Below, one piece after another: positions 1 to 64,000 of a stretch of 64,000 bases of DNA. A program made the position numbers and the translations under genes. Position 1 is the first letter of the stretch. Each line of letters starts with the position of its first letter. Below the pieces are notes generated by a model that saw nothing but the letters and a program-made list of their open reading frames with translations, searched no databases and was not told the origin of the DNA. This stretch comes from Deefgea piscis (GTDB lineage: Bacteria > Pseudomonadota > Gammaproteobacteria > Burkholderiales > Chitinibacteraceae), in the NCBI RefSeq assembly GCF_013284055.1, contig NZ_CP054143.1:682001-746000 (forward strand). The letters run 5' to 3'.

Positions 1-443
1 CTTTGCACTACCCACGCCGTATTTTTAGGTGGATTAAATCGTTGAATCAGTGCAACCTCATTGCGCCAAGGCCGTAATAAAAAAAAGTCGCCATTTTGAT
101 AGCCCACATATACCGCAGCCAAAGCCGGCCGTGTTCGCAATGCAGTCAATAAATACGGCATGCTTTCCAGTCTTTGCTCCAGCGTTGTTGCATGGACAAT
201 GCGTTGATCGGCCATTAATTCTGCCGTCACGGCGGCATTACGATAGAGATTATCCAAGTGATCGGTCGCCACTCGCGCAAAATTGTTCACTCTATTTTGC
301 GCATTGAGCATTAATATTTTTTCTGTTGAGCTTTGAAAGAACCAAGTTGTTACCGCAGCAAATAACACCATTAAGCCGACAAAGAAATAACCAAGATGCA
401 AATGAAATGGGATATGTTTCGACCTTTGTAACTGCGCGCTCAT
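1..443 (-). CDS. Membrane sensor/signalling protein, N-terminal part only (runs off left edge)
   Basis: An open frame reads leftwards from the ATG at 443 to the window edge with no stop (147 codons visible). The first 15 residues are polar, then a hydrophobic segment at about residues 17-35 (LGYFFVGLMVLFAAV) forms one transmembrane helix. A likely periplasmic region follows, with patterns such as DHLDNLYRNAA and YVGYQNGDFFLLRP that resemble Cache-type sensor domains found before HD-GYP or adenylate/guanylate cyclase output domains in betaproteobacteria. The output domain lies outside the window, so the activity is unknown. It is divergent from the aminotransferase at 652; the 208 bp between them must hold both promoters. 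The frame is sure; the class is inference. Confidence 0.7.
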   Translation of the reverse strand, partial: MSAQLQRSKHIPFHLHLGYFFVGLMVLFAAVTTWFFQSSTEKILMLNAQNRVNNFARVATDHLDNLYRNAAVTAELMADQRIVHATTLEQRLESMPYLLTALRTRPALAAVYVGYQNGDFFLLRPWRNEVALIQRFNPPKNTAWVVQ

Positions 444-517
444 ACCAGCAAGTCCCCTCTTTTTATTCTTTCTGCAATATTAAATCGGACGAAATACTAA
501 ATATCATATTAATACTG

Positions 518-538
518 ATCTCGAAAGAAAATCGAGAT
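518..538. promoter_or_regulatory. 7-bp perfect dyad, possible operator
   Basis: ATCTCGA and TCGAGAT flank a 7-base A-rich spacer between the divergent sensor gene (443, reverse) and aminotransferase gene (652, forward). The symmetry suggests a dimeric repressor or activator site. I do not recognise the regulator. Confidence 0.3.
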
Positions 539-576
539 TATTCCACCGATGTCGACAGCCCCACTTGCCAGAGTCA

Positions 577-585
577 TGCTAAAAT
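577..585 (+). promoter_or_regulatory. Possible extended -10 promoter for the aminotransferase
   Basis: TGC followed by TAAAAT fits an extended -10 element, and no good -35 is present at the usual distance. It would start transcription about 60 bases before the ATG at 652. The leader has a small AAGGC/GCCTT hairpin at 609-625 followed by a U-rich stretch, which might be a weak attenuator. Confidence 0.35.
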
Positions 586-651
586 CACCTTTAAATTGAT
601 AGCAATTTAAGGCAGAACTGGCCTTTTCTCTTTATTTGAATGGAGCACTGC

Positions 652-1854
652 ATGTCGTCCTCGATTTTTGCCGCCGTTGAAATGGCGCCACGCGATCCAA
701 TTTTGGGTCTGAATGAATCTTTTAATGCCGATACCCGTGACTTTAAAGTCAACCTTGGGGTCGGCGTTTATTTTAATGACGAAGGCAAAATTCCTTTATT
801 GGCTGCAGTAAAAGCGGCAGAGAAAGCCCGCCTTGAAACGCAACCACCACGCGGCTATCAGGCAATTGAAGGCAATCCAGCCTACAATGCCGGCGTGCAA
901 AACTTGCTATTTGGTACCGACAGCGAATTAACTGCTGCAGGTCGTGTTGTGACTGCACAAGCACTTGGCGGCACCGGTGCACTGCGCATTGGTGGTGATT
1001 TCTTATATCGCCTCAATCCTAATGCCACTGTATATATCAGCAATCCAAGCTGGGAAAATCACCGCGCTATTTTTGAAGCCGCTGGCTTTAAAGTTGCTGA
1101 CTATCCTTACTATGATGCAGCAACACGTGGCGTTGATTTTGCGGCAATGAAAGCAAATCTACTCACCTTGCAACCGGGCTCGGTGATTATCTTACATGCT
1201 TGCTGCCATAACCCAACTGGCGCTGATTTATCAGATGCACAATGGACTGAAGTGGTTGAAGTGTGTCGTGAACGCGGCTTAGTGCCTTTCCTTGACATGG
1301 CTTACCAAGGTTTTGCAGAAGGGATTGCTGAAGACTCAGTTGCAGTCAATGCTTTTGCTACTTCAGGTCTGCAATTTTTGATTTCGAGCTCTTTCTCAAA
1401 AAGCTTCTCTTTATACGGTGAACGTGTTGGCGCGCTGTCGATCATCACGTCAAGCAAAGAAGAATCTGGCCGTGTGCTCTCGCAAGTAAAACGCGTGATT
1501 CGTACCAACTATTCAAACCCACCTATCCACGGCGGTGCAGTGGTTGCGGCAGTGCTAGCCAGCCCAGAATTGCGTAGCATGTGGGAAGAAGAACTCGGTG
1601 GCATGCGCGTGCGTATTCGCAGCATGCGCTCAGGCTTAGTTGAAAAACTGGCGGCACGCGGTGTTGCGCAAGACTTCAGTTTTGTCACTGAACAACGCGG
1701 TATGTTCTCGTACACCGGTTTGACAGTCGCTCAAGTTGAAAAGCTCCAAACTGAATACGGTATCTATGCCGTATCGACGGGCCGGATCTGCTTGGCCGCG
1801 CTGAATAATAAAAACATCGACTATGTCGCAGATGCGATTGCCAAAGTGCTCTAA
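652..1854 (+). CDS. tyrB: Aromatic amino acid / aspartate aminotransferase (class I, PLP)
   Basis: PLP-dependent transaminase that moves the amino group between aromatic amino acids (or aspartate) and 2-oxoglutarate in the cytoplasm. The 400-residue protein has the fold-type I pattern throughout: NLGVGVYFNDEGKIPLL near the N-terminus, the HACCHNPTGAD loop, LDMAYQGFAEG, and the PLP lysine in SSSFSKSFSLYGERVG near residue 245. Length matches AspC/TyrB. An in-frame ATG at 640 lacks a ribosome site, while GGAG at 642-645 sits well before 652, so 652 is chosen. It is a single-gene unit ending in a strong terminator. AspC and TyrB cannot be told apart safely by eye; TyrB is the usual name for this form in Neisseriales relatives. 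Confidence 0.88.
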   Translation: MSSSIFAAVEMAPRDPILGLNESFNADTRDFKVNLGVGVYFNDEGKIPLLAAVKAAEKARLETQPPRGYQAIEGNPAYNAGVQNLLFGTDSELTAAGRVVTAQALGGTGALRIGGDFLYRLNPNATVYISNPSWENHRAIFEAAGFKVADYPYYDAATRGVDFAAMKANLLTLQPGSVIILHACCHNPTGADLSDAQWTEVVEVCRERGLVPFLDMAYQGFAEGIAEDSVAVNAFATSGLQFLISSSFSKSFSLYGERVGALSIITSSKEESGRVLSQVKRVIRTNYSNPPIHGGAVVAAVLASPELRSMWEEELGGMRVRIRSMRSGLVEKLAARGVAQDFSFVTEQRGMFSYTGLTVAQVEKLQTEYGIYAVSTGRICLAALNNKNIDYVADAIAKVL

Positions 1855-1870
1855 TTAGCGCTTAGCCATG

Positions 1871-1901
1871 AAAAAGCCCACGCCATTGCGTGGGCTTTTT
1901 T
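1871..1901. terminator. Bidirectional intrinsic terminator
   Basis: GCCCACGC (1876-1883) pairs with GCGTGGGC (1888-1895) around a CATT loop, with an A-run before and a T-run after. It serves the aminotransferase (forward) and the converging gene that ends at 1916. Confidence 0.93.
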
Positions 1902-1915
1902 GCTGCGCTGCTCAA

Positions 1916-2479
1916 TTAATGCGCTGCTGATGGTTTCTCTGTACTGACTTTTTTTCCTTTTTTCAAACATTCCCGCCAATTTGCTGCCGTTGCCCCGGCA
2001 CTGCCTTCAACCAAGCAATCACCCGCTTTTAAACGTAAATAATTTTCACTTTGTTGATCTGCAGTACTCTCAGCAAGATGAGCTTCTGTTGTGAGCGCCG
2101 CACTACCTTCATCTTTAGCTTTTAATTCCTGTCGGCGCTTAGCGTGCTCTTGCTCAGCAAGCTTGTCTTCTAACTCAGCAATATGGTCTTTTTTAGCGCG
2201 CAGCTCGACTTTTAGCTCGGTAATGTCGCGCTCTAATTCTGTTCGTTTCTCCAGAGAGCCCGATAGTGCATCTTTTAATTTTTCAATTTGGGTGAGGTAA
2301 AAACTTTTTTCGAAGTTTTTTTTCGCCATACCCAGCGCAATGCCGATCATTAAAAAAATCAGCACCAAAAAAAAACCACTCAAGCCGAAAATAATTAAAC
2401 GATAGCGCGAAAAAAAGCTAACAGAATGAGCAGGTACTTCAGGCTGGGGTAAGTCAATGGCATGCTCTTCAGCAGACAT
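1916..2479 (-). CDS. Single-pass membrane protein with coiled coil, function unknown
   Basis: A 187-residue protein. After a short polar N-terminus (MSAEEHAIDLPQPE) comes one transmembrane helix at about residues 29-50 (IIFGLSGFFLVLIFLMIGIA), then a long Glu/Lys/Leu-rich stretch (about residues 55-125) that reads as a coiled coil, and a tail with two cysteines (GDCLVEG, WRECLKK). The frame extends upstream to 2536, but AAGGA just before 2479 and the loss of plausible sequence upstream favour the start at 2479. I do not recognise the family. The tail could be a small folded periplasmic domain held by the cysteine pair. It lies downstream of the tRNA-Asn terminator and is transcribed in the same direction. 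Confidence 0.7.
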   Translation of the reverse strand: MSAEEHAIDLPQPEVPAHSVSFFSRYRLIIFGLSGFFLVLIFLMIGIALGMAKKNFEKSFYLTQIEKLKDALSGSLEKRTELERDITELKVELRAKKDHIAELEDKLAEQEHAKRRQELKAKDEGSAALTTEAHLAESTADQQSENYLRLKAGDCLVEGSAGATAANWRECLKKGKKVSTEKPSAAH

Positions 2480-2560
2480 CTCTACATCCTTCTTGATATG
2501 AGGGGTAATAGAGACAGCATAATCGTGAAAAAGCACAAATGAGAAGAAATTAAATTGATA

Positions 2561-2592
2561 AAAAAAGGGCTAGCTTTTCAGCTAGCCCTTTT
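2561..2592. terminator. Intrinsic terminator of the tRNA-Asn pair
   Basis: GGGCTAGC (2567-2574) and GCTAGCCC (2581-2588) form a perfect stem around TTTTCA, with a T-run on the reverse strand and TTTTAATTT on the forward strand. It lies just past the 3' end of the reverse-strand tRNA genes. Confidence 0.9.
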
Positions 2593-2596
2593 AATT

Positions 2597-2672
2597 TGGC
2601 TCCTCGACCTGGGCTCGAACCAGGGACACACGGATTAACAGTCCGTTGCTCTACCAACTGAGCTATCGAGGA
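2597..2672 (-). tRNA. tRNA-Asn (GTT)
   Basis: A 76-base cloverleaf: acceptor TCCTCGA pairs with TCGAGGA, D-arm with AGCTCAGTTGGTAGAGC, anticodon stem ACGGA/TCCGT enclosing CTGTTAA (anticodon GTT), T-arm with GGTTCGAGCC, and an encoded CCA. This is the second copy in transcription order. Confidence 0.97.
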
Positions 2673-2732
2673 ATTGATCGATAAGATCGTTACGGGTGAA
2701 TTGCTACGAAAGGCAAAAAACCACAGAATTCT

Positions 2733-2808
2733 TGGCTCCTCGACCTGGGCTCGAACCAGGGACACACGGATTAACAGTCCGTTGCTCTACCAACTGAGCT
2801 ATCGAGGA
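2733..2808 (-). tRNA. tRNA-Asn (GTT), second identical copy
   Basis: Identical over all 76 bases to the copy at 2597-2672, including the encoded CCA, and separated from it by 60 bases. It is the promoter-proximal copy, so the pair is most likely one transcript processed into two tRNAs. Confidence 0.97.
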
Positions 2809-2823
2809 ATTGGTATGGGGCGT

Positions 2824-2852
2824 ATAATAGACACTCTCGACCGTTTAGTCAA
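2824..2852 (-). promoter_or_regulatory. Sigma-70 promoter of the tRNA-Asn operon
   Basis: On the reverse strand TTGACT (2852-2847), a 17-base spacer and TATTAT (2829-2824) form a near-consensus promoter 16 bases before the first tRNA. The bases after the -10, ACGCCCC, are the GC-rich discriminator typical of stable-RNA promoters under stringent control. Confidence 0.85.
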
Positions 2853-2879
2853 GAACATCCTAATAAAATAATCGATAAA

Positions 2880-4160
2880 ATGATGACTAGCCCAAAAAAA
2901 ATCCTCATCGGCAGCACTCTATTTCTTGGCTTTGCCGCTTCCCTGCCGTTGATTATGCCCTATGACGCCTTCAAAAACAGTTTAGAAACAAAGCTCTCTC
3001 AAATGAATGGCGGCAAGACGCAGATTGCGCATATCGAATTTAGTTATCAGCCTACGCCGGTATTTATTTTACGTGATGTGGTGATCGAACGGCCTGAGAC
3101 AGCCCAAATTGCAGAGATTATTATTCCAGTCACTAGCTACAATCTTTTAAATTGGGGTAAATCGATGCGAAATGTGCTAATTCGCAACGCTGTTTTATCT
3201 CGTTCCTTCGCGCTTGATCTGCCAAATCGAATCAAAACTGACGATCACAATGGCTTTCGAGTCGATCGACTGGCGCTAGAAAAAGTCTCAATCAAGCTCG
3301 ATCGCCGTACTGTTGGCCCAATTGATGGTGAATTACGCTTTCGATCCAATGGCAATATCGAAGATCTGGTTATTCGCACCGATCAAGACCGCGCAGAAAT
3401 TCAAGTCCAACCCACAGAGCCGGGGCAATTCAAAGTACAATTTAACGCCCGAAACTGGGAGCTACCTTTAGGTCAGCCAGTTAAATTTGATTTTCTTAAA
3501 CTCATCGGTACTGCCAACGCCAATGGCTGGACCATTTCAGATATTCGAGCAGATCTTTATGGTGGCCTCGTTACCGGCTCAGCACAACTTAACTGGCAAT
3601 CAGACTGGCAACTCACCGGACACATTTTTGCCAAGAATATCTCTGTCGAGCCACTAATGAGTTTATATAGTCCAATTACACGCAGCACCGGTCGCATGAA
3701 TGCCGATGCTAGCTTTAAATATCAAGGCGCCACTGAGCAACAATTATTTAAACAACCACAAATCCAAAGCCGCTTTATTATTCAAGATGGTACTTTGCAT
3801 AACTTTGATTTGATCACACCACTCAAATCGCAAAATCCAACGACATTACGCCGTGGCGGACAAACCAATTTTAGTAGTTTATCTGGGAGTATTGCCATCA
3901 ATGACAAGAGTGTCTCCCTCTACAACCTAATACTCCAGTCGGGTAAATTTCGGGCCAATGGCGAATTACGCATTTCACAACAAAAAATCAGCGGATCAAT
4001 TGGCACGCAACTCGCCGCGGGCGCAATGATGGCCAATAATCAGCTCAGTATTTCCGGCCAATTAGCCGCACCAGAATTAAACAGTCGTGGCGCGCTACGC
4101 CCCAATCATGAAGAACGAAGCACCATCGCCGAAACCGATGCGCCTAAACCTGAAAACTAA
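2880..4160 (+). CDS. AsmA-like inner-membrane-anchored protein
   Basis: A 426-residue protein with an N-terminal signal anchor (about residues 7-26, ILIGSTLFLGFAASLPLIMP) followed by a long periplasmic part rich in alternating beta-strand patterns. Features of AsmA-family proteins are visible: an early FSYQPTPVFILRDVVIERP element and a C-terminal repeat region with GTLHNFDLITPL, GSIAINDKSVSLYNLILQSGKFRANGE and ISGQLAAP. AsmA relatives are thought to move or organise phospholipids between membranes; no specific role can be read here. Two ATGs (2880, 2883) start the frame and neither has a clear ribosome site. It diverges from the tRNA promoter and may run on into the ygfZ gene 64 bases downstream. 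Confidence 0.72.
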   Translation: MMTSPKKILIGSTLFLGFAASLPLIMPYDAFKNSLETKLSQMNGGKTQIAHIEFSYQPTPVFILRDVVIERPETAQIAEIIIPVTSYNLLNWGKSMRNVLIRNAVLSRSFALDLPNRIKTDDHNGFRVDRLALEKVSIKLDRRTVGPIDGELRFRSNGNIEDLVIRTDQDRAEIQVQPTEPGQFKVQFNARNWELPLGQPVKFDFLKLIGTANANGWTISDIRADLYGGLVTGSAQLNWQSDWQLTGHIFAKNISVEPLMSLYSPITRSTGRMNADASFKYQGATEQQLFKQPQIQSRFIIQDGTLHNFDLITPLKSQNPTTLRRGGQTNFSSLSGSIAINDKSVSLYNLILQSGKFRANGELRISQQKISGSIGTQLAAGAMMANNQLSISGQLAAPELNSRGALRPNHEERSTIAETDAPKPEN

Positions 4161-4224
4161 TCACTTAATATCAATTGGATATGCGGCCTAGCCAACCTGC
4201 CGCATCCTCAATAAGGAAAAACAC

Positions 4225-5244
4225 ATGACATGGACAGCATTTTTACAGCAAGCCGGCGCCCAATTCGAAGCACACCTCGTTACCCACTTTACACAGACTG
4301 AGACTGAATTAGCTGCACTGGAACAAAATTGGGTCATCTGTCCACTCAGCCAATACGGTTTAATTCGCTTTAGTGGCGAAGACAGCCAAGCGTTTTTGCA
4401 AGGCCAACTCTCAAGTGACGTTCGAGCGCTAGATGTTAACTCCGCGCAGTACTCGAGTTACTCAACACCAAAAGGTCGCATGCTCGCGAGCTTTTTAGTT
4501 TCACGTCAGCAAGACGACTATGTATTACAAATCGCCGCCGAGCTACAAGCCAGCATTCAAAAACGCTTAAGCATGTTTATTATGCGTAGCAAAACCAAGG
4601 CTAGCGATGCCAATACCGACTGGGTACAAATCGGTGTGGCCGGTCCTGCAGCTAGCGCACAAATTGCTGCGCTCTTTGGCAGCGTACCGGCAGCAATGAC
4701 AGTACAACATCACGCCAATGCCAGTATCATCGGACTTGAGGGTGATCGCTTTCAAATTATGGCTTCACCCGAAGCAATGGCGACACTTTGGACTGAATTG
4801 ATCAGCAAGGGCGCACAAGCAGCAGGAACAAGCGTTTGGCAGCTCACCGAAATTCGTGCCGGTAGCCCATGGGTCACCGCAGCCACCCAAGAAGAATTTG
4901 TGCCACAAATGGCCAATATGGAATTAATTGGTGGCGTTAACTTTAAGAAGGGCTGCTACCCAGGCCAAGAAATTGTCGCCAGAATGCAATACTTAGGCAA
5001 AACTAAACGCAGAACCTATCGCATGCATGTTGATAGCCGCGATGTGCTTGCTGGACAGGACGTGTATAGCTCGGATTCGGATGGCCAAGCCAGCGGCAAG
5101 ATCATGCTCGCAGCCCCCAGCCCAGCCGGCGGCTCAGAAGTACTCGTTGTCGCGCAAATTGCCAGTTTACCGCTGGGATTGCATTTAATTGACGCCAATG
5201 GTCCGCTATTGACGCAATTAAATCTGCCATATGCACTCAACTGA
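4225..5244 (+). CDS. ygfZ: YgfZ/GcvT-family folate-binding protein for Fe-S cluster maintenance
   Basis: A 339-residue protein related to the T-protein of glycine cleavage. The family signature K-G-C-Y-P-G-Q-E lies at residues 242-249, with the key cysteine at 244; YGLIRFSGEDSQAFLQGQLSSDV near residue 45 is the typical N-terminal folate-binding segment. YgfZ proteins bind tetrahydrofolate and help assemble or repair Fe-S clusters, for example in MiaB. AAGGA lies just before the ATG. It sits between the AsmA-like gene and fabI in the same direction; fabI has its own possible -10 element. Length and motif agree with the family. Confidence 0.9.
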   Translation: MTWTAFLQQAGAQFEAHLVTHFTQTETELAALEQNWVICPLSQYGLIRFSGEDSQAFLQGQLSSDVRALDVNSAQYSSYSTPKGRMLASFLVSRQQDDYVLQIAAELQASIQKRLSMFIMRSKTKASDANTDWVQIGVAGPAASAQIAALFGSVPAAMTVQHHANASIIGLEGDRFQIMASPEAMATLWTELISKGAQAAGTSVWQLTEIRAGSPWVTAATQEEFVPQMANMELIGGVNFKKGCYPGQEIVARMQYLGKTKRRTYRMHVDSRDVLAGQDVYSSDSDGQASGKIMLAAPSPAGGSEVLVVAQIASLPLGLHLIDANGPLLTQLNLPYALN

Positions 5245-5266
5245 AGCCAAAACAGCAATTTCATCA

Positions 5267-5272
5267 TATAAT
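5267..5272 (+). promoter_or_regulatory. Possible -10 element upstream of fabI
   Basis: A perfect TATAAT lies 33 bases before the fabI start, but no recognisable -35 is found at 16-19 bases. It may be an activator-dependent promoter or chance. Confidence 0.35.
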
Positions 5273-5304
5273 CGCGAAATTCGCACAAGCAAGGATGTCA
5301 CCCC

Positions 5305-6090
5305 ATGGGGTTTCTCGCTAATAAAAAAATCTTAATTTGCGGTCTACTTTCAGATCGCTCTATCGCCTACGGCATTGCCCAAGCTTGCCGCCGTGAAGGT
5401 GCTGAACTGGCTTTCACCTACGTGGGTGAAGATCTAAAAGATCGTGTTGTTCGTTTAGCTGCTGACTTTGACTCAACCATCGTTCTGCCCTGTGATGTGG
5501 GTAGTGATGAGCAAATCGAAGCGCTATTTCCAGCATTGGCTGAATATTGGCCAACGTTTGATGGTCTGGTGCACTCAATTGGCTTTGCGCCACGCGATGC
5601 ATTAAAAGGCGACTATCTGGATGCCGTGACACGTGAAAACTTTAAAATCGCTCACGATATCAGCTCGTACAGCTTTGCTGCACTGGCTAAAGCTGCGCGT
5701 CCAATGCTCAATGAAAAAGCATCGTTAGTGACGATGTCGTATCTTGGTGCTGAACGTGCGATCCCCAATTACAATGTAATGGGATTGGCTAAAGCCAGCC
5801 TCGAAGCCAATGTGCGCTATATGGCGGCGGCATTGGGAACCAGCAAAGAAATCCGTGTCAACGGTGTTTCTGCTGGCCCAATCAAAACTTTAGCTGCAGC
5901 AGGGATTTCAGACTTTGGTAAACTGCTTAAAGGCGCGGCAGAAGCTACACCGTCTAAACGCAATGTCACCAAAGAAGAAGTGGGTAATGTCACGGCCTTC
6001 TTATTGTCTGACTTATGCTCAGGCATGACCGGTGAAATCTTGCACGTTGATGTGGGCTTTAGTATCGGCGCAGGCGCTTTGGCGGGTTAA
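5305..6090 (+). CDS. fabI: Enoyl-[acyl-carrier-protein] reductase (NADH), FabI
   Basis: Reduces trans-2-enoyl-ACP with NADH in the last step of each fatty-acid elongation cycle. The 261-residue sequence has the divergent SDR cofactor motif [13 protein letters not shown] near residue 13, [12 protein letters not shown] around 92, and the active site [19 protein letters not shown] with Tyr146, Tyr156 and Lys163. The C-terminus ends in [16 protein letters not shown] as usual. AAGGA lies about ten bases before the ATG. Length equals that of typical FabI. It is followed by a terminator, so it closes the transcription unit. Confidence 0.96.
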
Positions 6091-6111
6091 TTACCCCTCG
6101 ATTTCGCCCAA

Positions 6112-6139
6112 AATAAAGCCCGCAATCGCGGGCTTTATT
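6112..6139 (+). terminator. Intrinsic terminator after fabI
   Basis: A 12-bp perfect stem (AATAAAGCCCGC with its complement) around AATC, ending in TTTATTGTTATTG. The stem is symmetric enough to act on both strands, but only fabI needs it. Confidence 0.88.
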
Positions 6140-6192
6140 GTTATTGATTGCCACGCAAACAAGCAAGACCCCAATTTTAAAGGTATTTAGCG

Positions 6193-6960
6193 ATGTGCCA
6201 GTTACTCGGAATGAATTGCAACACCCCAACCGACATTGTGTTTTCCTTTGAAGGATTTCGGCGCCGTGGTGGACTCACTGCCGAACATGCCGATGGCTGG
6301 GGAATCGCTTTTTTTGAAGATGCAGGCTGCCGACTTTTTTTAGACTATCTACCGTCGAGCAGTAGTCCGGTCGCTGATTTGGTCCGTAGCTATCCAATCA
6401 AAAGCAAAAATGTCATTTCGCATATTCGCAAAGCCACCCAAGGTGTGATTAACCTCGCCAATACCCACCCTTTTCAGCGTGAATTGTGGGGTAAATACTG
6501 GATCTTCGCTCATAATGGCAACCTCACTGAGCTCGCCAAACTTGAGCCATCGCGCTTTCAGCCGGTGGGCAATACCGACAGTGAACAGGCTTTTTGTTGG
6601 TTACTTGATCAGCTCGCGCAACAATTTAGCGTCATGCCAAGCCGCATCGAACTCCATCAGGCATTAAGCCGCATTGCGGCGCAATTAGCGCAACATGGCT
6701 GCTGCAATTTTTTACTCTCCAATGGCGAAACCTTATGGGCCCACTGCTCAACGGCGCTGCACTATATCGTGCGCCAAGCGCCATTCACCGTCGCGCATTT
6801 GTCAGATATGGATTTAACGGTCGATTTTTCCAATGAAACCCGGCCCAATGATCGAGTTGCCGTCATTGCCACTCAGCCGCTCACCGACAATGAAACATGG
6901 ACCGCAATGCAGCCGGGCGAGCTACTGATGTTTGTTGATGGTGAGATACAAAAAACATAG
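6193..6960 (+). CDS. yafJ: Class II glutamine amidotransferase-like protein (YafJ type)
   Basis: A 255-residue N-terminal-nucleophile hydrolase related to the amidotransferase domain of PurF/GlmS. Cys2 directly after the start Met is the expected nucleophile, and HADGWGIAFF, ISHIRKATQG, THPF and FAHNGNL (about residues 33-110) are the glutaminase motifs, followed by GNTDSEQAF. There is no synthase domain, as in E. coli YafJ, whose substrate is not established. AAAGG precedes the ATG. It stands alone between the fabI terminator and a converging gene. Confidence 0.87.
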   Translation: MCQLLGMNCNTPTDIVFSFEGFRRRGGLTAEHADGWGIAFFEDAGCRLFLDYLPSSSSPVADLVRSYPIKSKNVISHIRKATQGVINLANTHPFQRELWGKYWIFAHNGNLTELAKLEPSRFQPVGNTDSEQAFCWLLDQLAQQFSVMPSRIELHQALSRIAAQLAQHGCCNFLLSNGETLWAHCSTALHYIVRQAPFTVAHLSDMDLTVDFSNETRPNDRVAVIATQPLTDNETWTAMQPGELLMFVDGEIQKT

Positions 6961-7004
6961 GTATTCTCATGTATGCTTTATTTTATATGGCACAGCGATA
7001 GATA

Positions 7005-8084
7005 CTAGGCCTCGTGCTGATGCAAGCCAAGCAAGGCAAACACCGTATCATCAAAATATTCGCCCTGCTCATCGAGCTGGCGCAATTGAAACGAAAGCCG
7101 TTCGAGGCTGATTTGATTGTGTGCAAAGCGATCTCGAGTCATCTTCATGCTGCTCGCTCGTGCGGCGAGCTGATTTCGCCGCGCTTCAATCTCTTTGCGC
7201 TCGCGCTGATGTCCGCCAACCGATAAATACAGCCAAAAAATTAAGCCGCCAGCCACCCACCATAGCTCAAAAAACAAACTGGCAATCGCAATCAAAGTCA
7301 TCAGCAAATACCAAATCTGATCGGCCTGCTCAAATTGCGGCACCATGACCGACAAGCTAGGCCAGCGGCGTTTCATCATCGAAGCAATGCGGGTGTCATC
7401 GGTTGCATCGCGCTTTTTGCGGGCCAAAGCGCCATCCAGTGCCAGACTAATATACCAATGGGTAATTACTTTTGAATGCAACCAATGGGTAGCCAAATAC
7501 TGCGCCATTTTTTCATGCAATTGATCTCGAAATGAGCTGCTCGACAAGGGTGGCACACTATCGTTATATGGATCTTTCAGTGCATTTTGTACTTGTAGGG
7601 GGTATCCAGCCACATCCATTAATAATCGCCGACGCTCATTCAATACATCGGGATTAATCATGATTTCAGGATGATCCAGATGCAAATAATGCTGCAGCAA
7701 TTTATCAACATCATCAAACGAGGGATGCGTGCCGGGCTGCTCTCTGAGTAATCCACGTAATCGAGCGACCTCTTGACGAATTAAATCCGCGATCGGCCCC
7801 GCTTCTGGCACCCATGAGCGACGCAATAAACCATCAATTTTATCTAACGGCTCATCATAATGACGATAATAAGCCTCGTTGTAACGACCAATTTCTTCCT
7901 CGTCGCGCTGCTTATCCCCCGTCAGCAGTGGGCGAGTCGGCGGCTCGCGGCGTAAATCTAATCCAATGCGATTGACCACACTATCTAACTCTGGCGCGAC
8001 ACCCGCCCGGGCAAAAACTGGATCTAGTTCATGCCGCTTATTTCGCCATTCTTCGAGCGCCTGCCAAATACTCCAATCGGCCAT
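7005..8084 (-). CDS. Hypothetical membrane protein with two adjacent transmembrane helices
   Basis: A 359-residue protein I do not recognise. The first 250 residues are soluble, acidic/basic and helix-rich (EIGRYNEAYYRHYDEP, PEAGPIADLIRQEVARL). Two closely spaced hydrophobic helices follow at about residues 257-290 (WYLLMTLIAIASLFFELWW, GGLIFWLYLSVGG), then a charged segment with coiled-coil character to the end. No catalytic motif stands out. It lies 150 bases downstream of pap on the same strand, with no terminator seen between, so co-transcription with polyphosphate metabolism is possible. The start at 8084 has GAGGGAA upstream at a rather long spacing. Confidence 0.65.
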   Translation of the reverse strand: MADWSIWQALEEWRNKRHELDPVFARAGVAPELDSVVNRIGLDLRREPPTRPLLTGDKQRDEEEIGRYNEAYYRHYDEPLDKIDGLLRRSWVPEAGPIADLIRQEVARLRGLLREQPGTHPSFDDVDKLLQHYLHLDHPEIMINPDVLNERRRLLMDVAGYPLQVQNALKDPYNDSVPPLSSSSFRDQLHEKMAQYLATHWLHSKVITHWYISLALDGALARKKRDATDDTRIASMMKRRWPSLSVMVPQFEQADQIWYLLMTLIAIASLFFELWWVAGGLIFWLYLSVGGHQRERKEIEARRNQLAARASSMKMTRDRFAHNQISLERLSFQLRQLDEQGEYFDDTVFALLGLHQHEA

Positions 8085-8234
8085 TATTTATTTTATTCCC
8101 TCAAACCTTTACCACAGCGCTCTCGCGCCTCACCTGCCCCAATTGGCCATCACCACGCAAAACGGTCGTAAATTAGCTGCGACCTGGCGCAGCATAACAT
8201 CAATTCATCAACGCTCTTTGCGCCAAAAAACCAC

Positions 8235-9746
8235 CTAGCGCACATCTAAAGCCGGTTGTTCTTGTTGACTTAACGCCGCTTCAATACGCTCGCACAAATG
8301 GCGAAGCACTTCAATCCGTGCATAATATTTGTTATTTGCCCCGACCCTTAGCCACGGTGAATTCGGGGTACTGGTTCGCTCGATTAAATCACTGGCGGCG
8401 GTGACGTAGTCATCCCATTTTTCGCGGTTACGCCAGTCTTCTTCGGTAATTTTGAAACGTTTATATTCAATCGCTTCACGCTCATGAAAGCGGTTTAATT
8501 GCTCTTCATTACTAATCGCCAGCCAAAACTTCACCACCAGCACGTTCGCTGCCGCAATTTGCGCTTCGAAATCATTAATTTCGCCATAGGCCCGCATCCA
8601 ATCTGCATGGCTAGCAAAACCCTCTACGCGCTCCACCAAGACTCGACCATACCAAGAGCGATCAAACAGTGTGAGCTGCCCATGTGGCGGCAAATGTCGC
8701 CAAAAACGCCATAGATACGGCTGAGCACGCTCCTCTTCGGTCGGCGCCGCAATCGGGATGGTGCGATATTGCCGAGCATCCAATGCCGCAGTAATCCGGC
8801 GAATTGCCCCGCCTTTACCGGCAGCGTCCATGCCTTCAAACACACACACCACTGAAAGCTGCTTAAATTGAGGCTGTCGAACTAGGCCATTGAGTCGGCC
8901 TTGCAATTCTTCGAGCTGAACTTTGTAATCATCTTTGCTTAAAACATAATCTAAAGGCAGCGTATCGAGCAGGCGAACGCCATCGATAGACGGCATCAAT
9001 GGGGCAGCATCAATACGATTTTGCCGAACAGAGCCGCGTTCCAGATGATGGCGAATGGCTTCTTCAATATGTCGCCCGACTGAGATATTGCGGTAATTAT
9101 TGTCTGAGCTTTCAATCACTCGCCATGGCGCATCCGCTAAATTGGTACGCAGCAATAAATCACGGTAACGATCAATCATTTGATCATAGTTTTTTAAAAA
9201 CCACCGATCTGATTCTTCAACTCGCCATGCCGTACGTGAATCGGCGCTGAGTTTTTTGATTTGTTTCTTCAGCTGGTCTTTAGATAAATGCAGCCAAAAT
9301 TTTAAAACCAGCACCCCCTCATCAGACAGCATTTTTTCTAAGCGCAAAATTTTAGCCAGCTCACGCTCATAAGCAATTGGCTCTGCCGCATCTTGCATTT
9401 GATCCCACATCGGACCGCTATACCAACCACCAAAAAGAATAGCCATCTTGCCCTTGGGCGGCAAAATACGCCAATAACGCCAAAATGGCGGTCGAGCACT
9501 CTCTTCATCACTCGGTTCGGCAAATGCATGCGTGGCAATTAAGCGGGGATCTAACCACTTTAATAACAGATTAGCCACCTCACTTTTACCTGCGGTAGGC
9601 ACGCCACCGAGCAATATAACCACCTGAAAATCAGCACGTTGCTTTAAATCATATTGAATTGACAATAAGCTTTGCCGTAATTCAGCTTCAAATTGCTGGT
9701 AAGACTGCTTGTCCAGTTGATGCCCTAATTCTGCAGATTCAAACAT
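8235..9746 (-). CDS. pap: Polyphosphate:AMP phosphotransferase (two-domain PPK2)
   Basis: Transfers phosphate from polyphosphate to AMP to form ADP. The 503-residue protein carries two PPK2 domains: the N-terminal one has the P-loop GGVPTAGKS at residues 47-55 and the lid region RPPFWRYWRILPPKG, and the C-terminal one has GMDAAGKGG near residue 302 and QPYLWRFWRHLPPHGQ with the Walker B-like FDRSWYGRVLVERV. Tandem domains of about 500 residues are typical of class II PPK2 (Pap). The frame extends to 9764, but GGAG placed seven bases before 9746 and the family N-terminus MFESAE fix the start. The N-terminal P-loop lacks the lysine-rich form of the C-terminal one, so the C-terminal domain is probably the catalytic one. 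Confidence 0.93.
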   Translation of the reverse strand: MFESAELGHQLDKQSYQQFEAELRQSLLSIQYDLKQRADFQVVILLGGVPTAGKSEVANLLLKWLDPRLIATHAFAEPSDEESARPPFWRYWRILPPKGKMAILFGGWYSGPMWDQMQDAAEPIAYERELAKILRLEKMLSDEGVLVLKFWLHLSKDQLKKQIKKLSADSRTAWRVEESDRWFLKNYDQMIDRYRDLLLRTNLADAPWRVIESSDNNYRNISVGRHIEEAIRHHLERGSVRQNRIDAAPLMPSIDGVRLLDTLPLDYVLSKDDYKVQLEELQGRLNGLVRQPQFKQLSVVCVFEGMDAAGKGGAIRRITAALDARQYRTIPIAAPTEEERAQPYLWRFWRHLPPHGQLTLFDRSWYGRVLVERVEGFASHADWMRAYGEINDFEAQIAAANVLVVKFWLAISNEEQLNRFHEREAIEYKRFKITEEDWRNREKWDDYVTAASDLIERTSTPNSPWLRVGANNKYYARIEVLRHLCERIEAALSQQEQPALDVR

Positions 9747-9875
9747 ATGCTGACTCCGAGTCATGATGAGTCATTATTCAGCTTTAGCTGCATTTCGGGA
9801 AGCGTTTGCTTAAGAGCGCAACCAGAAAGCCATAACTGCCCAATACTCAATCAAAGTTCTCAAGCGATCAGCCAT

Positions 9876-9903
9876 AAAAAAAGAGGCTTACGCCTCTTTT
9901 TTT
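9876..9903 (-). terminator. Intrinsic terminator after erpA
   Basis: A GAGGC/GCCTC stem (9883-9887, 9892-9896) with TTAC loop, extended by A/T pairing and followed by a T-run on both strands. It sits 20 bases past the erpA stop and isolates erpA from pap. Confidence 0.85.
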
Positions 9904-9923
9904 ACTTACATCATCGGTGAATA

Positions 9924-10274
9924 TTAAACCGAGAATGAAGAGCCACAGCCGCATGTTGACTGGGCATTCGGGTTTTTAATGGTAAATTGCGAGCCTTCTA
10001 GGCTTTCAACGTAATCAATTTCCGCACCAACCAAATATTGATAGCTCATTGGATCAACCAATAAGGTCACGCCATTTTTAGTAATTGGCGTGTCGTCTTC
10101 ATTGACGATTTCGTCAAAAGTAAAGCCATATTGAAAGCCTGAGCAGCCACCGCCCGTCACGAAGACGCGCAATTTCAAATCTGGATTACCTTCTTCCAAA
10201 ATCAATTCATTGACTTTACTCGCCGCATTATCGGTAAAGACAAAAGGAAGTGGCATCTCGGTTTCAGTGGTCAT
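9924..10274 (-). CDS. erpA: Iron-sulfur cluster insertion protein ErpA
   Basis: A-type Fe-S carrier that hands clusters to apoproteins such as the isoprenoid enzymes IspG/IspH. The 116-residue protein has the three conserved cysteines, one in [11 protein letters not shown] and two in the C-terminal CGCGSSFSV. The upstream Met at 10289 is less likely, since GGAG lies five bases before 10274. It is the last gene of a reverse-strand cluster with the bactofilin, DUF6776 and argC genes and ends in a terminator. IscA is the alternative name, but length, sequence and isolation from an isc operon favour ErpA. Confidence 0.92.
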
Positions 10275-10344
10275 AACAGCTCCGCCCATAATAGTTGACT
10301 AAATTGATAGGGTATATTATCCACGTCTGGCCCAGCAAGGTCAA

Positions 10345-10761
10345 TCACTCTGCCTTGCTGTCCGCTACACGTGGTAGATCATCGATGGCCATCTCTTCAC
10401 GCTGACCATTATGCACATGAATCAATCGCCCATCGACAATCGCACCCGGATGCATTTCTAGCGTTTTATACGCTAAATCACCGCGAATTCTGGATTTACT
10501 TTGCAACTCAACATAGTGGCTGACTTCGATTGGCCCACAAATTTCACCATTTAAAATTAAATGCGAGCACACCACTTTGCCTTCGATTTTAGCCTTGTCA
10601 CTCACCACCAACGTGCCGTTTTTTTCATCAGTCATACTCACATCACCGATAATGGCACCGTCTAAGCGTAGGCCGCCGGCAAATTTCACATGCCCAGTCA
10701 CCGTCGTGCCTTGGCCAATCAGGCTATCAATTTTGGTGCTGCCTTTTTTCTTATTAAACAC
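10345..10761 (-). CDS. Bactofilin (polymer-forming cytoskeletal protein)
   Basis: A 138-residue protein with the right-handed beta-helix repeats of bactofilins: TTVTGHVKFAGGLRLDGAIIGDV, then repeats with LVVSDKAKIEGKVV, LILNGEICGPIEV, VELQSKSRIRGDL and LEMHPGAIVDGRL. Flanking ends are short and disordered (MFNKKKGSTKID, VADSKAE). Bactofilins polymerise without nucleotides and place cell-wall or polar proteins. It lies 10 bases after the DUF6776 gene, so the two are probably translated from one mRNA; the same pairing is known from other Neisseriales-type genomes. Confidence 0.9.
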   Translation of the reverse strand: MFNKKKGSTKIDSLIGQGTTVTGHVKFAGGLRLDGAIIGDVSMTDEKNGTLVVSDKAKIEGKVVCSHLILNGEICGPIEVSHYVELQSKSRIRGDLAYKTLEMHPGAIVDGRLIHVHNGQREEMAIDDLPRVADSKAE

Positions 10762-10771
10762 ACATATCCCC

Positions 10772-11491
10772 TTAGAATTTTTTTTGGCAACTGGCTAATA
10801 CTTTACTGCCTTGTGGTTCAACCAAGCGAGCCTCCATCACAAATGGGCCCGTCGCACCAACCGGCAATTCAAATTCGCCTTCAGCGCGATGATAATGCGC
10901 AACGGCAATCGATGCGCCTTGGGTATTTGCAGACAATTGTTGTTTTTTACCGCCCTGATGATATTGCAAACTAACTAATAAACGCCCGGCCAGCTCAGTC
11001 GTTTTATCCGTTCCTTGCACCAGTAATAAACGATAACGCAATCGATCTACGGTGCTGGTTTGCAATTCACAGGCCACAAAACTGGCGGAGCGATTTCTAT
11101 CATTGCTTTGCAATAAAGATTCAAAAAACGATAAAGTTTCTCGAGTGATTGCAAAATCTTGCTGCAATGCAGTGAGCTCACGCTTGAGCGCATCTCGCTC
11201 GGCCCCCACAACAGTCAGCTGCTGCGATAACAAAGCCTGCTCTTTGTGCAAAGCATCGAGCTGCTGTTGTAGACCTTGCATTTGATTTTGCTGCAAAAGC
11301 GAAGAATTCGATTGCCGCATATCTTTGCGGTATTCGCCCAACTGCATTCCAGCATAAAGCGCTGCAAGCAATACCCCCATAAATATAGCAATACGAAAGA
11401 ATTTTTCTTTCATACTTAACTGCGGGCGTAATGACAAGGGCGTTGCAGTGATGCGCGCCCTTTGCGAACGATATAGACGTTTAATTGGCAT
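10772..11491 (-). CDS. DUF6776-type membrane protein with periplasmic coiled coil
   Basis: A 239-residue protein with a basic N-terminus, one transmembrane helix at about residues 30-50 (FFRIAIFMGVLLAALYAGM), a Gln/Leu-rich coiled coil (about 60-120) and a C-terminal beta domain (VACELQTSTVDRLRYRLLLVQG to VEPQGSKVLAS). Layout and C-terminal motifs match DUF6776, a family of unknown role found next to bactofilins. The ATG at 11491 (or GTG at 11494) lies directly after the argC stop, so translation is probably coupled; an inner Met at 11413 just before the helix is an alternative start. Confidence 0.7.
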   Translation of the reverse strand: MPIKRLYRSQRARITATPLSLRPQLSMKEKFFRIAIFMGVLLAALYAGMQLGEYRKDMRQSNSSLLQQNQMQGLQQQLDALHKEQALLSQQLTVVGAERDALKRELTALQQDFAITRETLSFFESLLQSNDRNRSASFVACELQTSTVDRLRYRLLLVQGTDKTTELAGRLLVSLQYHQGGKKQQLSANTQGASIAVAHYHRAEGEFELPVGATGPFVMEARLVEPQGSKVLASCQKKF

Positions 11492-11494
11492 CAC

Positions 11495-12538
11495 TTAAGG
11501 CAGCAATGGCACAACATCTAAACCATGCTGTTCAGGTAAACCAAACATCAAGTTCATTACTTGCACAGATTGGCCTGAAGCACCTTTGACTAAATTGTCT
11601 TCCACCACCAAGATCACCAGCAAATCGCCATTACCTGGGCGGTGCACAGCAATACGTGCCGTATTGCTGCCGCGTACCGAGCGGGTTTCTGGGCAAGATC
11701 CTGCAGGCATCACATCAACAAACGGCTCAGCCGCAAATCGCTCTTCAAATAATTTTTGCACATCGGCCGCTTTACCAGCCTCAGTTAAGCGCGCATAAAT
11801 CGTCGAATGAATACCACGAATCATCGGCGTAAGATGCGGAACAAACGTCAATTGCACAGGCGCGCCGTGAATTGCTGATAGTCCTTGCATGATTTCAGGC
11901 GAATGGCGATGACCTTTTACGGCATAAGCTTTGAAATTATCACTGCTTTCGGCAAATAAAGTGCCCACCTCGGCTTTACGACCGGCACCGGAAACACCCG
12001 ATTTGCAGTCGGCGATAATGCCGCTGGTTTCAATCAATTGCAGGCCATTTTCAATCAACGGCAATAAACCAAGTTGTACTGACGTTGGATAGCAGCCAGC
12101 CATACCAATTAAGCGCGCTTTTTGGATGGCTGCGCGATTCACTTCCGGCAAACCGTACACCGCTTCGGCGAGTAAATCGGTACAGCTGTGCTCCATTGCG
12201 TACCACTGCGTAAATTCAGCAGGGTCTTTGAGGCGGAAATCTGCGGCTAAATCGATGACTTTAACGCCCGCTTCGAGTAATTCACGCGCTTGTGCCATTG
12301 CGACACCATGCGGCGTTGCAAAGAAAACCACGTCGCACTCGGTCAGTTTGGCGTCTTCGGGAGTGGAAAAAGCAATCTCAACGTGGCCACGTAGGCTAGG
12401 AAACATCTCAGATACTTTCATGCCGGCTTCTTTTCGCGAAGTCACCGCTTTGAGTTCTACATCAGGATGGCGCGACAATAAACGCAGCAATTCAACCCCT
12501 GTGTAACCAGTACCGCCAACAATCCCAACCTTGATCAT
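11495..12538 (-). CDS. argC: N-acetyl-gamma-glutamyl-phosphate reductase, ArgC
   Basis: NADPH-dependent reduction of N-acetylglutamyl phosphate to the semialdehyde in arginine synthesis. The 347-residue protein has the Rossmann motif [18 protein letters not shown] at the N-terminus, FFATPHGVA near 75, the catalytic Cys149 in GMAGCYPTS, and the HRHSPEI histidine motif. The long frame to 12610 is not used, since GGGAAAAGAG precedes the ATG at 12538 and the family starts there. It leads a tight cluster with the DUF6776 and bactofilin genes. A 17-bp dyad ATTATC-N5-GATAAT lies at 12557-12573 in the promoter region; it does not look like an ArgR box. Confidence 0.95.
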
Positions 12539-12556
12539 GCTCTTTTCCCTGTTCAA

Positions 12557-12573
12557 ATTATCACAGCGATAAT
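12557..12573. promoter_or_regulatory. Dyad ATTATC-N5-GATAAT upstream of argC
   Basis: A perfect 6-bp inverted repeat with a 5-base spacer, 19 bases before the argC start. On the reverse strand its right half forms TGTGATAAT, an extended -10-like element, so the symmetry may be a promoter feature and not an operator. Confidence 0.3.
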
Positions 12574-12720
12574 AAAGCAAAATGCCAGCACTGTGTGAGC
12601 TTGCATGCATTGCTAACGCGCCAGCAATACGACAGTCAATTCAAATTGGGATGCGGGGTATATTAATGCAAGGCTTGTCAGATCAGCGCAGGCGCGCCAA
12701 TACCAGAATGACAGACGTAA

Positions 12721-12747
12721 AAAAGCCATCCCCTAGGATGGCTCTTT
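12721..12747 (-). terminator. Intrinsic terminator after rpsI
   Basis: GCCATCC (12725-12731) and GGATGGC (12736-12742) pair around CCTA, with a run of T on the reverse strand. It lies about 25 bases past the rpsI stop. Confidence 0.88.
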
Positions 12748-12770
12748 GATCCAAACAATCTGTAAACGAA

Positions 12771-13163
12771 TTAACGCTTAGAGAATTGTTTACGACGACG
12801 TGCGCCGCGTAGACCGACTTTCTTACGTTCAACTTCACGAGCGTCACGAGTAACCAGACCAGCCGATTTCAGAGTTGGTTTCAACGCTGCATCGTACTGA
12901 ATCAAGGCACGGGTGATACCGTGACGAACCGCGCCAGCTTGGCCAGATTCGCCGCCGCCAACCACGTTTACCATGATGTCGAAAGCTTCAAGATTGCTAG
13001 TCAACACAAGTGGTTGACGAACGATCATACGGCCAGTTTCGCGAGCAAAGTATTGGTCCAATGCTTTACCGTTAACGATGATTTGGCCAGTACCTTTTGC
13101 CAAGAACACACGAGCTACAGAGCTCTTGCGACGGCCAGTACCATAATTGTATTTACCTACCAT
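12771..13163 (-). CDS. rpsI: Small ribosomal subunit protein uS9
   Basis: A 130-residue 30S protein with the S9 hallmarks: [15 protein letters not shown] at the N-terminus, [19 protein letters not shown] in the centre and the basic tail [14 protein letters not shown] that reaches the P-site tRNA. Length equals E. coli S9. It follows rplM after 29 bases in the near-universal rplM-rpsI operon and ends in a terminator. Confidence 0.98.
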
Positions 13164-13192
13164 GATGCAATTCCTTTAAGTTTTGCGATCGC

Positions 13193-13621
13193 TTAGAGAG
13201 CAAGAGTTTTAGGTTCTTGCGCAGTGTGCGGATGCTCGCCACCGGCATAAACTTTCATTTTCTTGATCATTGCGTAGCCCAATGGGCCTTTTGGTAACAT
13301 GCCTTTAACAGCAAATTCCAACGCACGGCCAGGAAATTTGTTTTGCATTTCAGTGAAGGTACGCTCGTAAATACCGCCTGGGTGACCAGTGTGACGGTAA
13401 TAAATCTTCGCCGTTGCTTTATCGCCAGTAACGCGGATCTTGTCTGCGTTTACCACAACGATGTAGTCGCCGGTATCGACGTGCGGAGTGTATTCAGCTT
13501 TATGTTTGCCACGCAGGCGTTTGGCGATCTCGGCAGCGAGACGGCCCAGCACTAAGTCTGTGGCGTCCACAACGAACCACTCGCGCTTCACCTCGTGCGG
13601 CTTGGCAGAAAAGGTTTTCAT
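13193..13621 (-). CDS. rplM: Large ribosomal subunit protein uL13
   Basis: A 142-residue 50S protein beginning [20 protein letters not shown], with [17 protein letters not shown] and [19 protein letters not shown]. The open frame extends to 13738, but the family start is at 13621 and the promoter at 13661-13690 lies inside the extension, ruling it out. It heads the rplM-rpsI operon. Confidence 0.98.
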
Positions 13622-13660
13622 GACTGCTAGTCCACGTTTTTGAATTTGAGAAAGTCGCGG

Positions 13661-13690
13661 ATTGTAGCGGGTTAAATGCCACTCTGTCAA
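13661..13690 (-). promoter_or_regulatory. Sigma-70 promoter of rplM-rpsI
   Basis: On the reverse strand TTGACA (13690-13685), an 18-base spacer and TACAAT (13666-13661). This is one of the best -35/-10 pairs in the window and places the rplM start site about 33 bases before the ATG. It lies downstream of the terminator at 13722-13755, so that terminator does not belong to rplM. Confidence 0.85.
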
Positions 13691-13721
13691 ATGCATTTGC
13701 AAACAGATTGCAATCCGAGAC

Positions 13722-13816
13722 AAAAAAAACGCAATCAAGGCATGCCTAGATTGCGCGAAATCCTACCAAATAAATGGAGGATGGAGGAGACGACATCGAG
13801 CAAAGCCCAATGTCAT
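13722..13816 (-). ncRNA. Candidate trans-acting small RNA (about 95 nt)
   Basis: A reverse-strand unit with its own promoter (13822-13850) and terminator, lying between the divergent OsmC and rplM genes. From about 13816 the transcript folds as three hairpins: a 5' stem GACAT/ATGTC (13792-13814) with an inner GGGC/GCUC; a middle stem ATCCTCCA with its bulged partner (13760-13782); and a terminator CGCAATC/GATTGCG (13730-13755) followed by eight U (13722-13729). Between the first two stems the linker GUCUCCUCC (13783-13791) is predicted single-stranded and complements Shine-Dalgarno sequences. Hairpin order, U8 tail and a CU-rich seed are typical of Hfq-dependent sRNAs. No ORF with a ribosome site fits; a 17-codon frame starts at the predicted 5' end. 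Inference from sequence only. Confidence 0.6.
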
Positions 13817-13821
13817 CGCCG

Positions 13822-13850
13822 ATTATCACAGAAATTTAGGTGTAAGACAA
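13822..13850 (-). promoter_or_regulatory. Sigma-70 promoter of the candidate sRNA
   Basis: On the reverse strand TTGTCT (13850-13845), a 17-base spacer and GATAAT (13827-13822), preceded by TGT so that the extended -10 form is also met. The predicted start site is near 13816, one or two bases before the first hairpin. Confidence 0.65.
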
Positions 13851-13995
13851 CCAAGTTTTCCGCGCTGCGACCAATGGTTATAGCACCAATCTTGTCGTTC
13901 AATTTACCTGCCGTGCCATCGCATCACCGGCGTTTCCCCGTTAGAATAGCGGCCGATATTCCATCGTTTTGCCTTAATCCAAGGACAAGTGAATT

Positions 13996-14415
13996 ATGAA
14001 AGTACGCATTAAATGGGTCGAAGAAGTGAGTTTTTTGGCGCAGTCCGAATCTGGCCATGCCGTGCTGATGGACGGCCCACCAGAGGGCGGTGGACGTAAC
14101 CTCGGGCCACGCCCGATGGAAATGCTGCTGATGGGCATGGCAGGCTGCTCTAGCTATGATGTCATCCACATCCTTAAAAAAGGCCGTGCGGACGTTAGAG
14201 ACTGCGTACTTGAAGTCGACGCCGAACGCGCAGCAACCGACCCTAAGGTATTCACCAAAATTCATTTACATTTTATTGTGACCGGCAAAGCACTTAAGAC
14301 AGAAGCCGTTGAGCGAGCGATTAAATTATCGGCAGAAAAATACTGCTCTGCCTCGATCATGCTTGGCCAAGTCGTCCCCATTACGCATGATTTCAGCGTG
14401 CTTGAAGCCAATTAA
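13996..14415 (+). CDS. OsmC family protein (peroxide-reducing type)
   Basis: A 139-residue protein of the OsmC/Ohr fold. The two redox cysteines are present, one in MGMAGCSSYDVIHIL (Cys51) and one in AEKYCSASIML, with the GRNLGPRPMEMLLMG turn before the first. Such proteins reduce organic or hydrogen peroxide with thiols; this short YhfA-like branch has no firmly known substrate. AAGGA precedes the ATG. It is divergent from the rplM side and ends in a strong terminator. Confidence 0.85.
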   Translation: MKVRIKWVEEVSFLAQSESGHAVLMDGPPEGGGRNLGPRPMEMLLMGMAGCSSYDVIHILKKGRADVRDCVLEVDAERAATDPKVFTKIHLHFIVTGKALKTEAVERAIKLSAEKYCSASIMLGQVVPITHDFSVLEAN

Positions 14416-14433
14416 TTGATATGTTTGACGCAA

Positions 14434-14467
14434 AAAAACGGCAAGAAGCAATTCTTGCCGTTTTTTT
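14434..14467 (+). terminator. Intrinsic terminator after the OsmC gene
   Basis: CGGCAAGAA (14439-14447) and TTCTTGCCG (14452-14460) pair around GCAA, flanked by A7 and T7 so the structure works on both strands; the converging FNT gene ends at 14512. Confidence 0.92.
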
Positions 14468-14511
14468 ATTGAATGCCGATGCAGTATTTATTTGCTTGAA
14501 TCTAATAATGT

Positions 14512-15315
14512 TTAATGCGCAGCGACTTCTTGACGGCGAAAAATCCAAGCATAAGGCAAACCAATAAATAAAGCCCCACCCACAATATTACCTAGCGTTG
14601 CAGGCAATAAATTATGCAGGAAAAAGTCACTCCAGCTGGCATCCAACCCAAGCAACATTGCGGCAGGGATAAAGAACATATTCGCAATACTATGTTCCAT
14701 GCCCAGCGCAACGAATGCCATGACAGGCAACCAAATACCCATCATGCGCCCGAGAGTGTCTTTCGCTGAATAACCTTGCCAAGCGGCCACACACACCAAA
14801 ATATTCGCCAAAATACCTTTAAAGAAAGTCACGACAAATGGGTTTTCTAATTTGTGATGGGCAACAGAGAGTAAAAATAGCGTTGCAGAATCATTGGGCT
14901 TAAAAATCCCCGTCATATAGGCAAAGGCCCATGCGGTAAATAAAGCACCAATAAAATTACCCAAATAAGAGAGCCCCCAGACTTTTGCCACATCGCGTTT
15001 AGCCAATAAATTACGTTGCAATGGCACCATTTGCGTCGCGCAATTACTGGTAAAAAGATCTACCCCAGTCAACACCACCGCAATAAAGCCCAAAGGGAAA
15101 ACCGCGCCAAATAATAATTTACCCAAGCCAGGATTACTCTGCATCAACTCCGGTGAGCCCCCTGCGACACAAACCGCGAGCAAACCACCAAGGGAAATAA
15201 ACATACCGCCGATAATGGCCATGACTGCCAATCGTGAACAAGGCAACGCTGATTTTTCTAAAGCACTGTGTTCAACATAATCAACAATGGCAGAAGGAGC
15301 TAACATCCCATTCAT
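14512..15315 (-). CDS. Formate/nitrite transporter family channel (FocA/NirC-like)
   Basis: A 267-residue inner-membrane protein with about six transmembrane helices and the FNT patterns GGSPELMQSNPGLGKLLFG, DLFTSNCATQM (slit region), SYLGNFIGAL and FVALGMEHSIANMF with the conserved pore histidine, ending in NLLPATLGNIVGGALFIG. The pentameric family carries formate, nitrite or hydrosulfide; neither pfl nor nir genes are nearby, so the substrate is not resolved. Two Met codons (15315, 15306) could start it. I looked for an FNR box upstream and found no convincing one. Confidence 0.88.
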   Translation of the reverse strand: MNGMLAPSAIVDYVEHSALEKSALPCSRLAVMAIIGGMFISLGGLLAVCVAGGSPELMQSNPGLGKLLFGAVFPLGFIAVVLTGVDLFTSNCATQMVPLQRNLLAKRDVAKVWGLSYLGNFIGALFTAWAFAYMTGIFKPNDSATLFLLSVAHHKLENPFVVTFFKGILANILVCVAAWQGYSAKDTLGRMMGIWLPVMAFVALGMEHSIANMFFIPAAMLLGLDASWSDFFLHNLLPATLGNIVGGALFIGLPYAWIFRRQEVAAH

Positions 15316-15496
15316 ATCAAAGCCTGCATTTCTATTATTTAGATGGCGCTATTTTATAACGCGCATACCCACAAAGAGCGGAAGTATTGCCATGACGTTG
15401 GTATTGAATACGACAAATCTGATCTGGCGCAAAGTTCTAGCGCCTCATGTCAGCCGCCGCAATGCTCACAATATGCTATTTAATTTTTAAACTCGC

Positions 15497-16135
15497 TTAA
15501 AACCGATAACTGAGTTGCGTCATTAATTTAGAAGTTAACTGCATTATTTGTGGCACAGGCTGTGGCAAAGGAGCCGCCCCCATTTGATCGGCCAGCTCGG
15601 CATGGCTCATTTCATCCAAATACATTTGCGCCACAATGGCACGGCTTTTTTCATCCGACTCAGGCAATTCATTAAGATGACTTTGCAAATGTGCGCCAAC
15701 CTGCCGCTCGGTTTCGGCCAAAAAGCCCAAATTCCATTTATCACCAATCACACCAGCGGCAACGCCCATCGCCAATGAACCGGCATACCACAGAGGATTA
15801 AGCACACTGCGGTGACTACCTAGCTCAGCCAAACGCCGCTGAGTCCAAGCCAAATGCTCGACCTCTTCATCGGCCGCTTGGCGTAATGCTTGCCGTGCAG
15901 CAGGGTCTCTGGCGGTCAAAGCCTGCCCTTGATACAGCGCTTGTGCGCACACTTCGCCGCAGTGATTCACCCGCATCAATCCTGCTGCGTGCGCTTTTTC
16001 TGCGCTACTCATTGCTACATCATCAATTTTGGCATCAGGATGAGCCCGAGCACTCACAGCGGGCGCAGCTAAAGTACGCAACACCGTGTCAAATTCAGTA
16101 ATAAATTGGTCCAAAGAAGGTAATTTCAGCATCAT
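15497..16135 (-). CDS. coq7: Demethoxyubiquinone hydroxylase, Coq7 type
   Basis: Hydroxylates the ring of 2-polyprenyl-3-methyl-6-methoxy-benzoquinone in ubiquinone synthesis. The 212-residue protein has the full di-iron ligand set of Coq7: Glu61 in NHCGEVCAQ, Glu91 and His94 in DEEVEHL, Glu143 in ETERQVG, Glu175 and His178 in DEMSHAE. Betaproteobacteria use this membrane-associated di-iron enzyme where E. coli uses the flavoprotein UbiF. It is a single gene; a GGCGC/GCGCC hairpin without U-tract at 15426-15444 lies downstream and may mark its 3' end. It diverges from the cyclophilin pair. Confidence 0.94.
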   Translation of the reverse strand: MMLKLPSLDQFITEFDTVLRTLAAPAVSARAHPDAKIDDVAMSSAEKAHAAGLMRVNHCGEVCAQALYQGQALTARDPAARQALRQAADEEVEHLAWTQRRLAELGSHRSVLNPLWYAGSLAMGVAAGVIGDKWNLGFLAETERQVGAHLQSHLNELPESDEKSRAIVAQMYLDEMSHAELADQMGAAPLPQPVPQIMQLTSKLMTQLSYRF

Positions 16136-16221
16136 CAGTTCTCCTTAAGCTGGCAATTCTACACTGTGCACATGTTATGATTACGAGATTGTATTTTTAC
16201 CTCCAATTTGCAGGAATTTTC

Positions 16222-16821
16222 ATGAAACGCTTCGTTATCGCTGCCGCTTTAGCACTTTCAAGCTTGACCGCCATCGCCGCCAATCCGCAAGTCGAGCTCA
16301 ACACCAGCAAAGGTAAAATCATCGTTGAACTCTACCCAGAACAAGCACCAATCTCTGTGGCTAATTTTTTGCAATATGTCAAAAGCAAACATTATGACGG
16401 CACGATTTTTCACCGTGTAGTGCCCGGATTTGTGGTGCAAGGTGGTGGTTACGATGCAAAACAAGAACAAAAACCAACTAAAGCATCGATTCAAAACGAA
16501 GCCAAAATCACAAAAGAAAAAGGGCTAAAAAATGACCGCGGTATGCTGGCGATGGCCAGAACCGGTCAGCCGCATTCGGCAACAAGCCAGTTTTATATCA
16601 ACCTAAAAAACAATGACGCTTTAAACTACCCTTCATTTGATGGCTGGGGTTACGCGGTATTTGGTAAAGTATTAAGTGGCATGGAAGTGGCAGATCAAAT
16701 GGCAAAAGTGAATTTACTGCCTGGTGATACCCCTGCCGAACCGATCATCTTAATTAGCGCCAAAGAATTAGCCGCCAAAACCGAAAAAGCCAGCGCTAGC
16801 AAAAGCAGCACGACAAAGTAA
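16222..16821 (+). CDS. ppiA: Periplasmic peptidyl-prolyl cis-trans isomerase (cyclophilin)
   Basis: A 199-residue cyclophilin with a signal peptide ([20 protein letters not shown]) predicted to be cut after AIA-A, so it folds proteins in the periplasm. Motifs [33 protein letters not shown] and [13 protein letters not shown] cover the active site. The C-terminus has a Ser/Lys/Ala-rich tail ([13 protein letters not shown]). The frame extends to 16177 but AGGA before 16222 and the signal peptide define the start. It is followed after 26 bases by a cytoplasmic paralogue, likely in one operon. Confidence 0.93.
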
Positions 16822-16847
16822 TTTATATTTTTTCAAGGACAAAACAG

Positions 16848-17351
16848 ATGACTAAAGTAAAACTCACGACCAGCATGGGCGACATTGTTTTAGAACTAAA
16901 CGAAGAAAAAGCGCCGATTACGGTAGCTAACTTTATTCAATACGCTACTTCTGGTCATTACGATGGTACGATTTTCCATCGCGTCATCGATGGCTTTATG
17001 GTGCAAGGCGGTGGCTTTGAACCTGGTATGAAAGAAAAAAAAGACAAGCACCCAACCATTCAAAATGAAGCTGACAATGGTTTAAAAAACGATATTTACA
17101 CCGTCGCAATGGCCCGCACGCCAGAACCGCATTCAGCCTCTTCACAGTTTTTCATCAATGCTGCTGACAATGACTTCTTAAATCATCGCAATAAAACAGC
17201 CCAAGGCTGGGGCTATGCCGTATTTGGCACCGTGATTGAAGGGCAAGACATCGTCGACAAAATCGAAAAAGTAAAAACCGGCAGCAATGGTTTCCACCAA
17301 GATGTGCCAAAAACCGATGTGGTCATTTTGAGTGCCGAAGTACTTGCCTAA
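16848..17351 (+). CDS. ppiB: Cytoplasmic peptidyl-prolyl cis-trans isomerase B
   Basis: A 167-residue cyclophilin without signal peptide. [37 protein letters not shown] and [16 protein letters not shown] are the catalytic-core motifs. It is closely related to the upstream periplasmic protein, so the pair likely came from duplication plus gain or loss of the signal peptide. AAGGA precedes the ATG. A terminator at 17381 separates it from lpxH. Confidence 0.95.
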
Positions 17352-17380
17352 TTACTTTGACTCACGATCGATTTAATTTT

Positions 17381-17407
17381 AAGCGCAGCAAGCCTGCGCT
17401 TTTTTTA
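17381..17407 (+). terminator. Intrinsic terminator after ppiB
   Basis: AAGCGCAG (17381-17388) and CTGCGCTT (17394-17401) pair around CAAGC, followed by T7. It lies only 25 bases before the lpxH start. Confidence 0.88.
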
Positions 17408-17431
17408 TGATCAACCTGCAAAGCCTTTCGA

Positions 17432-18157
17432 ATGACTCAAGCCACATACTTTATCTCTGACCTGCATTTATCCCCTAGCGACGTGCCAACAGTGCAAGCG
17501 TATCAACAATTTATGCGCCACGTTGTCGCGAGCAAAGCTGAATATTTATATATTTTGGGGGATTTATTTGAATACTGGTTAGGTGATGATCAGCTCGACG
17601 AGCCATTTTACGCTGAGCAAGTGGCCGAAATCGCTGCTGTAGCACAATCTGGCGTCAAAGTTTTTTTTATGGCCGGTAATCGCGATTTACTCGTTGGTCG
17701 ACGATTTGCAAAAAGTGGTCAACTCACGGTATTACCAGACCCGAGCTTGATACATTTACAAGGGCAAGCGATTTTATTGGGCCACGGCGACCGTTATTGC
17801 ACTGATGATATCGCCTACCAGCGCTATCGCCGGCTGACACATAATCCAATTGTGCAATGGATTTGGCTGCATTTACCAAAAAAAATCCGCGATAAACAAA
17901 TTGCCAACTTACGATTAAAATCACAACAATCCAATAAAAATAAAAACCGTATGATTATGGATGTCAATCTTGCCGCGATTGAAACCGAATTACAGCATAG
18001 TCCTGCACGGTTGCTCATTCATGGACACACCCACAGGCCAGCACAACACCAGCATCAACACGGAATTCGCTGGGTTATTCCTGATTGGAAAAAGGGGCAT
18101 GGTGGCTATCTATTAAGCCAAGATGGTCAAATCAGCCTACATAGCTATCCTGTTTAA
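17432..18157 (+). CDS. lpxH: UDP-2,3-diacylglucosamine diphosphatase, LpxH
   Basis: Splits UDP-2,3-diacylglucosamine to lipid X and UMP in lipid A synthesis at the inner membrane face. The 241-residue calcineurin-like metallophosphatase has all the metal motifs: SDLHL (Asp10, His12), GDLFEYW (Asp44), GNRD (Asn83), GHGDRY and HGHTHRP near residue 200. Length matches LpxH of other proteobacteria. It is a Gram-negative marker. The promoter was not identified; the ppiB terminator ends right before it, so its transcription probably starts inside ppiB or by read-through. Confidence 0.95.
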   Translation: MTQATYFISDLHLSPSDVPTVQAYQQFMRHVVASKAEYLYILGDLFEYWLGDDQLDEPFYAEQVAEIAAVAQSGVKVFFMAGNRDLLVGRRFAKSGQLTVLPDPSLIHLQGQAILLGHGDRYCTDDIAYQRYRRLTHNPIVQWIWLHLPKKIRDKQIANLRLKSQQSNKNKNRMIMDVNLAAIETELQHSPARLLIHGHTHRPAQHQHQHGIRWVIPDWKKGHGGYLLSQDGQISLHSYPV

Positions 18158-18255
18158 CTCAGTGAAATAAATCATCACCATAGCGACAAGCATTTGTTTT
18201 TATGACAAAACCCACTACTATTGGGGCTTATCAACTTACTTAATGCGCTATAAAA

Positions 18256-19305
18256 ATGAAGTTTACTCGTAAAATACGACTAGATTTTCTGACGCTTGCA
18301 TTGCTATCTTCAATGGCAAGCGCCGAAAACACTTTGCGTATTTTGACTTGGCATGGCTATGCAGATCCCGACTGGGTTGCTGCATTTGAGCAGAAATACC
18401 ATAGCAAAGTTGAGCTGACTTATATTTCAAGTGACGATGAGTTATGGGAAAAAATCAATCGTAAACAAGCCAATACTTATGATGTTTTTGCCGTGAATAC
18501 TGCAGAATTACAGCGCTATATTGACCATAATCTCGTCACCCCGATTAAACAAAATCAAATTCCTAACACCAAAAATCAACTACCTCGTTTTCGTAAAACT
18601 GAGCAAATATTAGGTTTAAATCGCAATGGTCATTTATACGCCATCCCATTTACTTATTCAGAAATGGGGCTCATTTATGATAAAAAGCAATTCAAAACAC
18701 CCCCTACGTCAATGGATAACCTATGGCAAACCCAATACCGTGGAAAAATCGTTCTCTACGACGGCAGCAATCACAATTTCAGCCTAACCGCACTCACATT
18801 GCATGCCAATAACCCATTTAAACTCTCTACTAATGAGATGAAACAAACCGTCGATAAATTACTCCAGTTACGCCCGCAAAATCCTATTTTTTACACCACC
18901 CCAGAACAAGGCACTCAAGCTTTTATTAACAATAAAGCTGCGTTAATGTTTGCCAATTATGGTCAGCAACAAATTAAATTATTACAAAATGCGGGCGCCG
19001 ATATTGGCTATATTATTCCGCAAGAAGGCGTACTGGCATGGTTAAATTGTTGGGCAATCAGCAATACCAGCAAAAATCGCAAGCTCGCCGAAAATTGGAT
19101 TAATTACACTTTAGAAAAAACAGTGAGTCACTCTTTAAGTCAGCGGCACGGTTTATCTAACACCTTAATTGGTGGTAATTTAAAAGATAGTGATAAAATT
19201 TTATGGCTAGAACCATCGGAAAACTTTGCCTTGCGCAGTCAATATTGGGATCGAATTCGCGCCGGCAAAGCGCGGCAAGACGCTCAACGACAATTAACTA
19301 AATAA
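18256..19305 (+). CDS. PotD/PotF-like periplasmic substrate-binding protein, orphan
   Basis: A 349-residue extracellular binding protein with a signal sequence (LDFLTLALLSSMASA) and the family start LRILTWHGYADPDWVAAFE, then YDVFAVNTAELQRYI, IPFTYSEMGLIYDK and LNCWAISNTSKNRKLAENWINYTL. It belongs to the spermidine/putrescine binding group, but no permease or ATPase gene is adjacent, so it either serves a transporter elsewhere or is a sensor input. No ribosome site is clear. Base composition seems richer in A/T than its neighbours, which may hint at a different history. Confidence 0.8.
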   Translation: MKFTRKIRLDFLTLALLSSMASAENTLRILTWHGYADPDWVAAFEQKYHSKVELTYISSDDELWEKINRKQANTYDVFAVNTAELQRYIDHNLVTPIKQNQIPNTKNQLPRFRKTEQILGLNRNGHLYAIPFTYSEMGLIYDKKQFKTPPTSMDNLWQTQYRGKIVLYDGSNHNFSLTALTLHANNPFKLSTNEMKQTVDKLLQLRPQNPIFYTTPEQGTQAFINNKAALMFANYGQQQIKLLQNAGADIGYIIPQEGVLAWLNCWAISNTSKNRKLAENWINYTLEKTVSHSLSQRHGLSNTLIGGNLKDSDKILWLEPSENFALRSQYWDRIRAGKARQDAQRQLTK

Positions 19306-19401
19306 CTCCTTATCATCCAGAGCACTCGCAAATTTGGTCCATCTTCATACGTAAAAACTTCAGCCCTATTGATTCGCTGCGATGTATTCACAAGCCAGAA
19401 T

Positions 19402-19427
19402 AAAAAAGCCCACCATATAGGTGGGCT
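19402..19427 (-). terminator. Intrinsic terminator, reverse strand
   Basis: AGCCCACC (19407-19414) pairs with GGTGGGCT (19420-19427) around ATATA, with T6 on the reverse strand only. It lies about 110 bases past the stop of the exported protein at 19537, the only gene it can serve. Confidence 0.82.
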
Positions 19428-19536
19428 CGGCAGTAAAGGGTGAATTTAAATATTAAGAGCTCGTTTGATCGTAAAGCATCAAAAACCTTACGAGACTTTG
19501 CTAGTAAAAAACAATAGCAAACGTTTAAATTACCGC

Positions 19537-20091
19537 TTAGTTCGCAAATGCCATCATTGAGGCGCGTGTCACCACTAACAACTGATCACCCGCTGCTGCT
19601 TGTGTTAGCCATTCTTTGTTTGCAACCGGTACGGTAATGATCTTGCCAGCAAAATCTTTAACGCGCAGCGTACCAGCGGCAACATTCACGCCCACAATAT
19701 CATTGTAAACGGTATGCGTTAATGTCATGCCTGCGCCATCGACAGATAAATCCTGTGTTTTGGTATCAATCACTTTACGAATGCCGGCAGTGCCTTTTTG
19801 CAAGACAAAAGCCATCGTTTCGGCGCCCGTCACTGTTGCCGTGTCATTCGGTTTTAAGGTATTCAGACGCGTGACCTTGGGATTAATATTCGCAAACTCG
19901 AGCATTTGCCCGCTTGGCATTTGAAGCACAACGCTGCGCGTTGCTAAATCGACAGATACCACCCGTGCCTCATCAATCTTACGTTCAGAAGTCGCCACTA
20001 GTAATTCATCTTGCCCAGTTGCGGCAATCGACGCCGTTCCGACCAATAAACCAGCAGTTAACAAGATAGAAGCAAGTAATTTAGTGCGCAT
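19537..20091 (-). CDS. Exported protein of unknown function
   Basis: A 184-residue protein with a clear signal peptide (MRTKLLASILLTAGLLVGTASIAA-T). The mature part is beta-rich with two similar short units, ARVVSVDLATRSVVLQMPSG (about residues 42-61) and VNVAAGTLRVKDFAGKIITV (about 135-155), each a strand-turn-strand typical of small barrels in periplasmic proteins. There is no cysteine or lipobox, so it is soluble in the periplasm. I do not recognise the family. AGGGG precedes the ATG. It stands alone, with its own terminator downstream. Confidence 0.7.
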   Translation of the reverse strand: MRTKLLASILLTAGLLVGTASIAATGQDELLVATSERKIDEARVVSVDLATRSVVLQMPSGQMLEFANINPKVTRLNTLKPNDTATVTGAETMAFVLQKGTAGIRKVIDTKTQDLSVDGAGMTLTHTVYNDIVGVNVAAGTLRVKDFAGKIITVPVANKEWLTQAAAGDQLLVVTRASMMAFAN

Positions 20092-20172
20092 AATTGATAC
20101 CCCTAGATTTATTTATTCAAACGATAAGCATAAAGCAAATTATCACCCATCGAGGCTAACACGCAGTGTCAG

Positions 20173-20208
20173 CAAAAAATCAGTCTAGCGCGAAATTGAC
20201 AGGCTAGA
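20173..20208 (-). terminator. Probable terminator after ispF
   Basis: TCTAGC (20184-20189) and GCTAGA (20203-20208) pair with a 13-base loop, followed on the reverse strand by CTGATTTTTT. The stem is short, so this is a moderate call; it lies 57 bases past the ispF stop. Confidence 0.45.
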
Positions 20209-20264
20209 AATAAATAATTTGCCTAATCAATATAATTGAAAAACCAGCAGAATCCAGCACTAAC

Positions 20265-20750
20265 TCACCTTAGCGACAGCAGGGCAACCGCCTGAGCTTC
20301 AACCGCAGCGCCCTCTCCCACGGGGCCGAGCTTTTCATAGGTCTTGGCTTTCACGTTGACCAACGCCACATCAATTTGCAAATCTTCGGCAATATTCACT
20401 CGCATTGCGGGGATATGCGGGGCCATTTTGGGCTGCTGAATTAAGATCGATGCATCAATATTCGCCACTTGCCAACCTGCTTGCGCCACTCGCCGCACCG
20501 CTTCGCGCAATAAAACGCGGCTATCTGCGCCTTTAAATTCGGTGGCCGTATCTGGAAAATGCCGACCAATATCACCCAAACCCGCCGCCCCCAAAATCGC
20601 ATCGGTAATCGCATGCAACAAAGCATCGGCATCGGAATGCCCAAGCAGGCCTTTTTCAAACGGGATATGTACGCCGCCCAAAATTAAAGGGCGATCAGCC
20701 ACCATACGATGAACATCCCAGCCTTGGCCGATGCGAAAAGGTAAAGTCAT
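20265..20750 (-). CDS. ispF: 2-C-methyl-D-erythritol 2,4-cyclodiphosphate synthase, IspF
   Basis: Makes the cyclic diphosphate of the MEP isoprenoid pathway. The 161-residue protein has the zinc-site motif GQGWDVHRM (Asp12, His14), the [19 protein letters not shown] motif and C-terminal [17 protein letters not shown]. The frame extends to 20789, but GGAG eight bases before 20750 and the family N-terminus set the start. It closes the dnaQ-TPR-ispD-ispF unit, 68 bases after ispD. Confidence 0.95.
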
Positions 20751-20818
20751 GTTGAATTCTCCAGCGAAACGCTTGCCAACAAGCGCCATACAATAAGGTT
20801 TACATTACAACGACAAGA

Positions 20819-21583
20819 TCAACGGTTAGCCTGTAACAGCAACCCCGCCAACTGCAAATCCTGCGGATAAGTCACCTTCAGGTTCCATGGGCTACCCATG
20901 ATGAGTTTGGGTGAATGGCCGAGGCGTTCGAGCGCGCTGGCTTCGTCGGTGATCTCTGCTACGTGTTCGGGTAGCGCGTCTTGTAGCGCGGCGAGCAATG
21001 GGCCACGGCGGAACATTTGCGGCGTTTGTGCTTGCCAAAGTCCAGCACGCGGCGTGGTGTGAGCGATGCGTGGCTCGGCAGAATGATTGACGGCGACCTT
21101 GAGGGTATCGGCCACCGGAACAGCTAAAATACCGCCGACAGCGTCATACTCCAACTGAACAATCATAGCCTCCACTTGTTGGCTGGTGATACAAGGACGG
21201 GCGGCGTCATGCACCAGCACCCAAATATCGTCAGACGTCGCAAAACCCTGTGCGTGTTGGCCGGCTTGAGGATTGTCAACAGGTGAAGTGGCAAGTGCCG
21301 TCAGACCATTCATCACGGATTCAGCGCGGCTAACACCCCCTACTCGCAGCACCAGCAAGCGGGCCAACGACTCGCCCAGTAAAGCGGCCCAATCGTAGCT
21401 TTCCCACCATTCATCTGCTGGCGAAATCACCACCACCACTTGGGCGATGCTCGCAGCGCCCAGCAAGGCGCGCAGCGTATGCGCGATCAACGGTTGCCCA
21501 AGTAAATCTAAATATTGTTTCGGCGTCGCAGACGCCATACGGCTGCCGCTTCCCGCGGCAGGAACTAAGGCGATGGCAGTCAT
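20819..21583 (-). CDS. ispD: 2-C-methyl-D-erythritol 4-phosphate cytidylyltransferase, IspD
   Basis: Joins CTP and MEP to CDP-ME. The 254-residue protein starts with the nucleotide-binding loop LVPAAGSGSRMASATPKQYL and has VLVHDAARPCI near 120, VADTLK, and TPQMFRRGPL. It is slightly longer than E. coli IspD (236) because of a loop at about residues 100-115 (SPVDNPQAGQHAQGFAT). Its ATG overlaps the stop of the upstream TPR gene by four bases (21580-21583), so it is translationally coupled. Confidence 0.94.
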   Translation of the reverse strand: MTAIALVPAAGSGSRMASATPKQYLDLLGQPLIAHTLRALLGAASIAQVVVVISPADEWWESYDWAALLGESLARLLVLRVGGVSRAESVMNGLTALATSPVDNPQAGQHAQGFATSDDIWVLVHDAARPCITSQQVEAMIVQLEYDAVGGILAVPVADTLKVAVNHSAEPRIAHTTPRAGLWQAQTPQMFRRGPLLAALQDALPEHVAEITDEASALERLGHSPKLIMGSPWNLKVTYPQDLQLAGLLLQANR

Positions 21584-22500
21584 TCTGTGGCCTCGTTCTC
21601 GTCGTCTTCTTGTGCATCGAGCGCGTTATACACTTCGGCGATCTCGACTTCAGGGTGCGCGGTTTGCCAAGCGTCGAGCACGTCAGCTAATGCTTGATCA
21701 TTGAGCGCCGCCACGCCAAATTGTCGTTCAGGCAGCCAAGCGACTGTAGCTGCGCTCGCCGCATCGTGTGCGTACTGCGTCCCTTCGCCACCCGCTTGGC
21801 CCTGCATTGACATAAGCTTCGACCAATCCTCCAGCGCCATATCGCTGTCTAGAACCAGCTCACCAAGGGTATTAGCCGCTAGCTCACTAGGTACAGTGGC
21901 TTCGATCACATACGTCGAGTAATTTGCGCGTTGCCAAAATTCTAACCAATCAAATACGGGCACTGGATTGCCATTGAGTTCATGCGTGCCGCGCGGTGCG
22001 CCGTCAATCAGCACAATATCTTGGTAACGCACGCCGCAATCGGGCAAAGGGACACTGATAATCTGCGCGCGCGCTGGATCAAGACGATTGGCCCACAGCA
22101 CCTCAACCTGATCGCCCTGCGTAATTCGCACCGGAATCAAGCCCAATTTTAAATCGGGCGCAGCATGCTCCACCGCATCCAATGGCAGCGTAATGCCAAA
22201 GAATACCCACGCTTTGGCCGCCGTTTCCCAATCAGCAATCGCGGTTGCCGCGATGCCCATATTCCACCACGCGGCGGCGTCTTCGGGATTGAGCTCGGTT
22301 GCGCGGCGGTTGTAGCGCAGAGATTCAGCCCAGCGGCTTTGATATTTATACAGCAGCGCCAAATCGAAATGAGTCACCGCGTCTTGTTCGTCAATCGCCA
22401 GCGCCGCCAAAAAATGCTGCTCGGCCAGCGCTTCGTCGTGCTCTTCCCACGCCACATGCGCGGCGGTTTTAAGTTCAGTGCTATTCATGCAAACGCTCAT
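21580..22500 (-). CDS. Tetratricopeptide repeat protein, function unknown
   Basis: A 306-residue cytoplasmic protein. The N-terminal third holds about three TPR units (AAHVAWEEHDEALAEQHFLA, VTHFDLALLYKYQSRWAESL, AAWWNMGIAATAIADWETAA). The rest reads as alpha/beta without a motif I know (LGLIPVRITQGDQVEVLWAN, YQDIVLIDGAPRGTHELNG). The C-terminus is acidic (DAQEDDENEATE). The ATG at 22500 overlaps the dnaQ stop as ATGA and the stop overlaps the ispD start, so it is coupled on both sides; an inner Met at 22488 is an alternative. It is probably an adaptor protein. Confidence 0.8.
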   Translation of the reverse strand: MSVCMNSTELKTAAHVAWEEHDEALAEQHFLAALAIDEQDAVTHFDLALLYKYQSRWAESLRYNRRATELNPEDAAAWWNMGIAATAIADWETAAKAWVFFGITLPLDAVEHAAPDLKLGLIPVRITQGDQVEVLWANRLDPARAQIISVPLPDCGVRYQDIVLIDGAPRGTHELNGNPVPVFDWLEFWQRANYSTYVIEATVPSELAANTLGELVLDSDMALEDWSKLMSMQGQAGGEGTQYAHDAASAATVAWLPERQFGVAALNDQALADVLDAWQTAHPEVEIAEVYNALDAQEDDENEATE

Positions 22501-23243
22501 TGTGGATTGCCCTCGGTATTGGGCAACGCTGCGAGCGGCTCAAGTTCGCGCCACACGCAGCTGCCCTTGACGGCTTTATCTAGCGCATCGAGATACTTTT
22601 GATGTAATGCCAGTTCTTCACTGCTGGCTTGCGTCACGATCAGCGGCAAGCTATTGCTGCGGCGCGCTAAATTACTGGCGTTTTCTTCTGCGGTTGGCGC
22701 GTAGTCGATCAATAGACTATCTTGGCCGCGCGTCATCGCCATATACACTTCGGCAAGCAATTCGCAGTCAATCAGCGCGCCGTGTAATGTTCGACCAGAA
22801 CGATCGACGTCATAACGATCACACAGCGCATCCAGGCTATTGCGTTTGCCAGGCCACAGATCTTTGGCCATTTTCAGCGTGTCGGTCACGCTAGCGACGT
22901 AGTCTTCTAGCTTGCCACGGCCTAACTTGCCCAGCTCCATATTCAAATAGCCAACGTCAAATGGCGCGTTATGGATAATGATTTCGGCGTCTGTTACAAA
23001 TTCCAGAAAGTCATCGACGATTTGCCCAAACTTGGCTTTGTCAGACAAAAATTGCGTGGTTAAACCATGGACATTCAAAGCGCCCTCTTCAGAGTCGCGG
23101 CCCGGATTGATGTAGCGATGAAAATGGCGCTCGGCTTTGGATAATTTACGATCAATCATTTCAACCGCAGCGATTTCCAAAATTCGGTTACCGTCTTCAA
23201 CCCGCAGACCTGTCGTCTCGGTATCGAGGAAAATTTGACGCAT
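22497..23243 (-). CDS. dnaQ: DNA polymerase III epsilon subunit (3'-5' exonuclease)
   Basis: The proofreading exonuclease of the replicative polymerase. The 248-residue protein begins MRQIFLDTETTGL with Asp7 and Glu9 of Exo I, has HNAPFDVGYLN (Exo II Asp) and HGALIDCELLAEVY (Exo III His/Asp), the DEDDh arrangement. The C-terminal region is the expected alpha-binding tail. The frame extends to 23324, but GGGAAT before 23243 and the family N-terminus support this start. It heads the coupled unit with the TPR gene, ispD and ispF. Confidence 0.95.
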   Translation of the reverse strand: MRQIFLDTETTGLRVEDGNRILEIAAVEMIDRKLSKAERHFHRYINPGRDSEEGALNVHGLTTQFLSDKAKFGQIVDDFLEFVTDAEIIIHNAPFDVGYLNMELGKLGRGKLEDYVASVTDTLKMAKDLWPGKRNSLDALCDRYDVDRSGRTLHGALIDCELLAEVYMAMTRGQDSLLIDYAPTAEENASNLARRSNSLPLIVTQASSEELALHQKYLDALDKAVKGSCVWRELEPLAALPNTEGNPQ

Positions 23244-23647
23244 GATGATTCCCAACAAAACAATGGCGCTATTGTAACTGATGTTGATCACTGGCAAAAA
23301 ACCGTCCACCGCGTGAAAAACCACGCACTCTGCCTTTATGTCGACAACATCAAAACCTTTTTAACGCAGAGACGCCAAGGCGCAGAGAACACCAATTTAG
23401 GTCTCAAACCATCACCAACACGCTGATTTAAACTGCAATTGGCTGATGTTTTGTTCTAAGCCTCGGCGTTGGCTTTTTGATATTGAAGGCTCAAGTGAAC
23501 CGCAGGTACTTGGCTTCGCTTTTTCTCACCAATTCGTTCAAATCATTTCGCCGCGGCGCCTGCGGCAAACTCGTATGATTGGAAACGCGCCAACCGCACG
23601 CTAGCGCGAATGCCAACACGGCCAATATCAATACATTCAGGAAGACC
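23244..23647. other. 404-bp intergenic region dnaQ/ygiD
   Basis: Holds the upstream region of dnaQ (reverse) and ygiD (forward), the short repeat at 23363-23387 and the doubtful small reverse-strand ORF at 23491-23649. I find no RNA gene, terminator or strong promoter pair here. Confidence 0.6.
23363..23387. repeat. Short intergenic repeat of the GCAGAG/CTCTGC type
   Basis: A 25-base imperfect palindrome, AACGCAGAGACG then CCAA then GGCGCAGAG. Related units occur at 62890 and 62969. It looks like a copy of a dispersed intergenic repeat. Confidence 0.5.
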
Positions 23648-23649
23648 AT
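23491..23649 (-). CDS. Doubtful small membrane ORF overlapping the ygiD start
   Basis: A 52-codon frame whose N-terminus is strongly hydrophobic (VFLNVLILAVLAFALACGW) followed by a basic tail (RRNDLNELVRKSEAKYLRF), the layout of small inner-membrane proteins. Its ATG shares the palindrome CATG with the ygiD start on the other strand, and GAGAGAG lies upstream. It could be an antisense shadow of the ygiD leader; nothing else supports it. Confidence 0.22.
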   Translation of the reverse strand: MVFLNVLILAVLAFALACGWRVSNHTSLPQAPRRNDLNELVRKSEAKYLRFT

Positions 23650-24448
23650 GCCCCGCTCTCTCTTTATTAGCCACGGCGCGCCATCGTTAGCGATTGAGCC
23701 CAGCCTTGCCCACGATTTTTTAATTTCGCTGGGCCAAAGCTGGCCTCGCCCTAAGGCCATCGTGCTGATTTCAGCGCACAATATTCAAGCGCAATTCACC
23801 GTCGGTAGCGCCCAGCAATGGCAAGAAGTGCATGATTTTAGTGGGTTTTCATCCGAGCTATATCAATTGCAATATCGCCCGCAAGGGGATCCGGGATTGG
23901 CCGAACGCCTGGCTTTACAACTGGCCAACGACGGGCACGCGATGGCCATCAGCGAACATCCGGCGATTGATCATGGCGCTTGGGTACCGTTAATGCTGAT
24001 GTATCCCAAGGCTGATATCCCTTTGGTGACGATTTCATTGGCAGCATCAATGGACAGCGCCGCGCATTTAGCGCTTGGCCAATCACTGGCAAAATATTTA
24101 CCTGATGAGGTGTTGCTGATTGGCTCAGGCAGCATTACGCACAATCTCAATGATGCTTTTAGTCGGATGAGAACTGGGCAAACTGAGTATCAAATTGAGC
24201 CGTATGCGGCGCAATTCATTGCTGCAACTTACTCGGCGCTCAATACCCAGCCTTTATTGGATTGGGTTAATTGGCAACAAAACTTGCCGCATGCACGGCA
24301 AGCCCACCCCACGATTGAACATTTTTTACCGCTACTGATTGCGCGCGCCGCCGCTGGCGATCAGGTCGACGTGCAGGCGCTGCATCAAAGTATGTCGCTG
24401 GGGGTGTTGGGGATGGATGTGATTGGCTTTACGTCAAGCGCGCGTTAA
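23648..24448 (+). CDS. ygiD: 4,5-DOPA dioxygenase-like extradiol enzyme, YgiD
   Basis: Class III extradiol ring-cleavage dioxygenase family (LigB fold), 266 residues. Metal-site motifs are SHGAPSLAI at the N-terminus, [12 protein letters not shown] near residue 40, [16 protein letters not shown] near 110 and the SGSITHNL histidine. E. coli YgiD opens the ring of L-DOPA in vitro; the natural substrate is not known. AGGAAG precedes the ATG at 23648, so a longer TTG frame from 23579 is not used. The stop overlaps the converging rnhA gene by four bases. Confidence 0.87.
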
Positions 24449-24885
24449 GTGAGTGATTCAACGCCACGATTGGCCAATTGATCGGCGCGCTCATTGCCCG
24501 GATTACCGGCATGGCCTTTCACCCAACGCCAAGCAACAGTATGCCGTGCCACTTGCGCGTCGAGCTGCTTCCACAAGTCTTCATTTTTAACCGCTTGTTT
24601 AGCGGCGGTTTTCCAGCCGTTTTTTTTCCAGCCATGAATCCAAGTTTCAATGCCATTTTTAACGTATTGTGAATCGGTATGAATAGTGACTTCACAGGTT
24701 CGGGTTAACGCCGCTAAAGCGCTAATCACCGCCAGTAATTCCATTCGGTTATTGGTGGTATGGGCTTCACCACCGAATAATTCTTTTTCATGCTCGCCAA
24801 AGCGCAAAAAAGCGCCCCAGCCGCCAGGACCGGGATTGCCTTTACAAGCGCCGTCGGTATAGATTTCTACCATGATGTTGTTCAC
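24445..24885 (-). CDS. rnhA: Ribonuclease HI
   Basis: Degrades RNA in RNA-DNA hybrids. The 146-residue protein has the four catalytic acids Asp11 ([17 protein letters not shown]), Glu49 (NNRMELLAV), Asp71 (IHTDSQYV) and Asp135 (NERADQLAN), and the basic handle [12 protein letters not shown]. Met5 at 24873 is an alternative start. It belongs to the dnaQ/rnhA/gloB neighbourhood known from other proteobacteria. Its start and that of the small exported protein at 24901 are only 15 bases apart on opposite strands. Confidence 0.96.
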
Positions 24886-24900
24886 TTTTGGAGTGCCGCA

Positions 24901-25194
24901 ATGCGTGTTTCTGCACTGGTTTTAAGTTGTATATTGCCGCTCAGTTTAACCGCAGTTCCGCTGTATGCCGTGACTTTTTGTCCATGGAAAATTCCCAGCG
25001 ACAGCAAAACCGAACGTTTAATCAATCTCACCGTGGTGCAATTTATTGATGTAAATGATGAAGAAGTCAAAATCGCTTTTGGCGGCGGCAATCTGGGCAG
25101 CGGCCATGATATTCGTTTAGCGACTAAAAATCGCGATGAAGGCAATAAATTGATTAAATCAATGCAAGATGCGGCAAAACAATGTGATAAATAA
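24901..25194 (+). CDS. Small exported protein, unknown
   Basis: A 97-residue protein with a signal peptide ([20 protein letters not shown]) and a mature part of about 75 residues with two cysteines (FCPWKIP near the new N-terminus and KQCDK at the C-terminus) that could form one disulfide. GGAG lies eight bases before the ATG at 24901; an open frame reaching back to 24790 is not supported. I do not recognise the family. Promoter and leader must lie inside rnhA, which starts 15 bases away on the other strand. Confidence 0.65.
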
Positions 25195-25284
25195 AACTGC
25201 AACCCATATTACAAGGGTATATACCTGTCGATCTTTAAATTGAAAAGCTACAAGCACATACCTTTAGCAATAATCTGATTTACT

Positions 25285-26019
25285 TTATTTACAACGATCT
25301 TTACGCGCTTGCTGGCGGAGTTTTTCGATGGCCATTGCCGAGCCCGCAGTGGCGGTGGCCGAGCGCCATTGCGGCTCAATCAAATGCATGCCACGAATCC
25401 GCTTTACCGCGGCAACACAATACACGCCACCACCAGCGGGCCATAAGCGATCACCCGCTTGATCGAGAAAACGGCTTTTTTCTAACCAGCCGGGGCGTTG
25501 TACCGGTGGCCGATAGCATAAATGCTCGTCTTGCAACGTTTGAAAATCCAGCACACTTAACCAATCTTTTAATTTGGGTAGCGCCACAAAATTGCCTTTC
25601 CACGGGATTTCTGAATTGGGCTTTAAACGGCGTAAACCCCACAAACTCCATGGATTAAAGCCGGTAATCAGTAAACGCCCTTCTGGGCGCAAGGCGCGCT
25701 GACATTCGCGCAGCACCGCATGCGGGTCCTGACAAAAATCCAGCACATGCGGTAAAGCGATCAAATCCAAGCTTTGCTCATCAAATGGCAACGCTTGTAC
25801 CGAGCATTTCAACTGCGTGCCAGCTGCTTCACCGGCTTGCAAACGCCAAGGCATACGATTGCTGCGTAAACAATCAATTTGTGGCAATTCAAGCTGCACC
25901 GCTTTGTAGCCAAAAATATCCACCACCGAGCGCTCAAACCAAGCCAACTCGCTCATGGCCACATAGCGCCCTAGCGGAGTTGCTAGCCAAGTAGCAAAAT
26001 GATCAAACTCAGCATTCAT
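25285..26019 (-). CDS. Class I SAM-dependent methyltransferase (YafS-like)
   Basis: A 244-residue protein of the Methyltransf_11 type: VQALPFDEQSLDLIALPHVLDFCQDP and ALRPEGRLLITGFNPWSLWGLRR are motifs II and III of the fold. The usual motif I glycine loop is poorly preserved, the region before CSVQALPF being degenerate, so catalytic activity is not certain. Position next to gloB and rnhA matches E. coli yafS. It diverges from gloB across 33 bases. Confidence 0.8.
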   Translation of the reverse strand: MNAEFDHFATWLATPLGRYVAMSELAWFERSVVDIFGYKAVQLELPQIDCLRSNRMPWRLQAGEAAGTQLKCSVQALPFDEQSLDLIALPHVLDFCQDPHAVLRECQRALRPEGRLLITGFNPWSLWGLRRLKPNSEIPWKGNFVALPKLKDWLSVLDFQTLQDEHLCYRPPVQRPGWLEKSRFLDQAGDRLWPAGGGVYCVAAVKRIRGMHLIEPQWRSATATAGSAMAIEKLRQQARKDRCK

Positions 26020-26052
26020 TTTTGATGGCTCACAGGATTTAAATAAATAAAC

Positions 26053-26802
26053 ATGCTTAAACTACATTGCCTACCGATTCTGGATGACAACTACATCTGG
26101 CTCATCGAGCATCAACACCAAGTCATTGCCGTTGATCCTGGTCTTGCCGCCCCATTAAAAAATTGGCTGGCAGCCCATCAAGCGCAATTAGCCGGCATTC
26201 TCGTTACGCACCATCACCACGATCATACTGGCGGCTTAACTGCATTCGCTGCCAGCACGCTGCCCATTTACGGCCCCGCAGGCATCCTTGGGGTGAATCA
26301 TCCTTGCCATGATGGCGATACCTTAACTTTATTGGGAGAGACATTTCAAGTTATCGCCACGCCGGGGCATACTTTGGATCATTTAGCCTATTTTGGTGCT
26401 GGTTTCTTGTTTTGTGGCGATACTTTATTTGCTGCTGGCTGTGGTCGACTGTTTGAAGGTCAACCGGTGCAACTATTTAATAGTTTACAACGACTAGCCC
26501 AGCTCCCTTTGCAAACGCAGGTTTGCTGTACTCACGAGTACACGCTCAGCAATCTACGCTTTGCGCTGCATGTGCAACCCAATAACAGCGCGTTAATAGA
26601 ACGTCAGGCCATAGAAAGCGAAAAACGTTCCCGGCAACAAGCCACTTTACCCAGCACGATTGCACTTGAATTGGCGACCAATCCTTATCTACGCTGCACA
26701 GATGCTGAGTTATTTGAACACGTCAAAGCGCATCAGCCAGAGATAACCACGCCATTAGATTGCTTTACCGCATTGCGCCGCTGGAAAGATTCTTTCCGTT
26801 AA
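26053..26802 (+). CDS. gloB: Hydroxyacylglutathione hydrolase, glyoxalase II
   Basis: Splits S-D-lactoylglutathione to D-lactate and glutathione, the second step of methylglyoxal removal. The 249-residue metallo-beta-lactamase-fold protein has THHHHDHTGG at residues 52-61, TPGHTLDHLAY near 110, CGDTLFAAGCGRLFEG near 130 and CTHEYTLSN near 160, all as in GloB. The next gene is mltD, as in E. coli. Confidence 0.96.
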   Translation: MLKLHCLPILDDNYIWLIEHQHQVIAVDPGLAAPLKNWLAAHQAQLAGILVTHHHHDHTGGLTAFAASTLPIYGPAGILGVNHPCHDGDTLTLLGETFQVIATPGHTLDHLAYFGAGFLFCGDTLFAAGCGRLFEGQPVQLFNSLQRLAQLPLQTQVCCTHEYTLSNLRFALHVQPNNSALIERQAIESEKRSRQQATLPSTIALELATNPYLRCTDAELFEHVKAHQPEITTPLDCFTALRRWKDSFR

Positions 26803-26885
26803 TCAACTTTCAGGCGCTAACTCGTTGACACAGCAGGAAAGCCGCCATTAGTATCGGCAGATTCATTTACTTTGGGGCTCAGCTT

Positions 26886-28457
26886 ATGCTGCGACTACCT
26901 GCGCTCATTTTAAGCGCTTTTTTAGCCACACCGCTGCTTGCAGCTGATCCCAATACTCGCTTTGATTATGCACTCACCCAGCCTACGGCGCCCATTAGCG
27001 CCGATACCCAACGCGTGATGCAGGCTTTATTTAGTAATAAGGTCATTATTCCAGCAGAAGCCGATATTTGGGAGCGCGTGCGTAAAGGCTTTGCTATCCC
27101 CGATATTGACAGCCCCTTAGTCAGTAAATGGGAAAACTACTACGCCAGCCGACCTGATTATCTCAATCGCATTATCAGTCGCAGCACCCCGTATTTATAC
27201 TTTGTGGTCGAAGAAGTCGAAAAGCGCGGCATGCCGATGGAAATGGCGCTCTTGCCGATGATCGAATCGGCATACAATCCTAAAGCACTGTCTTCGGCGC
27301 AAGCTGCTGGCATGTGGCAATTTATTCCTGCCACGGGCAAGCGTTTTGGTCTGGAGCGCACTTGGTGGTACGACGGCCGTCGTGATGTGGTCGCGGCAAC
27401 TGGCGCGGCTTTGTCTTATTTACAAGAAATTCACGGCCTATTTGATGATTGGCAACTGGCACTCGCATCGTATAACTGGGGCGAAAATGCCGTTCGCCGC
27501 GCAGTCGATCGCAATCAAGCCGCGGGCCTTAGCGCTAGCTATATCGACTTAAGAATGCCTGACGAAACCCGTAACTACGTGCCGAAATTACTCGCCATCC
27601 GCAATATTATTGCCGACCCGGCGGCCTATGGCGTTGAACTTAAGCCGATGGCCAATCAAGCCTATTTCACCACTTTGCAGCCGGGCAAACATATGGATGT
27701 ATCCATTGCCGCGCAATTGGCCGAAATTAGCGTGGATGAATTACTGCGCCTCAATCCTGGTTTTATCCGCCCGGTGATTGCCCACAAAGATGACCGACAA
27801 TTAGTTTTGCCAATTGCCAACAAAGCGATTTTTGAGCGCAACTTAGCGCAATACACCGAGCCATTACTTAATTGGCAGCCTTATGTCACCAAAACGGGGG
27901 AACGCTTTGAAGATTTAGCCAGCACCTTTGGCATTGCAGCGGCTGAATTACGCGATATGAATGACATTGCCAGCAAAGAAAACATTGCGCGTGGCCAAAC
28001 GATTTTAGTGCCTCGCCTTGCTGGGCTAGATATCTCTGAGCGACAAACATTAGCGGCGCTACATAAAAATCGTGAGTCAGACGCCATCGATACTGGCGCC
28101 AATGACAAACCCAAAGCGCAACCGGTGTTAGCTAAAAACAGCAAAACCACCGAACATAAAGTCGCCAAAGGCGATACTTTATTTAATATTGCCAACCGCT
28201 ATGGCTTGAGTCTGGCGCAATTAAAATCGCTCAATGGACAAAAAACCAACCATATTGCAATCGGCGATACCTTGCTGGTGCAACGCCCGCAAAATTCGCT
28301 GGCGAGCAAATCGCCCAGCAAATACGTTGCTCAGCGCGGCGATACTTATAGCTCAATTGCGCGTAAATTTGACGTTGAGCTAGCGGATCTCAAAAAATGG
28401 AATCGGCAAAATTTAGTTCCCGGCATGAAAGTCGTACTCTCGCAAGCCGGCCGCTAA
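26886..28457 (+). CDS. mltD: Membrane-bound lytic murein transglycosylase D
   Basis: Cleaves peptidoglycan glycan strands to 1,6-anhydro ends in the periplasm. The 523-residue protein has an N-terminal export signal (LPALILSAFLATPLLAA), an SLT domain (about residues 100-230) with catalytic Glu127 in LPMIESAYNP, AAGMWQFIPATGKRFGL and ALASYNWGENAV, then three LysM-type repeats (about 335-380, 415-460 and 475-520). No lipobox cysteine is seen at the signal cleavage region, unlike E. coli MltD, so it may be soluble or differently anchored. A terminator follows. Confidence 0.93.
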   Translation: MLRLPALILSAFLATPLLAADPNTRFDYALTQPTAPISADTQRVMQALFSNKVIIPAEADIWERVRKGFAIPDIDSPLVSKWENYYASRPDYLNRIISRSTPYLYFVVEEVEKRGMPMEMALLPMIESAYNPKALSSAQAAGMWQFIPATGKRFGLERTWWYDGRRDVVAATGAALSYLQEIHGLFDDWQLALASYNWGENAVRRAVDRNQAAGLSASYIDLRMPDETRNYVPKLLAIRNIIADPAAYGVELKPMANQAYFTTLQPGKHMDVSIAAQLAEISVDELLRLNPGFIRPVIAHKDDRQLVLPIANKAIFERNLAQYTEPLLNWQPYVTKTGERFEDLASTFGIAAAELRDMNDIASKENIARGQTILVPRLAGLDISERQTLAALHKNRESDAIDTGANDKPKAQPVLAKNSKTTEHKVAKGDTLFNIANRYGLSLAQLKSLNGQKTNHIAIGDTLLVQRPQNSLASKSPSKYVAQRGDTYSSIARKFDVELADLKKWNRQNLVPGMKVVLSQAGR

Positions 28458-28480
28458 GCCACAAAGCAACAACAGAACAA

Positions 28481-28518
28481 AAAACACCTTCTGCGATTGA
28501 TCCAGAAGGTGTTTTTTT
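28481..28518 (+). terminator. Intrinsic terminator after mltD
   Basis: A 13-bp stem AAAACACCTTCTG with its complement around a 9-base loop, followed by a T-run. Confidence 0.9.
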
Positions 28519-28595
28519 TGCGCATAAAATCAGTGCAATTACGCCAAGAAAGGCTTAATCTATTTGGGAGATATCTCTTATTAAGAGGCTAGATC

Positions 28596-28997
28596 ATGCC
28601 TAAGCAACTCGAAGTGCAACGCACGCAACACGACATTGTTTTTAATCCCACCGCAGTCGATCAAGCCGTCGCTGCGGCGCGCTTTTTGGCACACCTCAAT
28701 GGCATTCAAGCGCAAGCCTACCCCGCAGAACACAAAATCACCATTAGTTACTCACTGTGCGAATATGCTTTGCTGGATATTGAGCAGCAACTACAAAATG
28801 CTGGATTTGAGCTCGACACGCACTTTTGGCAAAAAATCAAACGCGAATTTGTGCATTACAGCGAAACCGTTCAACGCGATAATCTCGCCATGCCAGAACA
28901 CAATTTAAAATCGCCACAAATTTATATCCATGTTTGGGAAAAACACCCGCATGGAGATCATGACGATACGCCGGAAGAGCTGCGGCGTTACCTTTAA
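28596..28997 (+). CDS. Hypothetical protein, possible small cation-binding fold
   Basis: A 133-residue soluble protein without signal peptide. The first 75 residues (TQHDIVFNPTAVDQAVAAAR, NAGFELDTHFWQKIKRE) suggest a beta-alpha-beta ferredoxin-like fold, resembling heavy-metal-associated domains but with no CxxC. The C-terminus is histidine/aspartate-rich (WEKHPHGDHDDTPEELRRY), which might bind metal. I do not recognise the family. AGAGG lies 12 bases before the ATG. It stands between the mltD terminator and moeB. Confidence 0.6.
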   Translation: MPKQLEVQRTQHDIVFNPTAVDQAVAAARFLAHLNGIQAQAYPAEHKITISYSLCEYALLDIEQQLQNAGFELDTHFWQKIKREFVHYSETVQRDNLAMPEHNLKSPQIYIHVWEKHPHGDHDDTPEELRRYL

Positions 28998-29127
28998 ATA
29001 CTCGCGCACTCCCATTTGTCCACGCTGACAACAAGCTGAAGCCACGCCGCACAAACTAATACCGCAATAATCCCGAAGCGATCGCTACGCGCTATAATCG
29101 GCGCTTACTCCTCAATCCTCTGTTGCC

Positions 29128-29916
29128 ATGACTTTTTGCCCGACTCGTAGTGCCCAGATCGATCTCGACGACAATGCCCTACTGCGCTATAGCCGCCATA
29201 TTTTGCTCGACGAAATCGGTATTGAAGGACAAACCGCGCTCAGCCAAGCGCATGTCTTAGTCATTGGCGCCGGTGGTTTAGGCTCGCCCGTTACGCTGTA
29301 TTTGGCCAGCGCCGGCATTGGCACACTCACCATTGTCGACGACGATCAAATCGATTTAAGCAATTTACAACGGCAAATCGTCCATACCGAAGATCGTGTC
29401 GGCCAAAATAAAGCCCTCTCGGCCAAACAAACCTTAGAAGCCCTCAATAGCCAAATTCGCATTATTGCGCTCAACGAGCGCGCCAGTAGCGAGCGCTTGC
29501 TGGAATTAGTCGCCGCTGCGGATATTGTCGTGGATTGTTGTGATAATTTTGCCACCCGCCATGCGATTAATCGCGCCTGTGTTGCCAGCAAAACCCCATT
29601 AGTATCGGGTGCCGCAGTACGCTTTGATGGGCAATTGACGGTATTTGATGCTCGAATCGACGGCGCGCCGTGTTATCACTGCTTGTTTGGCGAAGAAGGC
29701 GAAGCCAATGATGGCCCTTGCGCCACTTTTGGCGTCTTTGCGCCACTAGTGGGGATTATCGGGGCGGCACAAGCTGCCGAGACGCTTAAAGTCTTAATGG
29801 GGCTGGGTGAAACCTTGATTGGCCGCTTGCAACTGTATGACGCTCGTACCGCTCGCTGGCGCGAAATGAAATACAAGCAAGATCCGATCTGCCCAGTGTG
29901 CGGTACTCAAGCATGA
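29128..29916 (+). CDS. moeB: MoeB/ThiF family adenylyltransferase
   Basis: E1-like enzyme that adenylates the C-terminal glycine of a small sulfur-carrier protein (MoaD or ThiS). The 262-residue protein has the ATP loop GAGGLGS at residues 47-53, DDDQIDLSNLQRQI, the CDNFATRHAIN segment, and four zinc cysteines as CYHC (near 188) and CPVC (near 258). MoeB is the better fit by length and the zinc tetrad, but ThiF cannot be excluded without thi or moa neighbours. Its stop overlaps the gntR start (ATGA), an unrelated partner. Confidence 0.88.
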   Translation: MTFCPTRSAQIDLDDNALLRYSRHILLDEIGIEGQTALSQAHVLVIGAGGLGSPVTLYLASAGIGTLTIVDDDQIDLSNLQRQIVHTEDRVGQNKALSAKQTLEALNSQIRIIALNERASSERLLELVAAADIVVDCCDNFATRHAINRACVASKTPLVSGAAVRFDGQLTVFDARIDGAPCYHCLFGEEGEANDGPCATFGVFAPLVGIIGAAQAAETLKVLMGLGETLIGRLQLYDARTARWREMKYKQDPICPVCGTQA

Positions 29917-30926
29917 ACGACAAGCCACGCCGCCCTTCCTTGCAAGACGTTGCCGATTTAGTCAACACCTCCAAAATGACCATTAGCCGCTACTTGCGCT
30001 CCCCTGAGCAAGTAGCCCCACTGACGGCTGCGCGAATCGCGCAAGCCATGCAAACACTCGGTTATATTCCGAGCCGCGTTCCAGCGATGCTGTCGAACTC
30101 GCGCAGCCGCGCGATTGGCGTGCTATTGCCCTCAATGTCCAATCAGGTATTTTCTGCCGTTGCCCATGGCATTGAACAAGTCAGCACCCCAGCGGGCTAC
30201 CACACTTTGTACGGCCATTATGGTTATGAGCCCGAGCGAGAAGAACAACAAATCGAGCAATTACTGTCATTTCATATTGATGGTTTAATTTTATCGGAAT
30301 CCAATCACACCACCCGCACCCGCAAAATGCTAGAAGTGGCTGCGATTCCGGTGGTGGAAATCATGGATTTACCGGCTCAACCCATAGATTTGGCCGTTGG
30401 CCTTGATCACGTTGCCGCCGCCAAAGCCATGATCGAAGCGATGCTGGCGCACGGCTATCGGCGTATTGTGTATTTAGCCGCACGTATGGATACCCGCACT
30501 CAGCAACGCAATGACGGTTACTGCCAAGCCATGGCCGCACAACAATTGCCAATGCACACCATCCAAACCAGTGAATCATCGAGCTTTACTTTAGGCGCCA
30601 GCTTAATTCGCCAAGCTTTACTCGAAGTGCCCGATCTAGATGGCGTTTTTTGTACCAATGATGACATCGCCGCCGGTGCATTATTGGAATTACAAAGTAT
30701 TGGCCGCCGCATCCCAGACGACATTGGCATTGCTGGCGTTAACCATTTGGATATTGGCTTGGCACTCAAGCCCCAGCTCGCGAGCATTATTACGCCCCGC
30801 GAAGCCATTGGCCGACATGCCGCCGAACGACTCATTGGCAGCATCAATGGCCAGCAATATCCTGAACGGACCTTGAACCTAGGTTTTGATCTTTTTTTGG
30901 GCGGCAGCATCTTAAAACGCGTTTAA
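29913..30926 (+). CDS. gntR: LacI-family gluconate repressor GntR
   Basis: A 337-residue transcription factor: N-terminal helix-turn-helix SLQDVADLVNTSKMTISRYL (about residues 9-28), hinge near 55, and a periplasmic-binding-protein-like sensor domain with GVLLPSMSNQVFSAVAHGIE and GVFCTNDDIAAGALLELQ. Sequence and position in front of gntK/gntT point to the gluconate regulator. The operators at 31105-31134 match its known E. coli site closely. The ATG at 29913 overlaps the moeB stop; the earlier in-frame Met at 29898 lies inside moeB and is not needed. Confidence 0.9.
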   Translation: MNDKPRRPSLQDVADLVNTSKMTISRYLRSPEQVAPLTAARIAQAMQTLGYIPSRVPAMLSNSRSRAIGVLLPSMSNQVFSAVAHGIEQVSTPAGYHTLYGHYGYEPEREEQQIEQLLSFHIDGLILSESNHTTRTRKMLEVAAIPVVEIMDLPAQPIDLAVGLDHVAAAKAMIEAMLAHGYRRIVYLAARMDTRTQQRNDGYCQAMAAQQLPMHTIQTSESSSFTLGASLIRQALLEVPDLDGVFCTNDDIAAGALLELQSIGRRIPDDIGIAGVNHLDIGLALKPQLASIITPREAIGRHAAERLIGSINGQQYPERTLNLGFDLFLGGSILKRV

Positions 30927-31104
30927 TCCGCGCCCTACTCCAGATACCCTCCTGATGTATTTAGCTGTAAGCCTTTAGCTTACTAACACCGATACACATA
31001 CATTGCGTAGTAAATATTCACTCGACTACGTAAGTGTAATCCCTAGGTCAAAACAGCCCTTAAAGCCACGTCAACACTTGAGCGAAGATAAAAATAAAGG
31101 CAAG

Positions 31105-31134
31105 ATGTTACCGAAAACATGTTACCAGTAACAT
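31105..31134. promoter_or_regulatory. Two overlapping GntR operators before gntK
   Basis: ATGTTACCGAAAACAT (31105-31120) and ATGTTACCAGTAACAT (31119-31134) share the bases AT and each resemble the known GntR palindrome ATGTTACCGGTAACAT with one or two changes. The second is 29 bases before the gntK ATG. A weak TTGAGC at 31078 may be the -35 of the regulated promoter, whose -10 would then overlap the first operator. Confidence 0.85.
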
Positions 31135-31162
31135 CTTCAAATATTTCGATTGGAGTCGAAAA

Positions 31163-31678
31163 ATGACAAGTACAAAAGTTTACGTTTTGATGGGGGTATC
31201 AGGCTGTGGTAAATCAGCTGTCGCCAATCAACTCGCAAAAGATCTTAATGCCGCGTTTTTAGACGGTGATTTTTTGCACCCACGCGCCAATATTGAAAAA
31301 ATGTCGTCTGGCCAACCACTCAACGACGATGATCGTGCGCCTTGGTTGGGTGCAGTTAATGATGCGGCATTTGCAATGCAACGCACTAACCCAGTGTCGT
31401 TGATTGTTTGCTCGGCACTCAAAAAGTCTTACCGTGATCGTTTGCGCCAAGGTAATCCGAATCTCTCTTTCATCTTTTTAAAAGGTGATTACGAATTGAT
31501 CGAACAACGCTTGATTGCGCGCCAAGGTCATTTCCAAAAGAGCGGCATGTTAGCGTCACAATTTGCCACATTAGAAGCACCAACCGCCGACGAAAGCGAT
31601 GTGATCATCATTGATATCGCGCCGCCACTCGAAAGCGTGATTGCTGCAGCTCATCAAGCGATCTTGGCACAGGAGTAA
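31163..31678 (+). CDS. gntK: Gluconokinase
   Basis: Phosphorylates D-gluconate to 6-phosphogluconate with ATP. The 171-residue P-loop kinase has GVSGCGKS at residues 11-18, LDGDFLHPRANIEKMSSGQPLNDDDRAPWL at 32-61, CSALKKSYRDRLR near 92 and the lid segment ARQGHFQKSGMLASQFATLE. Motifs and length match GntK/IdnK. GGAG lies before the ATG. It is followed by gntT after six bases and controlled by the GntR operators upstream. Confidence 0.96.
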   Translation: MTSTKVYVLMGVSGCGKSAVANQLAKDLNAAFLDGDFLHPRANIEKMSSGQPLNDDDRAPWLGAVNDAAFAMQRTNPVSLIVCSALKKSYRDRLRQGNPNLSFIFLKGDYELIEQRLIARQGHFQKSGMLASQFATLEAPTADESDVIIIDIAPPLESVIAAAHQAILAQE

Positions 31679-31684
31679 TCGAGC

Positions 31685-33028
31685 ATGGATACGTTTACAC
31701 TCATATTTACCTCACTCGGTTCAGTGCTGCTGTTGCTGTTCTTAGTAATGAAAGCACGGATGCACGCCTTTGTTGCCTTGATGATTGTGTCAATTGGCGC
31801 AGGTATTTTCTCTGGCATGCCAGTAGATAAAATCGCCGATACCATGCAAAAAGGGATGGGCGGCACGCTCGGCTTCTTGGCGATTGTGGTCGCTTTGGGC
31901 GCGATGTTCGGCAAAATCTTGCACGAAACCGGCGCTTTGGACCAAATCGCCGTTAAATTACTCGACAAGTTTGGCCATAGCCGTGCCAACTATGCACTGG
32001 GTATTGCCGGTTTGATTTGTACTTTGCCGCTGTTTTTTGACGTGGCGATTGTATTGTTGATTGGTGTGGTGTTTGCTGTTGCTCGCCGTACCGGCGGTAA
32101 TGTGGTTCGTTTGGCGATTCCACTGTTTGCTGGTGTTGCGGGTTCTGCAGCCTTCTTATTGCCAGGCCCAACTGCCATGCTGTTGGCTTCGCAAATGAAA
32201 GCCGATTTTGGCTGGATGATTTTGCTCGGCTTGGCCGCTGCGATTCCAGGCATGCTGCTTGCCGGTCCTGTTTTTGGTAACTTTATTAGCAAGCACGTGC
32301 ATTTGCCATTGCCTGCTGATGTCAGTGAACCGAGCTTGGGCAAAAACCAAATGCCATCGTTTGGCTTTAGTTTGGCACTGATTTTGTTCCCACTATTGTT
32401 GGTGGGTCTGAAAACCATCGTTGCGCGCTTTATTGATACCAGCGGTACTTTGCATCAATGGCTGCAATTGATTGGTCACCCATTTACTGCCATTTTATTG
32501 GCTTGTTTACTGGCGACCTACGGCTTAGCGTTACGTCGTGGCATGAGCAAAGAAAAAGTCATGGAAGTTTGCAGTGCTGCCTTGCAACCCGCCGGTATCA
32601 TTTTGCTGGTGACCGGTGCCGGTGGTGTGTTTAAACAAGTCTTGGTTGATTCTGGTGTGGGCCCTGCTTTGGGTGATGCATTGATTGGCGCAGGTTTGCC
32701 AATTGCGATTGCTTGCTTTGTACTCGCTGCTGCAGTGCGTGTGATTCAAGGCTCGGCAACTGTTGCTTGTTTAACCACCGTTGGTTTGGTGTTACCAGTG
32801 ATTGAAGCGTCGCAATTGGCCTATTCAGGTGCCCAATTGGCTGCCTTGTCGATCTGTATTGCAGGTGGTTCTATTGTGTTGAGCCATGTGAATGATTCAG
32901 GCTTCTGGCTATACGGTAAATTTACGGGTGCCAATGAAATGCAAACACTGAAAACTTGGTCAGTGATGGAAACCATCTTGGGTACTACCGGTGCCGTTGT
33001 TGGTATGGTTGCATTCTCAATGATGTAA
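31685..33028 (+). CDS. gntT: Gluconate:H+ symporter, GntP family
   Basis: A 447-residue inner-membrane protein with about 12-14 helices, carrying the GntP family patterns ALGAMFGKILHETGALDQIA, LPLFFDVAIVLLIGVVFAVA, LPGPTAMLLASQMKADFGWM and GSIVLSHVNDSGFWLYGKF. It imports gluconate with protons and hands it to GntK. It is co-transcribed with gntK. A 13-bp hairpin follows its stop. Confidence 0.94.
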   Translation: MDTFTLIFTSLGSVLLLLFLVMKARMHAFVALMIVSIGAGIFSGMPVDKIADTMQKGMGGTLGFLAIVVALGAMFGKILHETGALDQIAVKLLDKFGHSRANYALGIAGLICTLPLFFDVAIVLLIGVVFAVARRTGGNVVRLAIPLFAGVAGSAAFLLPGPTAMLLASQMKADFGWMILLGLAAAIPGMLLAGPVFGNFISKHVHLPLPADVSEPSLGKNQMPSFGFSLALILFPLLLVGLKTIVARFIDTSGTLHQWLQLIGHPFTAILLACLLATYGLALRRGMSKEKVMEVCSAALQPAGIILLVTGAGGVFKQVLVDSGVGPALGDALIGAGLPIAIACFVLAAAVRVIQGSATVACLTTVGLVLPVIEASQLAYSGAQLAALSICIAGGSIVLSHVNDSGFWLYGKFTGANEMQTLKTWSVMETILGTTGAVVGMVAFSMM

Positions 33029-33051
33029 AGCGGCGACTCATCTCGCTCATT

Positions 33052-33087
33052 CATGCCCAACAAAGCGCAAGTGTTTTGTTGGGCATG
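33052..33087 (+). terminator. Hairpin without U-tract after gntT
   Basis: CATGCCCAACAAA (33052-33064) and TTTGTTGGGCATG (33075-33087) form a perfect 13-bp stem with a 10-base loop. No T-run follows, so this may stop transcription weakly or protect the mRNA 3' end. Confidence 0.6.
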
Positions 33088-33210
33088 CTGCTATCTAACG
33101 CTGAAAAACTGCACCGATTATCATAAAACGACGCTTTGTTAACGGCAAAAAACCACATCTACCGAGTATTCAAGTTACAATTTGCGAAAATCAAATCAAC
33201 GAGATGCTCA

Positions 33211-33684
33211 ATGCGCTGGATCGTGTTTTTTAGCCTTTTCTTTTGCAGTACATTAGCGCTAGCTCAGACTGTCAACTCAAACATTATTCTGACCGTTACC
33301 GGAAAATCAACCCATTCAGAAGTGCAACTCACTGAACAGATGATTGCGAAGTTGCCACAGCAAATCATGACCATGCCAACTGCGTGGTACCCGACCGAGC
33401 AAACCTTTGAAGGCCCTTTGCTCAGAGACGTTTTAAAATTGGCAGGCATTCAATCGGGCAATATCAAATTGCGATCACTCAATGAGTACACGATCAGCAT
33501 CCCCGTGAGCGATGCGCTGCAATACGATGTGATTATCGCCAGAAAGCGCAATGGGCAACTAATGACAGTCCGTGATAAAGGGCCATTGTTTGTTATTTAT
33601 CCATTTCATCAACATGAAAATCTGCGTCGAACTGAATATTATCGGCGCTGTAGTTGGCAATTACGCAGCATTGCTGCCGAGTAA
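33211..33684 (+). CDS. Periplasmic SUOX-fold (oxidoreductase molybdopterin-binding-like) protein
   Basis: A 157-residue protein with a signal peptide (WIVFFSLFFCSTLALA-QT). The mature part has the pattern of the sulfite-oxidase fold domain: ILTVTGKSTHSEVQLTEQMI, TAWYPTEQTFEGPLLRDVLKLAG, LNEYTISIPVSDALQYDVIIA and DKGPLFVIYPF. The cysteine that holds molybdenum in true enzymes is absent from its expected place in the N-terminal half (the only mature cysteine is near the C-terminus), so a binding or sensing role is more likely than catalysis. The hybrid kinase starts three bases after its stop, which suggests a sensor pair. The frame extends to 33136, but the signal peptide sets the start at 33211. 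Confidence 0.8.
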   Translation: MRWIVFFSLFFCSTLALAQTVNSNIILTVTGKSTHSEVQLTEQMIAKLPQQIMTMPTAWYPTEQTFEGPLLRDVLKLAGIQSGNIKLRSLNEYTISIPVSDALQYDVIIARKRNGQLMTVRDKGPLFVIYPFHQHENLRRTEYYRRCSWQLRSIAAE

Positions 33685-33687
33685 TCA

Positions 33688-35820
33688 ATGACCCGATTTC
33701 GTCTTATATTAAGTTTAATTTGTCTGGTCTTACTGGCTAATTTTAGTTTGATGGTGCACTTCGAATTAAAACAAAAGCAAGAGCTCAGCCGCACCAATCA
33801 ACTCGGTCTGGACAATCAACTTTGGCAATTTTTTCAACTTAATAATGAATACCAGCGCCTACGCGAAGCGGTTGAACACGGCAGTGCCGCGCAGCTGGAC
33901 AACGTCAAGATGCGCTTTGATATTTACTACAGCCGCATCGATAGCATCGCCAAAAATGAGGTTGAAGACTCGGCATTTTTTAAAAATACCCCCTTGCAAC
34001 ATCGCTACATCGATCCGCTAAAAACCTATATTGATCGCGCCGCCAACCTACTTGAACAACAGCCGATCAGTCGTGCCGCGTGGAAAGAGTTTCAGGCCCA
34101 AACCCTAGCGCAACAAGAAGCGGTGAACAATCTCATTCAAGAGGCACGCACGCAAGACGCGTTGGCCATGGAAAAATATCAGCAAAATATTGCGCATTGG
34201 AGTGAGCTACGCATCATATTGGCAGTGATTCAAGTTTTACTACTGATTATTAGTGCCTCATTAGGGCTGTATGCGCTATGGCGCTCAGAGCACAGCCGTA
34301 AACAACTGGCCGAAACGGCGCAATCTTTACAAGAAGCGCGCCAACAAGCCGATGTGGCCAATGCCGCCAAAAGCCAATTCTTAGCGCATATTAGCCATGA
34401 AATTCGCACCCCTCTGACCTCGATTCTTGGCTATACCGACCGCCTTTCCCGCAAAAAAAATATCGCCCCAGAGGATTTAAAAGAAATCGGCTACATCGCC
34501 AATAGTGGCGCGCATTTATTGAGCCTATTAAATAATGTGCTGGATTTTTCCAAATCGGAGCAAAACAAACTCAGTTTGTTAAATGAATCGCTCAATTTAA
34601 AACAGCTCAAACAAGAGCTAGAAACCATGTTTGCAATGATGGCCAGAGCCAAATCAATTCAATTTAATATCAGTTTGGCCGCTGATTTACCCAGCAATGT
34701 GAATATCGACGCGGGAAAATTCCGGCAAATTTTAATTAATTTAATTGGTAATGCCCTCAAATTTACTGATTCTGGATCCATCAACGTTCATTTTTATGGG
34801 CAAAAATTAGCGCATGACTATCAACTCAATGCCGCGGTAAAAGACACTGGCTGCGGCATTAAGCTGGCCGATCAAGCGCGTATTTTTTTACCTTTTGAGC
34901 AAAGTGAATCTGGGCAACTTGCCGGAGGAACGGGGCTGGGCTTAGCACTCAGCCGCGATTTTGCCAACTTAATGCAAGGCAATATTCGCTTTACCAGTCG
35001 CGTAGGCCAAGGCAGTGAGTTTATTGTTAGCGTAAAAACACAAATTATCGCCGCGCTGTTAGCCCCTACCCCTGAAGCGCCCCCAGTCAAGCTCACGCTC
35101 GACGCCGAATCGCTAAATCAGCGCCTCATCTTAGTGGTTGAAGACCAAGCGGTTAACCGTGAAATGATCTGTGAAATCTTGCATGACTTTGGCGCTCAAA
35201 CACTAGAAGCGGCCAACGGCAAAGAAGGCTTACAGCAAGTCGCACTGCATCCAGACATTGACGACATTATTATGGATTACCAAATGCCAGAAATGAACGG
35301 CATGACCGCCGCCCGCTGCTTACGCGAGCAAGGCTGGCTCAAGCCGATTTATCTCGTTTCGGCCAGCCCATTGAGTGAATTACAACTCGCGCCAGACTTT
35401 GCTGCTTTTAGTGGTCATCTCAGAAAACCATTTAAAATCGACGACATTATTCAATTACTCAATCGTCAATACATTGACGAGCAAAGCCAACCCGATAACT
35501 TATCGCTACTCGATGCACGCACCGCAATGCAGCGCCTTGGCTTTTCGCCTGTACGGTTTTGGAGTCTATGTAATAAAGGTTTATTGCGGCTCAAAGCACT
35601 TGAAAGTGAATACCAAATGGCGATCGAGCAACACGCTAAACACGACGCAATACGGCATGCACACAGTGCCAAGGGGATTGCCCAGCAAATTGGCGCTAAT
35701 TTACTCGGGCATTATTGGGCGCAATTGGAAATCGAGCCCGACTCACATTCCATCCAAACGCTAATTGAATTACGTCGTCGCACTCAGCAAGCGGCGCAAG
35801 AGCAAGCCACTAAGGTTTAA
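33688..35820 (+). CDS. Hybrid sensor histidine kinase (HisKA-HATPase-REC-HPt)
   Basis: A 710-residue membrane kinase. Two transmembrane helices (about residues 5-22 and 174-196) enclose a periplasmic helical domain of about 150 residues. A coiled-coil linker leads to HisKA with phospho-acceptor His237 in ISHEIRTPLTS, a HATPase domain with NLIGNALKFTDSG, DTGCGIKLADQARIF and GGTGLGLALSRDF, then a receiver with Asp530 in IIMDYQMPEMNG, and a C-terminal HPt module with His659 in RHAHSAKGIAQQIGA. The C-terminal phosphotransfer domain implies a relay to a response regulator encoded elsewhere. It is cotranslated with the SUOX-fold protein upstream, likely its ligand sensor. The stop overlaps the converging GNAT gene by 11 bases. 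Confidence 0.92.
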   Translation: MTRFRLILSLICLVLLANFSLMVHFELKQKQELSRTNQLGLDNQLWQFFQLNNEYQRLREAVEHGSAAQLDNVKMRFDIYYSRIDSIAKNEVEDSAFFKNTPLQHRYIDPLKTYIDRAANLLEQQPISRAAWKEFQAQTLAQQEAVNNLIQEARTQDALAMEKYQQNIAHWSELRIILAVIQVLLLIISASLGLYALWRSEHSRKQLAETAQSLQEARQQADVANAAKSQFLAHISHEIRTPLTSILGYTDRLSRKKNIAPEDLKEIGYIANSGAHLLSLLNNVLDFSKSEQNKLSLLNESLNLKQLKQELETMFAMMARAKSIQFNISLAADLPSNVNIDAGKFRQILINLIGNALKFTDSGSINVHFYGQKLAHDYQLNAAVKDTGCGIKLADQARIFLPFEQSESGQLAGGTGLGLALSRDFANLMQGNIRFTSRVGQGSEFIVSVKTQIIAALLAPTPEAPPVKLTLDAESLNQRLILVVEDQAVNREMICEILHDFGAQTLEAANGKEGLQQVALHPDIDDIIMDYQMPEMNGMTAARCLREQGWLKPIYLVSASPLSELQLAPDFAAFSGHLRKPFKIDDIIQLLNRQYIDEQSQPDNLSLLDARTAMQRLGFSPVRFWSLCNKGLLRLKALESEYQMAIEQHAKHDAIRHAHSAKGIAQQIGANLLGHYWAQLEIEPDSHSIQTLIELRRRTQQAAQEQATKV

Positions 35821-36310
35821 TTTTTAAACCTAAAATCAGCAAATCTCGCGCAATGCCATCGAGCTCGGCGACCTCTGGCAAATGTCCCCAAAGCTTAAAA
35901 CCCTGAGTTTCAAATAAGCGGATACTCGGGGTATTGTGCCCAAAGATAAATCCAAGCAAGGTATGTAGACCAATACCCGCCGAATGTGCAATCGCCGCCT
36001 GCAATAGAAACCGCCCTAAGCCTTGCCCGCGGGCTGAGGTGGCTAAATAAATACTCACCTCCGCCGTGCCGTGGTAGGCAGGACGCCCATAAAAGCTAGA
36101 GAACGACAGCCACGCGATAATTTGCCCCGCTTGCTCAACCACCCACAGCGGGCGATCCGCTTGTTGATGCGCAGCAAACCACGCTTGCCGACTCGCCACG
36201 GTGACCGGCTCGGTATCGGCAGTGACTTGCCGCGAGGCAATGGTTGAATTATAGATGGCGACAATCTGTGCCAAATCATCCATCACCGCTAAGCGATAAT
36301 CCCAGATCAA
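35810..36310 (-). CDS. GNAT N-acetyltransferase (phosphinothricin acetyltransferase-like)
   Basis: A 166-residue protein of the Pat/Bar branch of GNAT enzymes: RLAVMDDLAQIVAIYNSTIA at the N-terminus, the acetyl-CoA loop ARGQGLGRFLLQAAI at about 95-109, and LLGFIFGHNTPSIRLFETQGF. Such enzymes acetylate L-amino acids like methionine sulfoximine or phosphinothricin, often a side activity. The substrate cannot be told. It ends inside the end of the kinase gene on the other strand. Confidence 0.85.
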   Translation of the reverse strand: MIWDYRLAVMDDLAQIVAIYNSTIASRQVTADTEPVTVASRQAWFAAHQQADRPLWVVEQAGQIIAWLSFSSFYGRPAYHGTAEVSIYLATSARGQGLGRFLLQAAIAHSAGIGLHTLLGFIFGHNTPSIRLFETQGFKLWGHLPEVAELDGIARDLLILGLKIKP

Positions 36311-36447
36311 AATAATGCTCCTACAAAAACGCTGCCGTGCGGTGCGATCCGCGCGACAAAACCAAACATTGATGCCAATCCATCATTGGAGCATACCAGA
36401 CAACGAGCCCCGCTTCGGCGTGGTAAAGTTTGGTTTTTGCAGCCGAG

Positions 36448-36924
36448 TTATAGGCCTTTAGGCGCAATATTCTTAATCGTCGCCCATTCTCCGGTGGCAA
36501 CTTTTAAATTGGATGACACATCCACTAACCAGCTTTTTTGTACTTCTTTATTTTGCAGCACAAATAGATAGCCATCGACAATCCGCCATGCCATTGGATC
36601 GCTATCGAGCTTTTTGCTTTTTGCGACGCCCATCGCGCAAAACCCACCAAATTTAGGCGCAAATTGACTGGCGTTGGCTTTGAATTTGGCCATATTTTCT
36701 TTGCTAGCAAAGTAATAAGTGCCACCTTCAAAGCTCACGCTATAGTCTTTATTACCCTGCACTGGCCGGCCGCTAAAATAAGACACTGGATCGTAGCCAT
36801 CTAAGACCAGACCTTTGTCATTCAAATTCACCGGGCGATTAGAACTGGCATCAAAAGCAGCCACAGAAAGTGATAGGCCCATCAAAATGGCCAAGGCGGT
36901 AGAACGGATCAAGACTGAAGCCAT
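36448..36924 (-). CDS. YHS domain-containing exported protein
   Basis: A 158-residue protein with a signal peptide (IRSTALAILMGLSLSVAA-F) and a YHS domain: LDGYDPVSYFSGRPVQGNKDYSV, YYFASKENMAKFKANASQFAPKFGGFCAMGVA. YHS modules bind metals or occur in metal-related proteins; here a single Cys (GFCAMG) remains. The function is unknown. AAGGA precedes the ATG. It stands alone between the GNAT gene and the ABC-2 operon. Confidence 0.85.
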   Translation of the reverse strand: MASVLIRSTALAILMGLSLSVAAFDASSNRPVNLNDKGLVLDGYDPVSYFSGRPVQGNKDYSVSFEGGTYYFASKENMAKFKANASQFAPKFGGFCAMGVAKSKKLDSDPMAWRIVDGYLFVLQNKEVQKSWLVDVSSNLKVATGEWATIKNIAPKGL

Positions 36925-37063
36925 ATAGAATCCTTACGAATTACCGGTACATGAAACTGACGGCGGCAATTAGGCCAGAGTCATGTAGTAAGCGTCAATT
37001 CAAATACAAAACACTGTATAGAAACCACACACTTCTTACTTGAGTCTTCTGCAACTCTAGAAG

Positions 37064-37855
37064 CTAGCCTCCCGCACCGGCGTAACGCCGCATTCCTCGT
37101 TGCCACATGCCATTTAATAAGCCGACACAAATCACCGCCAAAGCAGCCATGCCCAGCACAGTCAGCGGCAAACTAGCGTTGCGAAGTAGCGCTTGGCACG
37201 GCCACCACACCGTACCGGCCAGTGGCAAGGCCATAAAAACCATTGTTGCCAATTTAGGAAATAAATCCAGCGGATACCGCGACATATCGGTGAGTTTTCC
37301 CGTCATAGAAAACACCGGATCAGATTCTCCAATCCAAAAACACGTCGAAATCGCCGCTAAATTAATCACCCACAGCACCAGCGCCGATAGCGGCAGCAAC
37401 AACACAAATCCAAGGTAAAACAGTGGCTCGAGCAATAAAGGACTGCCCCACAGACCAAATAGGCAATACGCCAAACCAATGGCCAGCACCACAAAGCCTT
37501 GCGGATGAAAACGCTCTAGCGCCAGCAGCAAGAGTGGATTGGCAGGACGAGTATAAAAACGCAAAAACGCCCCGGTTTTGAGCCAATGTTCCAGCCAAAA
37601 CATGCCGTTATAACAGCCACTTTGCGGCGCAAAAATGCAGAACATAAAACCCTGCATAAAGATCAATTCACCGCGATGCCAACCGGCAATCGTTCCGGTA
37701 GCACCGAGCATAAAATACAGCGTGGCTGCCGTTGATAGCGAAGTCGCCGCCACCCCCAAAATCATCAGCGCAAAATCGGCTCGATTTTCTAACCGCGCTC
37801 GCGCTTCCGAACCCAACATGCGCCGATAAGCACGCCAAAATGGACTTAATGTCAT
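37064..37855 (-). CDS. ABC-2 type exporter permease (second subunit)
   Basis: A 263-residue inner-membrane protein with about six helices, of the DUF990/COG3694 permease type: FWRAYRRMLGSEARARLENRADFALMI at the N-terminus, FMQGFMFCIF and the C-terminal YPLDLFPKLATMVFMALPLAG. It is the last gene of the ATPase-permease-permease operon and begins three bases after its partner ends. Substrate unknown; related systems are annotated as efflux or as uncharacterised ABC-2 transporters. Confidence 0.83.
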   Translation of the reverse strand: MTLSPFWRAYRRMLGSEARARLENRADFALMILGVAATSLSTAATLYFMLGATGTIAGWHRGELIFMQGFMFCIFAPQSGCYNGMFWLEHWLKTGAFLRFYTRPANPLLLLALERFHPQGFVVLAIGLAYCLFGLWGSPLLLEPLFYLGFVLLLPLSALVLWVINLAAISTCFWIGESDPVFSMTGKLTDMSRYPLDLFPKLATMVFMALPLAGTVWWPCQALLRNASLPLTVLGMAALAVICVGLLNGMWQRGMRRYAGAGG

Positions 37856-37858
37856 GAT

Positions 37859-38647
37859 TTACGCTCCAAACACAATCAGTTTTCGCAGCACCACGCGCCC
37901 TGCCAATGCCGCAGCAAAAACAAAGCCCAGCGCCCACGCCGCTTGGATCAATAGCGGTTGCACGCTCACAATATCGCCATTGATGTAGCCGACTGGGGTA
38001 TTAAAAAAGTGCCCAAACGGCAGGTAGGCCAAAACCTCGCGAAACTCAGCTGGGAAAAACGCCATCGGCATCAATGCCCCGCCCAGAAACATCACCACCG
38101 CGTCTTTGCTGGCGGTGATGCCCCATAAATCGGTGGCAATAAATCCCGCCAAAGCGACCACAAAATCGATGCAAAACAACAAGACAAACGACAAAGCAAT
38201 CGACGCCAGTGCCAACGGAATCGTTTTCGGCGTCAGACTTAAATCGAAATACCATAAAAACAGTGCAAACGCTGGCAAGATATAAGTCGCTTTGGCCAGA
38301 GCGCGTCCCAAAGAAATAGCGAACTGCCGCAGCGGTAATGACATCGGCTGAATCAATTGCGTGGCCACTTCGCCCGAGCGAATTTCCCGCGCCAGCCGCC
38401 AATCCGTACCGACGGGCAAAAAAGCCAACAGCGTTTGCGCCACCAACACATGCAGCACCGCGCTATTAAACGTCATCCCCGCCCGTGTAGGGCTTTCGGC
38501 ATACAGCGCGGCCCACAGGTAATACAACAACCACATCGCAATCAAATAACCGATCGTCACCAACCAGCGACCTTTGCGATCGGTTGCCACGAGGCGCGCA
38601 CTGCCCCATGCCAGCGCGGTACACGCTTTGAATGGAATACCTAACAT
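37859..38647 (-). CDS. ABC-2 type exporter permease (first subunit)
   Basis: A 262-residue permease of the COG4587 type with about six helices: RWLVTIGYLIAMWLLYYLWAALY, the REIRSGEVATQLIQPMSLPL coupling segment, and GGALMPMAFFPAEFREVLAYLPFGHFFNTPVGY. Its start overlaps the ATPase stop by seven bases, so the two are translationally coupled. It pairs with the 37064 gene as a heterodimer. Confidence 0.84.
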   Translation of the reverse strand: MLGIPFKACTALAWGSARLVATDRKGRWLVTIGYLIAMWLLYYLWAALYAESPTRAGMTFNSAVLHVLVAQTLLAFLPVGTDWRLAREIRSGEVATQLIQPMSLPLRQFAISLGRALAKATYILPAFALFLWYFDLSLTPKTIPLALASIALSFVLLFCIDFVVALAGFIATDLWGITASKDAVVMFLGGALMPMAFFPAEFREVLAYLPFGHFFNTPVGYINGDIVSVQPLLIQAAWALGFVFAAALAGRVVLRKLIVFGA

Positions 38648-39645
38648 ACCGCCTCCGCTTGATTGGCTAGATAAAATCCATGCAGCAATTCTTCAAATTC
38701 TTGCTCCACCGGTTTGAGCTCGCTCACTGAATACGGCGCGAGTAATTGCATCAACTCGGCAAATGGCAAGGTATCGTGGCGGGCGATTTCTAGCCATTCA
38801 CCACGTAAACGCACCGGCAGCGCCGAATGATGCGCACGCAGTTGCGTTTCAGCGGCAGCGACCAACTCAGGATGCAAACGCGCTGCCCACCAGCGACCAT
38901 CACCGGCGTGCGACCGAAAATCGGCCAAACTGCCGTCAAAGCGCAGTGTGCCTTTGTCGATCAACAGCAATCGCTGCGTCAGCCGCTCAATGTCGCCCAC
39001 ATCATGCGAAGTAATCAGCACCGTGGTGCCCGATTCTTGATTCAGTTTGCGAATCAAACCGCGCATTCTCGATTTCATCTCAAGATCGAGCCCAATGGTT
39101 GGCTCATCTAAAAACACCACGTCGGGGCTATGCAAAAAGGCGGCGGCAATTTCACATAACATCCGTTGCCCGAGTGACAAGGTGCGCACGGGGCGATGAT
39201 AAAATTCATCCAACAGAGCCTCACGGCGAAATAAATCCAATCGCGCATTAAACGCCGCCTGCGGCACGTCAAACAAAGCCTGCAAAATTTCAAACGAATC
39301 TTTTACTGGCAAATCCCACCACAGCTGACTGCGCTGGCCAAATACCACGCCAATTTTCTTGACGTATTTAACTCTATCCCTTTGTGGATGAAATCCAGCG
39401 ACCAATACCCTGCCTGAGCTGGGTTCTAAAATCCCAGTTAACATTTTGATCGTGGTGGATTTACCTGCGCCATTGGGCCCCACCAAACCAACGCACTCGC
39501 CAGCGGCGATATTAAAATTCACCTCGCTCACCGAGAGTTTGTCTTCATAGTTAGCACGCACTAAATGCTTTAAACGCTCGGCCCAATTTTTGGGGGCAAT
39601 GGGCGTGCGGTACACACGGCTTAGGTTTTCAACTTGAATCAGCAT
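38641..39645 (-). CDS. ABC exporter ATP-binding protein (COG4586 type)
   Basis: A 334-residue ATPase with Walker A GPNGAGKSTT near residue 55, a Q-loop at FGQRSQLWWDLPVKDSF, signature LSLGQRML, Walker B DVVFLDEPTIGLD, and H-loop ITSHDVGDIERL. The family trait is the long N-terminal lead (LSRVYRTPIAPKNWAERLKHLV) before the nucleotide domain and a C-terminal extension of about 90 residues. AGGAG lies before the ATG. It heads the three-gene operon. Confidence 0.9.
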   Translation of the reverse strand: MLIQVENLSRVYRTPIAPKNWAERLKHLVRANYEDKLSVSEVNFNIAAGECVGLVGPNGAGKSTTIKMLTGILEPSSGRVLVAGFHPQRDRVKYVKKIGVVFGQRSQLWWDLPVKDSFEILQALFDVPQAAFNARLDLFRREALLDEFYHRPVRTLSLGQRMLCEIAAAFLHSPDVVFLDEPTIGLDLEMKSRMRGLIRKLNQESGTTVLITSHDVGDIERLTQRLLLIDKGTLRFDGSLADFRSHAGDGRWWAARLHPELVAAAETQLRAHHSALPVRLRGEWLEIARHDTLPFAELMQLLAPYSVSELKPVEQEFEELLHGFYLANQAEAVC

Positions 39646-39660
39646 GGACTGCTCCTGTAA

Positions 39661-39686
39661 GTCGGGTTAGCTTAGCGTTACCCGAC
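39661..39686. repeat. REP-like hairpin GTCGGGTTA...TTACCCGAC
   Basis: GTCGGGT and ACCCGAC (39661-39667, 39680-39686) flank a 12-base centre TAGCTTAGCGTT. This is the form of a widespread intergenic repeat seen in many proteobacterial genomes. It lies 15 bases upstream of the ATPase gene; no second copy occurs in this window. Confidence 0.6.
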
Positions 39687-40059
39687 AACGTTCTCGTCGG
39701 GCGAAGCCAAACGATGATGACTTCACCTGCCGCCAAAAATAGCGCTCAATCCAAAACGAAAGCCCATTGACTGGCCTTGCTGCGGGATGAATGACAGGTG
39801 AGTTTCAGACAAACTATTTAATGGGCGAAATGACCGCGCTAGGGATTAAACCGGCTCACCCTTGCGGCCATCGCAGCCATCACCCGTTCGCAAAGTGCCT
39901 ACCGCAATCCTTGCGTGGCGAGGTCGATGAAGTGGGTATTGAGATTGCTAGACTTTAGCGATAAGCCGCAGAAAGTTTTCATATAGATTACGGGCTTGTT
40001 TGTTTGGTGAAAATGTTGCAATATGACATTTGATTTGTCAAAAACTCACATCGCATCTT
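39687..40059. other. Intergenic region before the AraC regulator, no recognised gene
   Basis: About 370 bases with no supported gene. It holds short ORFs without ribosome sites (a 45-codon frame near 39821), stem-forming stretches and, just before the AraC start, a TGACA/TGTCA dyad at 40024-40040. The text does not match any riboswitch core I know. It may be decayed repeat sequence. Confidence 0.5.
40024..40040. promoter_or_regulatory. TGACA-N7-TGTCA dyad before the AraC gene
   Basis: A 5-bp inverted repeat, 20 bases before the ATG at 40060, at a place suited to autoregulation. Short and unproven. Confidence 0.25.
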
Positions 40060-40959
40060 ATGGCCCTCATTTACCGCGAACGACTCGACATTGGCCCTGA
40101 TTCGCCGCAGATCATGGTCGGCACGCACGTGTTTCACAAAGAGCCGTATCCACCACTCCGCGATCGGGGCATTTTGATTTGCGGCATCAGCGAAGGACGT
40201 GATTTTTTTGAAGTCGAACGTGTGGATACGCCGTGGCATGTACTGGCTTTTTGCCTAACCGGCCGCGGTGAAGTGTTTACACCCGACGGCGTAAAGCGTG
40301 GCTTTGGCGCTGGGCAATTGGCGCTGATGCCACAAGGCGTCCATAGCGGCTATCGTCGCATCGGTGACGCGCCGATGCTGCATGTGTGGTTTTTGCTACA
40401 TTGCACTTCGCGTTGGGATTTTTTGAATCGCGCACAACCGGCGATTTTCCATAGCCAAGACGGCACTGCACTACTTGACGCGCTGCGGCAGTTTCATCGC
40501 GAAGTACTGCGCTTTAATACCGGTGACGCCACGAGTTTGGCGGTGCCTGCGCTGGACTATTTATGCCTGCAATTAGAGCGCGCCACCAAAGCGTTAAGCA
40601 GCAAACAAGGCTGGAGCGAGCAATTAGAACAGCTATTTGCCCATGCACAAAAAAACTTGCAACACGATTGGAGCAACGCAGCCTTAGCGGCGCAACTACA
40701 CATCACCACCACGCATTTGCATCGCTTATGCACGCAGCATTTGGGTGAAACGCCGAATAAGATTGTGTTTCGGATGAAAATGAATCAAGCCAAAGAACTG
40801 CTGATGCATGGCATCAGCGTTGGCGAGGTGGCTCGCATTACGGGCTATCAAGAAATCGCTAGTTTTTCGCGGCGTTTTCGCCAGCATTTTGGCTACAACC
40901 CTAGCCAAGTGCTCGGCAAGCACCTCGCCAGCGCGGGACATCAGCAGATTTGGGATTGA
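40060..40959 (+). CDS. AraC-family transcriptional regulator
   Basis: A 299-residue regulator with an N-terminal cupin-like sensor (about residues 20-120: HVLAFCLTGRGEVFTPDGVKRG, LALMPQGVHSGYRR) and two helix-turn-helix motifs at the C-terminus (NAALAAQLHITTTHLHRLC and SVGEVARITGYQEIASFSRRF, with the family FGYNPSQV end). A TTG at 40030 opens the frame earlier, but the ATG at 40060 gives a normal N-terminus. Its target is unknown; the divergent ABC-2 operon is a candidate. Confidence 0.88.
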   Translation: MALIYRERLDIGPDSPQIMVGTHVFHKEPYPPLRDRGILICGISEGRDFFEVERVDTPWHVLAFCLTGRGEVFTPDGVKRGFGAGQLALMPQGVHSGYRRIGDAPMLHVWFLLHCTSRWDFLNRAQPAIFHSQDGTALLDALRQFHREVLRFNTGDATSLAVPALDYLCLQLERATKALSSKQGWSEQLEQLFAHAQKNLQHDWSNAALAAQLHITTTHLHRLCTQHLGETPNKIVFRMKMNQAKELLMHGISVGEVARITGYQEIASFSRRFRQHFGYNPSQVLGKHLASAGHQQIWD

Positions 40960-41026
40960 ATCTAGTCTCAAGCCCTAGCTTGGAAAAAGTAAAGTTTAAT
41001 GGGTATATTGCTAAAGCCCATAAGCA

Positions 41027-41800
41027 TCAAGCGCCAAGCAGCAATACCCTCTCGGTATTTTGTGTACATGCCGCGGCTAAGTCGGCGACGTCTATCCCGC
41101 GCAGCGCGGCGAGTTCGCTGGCGATTTTCGGCAATTGCGCTGGCTCATTGCGCTGTGGCGGATGACCCGCTAGCCAGCTTGGTGCCATATCCGGCGCATC
41201 GGTTTCCAGCACCAGCGAGGCCAGCGGTAAAGTCGCGGCTAAACGCCGAATGCGCTGTGAGCCGCTATACGTCAGCGCGCCACCAAAGCCCAAACAAAAC
41301 CCCAGCTTGATAAATTCAGCGGCTTGCTGCTCGCTGCCATTAAACGCATGCGCAATCCCCCCCTTCACCCGCCATTTGCGCAAATATTTGAGCACCTGAT
41401 CTTGGCTGCGGCGAATATGCACAATCACTGGTAAATCATAATCTCGGGCGATTTTGAGCTGCGCCTCAAAAAAATAAATTTGCCGCTCGGCATTGAGCTC
41501 AGGCAGATAAAAATCCAGGCCGATCTCGCCAACGGCAACGGCAAACCCTAAATCCAGTTGTTGCCGCAGCATGGCCAAATGTTCAGCTTGATGCTGCGCG
41601 GTATAAATCGGATGCAAACCCAAAGCAATATGCGCGCCATATTGCACACGCATCTGCTGCGTAGCTTGAAAGGTGGCGGCTGACACGCTGGGTACCAGCC
41701 AACGCGTCACGCCAGCGTCGATGGCACGCACGACGACCTCGGCTCGATCAGCGTCAAATTCAGGTGCGTCAAGATGACAATGGCTGTCAAAAAATGTCAT
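41027..41800 (-). CDS. TatD-family metal-dependent hydrolase (YjjV-like)
   Basis: A 257-residue TIM-barrel hydrolase: metal motif FDSHCHLDAPEF at residues 4-15, ALGLHPIY near 60, VGEIGLDFY near 92, VIVHIRRSQDQVLKYL near 125, GGIAHAFNGSEQQAAEFI and ETDAPDMAPSWL near 203. Family members are DNases or other metal hydrolases; the specific role is open. It is a single gene. Confidence 0.9.
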   Translation of the reverse strand: MTFFDSHCHLDAPEFDADRAEVVVRAIDAGVTRWLVPSVSAATFQATQQMRVQYGAHIALGLHPIYTAQHQAEHLAMLRQQLDLGFAVAVGEIGLDFYLPELNAERQIYFFEAQLKIARDYDLPVIVHIRRSQDQVLKYLRKWRVKGGIAHAFNGSEQQAAEFIKLGFCLGFGGALTYSGSQRIRRLAATLPLASLVLETDAPDMAPSWLAGHPPQRNEPAQLPKIASELAALRGIDVADLAAACTQNTERVLLLGA

Positions 41801-42001
41801 TTTTCATTCACTATAAAAAACACCGATACGCATCAAAAATGCCGGATGTTCGGCAAATTGGCGGTAAAAAATCCGACAAAAAACCAAACCTTTCACGCAA
41901 CAAAATAAAAACAAATAAATATGCAAGGTAAATACAGCTTGCCCTTACAAAACAAACAGCTATCGTAACAGAATCAAGTTTGCTCATAGGGCTCAACGAC
42001 C

Positions 42002-43618
42002 ATGAAAATCGTACACAAACTGATCATTTTGATCTTAATTGCCTCGCTAGATTTGCTGGTGATTTCTGGCCTTAGCTACAAACATTTTAACGAAATCAAA
42101 ACCGCCAGTTACGAGGTAACAGACAACATTCTGCCGTCGATTGTGGCATTGGCGGATGCGCAGTATCAGTACTCTGAAGCACGGCGTTTATTGGTGTTGC
42201 ATGTGGCGCAATCGGATCAAAACAAAATGCGCGCTACCGAAGAAAAGTTCCTTAAAACGATCGCCAGTGCCGAAGAAGCGCTGAAAAAATACGAAACGAT
42301 GCTGTACGACGACACCGATAAAGCCAACTTAGCAGGCATGCGAGAAAGTTTTCCTGCTTACTTCGCCGTCGCCAAAGAAATCATGGCGCTGTCGTACGCA
42401 GAAAAACCAGATGCTGCCACCTTGATGCTTGAGGAAAAACTCGTTCCTCTTGGCGCTAAAATTGACCAGGCTTTCCGCAAAACAGAACAATATAATGAAG
42501 CACTGGCCGATAAGCTGAAAAAATCCGTTAACGACACGATTGCAGCCTCGATATCGCAAAGCATCATTATCGCCATATTGTCGTTGCTGGTATTTGCTGT
42601 ACTTGGCTTGTTTATTTCACGCAGCATCACACAGCCGCTGAATGAAATGCGCCAATTTATCGTCGATTTAGGTACGCGTTTTGACTTTACCAAACGTATG
42701 CCCATCAAAAACAAAGATGAAATCGGCGAATCAGCCGTCGCACTCAATGGTCTGCTTGAGACCTTGCAAGCGAGTTTACAAAAACTCGCTCACGTTGGTA
42801 GCCAAGTCGGCGTCTGCGTCAGTGGACTCTCTAATTCCAGCTCGGAGCTGTCCAGTACTTCACGTGGCGTGAGTGAATCGGCATCGAGCATGGCCGCTGG
42901 TGTTGAGCAGGTCACAGTGAGTGTGACGCATGTGGCTGATCGTGCGCAGCAATGTGATGTCACTGCCCGAGAGGCTGGCCGTTTGGCAGGCACCGGCGGA
43001 GAAGTGATCGACAACACCATCAACAGCATCAACCAAATCGCCGACCAAGTTCGCCAATCGGCTGGGCAAATTGAAAACCTGAAAGATCGTACCAACAGCA
43101 TTACCTCGGTGGTGAATGTCATCAAAGACATTGCCGATCAAACCAATTTGCTGGCGCTCAATGCCGCCATTGAAGCGGCACGTGCTGGCGAGCTCGGCCG
43201 TGGTTTTGCGGTGGTAGCCGATGAGGTGCGTAAACTGGCCGAGCGTACTTCCAGCTCAACGCAAGAGATCACCTCCATGGTGGCCGAGATTCAAAACGAG
43301 GCCAATCATACGGTGCACACCATGCAGCAAACCGTACGCCAAGTCGATAATGGCGTCAGCATGGCGCATGAGGCCAGCACGGCAATTAGTAATATTCGCA
43401 AAAGCGCTGACGACGTTGTAGCGCAAGTGAGTGAAATCTCGAGTTCGATGCGCGAGCAAAGCACCGCCAGCGCCATGATGGCGCAACAAGTGGAACGCGT
43501 CGCACAAATGAGTGAGGAAAGTAGTAGCGTCGCCGAGCAGACCGCTTCTGAAGGTGGCCGATTAAAACGACTCGGTAATGAGCTCGATGAAGCGATTTCT
43601 CGCTACAAAGTACAGTAA
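42002..43618 (+). CDS. Methyl-accepting chemotaxis protein
   Basis: A 538-residue receptor. Two transmembrane helices (about residues 6-25 and 184-206) enclose a 4-helix-bundle periplasmic sensor; a HAMP linker follows ([18 protein letters not shown]) and then the long coiled coil with the signalling tip [19 protein letters not shown] near residue 380 and [15 protein letters not shown]. The C-terminus lacks a CheR-binding pentapeptide of NWETF type. The ligand is unknown. Two hairpins after the stop form a tandem terminator. Confidence 0.93.
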
Positions 43619-43623
43619 GCATA

Positions 43624-43698
43624 AAGGGCGGGGTTGCATTCGCGAACACCGCCCTTCATTGACCGACCACCTAAAGCCGCTGCTGCGGCTTTTTTTAT
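43624..43698 (+). terminator. Tandem hairpins, second with U-tract
   Basis: AAGGGCGG/CCGCCCTT (43624-43631, 43649-43656) is followed by AAAGCCGC/GCGGCTTT (43673-43680, 43685-43692) with loop TGCT and T-run. The second is a clear intrinsic terminator for the chemotaxis gene. Confidence 0.88.
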
Positions 43699-43720
43699 TG
43701 CTTCAAAGCAAACGGCTGGT

Positions 43721-43773
43721 GTTGGCTTTTCCCCAACGTGATGGTTAAAGCGCTCATTAGCGTCTGTAACCAT
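43721..43773 (+). promoter_or_regulatory. Structured leader before terC
   Basis: Two hairpins, GTTGG/CCAAC (43721-43737) and ATGGTTA/TAACCAT (43741-43773, with inner CGCT/AGCG), lie about 100 bases before the terC start, the second followed by TTTATTTTT. The arrangement could act as a leader terminator. I compared it with the Mn2+-sensing yybP-ykoY core found before alx genes and do not see its conserved bases. Confidence 0.35.
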
Positions 43774-43873
43774 TGGGTTTATTTTTGCGTTCCCAGCAAT
43801 TGATGCAACTTATTTTGGGAGCTTTGATCAAATACCCATTAGAATTCACAGATTAATAACGACAGGTGCAGTG

Positions 43874-44866
43874 ATGGATATTTTGATGAGTCTTTGGGTC
43901 GGCTACCCCGTGTGGGTTTGGCTGATGTTTTTTGTGGTGGTGATCTCTTTACTGGCATTCGATTTGGGTGTGTTACAAAAAGACGACCATGAAATTAGCG
44001 TTAGAGAAAGCTTAAAGCTTTCGGCAATGTATATTGCCATGGGCTTATTATTTGGTGCTTGGCTCTGGTGGTATAAAGGTGCCACTTCCGGCATGGAATA
44101 CATTACCGGCTATTTGATTGAAAAATCACTGTCAATGGACAACGTTTTTGTCATTGCATTGATCTTCACGAGTCTGGGTGTACCACGGATTTACCAACAT
44201 CGCGTGTTGTTCTGGGGGATTCTGGGCGCCATCGTGATGCGCGGGATTATGATTAGCGTGGGTGCGGTCTTGGTGTCGGAATACCAATGGATCTTAATGA
44301 TCTTTGGTGCATTCTTGATTGTGACCGGGATTAAAATGCTATTTGCCGATGATGAACATGGCAAACTAGAAGACAATGGCTTTTATAAATGGCTGCGCAA
44401 ACACATGCGCTTCACGTCTGCGATTCATGGCAATCTGTTTTGGGTGCGTGGCGAGCAGCATGGTTTGGCCAAAGGCTGGTGGGCAACGCCATTGTTCTTG
44501 TGCTTGATCTTGGTAGAAACCGCTGATTTGGTGTTTGCAGTCGATAGTATCCCGGCGATTTTTGCGATCACGCAAGATCCATTTATTGTGTATACCTCGA
44601 ACATCTTTGCTATTTTGGGTTTGCGTGCTTTGTATTTTGCCTTGGCGGCAATGGTGCATCGTTTCCATTATCTAAAATATGCCTTGGCCGTGGTTTTGGT
44701 CTTTATCGGGATCAAGGTCGGTTTGGTGTATCTGAACGACATCCAATTGGTTGCCTTTAAGATTCCAACCTTAGTGTCTTTGGTGGTTACCTTTGGTTTA
44801 TTACTCTCTGGGGTCTTGTACTCGTTGTGGAAAACCCGCGACGAGCCAAATGATCCACCAAAATAA
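43874..44866 (+). CDS. TerC/Alx-family membrane protein
   Basis: A 330-residue inner-membrane protein with about nine helices. The two acidic motifs of TerC, ISLLAFDLGVLQKDDHEIS (with conserved Asp) and EKSLSMDNVFVIALIF, plus LVETADLVFAVDSIPAIFAI, mark the family. Members such as E. coli Alx export manganese; others go with tellurite resistance. The GTG at 43871 directly before the ATG is a less likely start. A terminator follows. Confidence 0.92.
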   Translation: MDILMSLWVGYPVWVWLMFFVVVISLLAFDLGVLQKDDHEISVRESLKLSAMYIAMGLLFGAWLWWYKGATSGMEYITGYLIEKSLSMDNVFVIALIFTSLGVPRIYQHRVLFWGILGAIVMRGIMISVGAVLVSEYQWILMIFGAFLIVTGIKMLFADDEHGKLEDNGFYKWLRKHMRFTSAIHGNLFWVRGEQHGLAKGWWATPLFLCLILVETADLVFAVDSIPAIFAITQDPFIVYTSNIFAILGLRALYFALAAMVHRFHYLKYALAVVLVFIGIKVGLVYLNDIQLVAFKIPTLVSLVVTFGLLLSGVLYSLWKTRDEPNDPPK

Positions 44867-44887
44867 TTAACGCCGCACTTTGTTCAC

Positions 44888-44912
44888 AACCCCGCTAATG
44901 CGGGGTTTTTTC
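44888..44912 (+). terminator. Intrinsic terminator after terC
   Basis: AACCCCGC (44888-44895) pairs with GCGGGGTT (44900-44907) around TAAT, followed by TTTTCTT. Confidence 0.9.
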
Positions 44913-44996
44913 TTGTCCTGACAAAAACCATCGATCAGCTTTCTTGAAAACATAAACTCTCAACACCTAGAGTAAATAACACAACAGGAGAAGCGT

Positions 44997-45407
44997 ATGT
45001 CTTTAAGTGCAAAGCAGATTCATTTGGTGCAAGAGAGCTTCGCCAAAGTAGAACCGATCGCCGAGCAAGCAGCGGCGATTTTCTATCAGCAGCTATTTGC
45101 AATTGATCCTTCGCTACAAAAAATGTTTCAGCACGATATGAAAGCGCAAGGAAAAATGCTGATGAGTACGTTAAAACTCGCGGTTGGCAGCCTGAATGAT
45201 TTACCTAAATTGATGCCAGTATTAAAAATACTCGCTTTACGGCACGTCGATTATGGCGTCAAAAATGAGCATTACACCTTGGTTGGTAATGCATTATTAC
45301 GAACGCTCAAAATCGGCTTAGGTGACAGTTTTAATGATGAAACACGTGAAGCATGGACGACAACGTACCGCTTAATGGCCAAGGTAATGAAAACCGAAAC
45401 GGTTTAA
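44997..45407 (+). CDS. Single-domain bacterial globin
   Basis: A 136-residue globin-fold protein in the length range of Vitreoscilla-type hemoglobin. The predicted proximal histidine is His83 in LRHVDYGVKNEHYTLVG, followed by HYTLVGNALLRTL. MFQHDMKAQGKMLMSTL near residue 43 fits the B-E region. There is no flavin domain, so it is not a flavohaemoglobin. AGGAGA before the ATG is a strong ribosome site. The stop overlaps the DUF475 gene by four bases. Function may be oxygen or NO binding. Confidence 0.85.
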   Translation: MSLSAKQIHLVQESFAKVEPIAEQAAAIFYQQLFAIDPSLQKMFQHDMKAQGKMLMSTLKLAVGSLNDLPKLMPVLKILALRHVDYGVKNEHYTLVGNALLRTLKIGLGDSFNDETREAWTTTYRLMAKVMKTETV

Positions 45408-46462
45408 TCTGGGGCTATTTCCGAGTGCACAGCGGGCCGAATCAGCCATGAATGCAGTGCTGCTAAAATAATCAAGCAGGCTGCAACACCGCCGGTCACC
45501 ACTTCTGGAATATGAAACCGTGCCGCCAATAGCATCACCCCAGCCAGAGCACCAATCGCCCAAAATGCGCCATGCTCTAAATATTTAAACGCATTGAGCG
45601 TGCCTTTTTCAACCAATAGCAAAGTAAAGCTACGCACAAACATGGCGCCAATGCCCAGCCCAATCGCAATTAAAAAAATATTGGTGGTTAATGCAAATGC
45701 GCCTAAAACACCATCAAATGAGAAAGAAGCATCAAGCACTTCCAGATAAATAAATCCAGCTAGCCCGGTTTTTGCCGCCGCGCCCTCATCTCCAATCAGC
45801 TCGCCCAAACCATCGACCAATATAAATACAATCATCCCCCAAATACCGGCGACTAAAAATGCATACGCCTCAGCAACGGGTAATGATGCCGCGAGTAATA
45901 GCAGTAATAACAAACACAACAGCAACGCGGCCAAGTCTAATTTGCCCAGTTTGGCCAGCGGCCGTTCAATTGGACGCAACCAATGAATGTCTTTTTCTGA
46001 ATCAATAAAAAAATTCAAAAAAACCAGCAATAAAAAAGTACCACCAAAAGCAGAAACCTCAATATGTGCAGAGGTTAAGATTTCGGCATAGCGCTGCGGA
46101 GCCGCAATCGCCAGCGATAACACATCATTAATCGGCCATAATCCCGAAGTAAAATAATGCCACAGCGCCATTGGGCCCGGTAACGGCGGCATTCCGGCAA
46201 TCACCGCCACAATCAGCAAGGGAAAGATCACGCGCATCCCAAATACGGCGATCAGCATGCCCCATAGCAAAAAGCGTCTGCGCCATTTTTCATCCCAATG
46301 CTTGAGTACCGAGGCATTCACTACCGCATTATCAAAGCTCAGACTGGTTTCTAATAAGGCTAAGTTAAATGCGATCCACAGCCCTCCCCAGCCCGCAATC
46401 AACCATGCGCCAATCAACCCAATCAGGGTCACGATCAATGAGCTGTGAAAGTACTGAATCAT
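45404..46462 (-). CDS. DUF475 / TerC-like membrane protein
   Basis: A 352-residue inner-membrane protein with about nine helices: LALLETSLSFDNAVVNASVL near residue 35 and FIYLEVLDASFSFDGVLGAFALT near 235 are the paired acidic motifs (E..L.FDN, E..DASFSFD) common to the TerC/LysE-like group. These resemble metal-ion transport proteins. No function is assigned in the family. It converges on the globin gene with a four-base overlap. Confidence 0.85.
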   Translation of the reverse strand: MIQYFHSSLIVTLIGLIGAWLIAGWGGLWIAFNLALLETSLSFDNAVVNASVLKHWDEKWRRRFLLWGMLIAVFGMRVIFPLLIVAVIAGMPPLPGPMALWHYFTSGLWPINDVLSLAIAAPQRYAEILTSAHIEVSAFGGTFLLLVFLNFFIDSEKDIHWLRPIERPLAKLGKLDLAALLLCLLLLLLLAASLPVAEAYAFLVAGIWGMIVFILVDGLGELIGDEGAAAKTGLAGFIYLEVLDASFSFDGVLGAFALTTNIFLIAIGLGIGAMFVRSFTLLLVEKGTLNAFKYLEHGAFWAIGALAGVMLLAARFHIPEVVTGGVAACLIILAALHSWLIRPAVHSEIAPD

Positions 46463-46606
46463 AAAGTGCCTCTTAAGGTTTACCTTATTATGCCGCAGTT
46501 TAGCCAGCGCGATAAAATCACGCAGTGACGCGACGAGATCGAGCTGGCTTTTCCATGCAAAAGCTGTGAAATATCAACTCAGCAGTCACTAGATCGCGTC
46601 TGACTC

Positions 46607-46635
46607 TTGGTCTCAAGAGTGTGAAAGCCTATACT
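46607..46635 (+). promoter_or_regulatory. Sigma-70 promoter of the PIG-L gene, with overlapping dyad
   Basis: TTGGTC, 17 bases, TATACT. A perfect 7-bp dyad ACTCTTG-GTCT-CAAGAGT (46603-46620) overlaps the -35, so a repressor could block the promoter there. Confidence 0.6.
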
Positions 46636-46681
46636 CTTACCTATTGATTTTGTCTTTGGCATACCGCCCCGGAGTTTTCTA

Positions 46682-47542
46682 ATGAGTAATCCTTACCTCG
46701 CGCTGGTTGAAGCGCACAATGCTTTATTGCAAAAAACAGATGCCCCTTTATTCGCCAATTTAGATACTTTGGGACATAGCCCAAAAGCGGCCTTGGCGGC
46801 CGATGCACCGGTAGTGATGATTTTTGCGCCGCATCCTGACGATGAATGTATCATCGGCGCGCTGCCGCTCCGCCTAGGGCGTGAAGCGGGCTTTCGCGTG
46901 ATGAATGTGGCCGTTTCTCAAGGCTCGAGTCTGAAACGTCAACCTGAGCGTTGGGTTGAAGTTAAAAATGCGTGTGATTACCTAGGCTGGGATTTGCTCG
47001 AAACCATCCCTGGCGGCTTAATGGATGTGAACTGCAAAACCCGCGATAACAATCCAAGCGCTTGGGCAGAAAAAGTCGCCGTCATTCGCCAATTGATTGA
47101 GCAATACCAACCGCAGGTGGTGGTGTTCCCGCACAACAATGATTACCACTCTGCGCATATCGGCACGCATTACTTGCTAATGGATGCACTTAAAGCCGCT
47201 CAACACGCTTGCACCGTGGTGCAAAGTGAATTTTGGCGTCAGATGGAAGCGCCAAATGCATTAATCGCCACCAGCCAACAAGACACTGCCGATCTGATCG
47301 CAGCGCTCGCTTGCCACGTGGAAGAAGTTCGTCGCAATCCATATCACCTGCGTTTGACCGGCTGGATGGCTGATAATGTGCGCCGTGGTGCAGAGGTGTG
47401 TGGCGGCCAAGGTGCTGCAGCGCCAACGTTCTCATTTGGTACGATTTATCACATTAGTCGTTTTGATGGTCAGCAATTGCTATCAACCGATAAAAAATTC
47501 ACGCTAAGTGAAAGCGATGAGATCCAAGCGATTTTAGCTTAA
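46682..47542 (+). CDS. PIG-L family deacetylase
   Basis: A 286-residue zinc-dependent N-acetylglucosamine-type deacetylase. The metal motif APHPDDE is at about residues 49-55, with VFPHNNDYHSAHIGTHYLLMDAL near 150 giving the third histidine region. No signal peptide is present. Relatives deacetylate sugar conjugates in mycothiol, bacillithiol or antibiotic pathways; the substrate here is unknown. GGAG precedes the ATG. It has its own promoter and terminator. Confidence 0.9.
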   Translation: MSNPYLALVEAHNALLQKTDAPLFANLDTLGHSPKAALAADAPVVMIFAPHPDDECIIGALPLRLGREAGFRVMNVAVSQGSSLKRQPERWVEVKNACDYLGWDLLETIPGGLMDVNCKTRDNNPSAWAEKVAVIRQLIEQYQPQVVVFPHNNDYHSAHIGTHYLLMDALKAAQHACTVVQSEFWRQMEAPNALIATSQQDTADLIAALACHVEEVRRNPYHLRLTGWMADNVRRGAEVCGGQGAAAPTFSFGTIYHISRFDGQQLLSTDKKFTLSESDEIQAILA

Positions 47543-47552
47543 TGCGCTAAAC

Positions 47553-47584
47553 AAAAAACCGCAGCTCAAAACTGCGGTTTTTTT
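47553..47584 (+). terminator. Intrinsic terminator after the PIG-L gene
   Basis: AAAAAACCGCAG and its complement (47553-47564, 47572-47583) with a 7-base loop, followed by a T-run. Confidence 0.9.
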
Positions 47585-47613
47585 ACGCACTCAATATACC
47601 AAAGAGGATGGTC

Positions 47614-47952
47614 ATGATGCTGACTTTACACACGCTCGCAACTGGCGTTGAATACTTGGGTATCGCGATTTTATTACTCTCCACCTTGCTGGGTTTATGC
47701 CTTTTTGTGCGCGATGTTTACCGTAGTAAGACCATGGACGCGGCTTATGATGCCCTTCGAGAACAGCTCGGTCGTGGGATTTTATTAAGCCTTGAGTTTC
47801 TGATTATCAGCGACATTATTTACACCATCGCCATTGAGCTCACGGTAGATAATCTGCTGAAACTCGGCTTGGTGGTCATCATCCGCACCTTTTTGAGCTT
47901 TACCATGGAGCTGGAACTCACTGGCCGCTGGCCGTGGCAAAAAAAGAATTAA
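47614..47952 (+). CDS. DUF1622 membrane protein
   Basis: A 112-residue protein with three predicted helices (about residues 9-30, 54-72, 78-95): GVEYLGIAILLLSTLLGLCL, then REQLGRGILLSLEFLIISDIIYTI and VVIIRTFLSFTMELELTGRWPW, the DUF1622 signature. Function unknown. AAGAGG lies too close to an ATG at 47608 to serve it and fits the ATG at 47614. It follows the PIG-L terminator. Confidence 0.85.
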   Translation: MMLTLHTLATGVEYLGIAILLLSTLLGLCLFVRDVYRSKTMDAAYDALREQLGRGILLSLEFLIISDIIYTIAIELTVDNLLKLGLVVIIRTFLSFTMELELTGRWPWQKKN

Positions 47953-48122
47953 ACGTCGTTTGATCCCATCACAGCAAACGCAATCATGGCCGCTGCCAAT
48001 TGCCAATCGCTGCGGCTAATTTAAACCGAACCAAGCCCTAGTCCATAACAATTTTATCAGCGTGGGCTCAATCATTTCCCTGTTACGCCGGTTAACGCAG
48101 CCACTTGAGCGATTAATGGTCA

Positions 48123-48151
48123 TTGCTCATACGGATATTTCTTTCTATAAA
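48123..48151 (+). promoter_or_regulatory. Probable promoter of the 55-codon ORF
   Basis: TTGCTC, 17 bases, TATAAA, about 35 bases before the small ORF at 48187. The -10 lies inside CTTTCT-ATAAA-AGAAAG, a small dyad. Confidence 0.55.
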
Positions 48152-48186
48152 AGAAAGATTAAAAAGTGTTTTAAACAGGAATTGTC

Positions 48187-48354
48187 ATGAAATCAGTGCT
48201 GGTTTTGATACTTTGCTTGGCTGCTACCATTGGCAGTGCGGCGCTCATAGCGCCGCGTACCCTATCGAGCAAGCCCAGTACCTCACAGGCTTTATGCCAA
48301 CCGAGCGATTCGGCCAAATGCTGCTGGCAGCATTTAGAGTATCGCAGCTATTAA
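48187..48354 (+). CDS. Small secreted cysteine-containing protein, 55 residues
   Basis: An ORF too short for common thresholds. It has a signal peptide (SVLVLILCLAATIGSAA) and a mature tail with three cysteines (LCQPSDSAKCCWQHLEY). AGGA lies seven bases before the ATG, and a promoter (48123-48151) is at the expected distance. It ends four bases before the converging exonuclease/GIY-YIG gene's stop. I do not recognise a family. A longer frame in another phase (48123-48482) lacks a ribosome site. The cleavage region ends in SAA-L with no lipobox cysteine, so it is probably soluble in the periplasm or secreted. Confidence 0.5.
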   Translation: MKSVLVLILCLAATIGSAALIAPRTLSSKPSTSQALCQPSDSAKCCWQHLEYRSY

Positions 48355-48358
48355 CCGA

Positions 48359-49798
48359 TCAACCCGCCAAAGTCGCGCAATCGAGCACAATGGTTTTGGT
48401 TTTTTTAAGCTCAGTACGAATCAACTTCGCCATATCGACATCAAATGCAGGTCGTTCTGCCGCCAACAATGCCGACAATTGATCAGGATGATCAATTGAT
48501 CCCAAATAACACCAATGATCCAGCACATGCCACACCGTCGACCACTCTGGTCCTTCGGCAATGGCCACTGCGCCAGCATAGGGCCATGCGGCTAATTGAT
48601 GCTTGGCCAATGCCGCCAGCAAACGTCCATTGTGCAGTCCCATTGGCTCGCGCCCAATGCAAGCGCCACGACAATCGCCTTGCAAATGCGCCTGGCAGGG
48701 TGAACCGTCTTTTTTAGCAGCTTCCAATCCTAAAGCTTGTCGGCATAGACCTTGGGCTTTAATGATTCGATTCATGATATTTTGCGCTTCGCGGGCGCCG
48801 CGAAATGGGCCGAACAATTCTCCGCTGGCTTGACTTAATGCCGTCAAAGCAATCAATTGAGGTTGCAACGGCAATATGGCTTCGCCACGCACTGCCTTGG
48901 GCAACTCAATCTGCCATAGCGACTGAGTTTGATCTACTTTGTGCCGTACTGATGAATTCATTCTTGGTCGCAAGGTTTGAATCAGTTGTCGCTCAAGCAA
49001 GGTATTGCCTAGCTCACCGGCCGTTTCAAACCAAGTAATTCGACGCAGATCACGCGCCAGATAGGCTGCTGGGCCTTCATTGGCTTTTTTGCCAAAATGC
49101 TGCAAGACCCGACGACGGAGATTCATACTGCTGCCCACCCATAGGGCCTCGTCTTGCTCACCATAAAAAACATAGACGCCAGCAGTATCGGGTAGATCGT
49201 CGATGACCGATTCGGGGATTTGACTCGGTAGCGCCGGAGGCCGAATCAATTCATTAATGGCAGCGGTGACACGCTCCGCTCCTAAATCCTGCACCGCCGC
49301 TTGCAAAAATTGATAAATCAGCTGTGCATCGGTCAAAGCACGATGCCGCTCGCCGCTATATTGCAAACCATGGCGGGCAATTAAGGCATCCAAACTGTGC
49401 TTGTATTCGTCTGGGTAAAGTTTGCGCGAGAGTTGCACCGTGCATAGCACTTGACCACGAAATGCCCGCCCACAACGCTTAAATTCATTGCGTAAAAAGG
49501 TGTAATCAAATCGTGCATTGTGTGCGACAAAAATTCGATTTTGTAGCTGATCAAGAACCTCATCAGCGACATCTGCAAACACCGGTGCATTCGCAACCAT
49601 CGCATCATCAATACCGGTCAGTCGCTGAATAAATGGGGGTATTGCTTGGCAAGGATTAACCAATGAGCTCCAAGAGCAAATACCCGACAAATCCACTTGA
49701 ATTAAACCGATTTCAGTAATTCGATCCGTCGAAGGGTTGGCACCCGTTGTTTCCAAATCAAGCAACACCAGCGGCGCTGGATAAAACGGATGCGTCAT
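48359..49798 (-). CDS. Fusion of DEDDh exonuclease and GIY-YIG (UvrC/Cho-like) nuclease
   Basis: A 479-residue protein. The N-terminal 170 residues form a DnaQ-type exonuclease with Asp14, Glu16 (LDLETTG), Asp98 (HNARFDYTFL), His152 and Asp157 (RHRALTDA). A GIY-YIG domain follows at about 206-280 (AGVYVFYGEQDEALWVGSSMN, LRRRVLQHF), in which the YIG tyrosine is Trp220 and glutamate ELGNTLLERQLIQ is kept. The rest resembles the Cho/UvrC linker. Such fusions of epsilon-like and Cho-like nucleases occur in proteobacteria and are thought to act in excision repair. Alternative: a housekeeping repair enzyme without incision activity. Confidence 0.88.
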   Translation of the reverse strand: MTHPFYPAPLVLLDLETTGANPSTDRITEIGLIQVDLSGICSWSSLVNPCQAIPPFIQRLTGIDDAMVANAPVFADVADEVLDQLQNRIFVAHNARFDYTFLRNEFKRCGRAFRGQVLCTVQLSRKLYPDEYKHSLDALIARHGLQYSGERHRALTDAQLIYQFLQAAVQDLGAERVTAAINELIRPPALPSQIPESVIDDLPDTAGVYVFYGEQDEALWVGSSMNLRRRVLQHFGKKANEGPAAYLARDLRRITWFETAGELGNTLLERQLIQTLRPRMNSSVRHKVDQTQSLWQIELPKAVRGEAILPLQPQLIALTALSQASGELFGPFRGAREAQNIMNRIIKAQGLCRQALGLEAAKKDGSPCQAHLQGDCRGACIGREPMGLHNGRLLAALAKHQLAAWPYAGAVAIAEGPEWSTVWHVLDHWCYLGSIDHPDQLSALLAAERPAFDVDMAKLIRTELKKTKTIVLDCATLAG

Positions 49799-49867
49799 AC
49801 GTCAGCTCAATAAATAAATTAAATATCAATCAATGCCCGCAGCAATACATTGCGCGGGCCATAAAAC

Positions 49868-49916
49868 CAAAAAGCTTGGAAGGCCTCAGCCCGGTAGGCC
49901 AAAGTCAATCCAAGCT
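49868..49916 (-). terminator. Branched terminator after the methyltransferase gene
   Basis: AGCTTGGA (49873-49880) and TCCAAGCT (49909-49916) enclose an inner AGGCCT/AGGCC stem; on the reverse strand the structure is followed by TTTTGGTTTT. It lies 28 bases past the stop at 49944. Confidence 0.65.
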
Positions 49917-49943
49917 AGGGGCATATTTTTGCTGCGTTTGCGG

Positions 49944-50882
49944 CTATTTCTTTACGAATCGGAAGCACTGATGAATGCGCTTATTACGAAAATCTTCAGG
50001 AATCGATGATGCCGTTAGATTTTCGCTACGATCAACAAACATCGGATCTAATTCAAAGCTACGTAAATTATTCGAGAAATACAATACGCCACCCGGTGCC
50101 AGCATGGCCATACAAGATTCAATTAAATATGCATGGTCACGTTGCACATCGAGCACACCGAGCATTTTTTTTGAATTAGAAAAACTCGGCGGATCCATTA
50201 CGATCAAATCATATTTTTGTGGGCTACACGTCGCTTCACGCAAGAACTCAAACACATCAGCACGCACCCGCTGATGATTGACTTCATTCATGCCGTTCAG
50301 CGCAAAGTTGCGCCCAGCCCAATCCAAATAAGTATTAGACAAATCAACCGTTAAGGTCGACGTCGCCCCACCCGCTGCGGCATACACGCTGAACGCACCG
50401 GTATAGCTAAATAAATTGAGGAATCGTTTGCCCTTCGCTTCCATCATGACCCGCTTACGCGTGTTGCGATGGTCTAAAAACAGGCCAGTATCAAGGTAAG
50501 CTTCCAGATTGACTTCAAAATTCAAGCCATTTTCTTGCACCACAAAAAATTCGCCCGCGCCTTCGGCTTTTTCGTATTGAGTCAGCCCTTTCATTCGTTT
50601 GCGAATTTTTAGCGCCACGTGCTCAAGTGGAATACCAAACACCTCGGCAGTCGCGGCATGGACTTCATCCACCCATTCTGAGTAGGCTTCGTCAGTCTCC
50701 ATCCAGCCGGTATCGTATTCTTGTAAATGAACACGATCACCATACACGTCAACAATCATAGGGAATTCAGGCACGTCACGGTCATAAATGCGATAGCAAG
50801 TCAGCCCCTGACGGCGCGCCCATTTACCCCAATGGCGCATATTTTTTGTGAGACGATTTTTGTAACTGGAAAGATCAGACAT
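49944..50882 (-). CDS. RlmK-like class I rRNA methyltransferase
   Basis: A 312-residue SAM-dependent methyltransferase similar to the RlmK (C-terminal) part of RlmKL. RFLNLFSYTGAFSVYAAAGGA is motif I and DLIVMDPPSFSNSKKM the catalytic DPPSF motif, with VLYFSNNLRSFEL after. The N-terminal 120 residues (RIYDRDVPEFPMIVDVYGD, LKIRKRMKGLTQYEKAE) are the usual EEHEE-like lead. In RlmK the target is m7G2069 of 23S rRNA; as a stand-alone protein the target is likely similar but unproven. Confidence 0.85.
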   Translation of the reverse strand: MSDLSSYKNRLTKNMRHWGKWARRQGLTCYRIYDRDVPEFPMIVDVYGDRVHLQEYDTGWMETDEAYSEWVDEVHAATAEVFGIPLEHVALKIRKRMKGLTQYEKAEGAGEFFVVQENGLNFEVNLEAYLDTGLFLDHRNTRKRVMMEAKGKRFLNLFSYTGAFSVYAAAGGATSTLTVDLSNTYLDWAGRNFALNGMNEVNHQRVRADVFEFLREATCSPQKYDLIVMDPPSFSNSKKMLGVLDVQRDHAYLIESCMAMLAPGGVLYFSNNLRSFELDPMFVDRSENLTASSIPEDFRNKRIHQCFRFVKK

Positions 50883-50969
50883 GGCAGCAACTGAAAAGCA
50901 AAAGCGTAGTTTACCAGCTCAGACCGATGTCGATGAGCTTAGTGGTATTTATTTCCACAAAATCAAGGT

Positions 50970-51455
50970 TTAACGGCCAGATAGCAAACGTAAAAAAACC
51001 GGATCAGGAACATATTGCTTAACGACATTTTCCCAGCCAGTTGGACCAACCAGCCCTTTCACCATCGTCGAGCTGATTTCGGCGATCTCACGCGGCGGCA
51101 TTAAAAATATCGTATCAATGTGTGGCGCTAGATCGGCATTCACATAACGCATTTTTCGCTCGAATTCATAATCAGCCGCTTCACGAATCCCACGCAAAAT
51201 AAATTGCGCGCCTTGCTCGCGAGCATAATCAACCAAGAAACGATTTTCAAACGTTTCAACCCGCAAATTAGGCCATTGATTGGTGGTTTCACGCAGCATT
51301 GCGACACGATCTTCAACGCTGAAAGTGTAACGTTTATCTGGGTTTTCACCGATGGCGACAATCATTTCGTCAAATAATTTGACGCCATGCTCGATCATCC
51401 ACAAATGCCCCTTGGTAACAGGATCAAAACTACCTGCGTAAACTGCACGCCGCAT
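50970..51455 (-). CDS. coaD: Phosphopantetheine adenylyltransferase
   Basis: Makes dephospho-CoA from phosphopantetheine and ATP. The 161-residue protein has the T/HxGH nucleotide motif in [14 protein letters not shown] near residue 8, [15 protein letters not shown] near 85, and the SSTMVKGL end motif. GGAG is placed nine bases before the ATG at 51455; a TTG at 51470 opens the frame further and is not used. Confidence 0.96.
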
Positions 51456-51707
51456 GACAACACACTCCAAAACAACGGGACGCTTAGCTAATGGCGCAAC
51501 CCAAGGGTAATAAAAATAGATTTTAAAACTGCGTCGATATCAGTGCACTGCAGCATTAGCGTTATTTTAACTCAGTCACTCGCTCTAAAATGCGCAAAAT
51601 AGCGGTACTTCGTCGCATTACTACGTCGTATTCGCTGAATACTATACCATCAGCAAACAATAATTTAAGATGCTTGATAAAGAATGACACTTGGAGGGGA
51701 ATCGAAC

Positions 51708-52862
51708 GTGTTAAAAAAACTCATAATTAGCGCTAGTCTATCCATTGCGAGCTTCGCAAATGCCGAAATTGTCATTGGACAATCGGTTCCAACCACCGGT
51801 ATTGCAGCCGAAACCGGCAAAGCCATTGCGCTGGGTGCATCACTTTATTTCAATAGTATCAATGGTCGTGGCGGTATCAATGGCGAACTCATCAATCACC
51901 TCGTTCGTGATGATGCTTACGATGCGCAACGAACTTTAAAAAACACCCAAGATTTTATTGAAAAAGAAAATGCAGTTGCATTAATTTCTTATTTTGGCAC
52001 CTCAGGTATTTCTGAACTCATCAAAACTAAAACATTAGATAATTCAGGTATTCCTTTAGTTGGCATTCATAGCGGCGCAGAATCAATTCGCAGCGCTAAT
52101 AATTTATTTATTTTTAATACTCGTAGTAGTTTCAATCAAGAAACTGATCGTTTAATCAAATTGCTCGCGGGCAATTTAGGTGTCACTAAAATTGCTGTCG
52201 TTGCCGAAAAAGGTGAATTAGGTGTGGCTGGGGTTGCCGCATTAAAAGCTTCTCTAGCAAAAAATCAGCTTAAATTAGTCGGAGAAGCTTGGTATGACCA
52301 CAAATCGGGCGACACCAATAAAGCGGCCCAAGAGCTCGCAAAAATAAATCCAGAAGCAATTATTGTCGTGGCACTCTCTAAACCAGCCGCTTCATTTGTG
52401 CAGCAATATAAAGAGAAAGGCGGCACATCGCAGCTGTATTCACTTTCGCCAGTACAATTTGAAGAAGTAGCAAAAACGATAGGTAAAAAAGGGGCGCACG
52501 GTTTAGGAATTAGCCAAGTTTATCCTTATCCATACAATACGCGAAGCAAGTTAATTCAAGAATTTCAAGCCGCCGTTTTTAATGAAATGGGAACAGGCTC
52601 AGGCAAAGAAGAATCTTTGTCAGCCATTGCCAATTATCCAAGCTATGCCATGCTAGAGGGCTATATTTCTGCTCGGTTGATTGTTGAAGCGATTAAACGC
52701 GCAGGAAAAAATCCAACACGCTCGGCAATTTATAACGCCTTAACCACGATGAAAAAATATGATTTAGGTGGTTTTACCATCGACTACAGTGATAAAAATC
52801 GCAATGGCACTAGCTTTGGCGAAATTACCATGATGTCGCCCACTGGCGCACTATCCCGATAA
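51708..52862 (+). CDS. Branched-chain amino-acid type substrate-binding protein, orphan
   Basis: A 384-residue periplasmic binding protein (type I, Leu/Ile/Val family). The GTG at 51708 follows GGAGGGG and gives a normal signal peptide (LKKLIISASLSIASFANA-E); an ATG at 51684 would add a non-hydrophobic leader. VPTTGIAAETGKAIALGASLYFNSINGRGG, VALISYFGTSGISEL and AVVAEKGELGVAGVAALK are family segments. No permease or ATPase gene is adjacent, so the transporter lies elsewhere or the protein has a sensory role. Confidence 0.87.
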   Translation: MLKKLIISASLSIASFANAEIVIGQSVPTTGIAAETGKAIALGASLYFNSINGRGGINGELINHLVRDDAYDAQRTLKNTQDFIEKENAVALISYFGTSGISELIKTKTLDNSGIPLVGIHSGAESIRSANNLFIFNTRSSFNQETDRLIKLLAGNLGVTKIAVVAEKGELGVAGVAALKASLAKNQLKLVGEAWYDHKSGDTNKAAQELAKINPEAIIVVALSKPAASFVQQYKEKGGTSQLYSLSPVQFEEVAKTIGKKGAHGLGISQVYPYPYNTRSKLIQEFQAAVFNEMGTGSGKEESLSAIANYPSYAMLEGYISARLIVEAIKRAGKNPTRSAIYNALTTMKKYDLGGFTIDYSDKNRNGTSFGEITMMSPTGALSR

Positions 52863-52870
52863 TGATTTAT

Positions 52871-52907
52871 GCAATAAAAAAGAGCCGAATCGGCTCTTTT
52901 TTATTGC
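52871..52907. terminator. Long bidirectional terminator between binding protein and dnaJ
   Basis: A perfect 17-bp stem (52871-52887 with 52891-52907) and AAT loop, with A6 and T6 inside, serving two converging units. Confidence 0.95.
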
Positions 52908-52926
52908 TAATACAAACTCAATCAAA

Positions 52927-54060
52927 TTAAGTCGCAAAGAAATCTTTCACTTTATCCATAAATGATTTCGCACGTGGATTATGCTTATCTGAATCACCTT
53001 GGCTGATTTCTTCAAACTCTTTTAGCAATTCTTTCTGGCGCGAAGTTAATTTCACAGGCGTTTCAACCACAACATGACACATTAAATCGCCAGTCATTGC
53101 GCTACGCACGCCCTTAATCCCTTTGCTACGCAAACGGAATACCTGACCAGTTTGCGTTTCTGGTGGAATCGTAATGCGTGCCTTGCCGGATAAGGTTGGG
53201 ATCTCAATTTCACCACCCAATGCCGCACAGCTAAAACTAATTGGCATTTCGCAGTGTAAATCATTCCCTTCGCGATTAAATACGGCATGCTCTTTCACAT
53301 GGATCACAACGTATAAATCACCAGAAGGTCCACCATTCACCCCGGCTTCGCCTTCTCCGCTCAGGCGAATACGATCGCCCTCATCCACACCAGCAGGAAT
53401 TTTCACTGCTAATGTTTTGTGCGTTTGAACCCGGCCTGTTCCTTTACAGTTACGGCATGGATCAGGAATATATTTGCCCGAGCCATGGCAGGTTGGACAA
53501 GTTTGCTGAACACTAAAGAAACCTTGTGAAACACGAACTTGACCATGACCACCACAAGTATGACAAGTTGTCGCTTCAGTACCGGGCTTAGCACCCGAGC
53601 CATGACAAACTTCACACTCATCGTGTGATGGAATCTTAATCTGCTTTTCTACGCCGCGTGCCGCGTCTTCCAGCGTGATTTCCATGTTGTAGCGTAAATC
53701 AGCACCGCGATAAACATTACTCCGTCCACCACGACCGCCGCCACCACCACCGCCAAAGATATCACCAAAAATATCAGCAAAATCACCAAAACCGCCGCCG
53801 CCAAAACCACCGCCACCACCCATACCGGCTTGCTGATCAACACCAGCATGACCGTATTGATCATAAGCAGCGCGTTTTTGCGAATCAGATAAGACTTCGT
53901 AGGCTTCTTTGCCTTCTTTAAATTTATCTTCAGCTTCTTTGCTATCCGGATTACGGTCCGGATGGTATTTCATCGCCAGTTTACGGTATGCTTTTTTTAT
54001 TTCTTCATCTGAAGCGTCGCGATTCACGCCTAAAACGTCATAAAAATCTTTCTTTGCCAT
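52927..54060 (-). CDS. dnaJ: Chaperone DnaJ (Hsp40)
   Basis: A 377-residue co-chaperone of DnaK. The J-domain with HPD ([10 protein letters not shown]) is residues 1-70, a Gly/Phe-rich linker follows ([20 protein letters not shown]), then four CxxCxGxG zinc repeats at about 145-205 ([41 protein letters not shown]) and the C-terminal substrate-binding part. The frame extends to 54105, but GGGGAAA and the family N-terminus give 54060. It lies downstream of dnaK, with a terminator-like hairpin between. Confidence 0.98.
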
Positions 54061-54078
54061 GATGCATTTCCCCGAGAC

Positions 54079-54114
54079 AAAAAAGCACAGCCGCTTGCTG
54101 TGCAAGCGCTGTGC
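54079..54114 (-). terminator. Terminator-like hairpin between dnaK and dnaJ
   Basis: GCACAG-CGCTTG (54085-54097, one bulged C) pairs with CAAGCG-CTGTGC (54103-54114) around a 5-base loop, and on the reverse strand T6 follows. It lies 17 bases past the dnaK stop, so it should end or attenuate transcription before dnaJ. Confidence 0.85.
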
Positions 54115-54131
54115 CTAATTGAATATGCTGA

Positions 54132-56057
54132 TTACTTGTCTTTTACTTCGGTAAATTCAGCATCAACTACATTGCCGTCATCTTTATCATTGGCACCCGC
54201 TTGCGGACCTGCAGCTTGAGCACCAGCAGCTTCGCCTTGCTCAGCATACATTTTCTCAGCCACTTTATGACTTGCTTGCATCAAAGCTTCTGTTTTAGCT
54301 TCGATCACTTCTTTGTCATCGCCACGAACGACTTCTTCCAAGTCTTTAATCGCCGCTTCAATGGCTACTTTTTCATCTTCAGTGACTTTATCTGCAGCAT
54401 CAGCTAGCATTTTTTTAACTTGGTGAATCATTGCTTCACCAGAGTTACGTGCCGTCACCAATTCATGCAATTTTTTGTCTTCTTCAGCATTAAGCTCAGC
54501 GTCTTTTACCATCGCTTCGATTTCTGCTTCTGACAAACCAGAAGAAGCTTGAATCGTGATTTTGGCTTCTTTACCTGATGCTTTGTCTTTCGCACCAACG
54601 TGCAAGATACCATTGGCATCGATGTCAAAAGTCACTTCAATTTGTGGCACACCGCGTGCTGCTGGTGGAATATCGCCCAAATTAAATTGACCTAGCGATT
54701 TATTCGCCGACGCTTTTTCACGCTCACCTTGCAACACATGAATCGTTACTGCACTTTGGTTATCATCTGCAGTTGAAAACGTTTGTGATGCTTTAGTTGG
54801 AATCGTCGTATTTTTTTGGATCAGCTTAGTCATAATGCCGCCCAAAGTTTCGATACCCAATGACAACGGTGTTACGTCGAGCAATAAGATATCTTTACGA
54901 TCGCCGCCCAATACCGCACCTTGCAATGCCGCACCAACTGCAACCGCTTCGTCTGGATTCACGTCACGACGTGGATCTTTACCAAAGAATTCCTTCACCG
55001 CATCCATGACTTTAGGCATACGCGTTTGACCGCCAACCAAAATCACATCATCAATATCAGAAGCTTTCAAGCCAGCATCTTTCAATGCAATTTTGCAAGG
55101 CTCAATTGAGCGAGCGATCAAATCATCAACCAAAGATTCGAATTTAGCGCGAGTAATCTTCATTACCAAGTGTTTTGGACCCGTTGCATCCATGGTCACG
55201 TATGGCAAGTTAATTTCAGTTTGCGCGCCGCTAGACAATTCAATCTTGGCTTTTTCTGCCGCTTCTTTCAGACGTTGCAATGCCATTACGTCGTTTTTCA
55301 GGTCAATGCCTTGTTCTTTTTTGAACTCAGCAATGATGTAATCCATCAAACGTTGGTCAAAGTCTTCACCGCCCAAGAATGTATCGCCGTTGGTAGCCAA
55401 TACTTCGAATGCAGTCGAGCCATCCACATCAGCGATGTCGATAATCGAAATATCAAACGTACCACCACCCAAGTCATACACCGCAACTTTGCGATCGCCT
55501 TGGCCAACTTTATCCATACCAAACGCCATTGCCGCAGCAGTTGGCTCATTGATAATGCGTTTTACGTCCAAACCAGCGATACGGCCTGCGTCTTTAGTCG
55601 CTTGACGTTGGCTATCGTTAAAGTATGCAGGAACGGTAATAACGGCTTCTGTTACTTCTTCACCGAGGTAGTCTTCGGCGGTTTTTTTCATTTTGCGCAA
55701 GATTTCAGCAGAAATTTGCGGTGGTGCCATTTTTTTGTCGCGAACTGAAACCCAAGCATCGCCATTGTCGGCAGCGACAATCGTAAATGGCATCGAGTCG
55801 ATGTCTTTTTTCACTTCTTTATCGACGAACTTGCGGCCGATCAAACGCTTCACTGCGTACAAAGTATTTTTTGGGTTTGTTACCGCTTGGCGTTTAGCTG
55901 GCGCACCAACCAAAATTTCGCCGTCTTCTTGATAAGCAATAATCGAAGGTGTTGTGCGCGCACCTTCTGCATTTTCGATCACTTTAGGTTGACCGTTTTC
56001 CAAAACAGCTACACAAGAGTTTGTTGTACCTAAGTCGATACCAATAATTTTAGCCAT
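54132..56057 (-). CDS. dnaK: Chaperone DnaK (Hsp70)
   Basis: A 641-residue ATP-driven chaperone. [13 protein letters not shown] (phosphate 1), [11 protein letters not shown] (phosphate 2) and the [18 protein letters not shown] linker/substrate-domain start are present, with the C-terminal lid and the acidic tail [17 protein letters not shown] precedes the ATG. It has its own sigma-32-type promoter (56129-56156) after grpE. Confidence 0.98.
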
Positions 56058-56128
56058 GTCGTATTTTCCTTCTTTCTAATTGCGGCTCACGCAAAGCGGA
56101 GCACCTTGTTCAATTAACCTTAATAATC

Positions 56129-56156
56129 AAGTGGGGATTGCCGTTTGCATTTCAAG
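56129..56156 (-). promoter_or_regulatory. Sigma-32 (RpoH) promoter before dnaK
   Basis: On the reverse strand CTTGAAA (56156-56150), 13 bases, then CCCCACTT (56136-56129). This fits the heat-shock consensus of CTTGAAA with CCCCATNT. It lies in the grpE-dnaK gap, so dnaK and dnaJ can be induced apart from grpE. Confidence 0.83.
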
Positions 56157-56183
56157 CCCACCGACTTCATTTATGCTAATAAA

Positions 56184-56735
56184 TTATTTTGCTGCCGCAA
56201 CCACAACCATGGCTGGGCGAATTACGCGGCCAGATAATTCATAGCCTTTTTGCATCACTTGAATCACCGTGTTGGCTTCTTCGTCGCTAGGGGCCATTGA
56301 AATCGCTTGATGCTTGTTTGGATCTAATTTTTCACCGATCGGGTTAATTTCAAGCAGATCAAACTTTTCAAACACATTGGTCAAGCTTTTTGCGGTCAGA
56401 TCAACGCCCATTTTCAAGCCTTCAAAATTGCCCGATTCATCCAGCAAGGCCATATCAATCGCGTCTTTGACTGCAATCACTTCGCGTGCAAATTTTTCTA
56501 ACGCAAATTTGCGGGTGCGTTCATTTTCTTCTAATGCCCGACGACGCGCATTTTCGGCTTCGGCACGAATATACAAAATATCTTGGCGTGCTTTATCTAG
56601 ATCAGCCAAAGCGGCGCTCAATTGCGCTTCAATCCCATTTTCCACTTCATCTGCAACGGTTTCTACCGTCGATGCCACAGCGGCCTCTTGCTCAGTGGCT
56701 TCTTGATTTACGTCTTGAATATTGTCTTGACTCAT
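56184..56735 (-). CDS. grpE: Nucleotide exchange factor GrpE
   Basis: A 183-residue partner of DnaK with an acidic Glu/Ala-rich N-terminus (NQEATEQEAAVASTVETVAD), a long coiled-coil helix (ARQDILYIRAEAENARRRALEENERTRK) and the C-terminal beta domain (VIQVMQKGYELSGRVIRPAMVVVA). Length matches GrpE. It heads the grpE-dnaK-dnaJ cluster under a second heat-shock promoter. Confidence 0.97.
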   Translation of the reverse strand: MSQDNIQDVNQEATEQEAAVASTVETVADEVENGIEAQLSAALADLDKARQDILYIRAEAENARRRALEENERTRKFALEKFAREVIAVKDAIDMALLDESGNFEGLKMGVDLTAKSLTNVFEKFDLLEINPIGEKLDPNKHQAISMAPSDEEANTVIQVMQKGYELSGRVIRPAMVVVAAAK

Positions 56736-56769
56736 TGCCTGTACTCCAAATTTGTTACGTTCCGATATG

Positions 56770-56797
56770 AAATGGGGGTAGGCACTTGCTTTTCAAG
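56770..56797 (-). promoter_or_regulatory. Sigma-32 (RpoH) promoter before grpE
   Basis: On the reverse strand CTTGAAA (56797-56791), 13 bases, CCCCATTT (56777-56770), a full match to the consensus. The start site would be about 30 bases before the grpE ATG. Confidence 0.9.
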
Positions 56798-57106
56798 AGC
56801 GAGGACACCGACAAAATCTAAACCCTCTACAGGCAAGCCCCAATATGTAGTAAGAATAATTCGACTACACTATGGTGCAGCGCAATAAAAACATTGCACT
56901 GAATAAAAACCCTGCTTCAATGAAAGCAATAGCGAGTGCACACGATAGACAATTGAATTACCGCGCTTGATCGCCCAAGCCAACGTTTTAAAACCACGCT
57001 GAGTATTTATATACCCAATGATTTTAAGACGGCAGCTGAAGTGAGAATGAAACGGTGTTTCAAAAAAAACACACTCAAAATTGCCCTAACCAACACGGAG
57101 ATCAGT
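56798..57106. other. Intergenic region grpE/aceA
   Basis: Apart from the grpE promoter at its left edge I see no gene or RNA here. The aceA promoter must lie within; no strong -35/-10 pair stands out. A GTGTTT/AAACAC hairpin at 57055-57072 lies in the aceA leader. Confidence 0.5.
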
Positions 57107-58387
57107 ATGAGCACGCAAGCAAAACGCATCGCAGCAATCGAAAATGACTGGCAGACTAACCCGCGTTGGAAGGGCATAACACGCCCTTATACCGCAGCTG
57201 ATGTTGATCGTTTGCGCGGCACTTTATTGCAGGAATATACCCTTGCAAGTCACGGCGCTAAAAAACTGTGGCAATTGATGCACGAAACACCTTATGTTCA
57301 TGCCTTGGGCGCATTGACCGGCAATCAAGCGATGCAACAAGTTAAAGCAGGCCTTAAAGCCATTTACCTTTCTGGCTGGCAAGTGGCTGCGGACGCCAAT
57401 CAAGCCGGTGAAATGTACCCAGACCAATCGCTCTATCCAGCGAATTCAGTGCCGCAAGTTGTTCGCCGCATTAATAATACGTTAGCGCGTGCCGACCAAA
57501 TCAATCACTCAGAAGGTGATGACAGCATCGATTTTTACGCTCCGATTGTGGCCGATGCCGAAGCAGGCTTTGGTGGTGTACTCAATGCGTTTGAATTGAT
57601 GAAAGCAATGATTGAAGCCGGTGCTGCCGGGGTTCACTTTGAAGACCAACTGGCCTCAGTAAAAAAATGTGGTCATATGGGCGGCAAAGTCTTGGTGCCA
57701 ACACGTGAAGCCATCGAAAAACTGGTTGCAGCGCGTTTAGCTGCCGACGTGATGGGCGTACCGACCATTATCGTGGCACGTACTGACGCTGAAGCGGCTG
57801 ATTTGCTCACTAGCGATGTGGATGATAACGACAAGCCATTCTGCACTGGCGAGCGCACGATGGAAGGCTTTTACAAGACGTATCCAGGCCTAGACCAAGC
57901 CATCTCTCGTGGCCTAGCCTATGCCCCTTATGCTGATCTGGTTTGGTGTGAAACCGGTAAGCCCGATTTGGAATATGCGCGTAAATTTGCCGATGCGATC
58001 CATGCCAAATTCCCTGGCAAATTGCTGGCTTATAACTGCTCGCCATCATTTAACTGGAAGAAAAACCTCGACGATGCAACGATTGCCAAGTTCCAAAAAG
58101 AACTCGGTGCCATGGGGTATAAATTCCAATTTATCACCTTGGCAGGCTTCCATGCCTTGAACTACGGCATGTTTAATTTGGCACACGGCTATGCGCGTGA
58201 TGGCATGAGCGCTTTTGTTGAATTGCAAGAAGCCGAATTTGCTGCTGCACCACGCGGCTTTACCGCAGTTAAACACCAGCGGGAAGTCGGTACCGGTTAC
58301 TTTGATCAAGTAACTCAAGTGATTCAGCAAGGCCAATCATCTACCACCGCCTTGCAAGGTTCTACCGAAGAAGAACAATTTCATTAA
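57107..58387 (+). CDS. aceA: Isocitrate lyase
   Basis: Cleaves isocitrate to glyoxylate and succinate, the first step of the glyoxylate shunt. The 426-residue protein has the active-site loop [14 protein letters not shown] with Cys188, [21 protein letters not shown] near 145, and [13 protein letters not shown] near 310. An upstream frame reaches 57041, but GGAG before 57107 and the family N-terminus support this start. It is the first gene of the aceA-aceB pair. Confidence 0.96.
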
Positions 58388-58437
58388 TCGGGTATTAGCA
58401 TATAGATCATGCTAAATAAGGTATAGCGACAAATACC

Positions 58438-58464
58438 CTGTGACGGCACATTGTGCCGTCACAG
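58438..58464 (+). terminator. Perfect 12-bp hairpin between aceA and aceB
   Basis: CTGTGACGGCAC (58438-58449) and GTGCCGTCACAG (58453-58464) with an ATT loop. Only TCTCTT follows, a poor U-tract, so it may be an attenuator or an mRNA-stability element and not a full stop. Confidence 0.6.
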
Positions 58465-58486
58465 TCTCTTGCAAGGGAGCATCACG

Positions 58487-60058
58487 ATGAATATGCGAAT
58501 TAAAGGTCAAACCAGTCCAGAAGTGAGTAGCATACTGACTCCAGCTGCGCTTGATTTTTTGGCGCAACTACACCGCCAATTTGAACCCCGCCGCCGAGAA
58601 TTAATGGCCGCTCGCCAAGCTCGCCAAGCGCAATTAGATGCCGGCATTAAACCCGACTTTCTCGCCGAAACGGCACACATCCGCGCCGGTGATTGGCAAA
58701 TCAATCCTTTACCTGCCGATTTATTAGATCGACGCGTCGAAATTACTGGCCCGGTCGAAAGAAAAATGATGATCAATGCCCTTAATTCTGGGGCAAAATC
58801 ATTTATGGCCGATTTCGAAGATTCCAACACCCCAACTTGGAACAATCAAATCGAAGGCCAAATCAATGTGCGTGACGCTTATCGCCGCACGATCAGCTTT
58901 ACTAGCCCAGAGGGCAAGGTTTACGCACTCAACGATACAATTGCCACCCTCGTCATTCGGCCACGTGGCTGGCATTTAATGGAAAAACATTTTGAAGTTG
59001 ATGGTGAAATCATGTCCGGTTCGCTATTTGATTTCGGTTTGGTGGTGTTTCACAATCTGCAATATCGCCTCAGCCAAGGCAGCTCTTGTTATTTCTACTT
59101 GCCAAAAATGGAATCCCATCTTGAAGCACGCTTATGGAATGACGTGTTTACGTGGGCAGAAAATCAGCTCAAAGCGCCACATGCTTGTATCAAGGGCACG
59201 GTGCTAATCGAAACGATTTTAGCCGCGTTTGAAATGGATGAAATTTTATATGAACTCCGTGAGCATTCATCCGGCCTAAATGCTGGGCGTTGGGATTACA
59301 TTTTTAGCTGCATCAAAAAATTCCGTATGGATGGCGACTTTTGCCTTGCCGATCGCAGCCAAATCACCATGACCGTGCCATTTATGCGCGCGTACTCATT
59401 GCTGTTACTAAAAACCTGTCATCAGCGCGGCGCGCCAGCGATGGGCGGTATGTCGGCGTATATTCCGGTTAAATCCGATCCGGTAGCCAATGAAAAAGCC
59501 ATGACCCAAGTACGTGCCGATAAAGAACGCGATGCCGGTGATGGCTACGATGGTGGCTGGGTAGCGCATCCGGGCCTAGTCCCTGTGGCGATGGCCGCTT
59601 GGGATGCAGTCTTGGGCGATCAGCCCAATCAAATTAGCAAGCAGCGTGATGATATTGCCTGCTCGGCAGCCGATTTACTCAACTTCCAACCCGAAAGCCC
59701 AATTACTGAGGCTGGTTTACGCGGCAATATCTCAGTCGGCGTGCAATATCTGGCATCGTGGTTAGCGGGCATGGGTTGCGTGCCGATCCATAACTTGATG
59801 GAAGACGCGGCCACAGCTGAAATTAGTCGCTCGCAAATTTGGCAATGGCTACGCTCAGACAAAGGCGTGCTAGTTGATGGTCGCAAAGTCACCGTGGAGA
59901 TGTTTCATCAATGGTTGCCTGAAGAAGTGGCTAAAATCGAAGCGCAGGGCCGTTTTAGCGCGACCTTGACTGAGGCGGCCAAGCTCTTTGACCAAATCAC
60001 CACGGCGGATGAATTTATTGAGTTTCTGACGCTACCGGGTTACGCCAGAATTGCTTAA
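58487..60058 (+). CDS. aceB: Malate synthase A
   Basis: Joins glyoxylate and acetyl-CoA to malate, the second shunt enzyme. The 523-residue form A protein has [23 protein letters not shown] (catalytic Asp region) near 105, [12 protein letters not shown] near 160, [26 protein letters not shown] near 240, and the catalytic [22 protein letters not shown] near 415. AAGGGAG precedes the ATG at 58487. It is followed by a terminator. Confidence 0.96.
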
Positions 60059-60083
60059 TGCACATTTGATTTAATGCTTGATC

Positions 60084-60108
60084 TGCCTCGGGAAACCGAG
60101 GCATTTTT
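60084..60108 (+). terminator. Intrinsic terminator after aceB
   Basis: TGCCTCGG/CCGAGGCA (60084-60091, 60096-60103) with a stable GAAA tetraloop and TTTTTGTT. Confidence 0.92.
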
Positions 60109-60188
60109 GTTGTATCGGTGTAGATTCACTAGCCTATCTTACCAATGCCTCCTAGAATCTTACTTCGGTCTCAAGAGAAGCCCATAAA

Positions 60189-60812
60189 ATGAAGCTGATT
60201 ACCGCACTACATAGCCCATTCGGTCGGAAAATTCGCATTGTCTTGGCGGAAAAAAAGATCGATTTTGAGCTGATCATTGCCAAGCCAGGTGAAGATGATG
60301 CCCTGATTCAGAGCTATAACCCACTGGGTAAAGTGCCAGTTTTGGCGCTCGATGATGGCCGTGTCATTTATGATTCCAGTGTTATCGCCGAGCACTTAGA
60401 CTACCTATCGCCGGTGTGTAAGTTATTTCCAAGCGATCAACGCCCAATGATTAGCGCCAAACGAACCGCGGCTTTGGCCGATGGGATTTGTGATGCTGCC
60501 GTTGCCGTCGTGATGGAGCAGCGCCGCCCTAGCGCTTTGCAAAGCCAAGACGCGATAAACCGCCAGCACGATAAAATCATTCGTGGTTTAGCCGCACTCG
60601 AAAGCCAACTGGAAGAAAAGCGCTGGTTTTCTGGTGATGCATATAGCATTGCGGATATTGGCGTCATTTGTATGCTGGAATATCTTGATTTACGCCTACC
60701 CCAACTGCAGTGGGCCACTCACTATCCGGCTTTGCAGCAATATCACCAGCGCGTCGGCGAGCGCGCGGCCATCATTGAGACTCGGCCAGTCGAGATGACT
60801 TCTGTCGCTTAA
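60189..60812 (+). CDS. Glutathione S-transferase family protein
   Basis: A 207-residue GST: N-terminal thioredoxin-like domain with LHSPFGRKIRIVLAEKKIDFEL, NPLGKVPVLALDDGRVIYDSSVIAEHL (the cis-Pro and glutathione-binding Ser), and a helical C-terminal domain (RGLAALESQLEEKRWFSGDAYSIADIGVICML). It resembles the small SspA/Gst branch. The substrate cannot be predicted. A strong terminator follows. Confidence 0.9.
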   Translation: MKLITALHSPFGRKIRIVLAEKKIDFELIIAKPGEDDALIQSYNPLGKVPVLALDDGRVIYDSSVIAEHLDYLSPVCKLFPSDQRPMISAKRTAALADGICDAAVAVVMEQRRPSALQSQDAINRQHDKIIRGLAALESQLEEKRWFSGDAYSIADIGVICMLEYLDLRLPQLQWATHYPALQQYHQRVGERAAIIETRPVEMTSVA

Positions 60813-60818
60813 ATCTAA

Positions 60819-60864
60819 GCCAATAAAAAAAGCGCAGATCTTTATCTGCGCTTTTTTTATTGGC
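60819..60864. terminator. Bidirectional terminator, 21-bp perfect stem
   Basis: The arms 60819-60839 and 60844-60864 pair without mismatch around CTTT; each arm carries A7 or T7. It separates the GST gene from the converging sugar ABC ATPase, whose stop is at 60877. Confidence 0.95.
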
Positions 60865-60876
60865 GGTGGGCTGAAT

Positions 60877-61965
60877 TTAAATTCTAGCTTCAGTCGCTGG
60901 ATCAAATAGCACCACTTTTTTCATATCCAGCACCAGCTTAATGCTCTGCCCAGTCGGAGGCACCAGTCGCGGATGCACGCGCGCGATCACTTCCACCCCG
61001 TTGATTTCGGTGTACACCATGGTGTCAGGCCCCGTCGGCTCGGTGATTTTCACCTTGCACTCCAACGCACTCGATTGTGCCTCTGCCACATCCAGCTGTT
61101 CTGGCCGAATCCCTAGGGTAATTTTCTCACCCAAGCGTGCACGCAAATTAGGCCGTTCCGCCAAGCTAATAAAATAAGGGCTCGCCATCCCTTGCAAAGA
61201 AACACCCAACTCGCCGTCATGCTCAATTAAATGGCAGGGAATAAAATTCATCGATGGCGAACCAATAAAACTGGCCACAAAAAGGTTGGCCGGGTTCTCA
61301 TAGATATCTTGTGGGCGGCCAAATTGTTGAATCACACCGTCTTTCATGACCGCGATTTTATCGCCTAAAGTCATCGCTTCAATCTGATCGTGCGTCACGT
61401 ACACAATCGTCGTTTTCAAGCGTTGATGCAGTTGTTTGATTTCAACGCGCATTTCAACGCGCAATTTGGCATCCAAATTCGATAGCGGCTCATCAAATAA
61501 AAATAGCTTTGGATTGCGGGCCAATGCGCGCCCCATCGCCACGCGCTGACGTTGCCCGCCCGACAAAGCAGCTGGTTTTCGCTCGAGCAAATGATCCATT
61601 TGCAGCATTTTGGCCACGCGAGCAATGATTTCATTTTGCTCAGCTTTCGCAATGCCGCGCGTTTCTAAGCCAAAAGCAATGTTTTGTCGAACAGTCATTG
61701 TTGGATAAAGCGCATAGCTTTGAAACACCATCGCGATATCGCGATCTTTTGGTGCGACATCATTCACCACACGATCGGCAATACACACCTCACCGCTGCT
61801 GGGGCTTTCTAAGCCAGCAATGATATTCATTAATGTCGATTTACCACAACCGGATGGGCCAACCAAAATCAAAAACTCACCGGACTCAATATCAATATTG
61901 ATGCCTTTTAAAATTTGCGTATCACCAAATGTCTTGGTGACATTTTTAATGGCTAAAGCACCCAT
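60877..61965 (-). CDS. Sugar ABC transporter ATP-binding protein (UgpC/MsmK/GtsD type)
   Basis: A 362-residue ATPase for carbohydrate import. Walker A GPSGCGKST near residue 37, QSYALYPTMTVRQNIAFGLE, signature LSGGQRQRVAMGRAL, Walker B LFLFDEPLSNLDAKLR, H-loop YVTHDQIEAMTLGDKIAVM, then the TOBE-containing regulatory domain (GIRPEQLDV, VYTEINGVEVIARVHPR). GGAG lies six bases before the ATG at 61965. It follows the two permease genes in a transporter operon. Confidence 0.93.
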   Translation of the reverse strand: MGALAIKNVTKTFGDTQILKGINIDIESGEFLILVGPSGCGKSTLMNIIAGLESPSSGEVCIADRVVNDVAPKDRDIAMVFQSYALYPTMTVRQNIAFGLETRGIAKAEQNEIIARVAKMLQMDHLLERKPAALSGGQRQRVAMGRALARNPKLFLFDEPLSNLDAKLRVEMRVEIKQLHQRLKTTIVYVTHDQIEAMTLGDKIAVMKDGVIQQFGRPQDIYENPANLFVASFIGSPSMNFIPCHLIEHDGELGVSLQGMASPYFISLAERPNLRARLGEKITLGIRPEQLDVAEAQSSALECKVKITEPTGPDTMVYTEINGVEVIARVHPRLVPPTGQSIKLVLDMKKVVLFDPATEARI

Positions 61966-62008
61966 TGCATTCTCCAAATTGATTGAATAAGCCAAGTCAT
62001 CACTTGAC

Positions 62009-62863
62009 TTAACCTTTGACCGCACCTGCCGACAAACCTTTCACAAAATATTTGCCGCAAAACACATACACTGCAATCGTTGGTAACGCCGCAATCAGTG
62101 CCGCAGCCATATCGACGTTGTATTCCTTCACATTGGTCGAAGTATTGGCCATATTATTCAAACCCACGGTAATCGGCTGACTATCCCCCGCTGAGAAAAC
62201 CACACCAAATAAGAAATCATTCCAAATATTGGTAAATTGCCAAATCAACGTCACCATAATAATCGGCGTCGACATCGGCACAATAATTCGCCAAAAAATA
62301 CGCCAAAACCCAGCCCCATCCAGCCGTGCGGCTTTAATCAGCTCATCGGGAATGCCCACGTAGTAATTACGAAAAAACAGCGTGGTTGAGGCTAAGCCAC
62401 ACACCACATGCACAAAGACCAAGCCCGTCGTGGTGCTGGCAATGCCCAGCCAACCCAAGGTTTGCGCCATAGGTAGCAGCAAGACCTGAAATGGCATAAA
62501 CACCCCAAATAAAATCATCGCAAAAATGATATTTGAGCCAGCAAAGCGCCACTTCGACAACACATAGCCGTTAATCGCGCCCAAGCAGGTGGAAATCAAC
62601 ACCGCAGGAATGACCATTTTGACTGAGTTCAAAAAATAGCCCGACAAACCATCACAAGAAACCCCAGTACACGCCGAACTCCAGGCCTTATCCCACGCGG
62701 CAAAACCGATGTTTTGTGGAAAGGACAATAAGTTGCCCGTGCGGATTTCCTCCATATCTTTCACCGACGTCGTCAGCATCACATACAGCGGAATCAAGTA
62801 ATACAGCGCGGCAAACACCAGCGCGGCATACACCAAACCCCGCCAAAAACGATCTTGAGTCAT
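62009..62863 (-). CDS. Sugar ABC transporter permease (MalG-like)
   Basis: A 284-residue inner-membrane permease with six helices and the EAA coupling motif IPDELIKAARLDGAGFWRIFWRIIVP near residue 185. GGGAG precedes the ATG at 62863. With the partner permease at 63026 and the ATPase it forms a glucose/mannose-type (Gts) importer, although the binding protein gene lies outside the window. Confidence 0.9.
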   Translation of the reverse strand: MTQDRFWRGLVYAALVFAALYYLIPLYVMLTTSVKDMEEIRTGNLLSFPQNIGFAAWDKAWSSACTGVSCDGLSGYFLNSVKMVIPAVLISTCLGAINGYVLSKWRFAGSNIIFAMILFGVFMPFQVLLLPMAQTLGWLGIASTTTGLVFVHVVCGLASTTLFFRNYYVGIPDELIKAARLDGAGFWRIFWRIIVPMSTPIIMVTLIWQFTNIWNDFLFGVVFSAGDSQPITVGLNNMANTSTNVKEYNVDMAAALIAALPTIAVYVFCGKYFVKGLSAGAVKG

Positions 62864-62889
62864 ACCATTCTCCCTGATACGCAAACCCG

Positions 62890-62994
62890 ACGCAGAGGCG
62901 CAGAGACGCGGAGAAAAACATCAGATGGCATCGTACAGATTTGAGCTAAGTTCATACTCAAAGGCATTCCTCTGCGTCTCTGCGTCTCTGCGTT
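62890..62994. repeat. Inverted-repeat element between the two permease genes
   Basis: The left arm has three tandem near-8-mers (ACGCAGAG, GCGCAGAG, ACGCGGAG) and the right arm three reverse-complement units (CTCTGCGT twice, then CTCTGCGTT), separated by about 52 bases. It fills most of the 162-base gap inside the operon. It resembles dispersed intergenic repeats and shares units with 23363-23387. Confidence 0.65.
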
Positions 62995-63025
62995 CGCCGT
63001 TGTTTTTATATCTTGTGATAGGACA

Positions 63026-63925
63026 TTAACCATTACCGTCTTTCCTCAGCTCTGAATACAAATACGGCACCACAATCGCGGCCACCGCCATCAGCATCAT
63101 CATCGCGCTGGCAGCACCGACGCCCATTTGGCCTCGAGTAAACGCCATTGAATACATAAAGGTCGCCGGCAGGTCTGACGAATACCCTGGACCGCCGCCG
63201 GTTAACGCCATAATCAAATCAAAGCTTTTAATCGCAATGTGTGAGAGCACCATCAAGGTGGAAAACACCACTGGCCGCAATGCCGGCAACACAATTTTCC
63301 AATAAATCCGCGGCAAGCTTGCGCCATCAATTTGCGCCGCTTTAATAATTGAATCATCGACCCCACGCAAACCGGCTAAAAACAGCGCCATCACAAACCC
63401 CGATGATTGCCATAAACCCGCCAGCACCACGGTATAAATCGACATATCGGAATTAACTAACCAATCAAACGTGAAATGGGTAAAGCCCCAGTCATGCATC
63501 AATTTTTCTATCCCTAAGCCGGGATTCAAAATCCATTTCCACGCGGTACCAGTCACAATGAAAGACAGCGCCATAGGGTAAAGATAAATCGTACGAATCG
63601 CGCCTTCAAAGCGGATTTTTTGATCCAATAAAACCGCCAATACGATACCAATGCCCATTGCGCCGCCAATAAACAGCACCGCAAAAATTCCTAAATTACG
63701 CACTGCAACCCACCAACGCTCATTTTCAAATAAGGTGATGTATTGCGCTAAACCAGCCCATTCATAATTGGGCAGCATTCGCGATGTGGTGAATGACAAA
63801 TAGCCATTCCAGACAATAAAGCCATATAAAAAAACCAAGGTGAGTACAAACGACGGGGCTAAAACGAGGCGCGGCAGCCAGCGCTCCGCAAACCCATAAT
63901 GGGCCGTACGGACAGGCATCGTCAT
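63026..63925 (-). CDS. Sugar ABC transporter permease (MalF-like)
   Basis: A 299-residue permease with six helices: RLVLAPSFVLTLVFLYGFIVW, GLAQYITLFENERWWVAVRN and the EAA motif DDSIIKAAQIDGASLPRIYWKIVLP near 205, then GGPGYSSDLPATFMY. It resembles GtsB of glucose/mannose importers. GGAG lies nine bases before the ATG. The binding protein gene is expected just upstream, beyond the right edge. Confidence 0.9.
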   Translation of the reverse strand: MTMPVRTAHYGFAERWLPRLVLAPSFVLTLVFLYGFIVWNGYLSFTTSRMLPNYEWAGLAQYITLFENERWWVAVRNLGIFAVLFIGGAMGIGIVLAVLLDQKIRFEGAIRTIYLYPMALSFIVTGTAWKWILNPGLGIEKLMHDWGFTHFTFDWLVNSDMSIYTVVLAGLWQSSGFVMALFLAGLRGVDDSIIKAAQIDGASLPRIYWKIVLPALRPVVFSTLMVLSHIAIKSFDLIMALTGGGPGYSSDLPATFMYSMAFTRGQMGVGAASAMMMLMAVAAIVVPYLYSELRKDGNG

Positions 63926-64000
63926 ATTTGGATTCTCCGCAAAAGCAAAGATAAAGAGATGGGTATATGAATGAACAGTACTACTTACTTAATATTCATC

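What the first reader, a model, noticed from the sequence alone, without database searches (positions are those of the whole stretch)
13722..13816. Unannotated reverse-strand sRNA between rplM and the OsmC gene
Seen: a promoter (TTGTCT-17-GATAAT, with extended -10 TG) at 13822-13850, three consecutive hairpins, and a terminator stem followed by U8. The rplM promoter lies downstream of this terminator, so the terminator belongs to a separate short transcript of about 95 nt. Between divergent genes a reverse-strand terminator has no coding gene to serve. Known: trans-acting Hfq sRNAs commonly have this layout. Inferred: this is an sRNA gene.
Basis: partly seen in the sequence, partly recalled or inferred. 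Interest (0 to 1): 0.75.

Follow-up and report, generated by a model that had tools for sequence, protein, structure and literature searches.

The report
Conserved anti-ribosome-site small RNA gene
The stretch between two divergent genes encodes a conserved small regulatory RNA, an unannotated relative of known betaproteobacterial RNAs that are thought to block translation of nutrient-use genes, and its relatives often carry what looks like a binding site for the regulator of carbon storage.

Summary
It folds far better than shuffles (z -6.6), its 5' hairpin covaries strongly, and a covariance model finds it in 41 of 43 genomes of the family.

It is not a new kind. It is the rplM/osmC-intergenic orthologue of RNAs of Rfam RF02278 ("Betaproteobacteria toxic sRNA": B. 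cenocepacia ncS27, related to B. pertussis S17). The window copy scores 28.3 bits against a cut-off of 50, so Rfam misses it; 3 of 20 syntenic family loci pass. Its three-hairpin, two-anti-SD layout is that of the Neisseria NmsR siblings (RF02877), and the two Rfam families intergrade.

What looks new lies upstream: the published PhaR operator motif (15/17 or better) precedes these sRNAs in 31 of 47 genomes with phaR but 3 of 29 without a detected phaR. This suggests a tie to PHB carbon storage. The window's own site is weak (14/17).

Expression, Hfq dependence and targets are untested here.

The parts
13722..13816 (-). sRNA gene, predicted primary transcript of about 95 nt
13822..13850 (-). 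sRNA promoter, TTGTCT-17-GATAAT, extended -10
   Evidence: TTG and -10 A2/T6 kept in 23 of 23 family loci
13791..13815 (-). stem-loop 1 (5' hairpin); 8 of 11 pairs show changes on both sides in the family
13783..13790 (-). CU-rich single-stranded stretch UCUCCUCC, first anti-Shine-Dalgarno element (seed); CUCCUCC is invariant in 23 family loci
13760..13782 (-). stem-loop 2 containing a second CCUCC (second anti-SD element); in this genus it can pair with either CCUCC copy
13722..13756 (-). stem-loop 3 and U8: intrinsic terminator
13722..13792 (-). region matching Rfam RF02278 full length (28.3 bits, E 8.5e-4 in a 401-base search; gathering score 50); would correspond to the processed short form known for S17 and ncS27 (inferred)
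13857..13873 (-). degenerate PhaR-operator-like site, 14/17 to the published motif, directly upstream of the -35; better in many relatives
13661..13690 (-). separate rplM promoter, TTGACA-18-TACAAT, downstream of the sRNA terminator

Best explanation
13816-13722 (minus strand) is an independently transcribed trans-acting sRNA of about 95 nt, the rplM/osmC-intergenic orthologue of the betaproteobacterial CU-rich sRNAs (RF02278; ncS27/S17 group), with the same layout as the Neisseria NmsR siblings. Most likely mechanism: after transcription from its own promoter, and probably 5' processing between stem-loop 1 and the CU-rich stretch to a form of about 70 nt, the two CCUCC-type elements (one between stem-loops 1 and 2, one in stem-loop 2) pair, probably helped by Hfq, with Shine-Dalgarno regions of many mRNAs for nutrient uptake and catabolism and lower their translation when growth slows. 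Shown here: gene structure, conservation, covariation, homology, synteny, presence of hfq. Inferred from relatives: expression, processing, Hfq action, anti-SD repression, target class.
For: Fold z -6.57. On 23 family loci (21 distinct) 9 of 25 pairs have two-sided changes, 8 of them in the 11 pairs of stem-loop 1; 98.9% of cells paired; 0 of 500 shuffles reach the covariation score. Covariance model R1 finds 41 of 43 family genomes at E<=0.01, 40 of the 41 with one match, and 44 of 80 named loci at E<=0.001 as printed. RF02278 is the only credible Rfam hit in 13600-14000 and its best match in the own genome is this locus (28.3 bits; next 23.1). All 20 syntenic family loci tested match RF02278, 3 of them (L010, L011, L020) over its cut-off. 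rplM(-)/osmC(+) divergence was found in 84 of 135 loci examined, including Paraburkholderia, Ralstonia, Cupriavidus, Thauera and Azoarcus; 72 of those 84 carry the CTCCTCC core (counted from its listing). ncS27 lies on the minus strand about 317 nt before the corrected start of plus-strand BCAL3349 (about 140 codons), matching this arrangement (PMC4603805 passages). hfq is present. Literature passages: S17 is RNase E-processed, Hfq-bound and represses BP2158 (PMC11722255); ncS27 overexpression slows growth (PMC5688073); anti-SD mutations in NmsRA abolished repression of all targets but GltA (PMC5362039).
Against: No RNA data for this organism. The window sequence itself fails the RF02278 gathering score (28.3 against 50), and in the larger 63-kb search its E-value is only 0.13. 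Perfect 9-mer complements of the seed are not enriched in its genome: of 20 sites, 16 lie in pairs 264 bases apart (rRNA operons), 1 is the sRNA itself, and 3 remain, as many as the reversed control pattern gives, so no target set is demonstrated. Stem-loop 2 hardly varies, so covariation says nothing about it. In this genus stem-loop 2 may hide one CCUCC. Two of 43 family genomes (one genus) have no R1 match.
Confidence: 0.85

Rival explanations
1. It is the 5' leader or attenuator of rplM (cis-acting, for example L13 autoregulation), not a separate RNA.
For: Same strand as rplM and about 100 nt upstream; the arrangement is widely kept.
Against: A near-consensus rplM promoter lies between the terminator and rplM in 23 of 23 family loci. 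Of the 30 order-wide RF02278 loci L048-L077, 12 have no rplM within the fetched flank of at most 1.5 kb. L158, with tandem RF02877 copies, has a DsbB-like neighbour as described for NmsR (PMC5362039). 12 of 84 loci keep divergent rplM/osmC without the CTCCTCC core.
Confidence: 0.04
2. It is a 5'-UTR or antisense element of osmC, or just a conserved bidirectional promoter region with an incidental terminator.
For: Divergent promoters commonly share conserved intergenic DNA (general knowledge).
Against: Compensatory changes preserve RNA pairing rather than DNA sequence; the invariant block is the CU-rich RNA element and terminator.
Confidence: 0.03
3. It is a growth-inhibiting ('toxic') RNA with no specific regulatory role, acting by a general anti-SD sequence on ribosome binding.
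For: RF02278 RNAs inhibit E. coli (cited in PMC5688073 and PMC4603805); nmsRB could not be cloned in E. coli (PMC5362039).
Against: S17S was not toxic in exponentially growing E. coli (PMC11722255); NmsRA and S17 repress defined targets; silencing ncS27 speeds growth (PMC5688073).
Confidence: 0.08

Closest known systems
RF02278 Betaproteobacteria toxic sRNA; ncS27 (double-hairpin RNAs) of Burkholderia cenocepacia
   Same: CU-rich UGUCUCCUCCA..CCUCC..GGUGGAUU type core and terminator; minus-strand position before a plus-strand gene of about 140 codons; 92 against about 95 nt; a common upstream motif was reported for three paralogues (PMC5688073; its figure was not seen)
   Different: Window copy has an altered stem-loop 2, scores 28.3 bits (cut-off 50), and only one copy was found in its genome; Burkholderia genomes have three to five paralogues (PMC5688073)
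S17 of Bordetella pertussis
   Same: Related CU-rich region with conserved terminator; S17 lies next to coq7, and a coq7 gene is also near the window locus (15500-16135)
   Different: S17L is 190 nt with a long 5' part, BvgA-dependent, between a glycosyltransferase gene and coq7 (PMC11722255)
NmsRA/NmsRB (NgncR_162/163), RF02877, Neisseria
   Same: Three stem-loops, one anti-SD element between SL1 and SL2 and one in SL2, terminal U-run (PMC5362039)
   Different: Tandem pair between dsbB and lrp; the window's genome has no RF02877 match at E<=1; control by the stringent response reported (PMC5362039)
MmgR of Sinorhizobium meliloti
   Same: An sRNA reported to be negatively controlled by AniA/PhaR (PMC8401924 passage), the control proposed here for the betaproteobacterial group
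   Different: Alphaproteobacterial; relatedness not tested here

Membership tests
RF02278 | Score at or above Rfam's gathering score (50 bits) | tested here: not met
   28.3 bits for the window copy; syntenic orthologues 51.4, 51.0 and 50.2 bits pass, 3 of 20 family loci tested
RF02278 | CU-rich unpaired UGUCUCC, hairpin, terminator hairpin with U-run, in that order | tested here: met
   full-length model alignment 1-64
RF02278 | Expressed as a short RNA; inhibits E. coli when cloned | not tested
   needs bench work
ncS27/rplM-osmC orthologue group | Minus-strand sRNA between divergent rplM and osmC | tested here: met
   BCAL3349 coordinates from PMC4603805; that BCAL3349 is OsmC and BCAL3348 rplM is inferred or recalled, not tested
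RF02877 NmsRb | Score at or above gathering score (52 bits) | tested here: not met
   own genome has no RF02877 match at E<=1; relatives L011 and L016 have 33.1 and 31.3 bits
RF02877 NmsRb | Three stem-loops with two anti-SD elements | tested here: met
   against the description in PMC5362039
Hfq-dependent sRNA | Binding to or dependence on Hfq | not testable with these tools
   hfq gene present; U8 tail present
PhaR regulon | PhaR operator in the promoter region, at most three mismatches to YTKNTGCRNYGCANMAR (criterion of PMC12849132) | tested here: inconclusive
   window site 14/17, two of the mismatches in the core, a score that 17-21% of shuffled stretches also reach; stronger sites in many relatives

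The most novel reading that the evidence does not exclude
Across Betaproteobacteria the CU-rich anti-SD sRNAs (RF02278 and NmsR types, really one superfamily) belong to the PhaR regulon: PhaR sits at or just upstream of the -35 and is titrated away when PHB granules form, so that stored carbon switches on an sRNA that shuts down uptake and catabolism. Lineages that lost phaR lost the operator but kept the sRNA.
Probability: 0.6. Interest if true: 0.65.

Novelty: new member of a known kind. Interest (0 to 1): 0.48.

Why it matters
It places an unannotated locus into a widespread group of metabolic sRNAs and shows that two Rfam families (toxic sRNA and NmsRb) describe intergrading sequences. If the PhaR link holds, one known storage regulator would help explain why relatives such as ncS27 rise in glucose medium, biofilm and starvation (PMC5688073), and would connect PHB metabolism to translational control of nutrient uptake across an order; this is directly testable in a laboratory PHB producer.

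Tried and rejected
Second copies in the own genome: I looked at the next two RF02278 matches (23.1 and 21.5 bits, L029 and L030); they look like ordinary terminators; the other weaker matches were not inspected. R1 finds one copy. At the loose threshold (E<=10) 13 of 14 control genomes also ring; at E<=0.01 one of 14 does (Caulobacter).

Target search by perfect seed complement (GGAGGAGAC): 16 of 20 sites lie in eight pairs 264 bases apart; one such locus (L208) was shown to be 23S rRNA, the other seven pairs are taken to be rRNA operons from the spacing. One site is the sRNA itself. Of the three others, one overlaps the RBS of a GH18/CBM5_12 protein (L224), one that of an SRAP protein (L227), one precedes no long ORF. 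The reversed pattern gave 3 sites, so there is no enrichment. Duplex of the sRNA with the L224 leader: -35.1 kcal/mol, without a control.

The first form of the upstream motif was derived from the same sequences and is circular; the independent published motif was used from then on. One PhaR-locus script picked the wrong strand for three loci and was redone. A genome pattern search for the motif with one mismatch gave 66 sites against 32 for the reversed control in G000, 45 against 31 in G009 and 100 against 96 in G010, so single sites are weak evidence.

Results against the PhaR reading: 3 of 29 genomes without a detected phaR have a site of 15 or more (G144 and G121, assemblies 85% and 87% complete, and the complete G066); family f43 does not follow the rule; 8 of 40 far-upstream stretches also have such sites; at a threshold of 14 the reversed motif gives 6 of 46 and 5 of 27. 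Restricting to genomes at least 90% complete gives 27 of 43 against 1 of 25. The genomes are related; a count by family gives 15 of 16 against 3 of 13, with four families on both sides, and is not a full phylogenetic test. NmsR-type loci: 5 of 16 at 15 or more.

Rows left out before counts: one search tested 20 of 23 family loci; one search used 57 order and named loci with R1 matches plus 23 family loci; one search used 74 such loci, 23 family loci and 16 NmsR-type copies; one search's local control used 69 loci with enough flank (40 for the far-upstream stretch). One search used 73 genomes: 33 already fetched, 21 more without phaR and 19 more with phaR, the latter in the listing order. On checking I found that two genomes without phaR (G121, G184) and one with phaR (G133) had been passed over; they were fetched and added, which moved 30 of 46 against 2 of 27 to 31 of 47 against 3 of 29. 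Matches not printed in the capped list were not examined. phaR absence for genomes not printed was taken from their absence in its list of 136 positives.

Full report
What is there. On the minus strand between rplM (PF00572) and an OsmC-family gene (PF02566) lies a promoter at 13850-13822, then a sequence that folds into three hairpins (-37.9 kcal/mol; z -6.57 against 200 shuffles), the last followed by eight T. A separate near-consensus rplM promoter follows at 13690-13661. The automatic scan by itself would not have proved it: its promoter score is near chance, and it did not list the interrupted terminator.

Conservation. A 351-base query matched 25 of 41 genomes searched. The 23 loci of the window's own family all have rplM and osmC divergent around it. 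In these 23 loci the TTG of the -35 is invariant, the -10 keeps A2 and T6, and the CUCCUCC element and U-run are invariant. RNAalifold on the sequence alignment gives three helices. Counting pairs: 98.9% of cells paired, 9 of 25 pairs with two-sided changes, 8 of these among the 11 pairs of stem-loop 1, covariation score reached by 0 of 500 shuffles and far above slid controls. Stem-loop 2 is too invariant to judge. A model built from this alignment (R1) finds 41 of 43 genomes of the family, 40 of the 41 with one match; the two misses belong to one genus.

Identity. Rfam at its gathering score lists only two tRNAs in the window. With an E-value threshold, 13722-13792 matches RF02278 full length, 28.3 bits, E 8.5e-4 for 401 bases. 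Over the whole genome this is the best match (E 0.0017; next 0.034). All 20 syntenic family loci tested match RF02278; L010 (51.4), L011 (51.0) and L020 (50.2) pass the cut-off of 50, while the window genus is lowest at 28.3-31.9. Across the order, 139 of 200 genomes have an RF02278 match at E<=0.01, 74 over the cut-off. Of the 30 order-wide loci fetched from the best matches, 18 have rplM within the fetched flank. Among 80 named genome loci found through the OsmC protein, 44 have an R1 match at E<=0.001 as printed, including Paraburkholderia, Caballeronia, Ralstonia, Cupriavidus, Pandoraea, Thauera, Azoarcus and Accumulibacter. Over all 135 loci examined, 84 show divergent rplM/osmC; in 12 of these (Janthinobacterium, Rugamonas, Duganella, Herminiimonas, Oxalicibacterium and some metagenome genomes) the intergenic region is 179-327 bases and has no CTCCTCC core.

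Known relatives (read as passages; section 5 of PMC11722255 in full). B. cenocepacia ncS27 is a 92-nt RF02278 RNA, processed to a shorter form; its overexpression slows and its silencing speeds growth (PMC5688073). It lies on the minus strand upstream of plus-strand BCAL3349 (PMC4603805), whose corrected length of about 140 codons fits OsmC. B. pertussis S17 is processed by RNase E to a 67-nt form, binds Hfq and represses a sigma54 activator (PMC11722255). Neisseria NmsRs have three stem-loops with one anti-SD element between SL1 and SL2 and one in SL2; mutating them abolished repression of all targets but GltA (PMC5362039). Sass et al. had already noted structural similarity between the Burkholderia RNAs and NmsRs (PMC5688073). 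Kimelman et al. 2012, the source of the name 'toxic sRNA', was not held and is known here only through citations.

RF02278 and RF02877 intergrade. Five loci (L164, L166, L167, L168, L169) score over the NmsRb cut-off and also match RF02278 at 40.7-48.5 bits in the same place; L172 does the reverse (61.3 and 46.2). R1, built only from the window's family, matches 15 of the 20 loci fetched by RF02877 (L158-L177) at E<=0.01 at the RF02877 place; the other five reach 0.018-0.11. L158 has tandem copies and a DsbB-like neighbour as in Neisseria (DsbB named by eye, not by a search). None of the loci I compared passed both cut-offs. In one search the controls rang in 2 of 14 at E<=1, none over the cut-off.

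Function. Inferred from relatives: the CCUCC elements cover Shine-Dalgarno regions of mRNAs for uptake and catabolism. An hfq gene is present. My only target test, perfect nine-base complements of the seed, showed no enrichment; a GH18 protein with CBM5/12 (L224) has the complement over its RBS and is a candidate only.

The upstream element. The promoters share a site with core TGCRNYGCA. It equals the PhaR operator motif deduced for R. eutropha, YTKNTGCRNYGCANMAR, one site of which lies directly upstream of the -35 of phaP1 (PMC12849132 passages). With this independent motif, sites of 15/17 or better occur upstream of 13 of 23 family and 43 of 74 order loci, against 3-4% of Markov-shuffled stretches and none with the reversed motif. 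Around 69 of the loci, the sRNA upstream stretch has such a site in 41, the stretch between terminator and rplM in 1; a stretch further upstream in 8 of 40. phaR (PF07879) is in all 37 family genomes searched, and 12 of 13 phaR genes read have such sites upstream, two of 16/17 in the window's own genome, against 1 of 13 for the reversed motif, which supports that the motif is PhaR's in this group. In the order sample 136 of 200 genomes have phaR. The sRNA has a site of 15 or more in 31 of 47 genomes with phaR and 3 of 29 without (Fisher 1.3e-6); at 14 or more 41 of 47 and 7 of 29; at 16 or more 11 of 47 and 1 of 29 (which completes). The reversed motif at 15 or more: 1 of 46 and 0 of 27. Genomes at least 90% complete: 27 of 43 and 1 of 25; by family, any site of 15 or more: 15 of 16 against 3 of 13 (p 1.3e-4). 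In f9, which has both kinds, the one genome without phaR scores 12 and the four with it 14-15; in f43 the pattern fails. The window's own site (13873-13857) is only 14/17 with two core mismatches, a score that about a fifth of shuffled stretches reach, and some sister species are weaker still, so control by PhaR is least certain exactly here.

Novelty. In the listings of my searches and the passages I opened I saw no paper linking PhaR to RF02278 or NmsR RNAs; the library holds open-licence papers only. MmgR in S. meliloti is an sRNA under negative control of AniA/PhaR (PMC8401924 passage), so the idea has a precedent. The sRNA itself is a new member of a known kind, with the reservation that the window copy fails Rfam's numeric cut-off.

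Noticed in passing
window 2600-2672 and 2736-2808 (-): Two tRNA genes with identical Rfam scores (68.2 bits), 63 bases apart.
   Followed up: no
G000:C1, eight pairs of sites 264 bases apart (e.g. L208): 23S rRNA (shown for L208) contains GTCTCCTCC, the same nine letters as the sRNA seed, so 16 of 20 genomic complements lie antisense in what look like rRNA operons.
   Followed up: partly
L224:1500-3007: A GH18 protein with CBM5/12 modules (chitinase-like) whose ribosome-binding site is GGAGGAGAC, perfectly complementary to the sRNA seed.
   Followed up: partly
L092, L101, L102, L109: In these Burkholderia/Ralstonia-type genomes the RNase P RNA gene lies just beyond osmC.
   Followed up: no
L106, L113, L114, L129, L157: Janthinobacterium/Rugamonas/Duganella genomes keep divergent rplM/osmC with an intergenic region of 221-225 bases and no CTCCTCC core, suggesting loss or relocation.
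   Followed up: no
G016 and G224 (genus g11): The only two of 43 family genomes without an R1 match; G016 has an RF02877-like match (35.6 bits, C1:78613-78700).
   Followed up: no
window 14515-15315 and 15500-16135 (-): Formate/nitrite transporter and COQ7 genes beyond osmC; coq7 also neighbours S17 in B. pertussis.
   Followed up: partly
L001-L004, stem-loop 2: In these species stem-loop 2 can pair GGUAGGA with either CCUCC copy; the predicted fold uses the second copy, the family consensus the first.
   Followed up: partly
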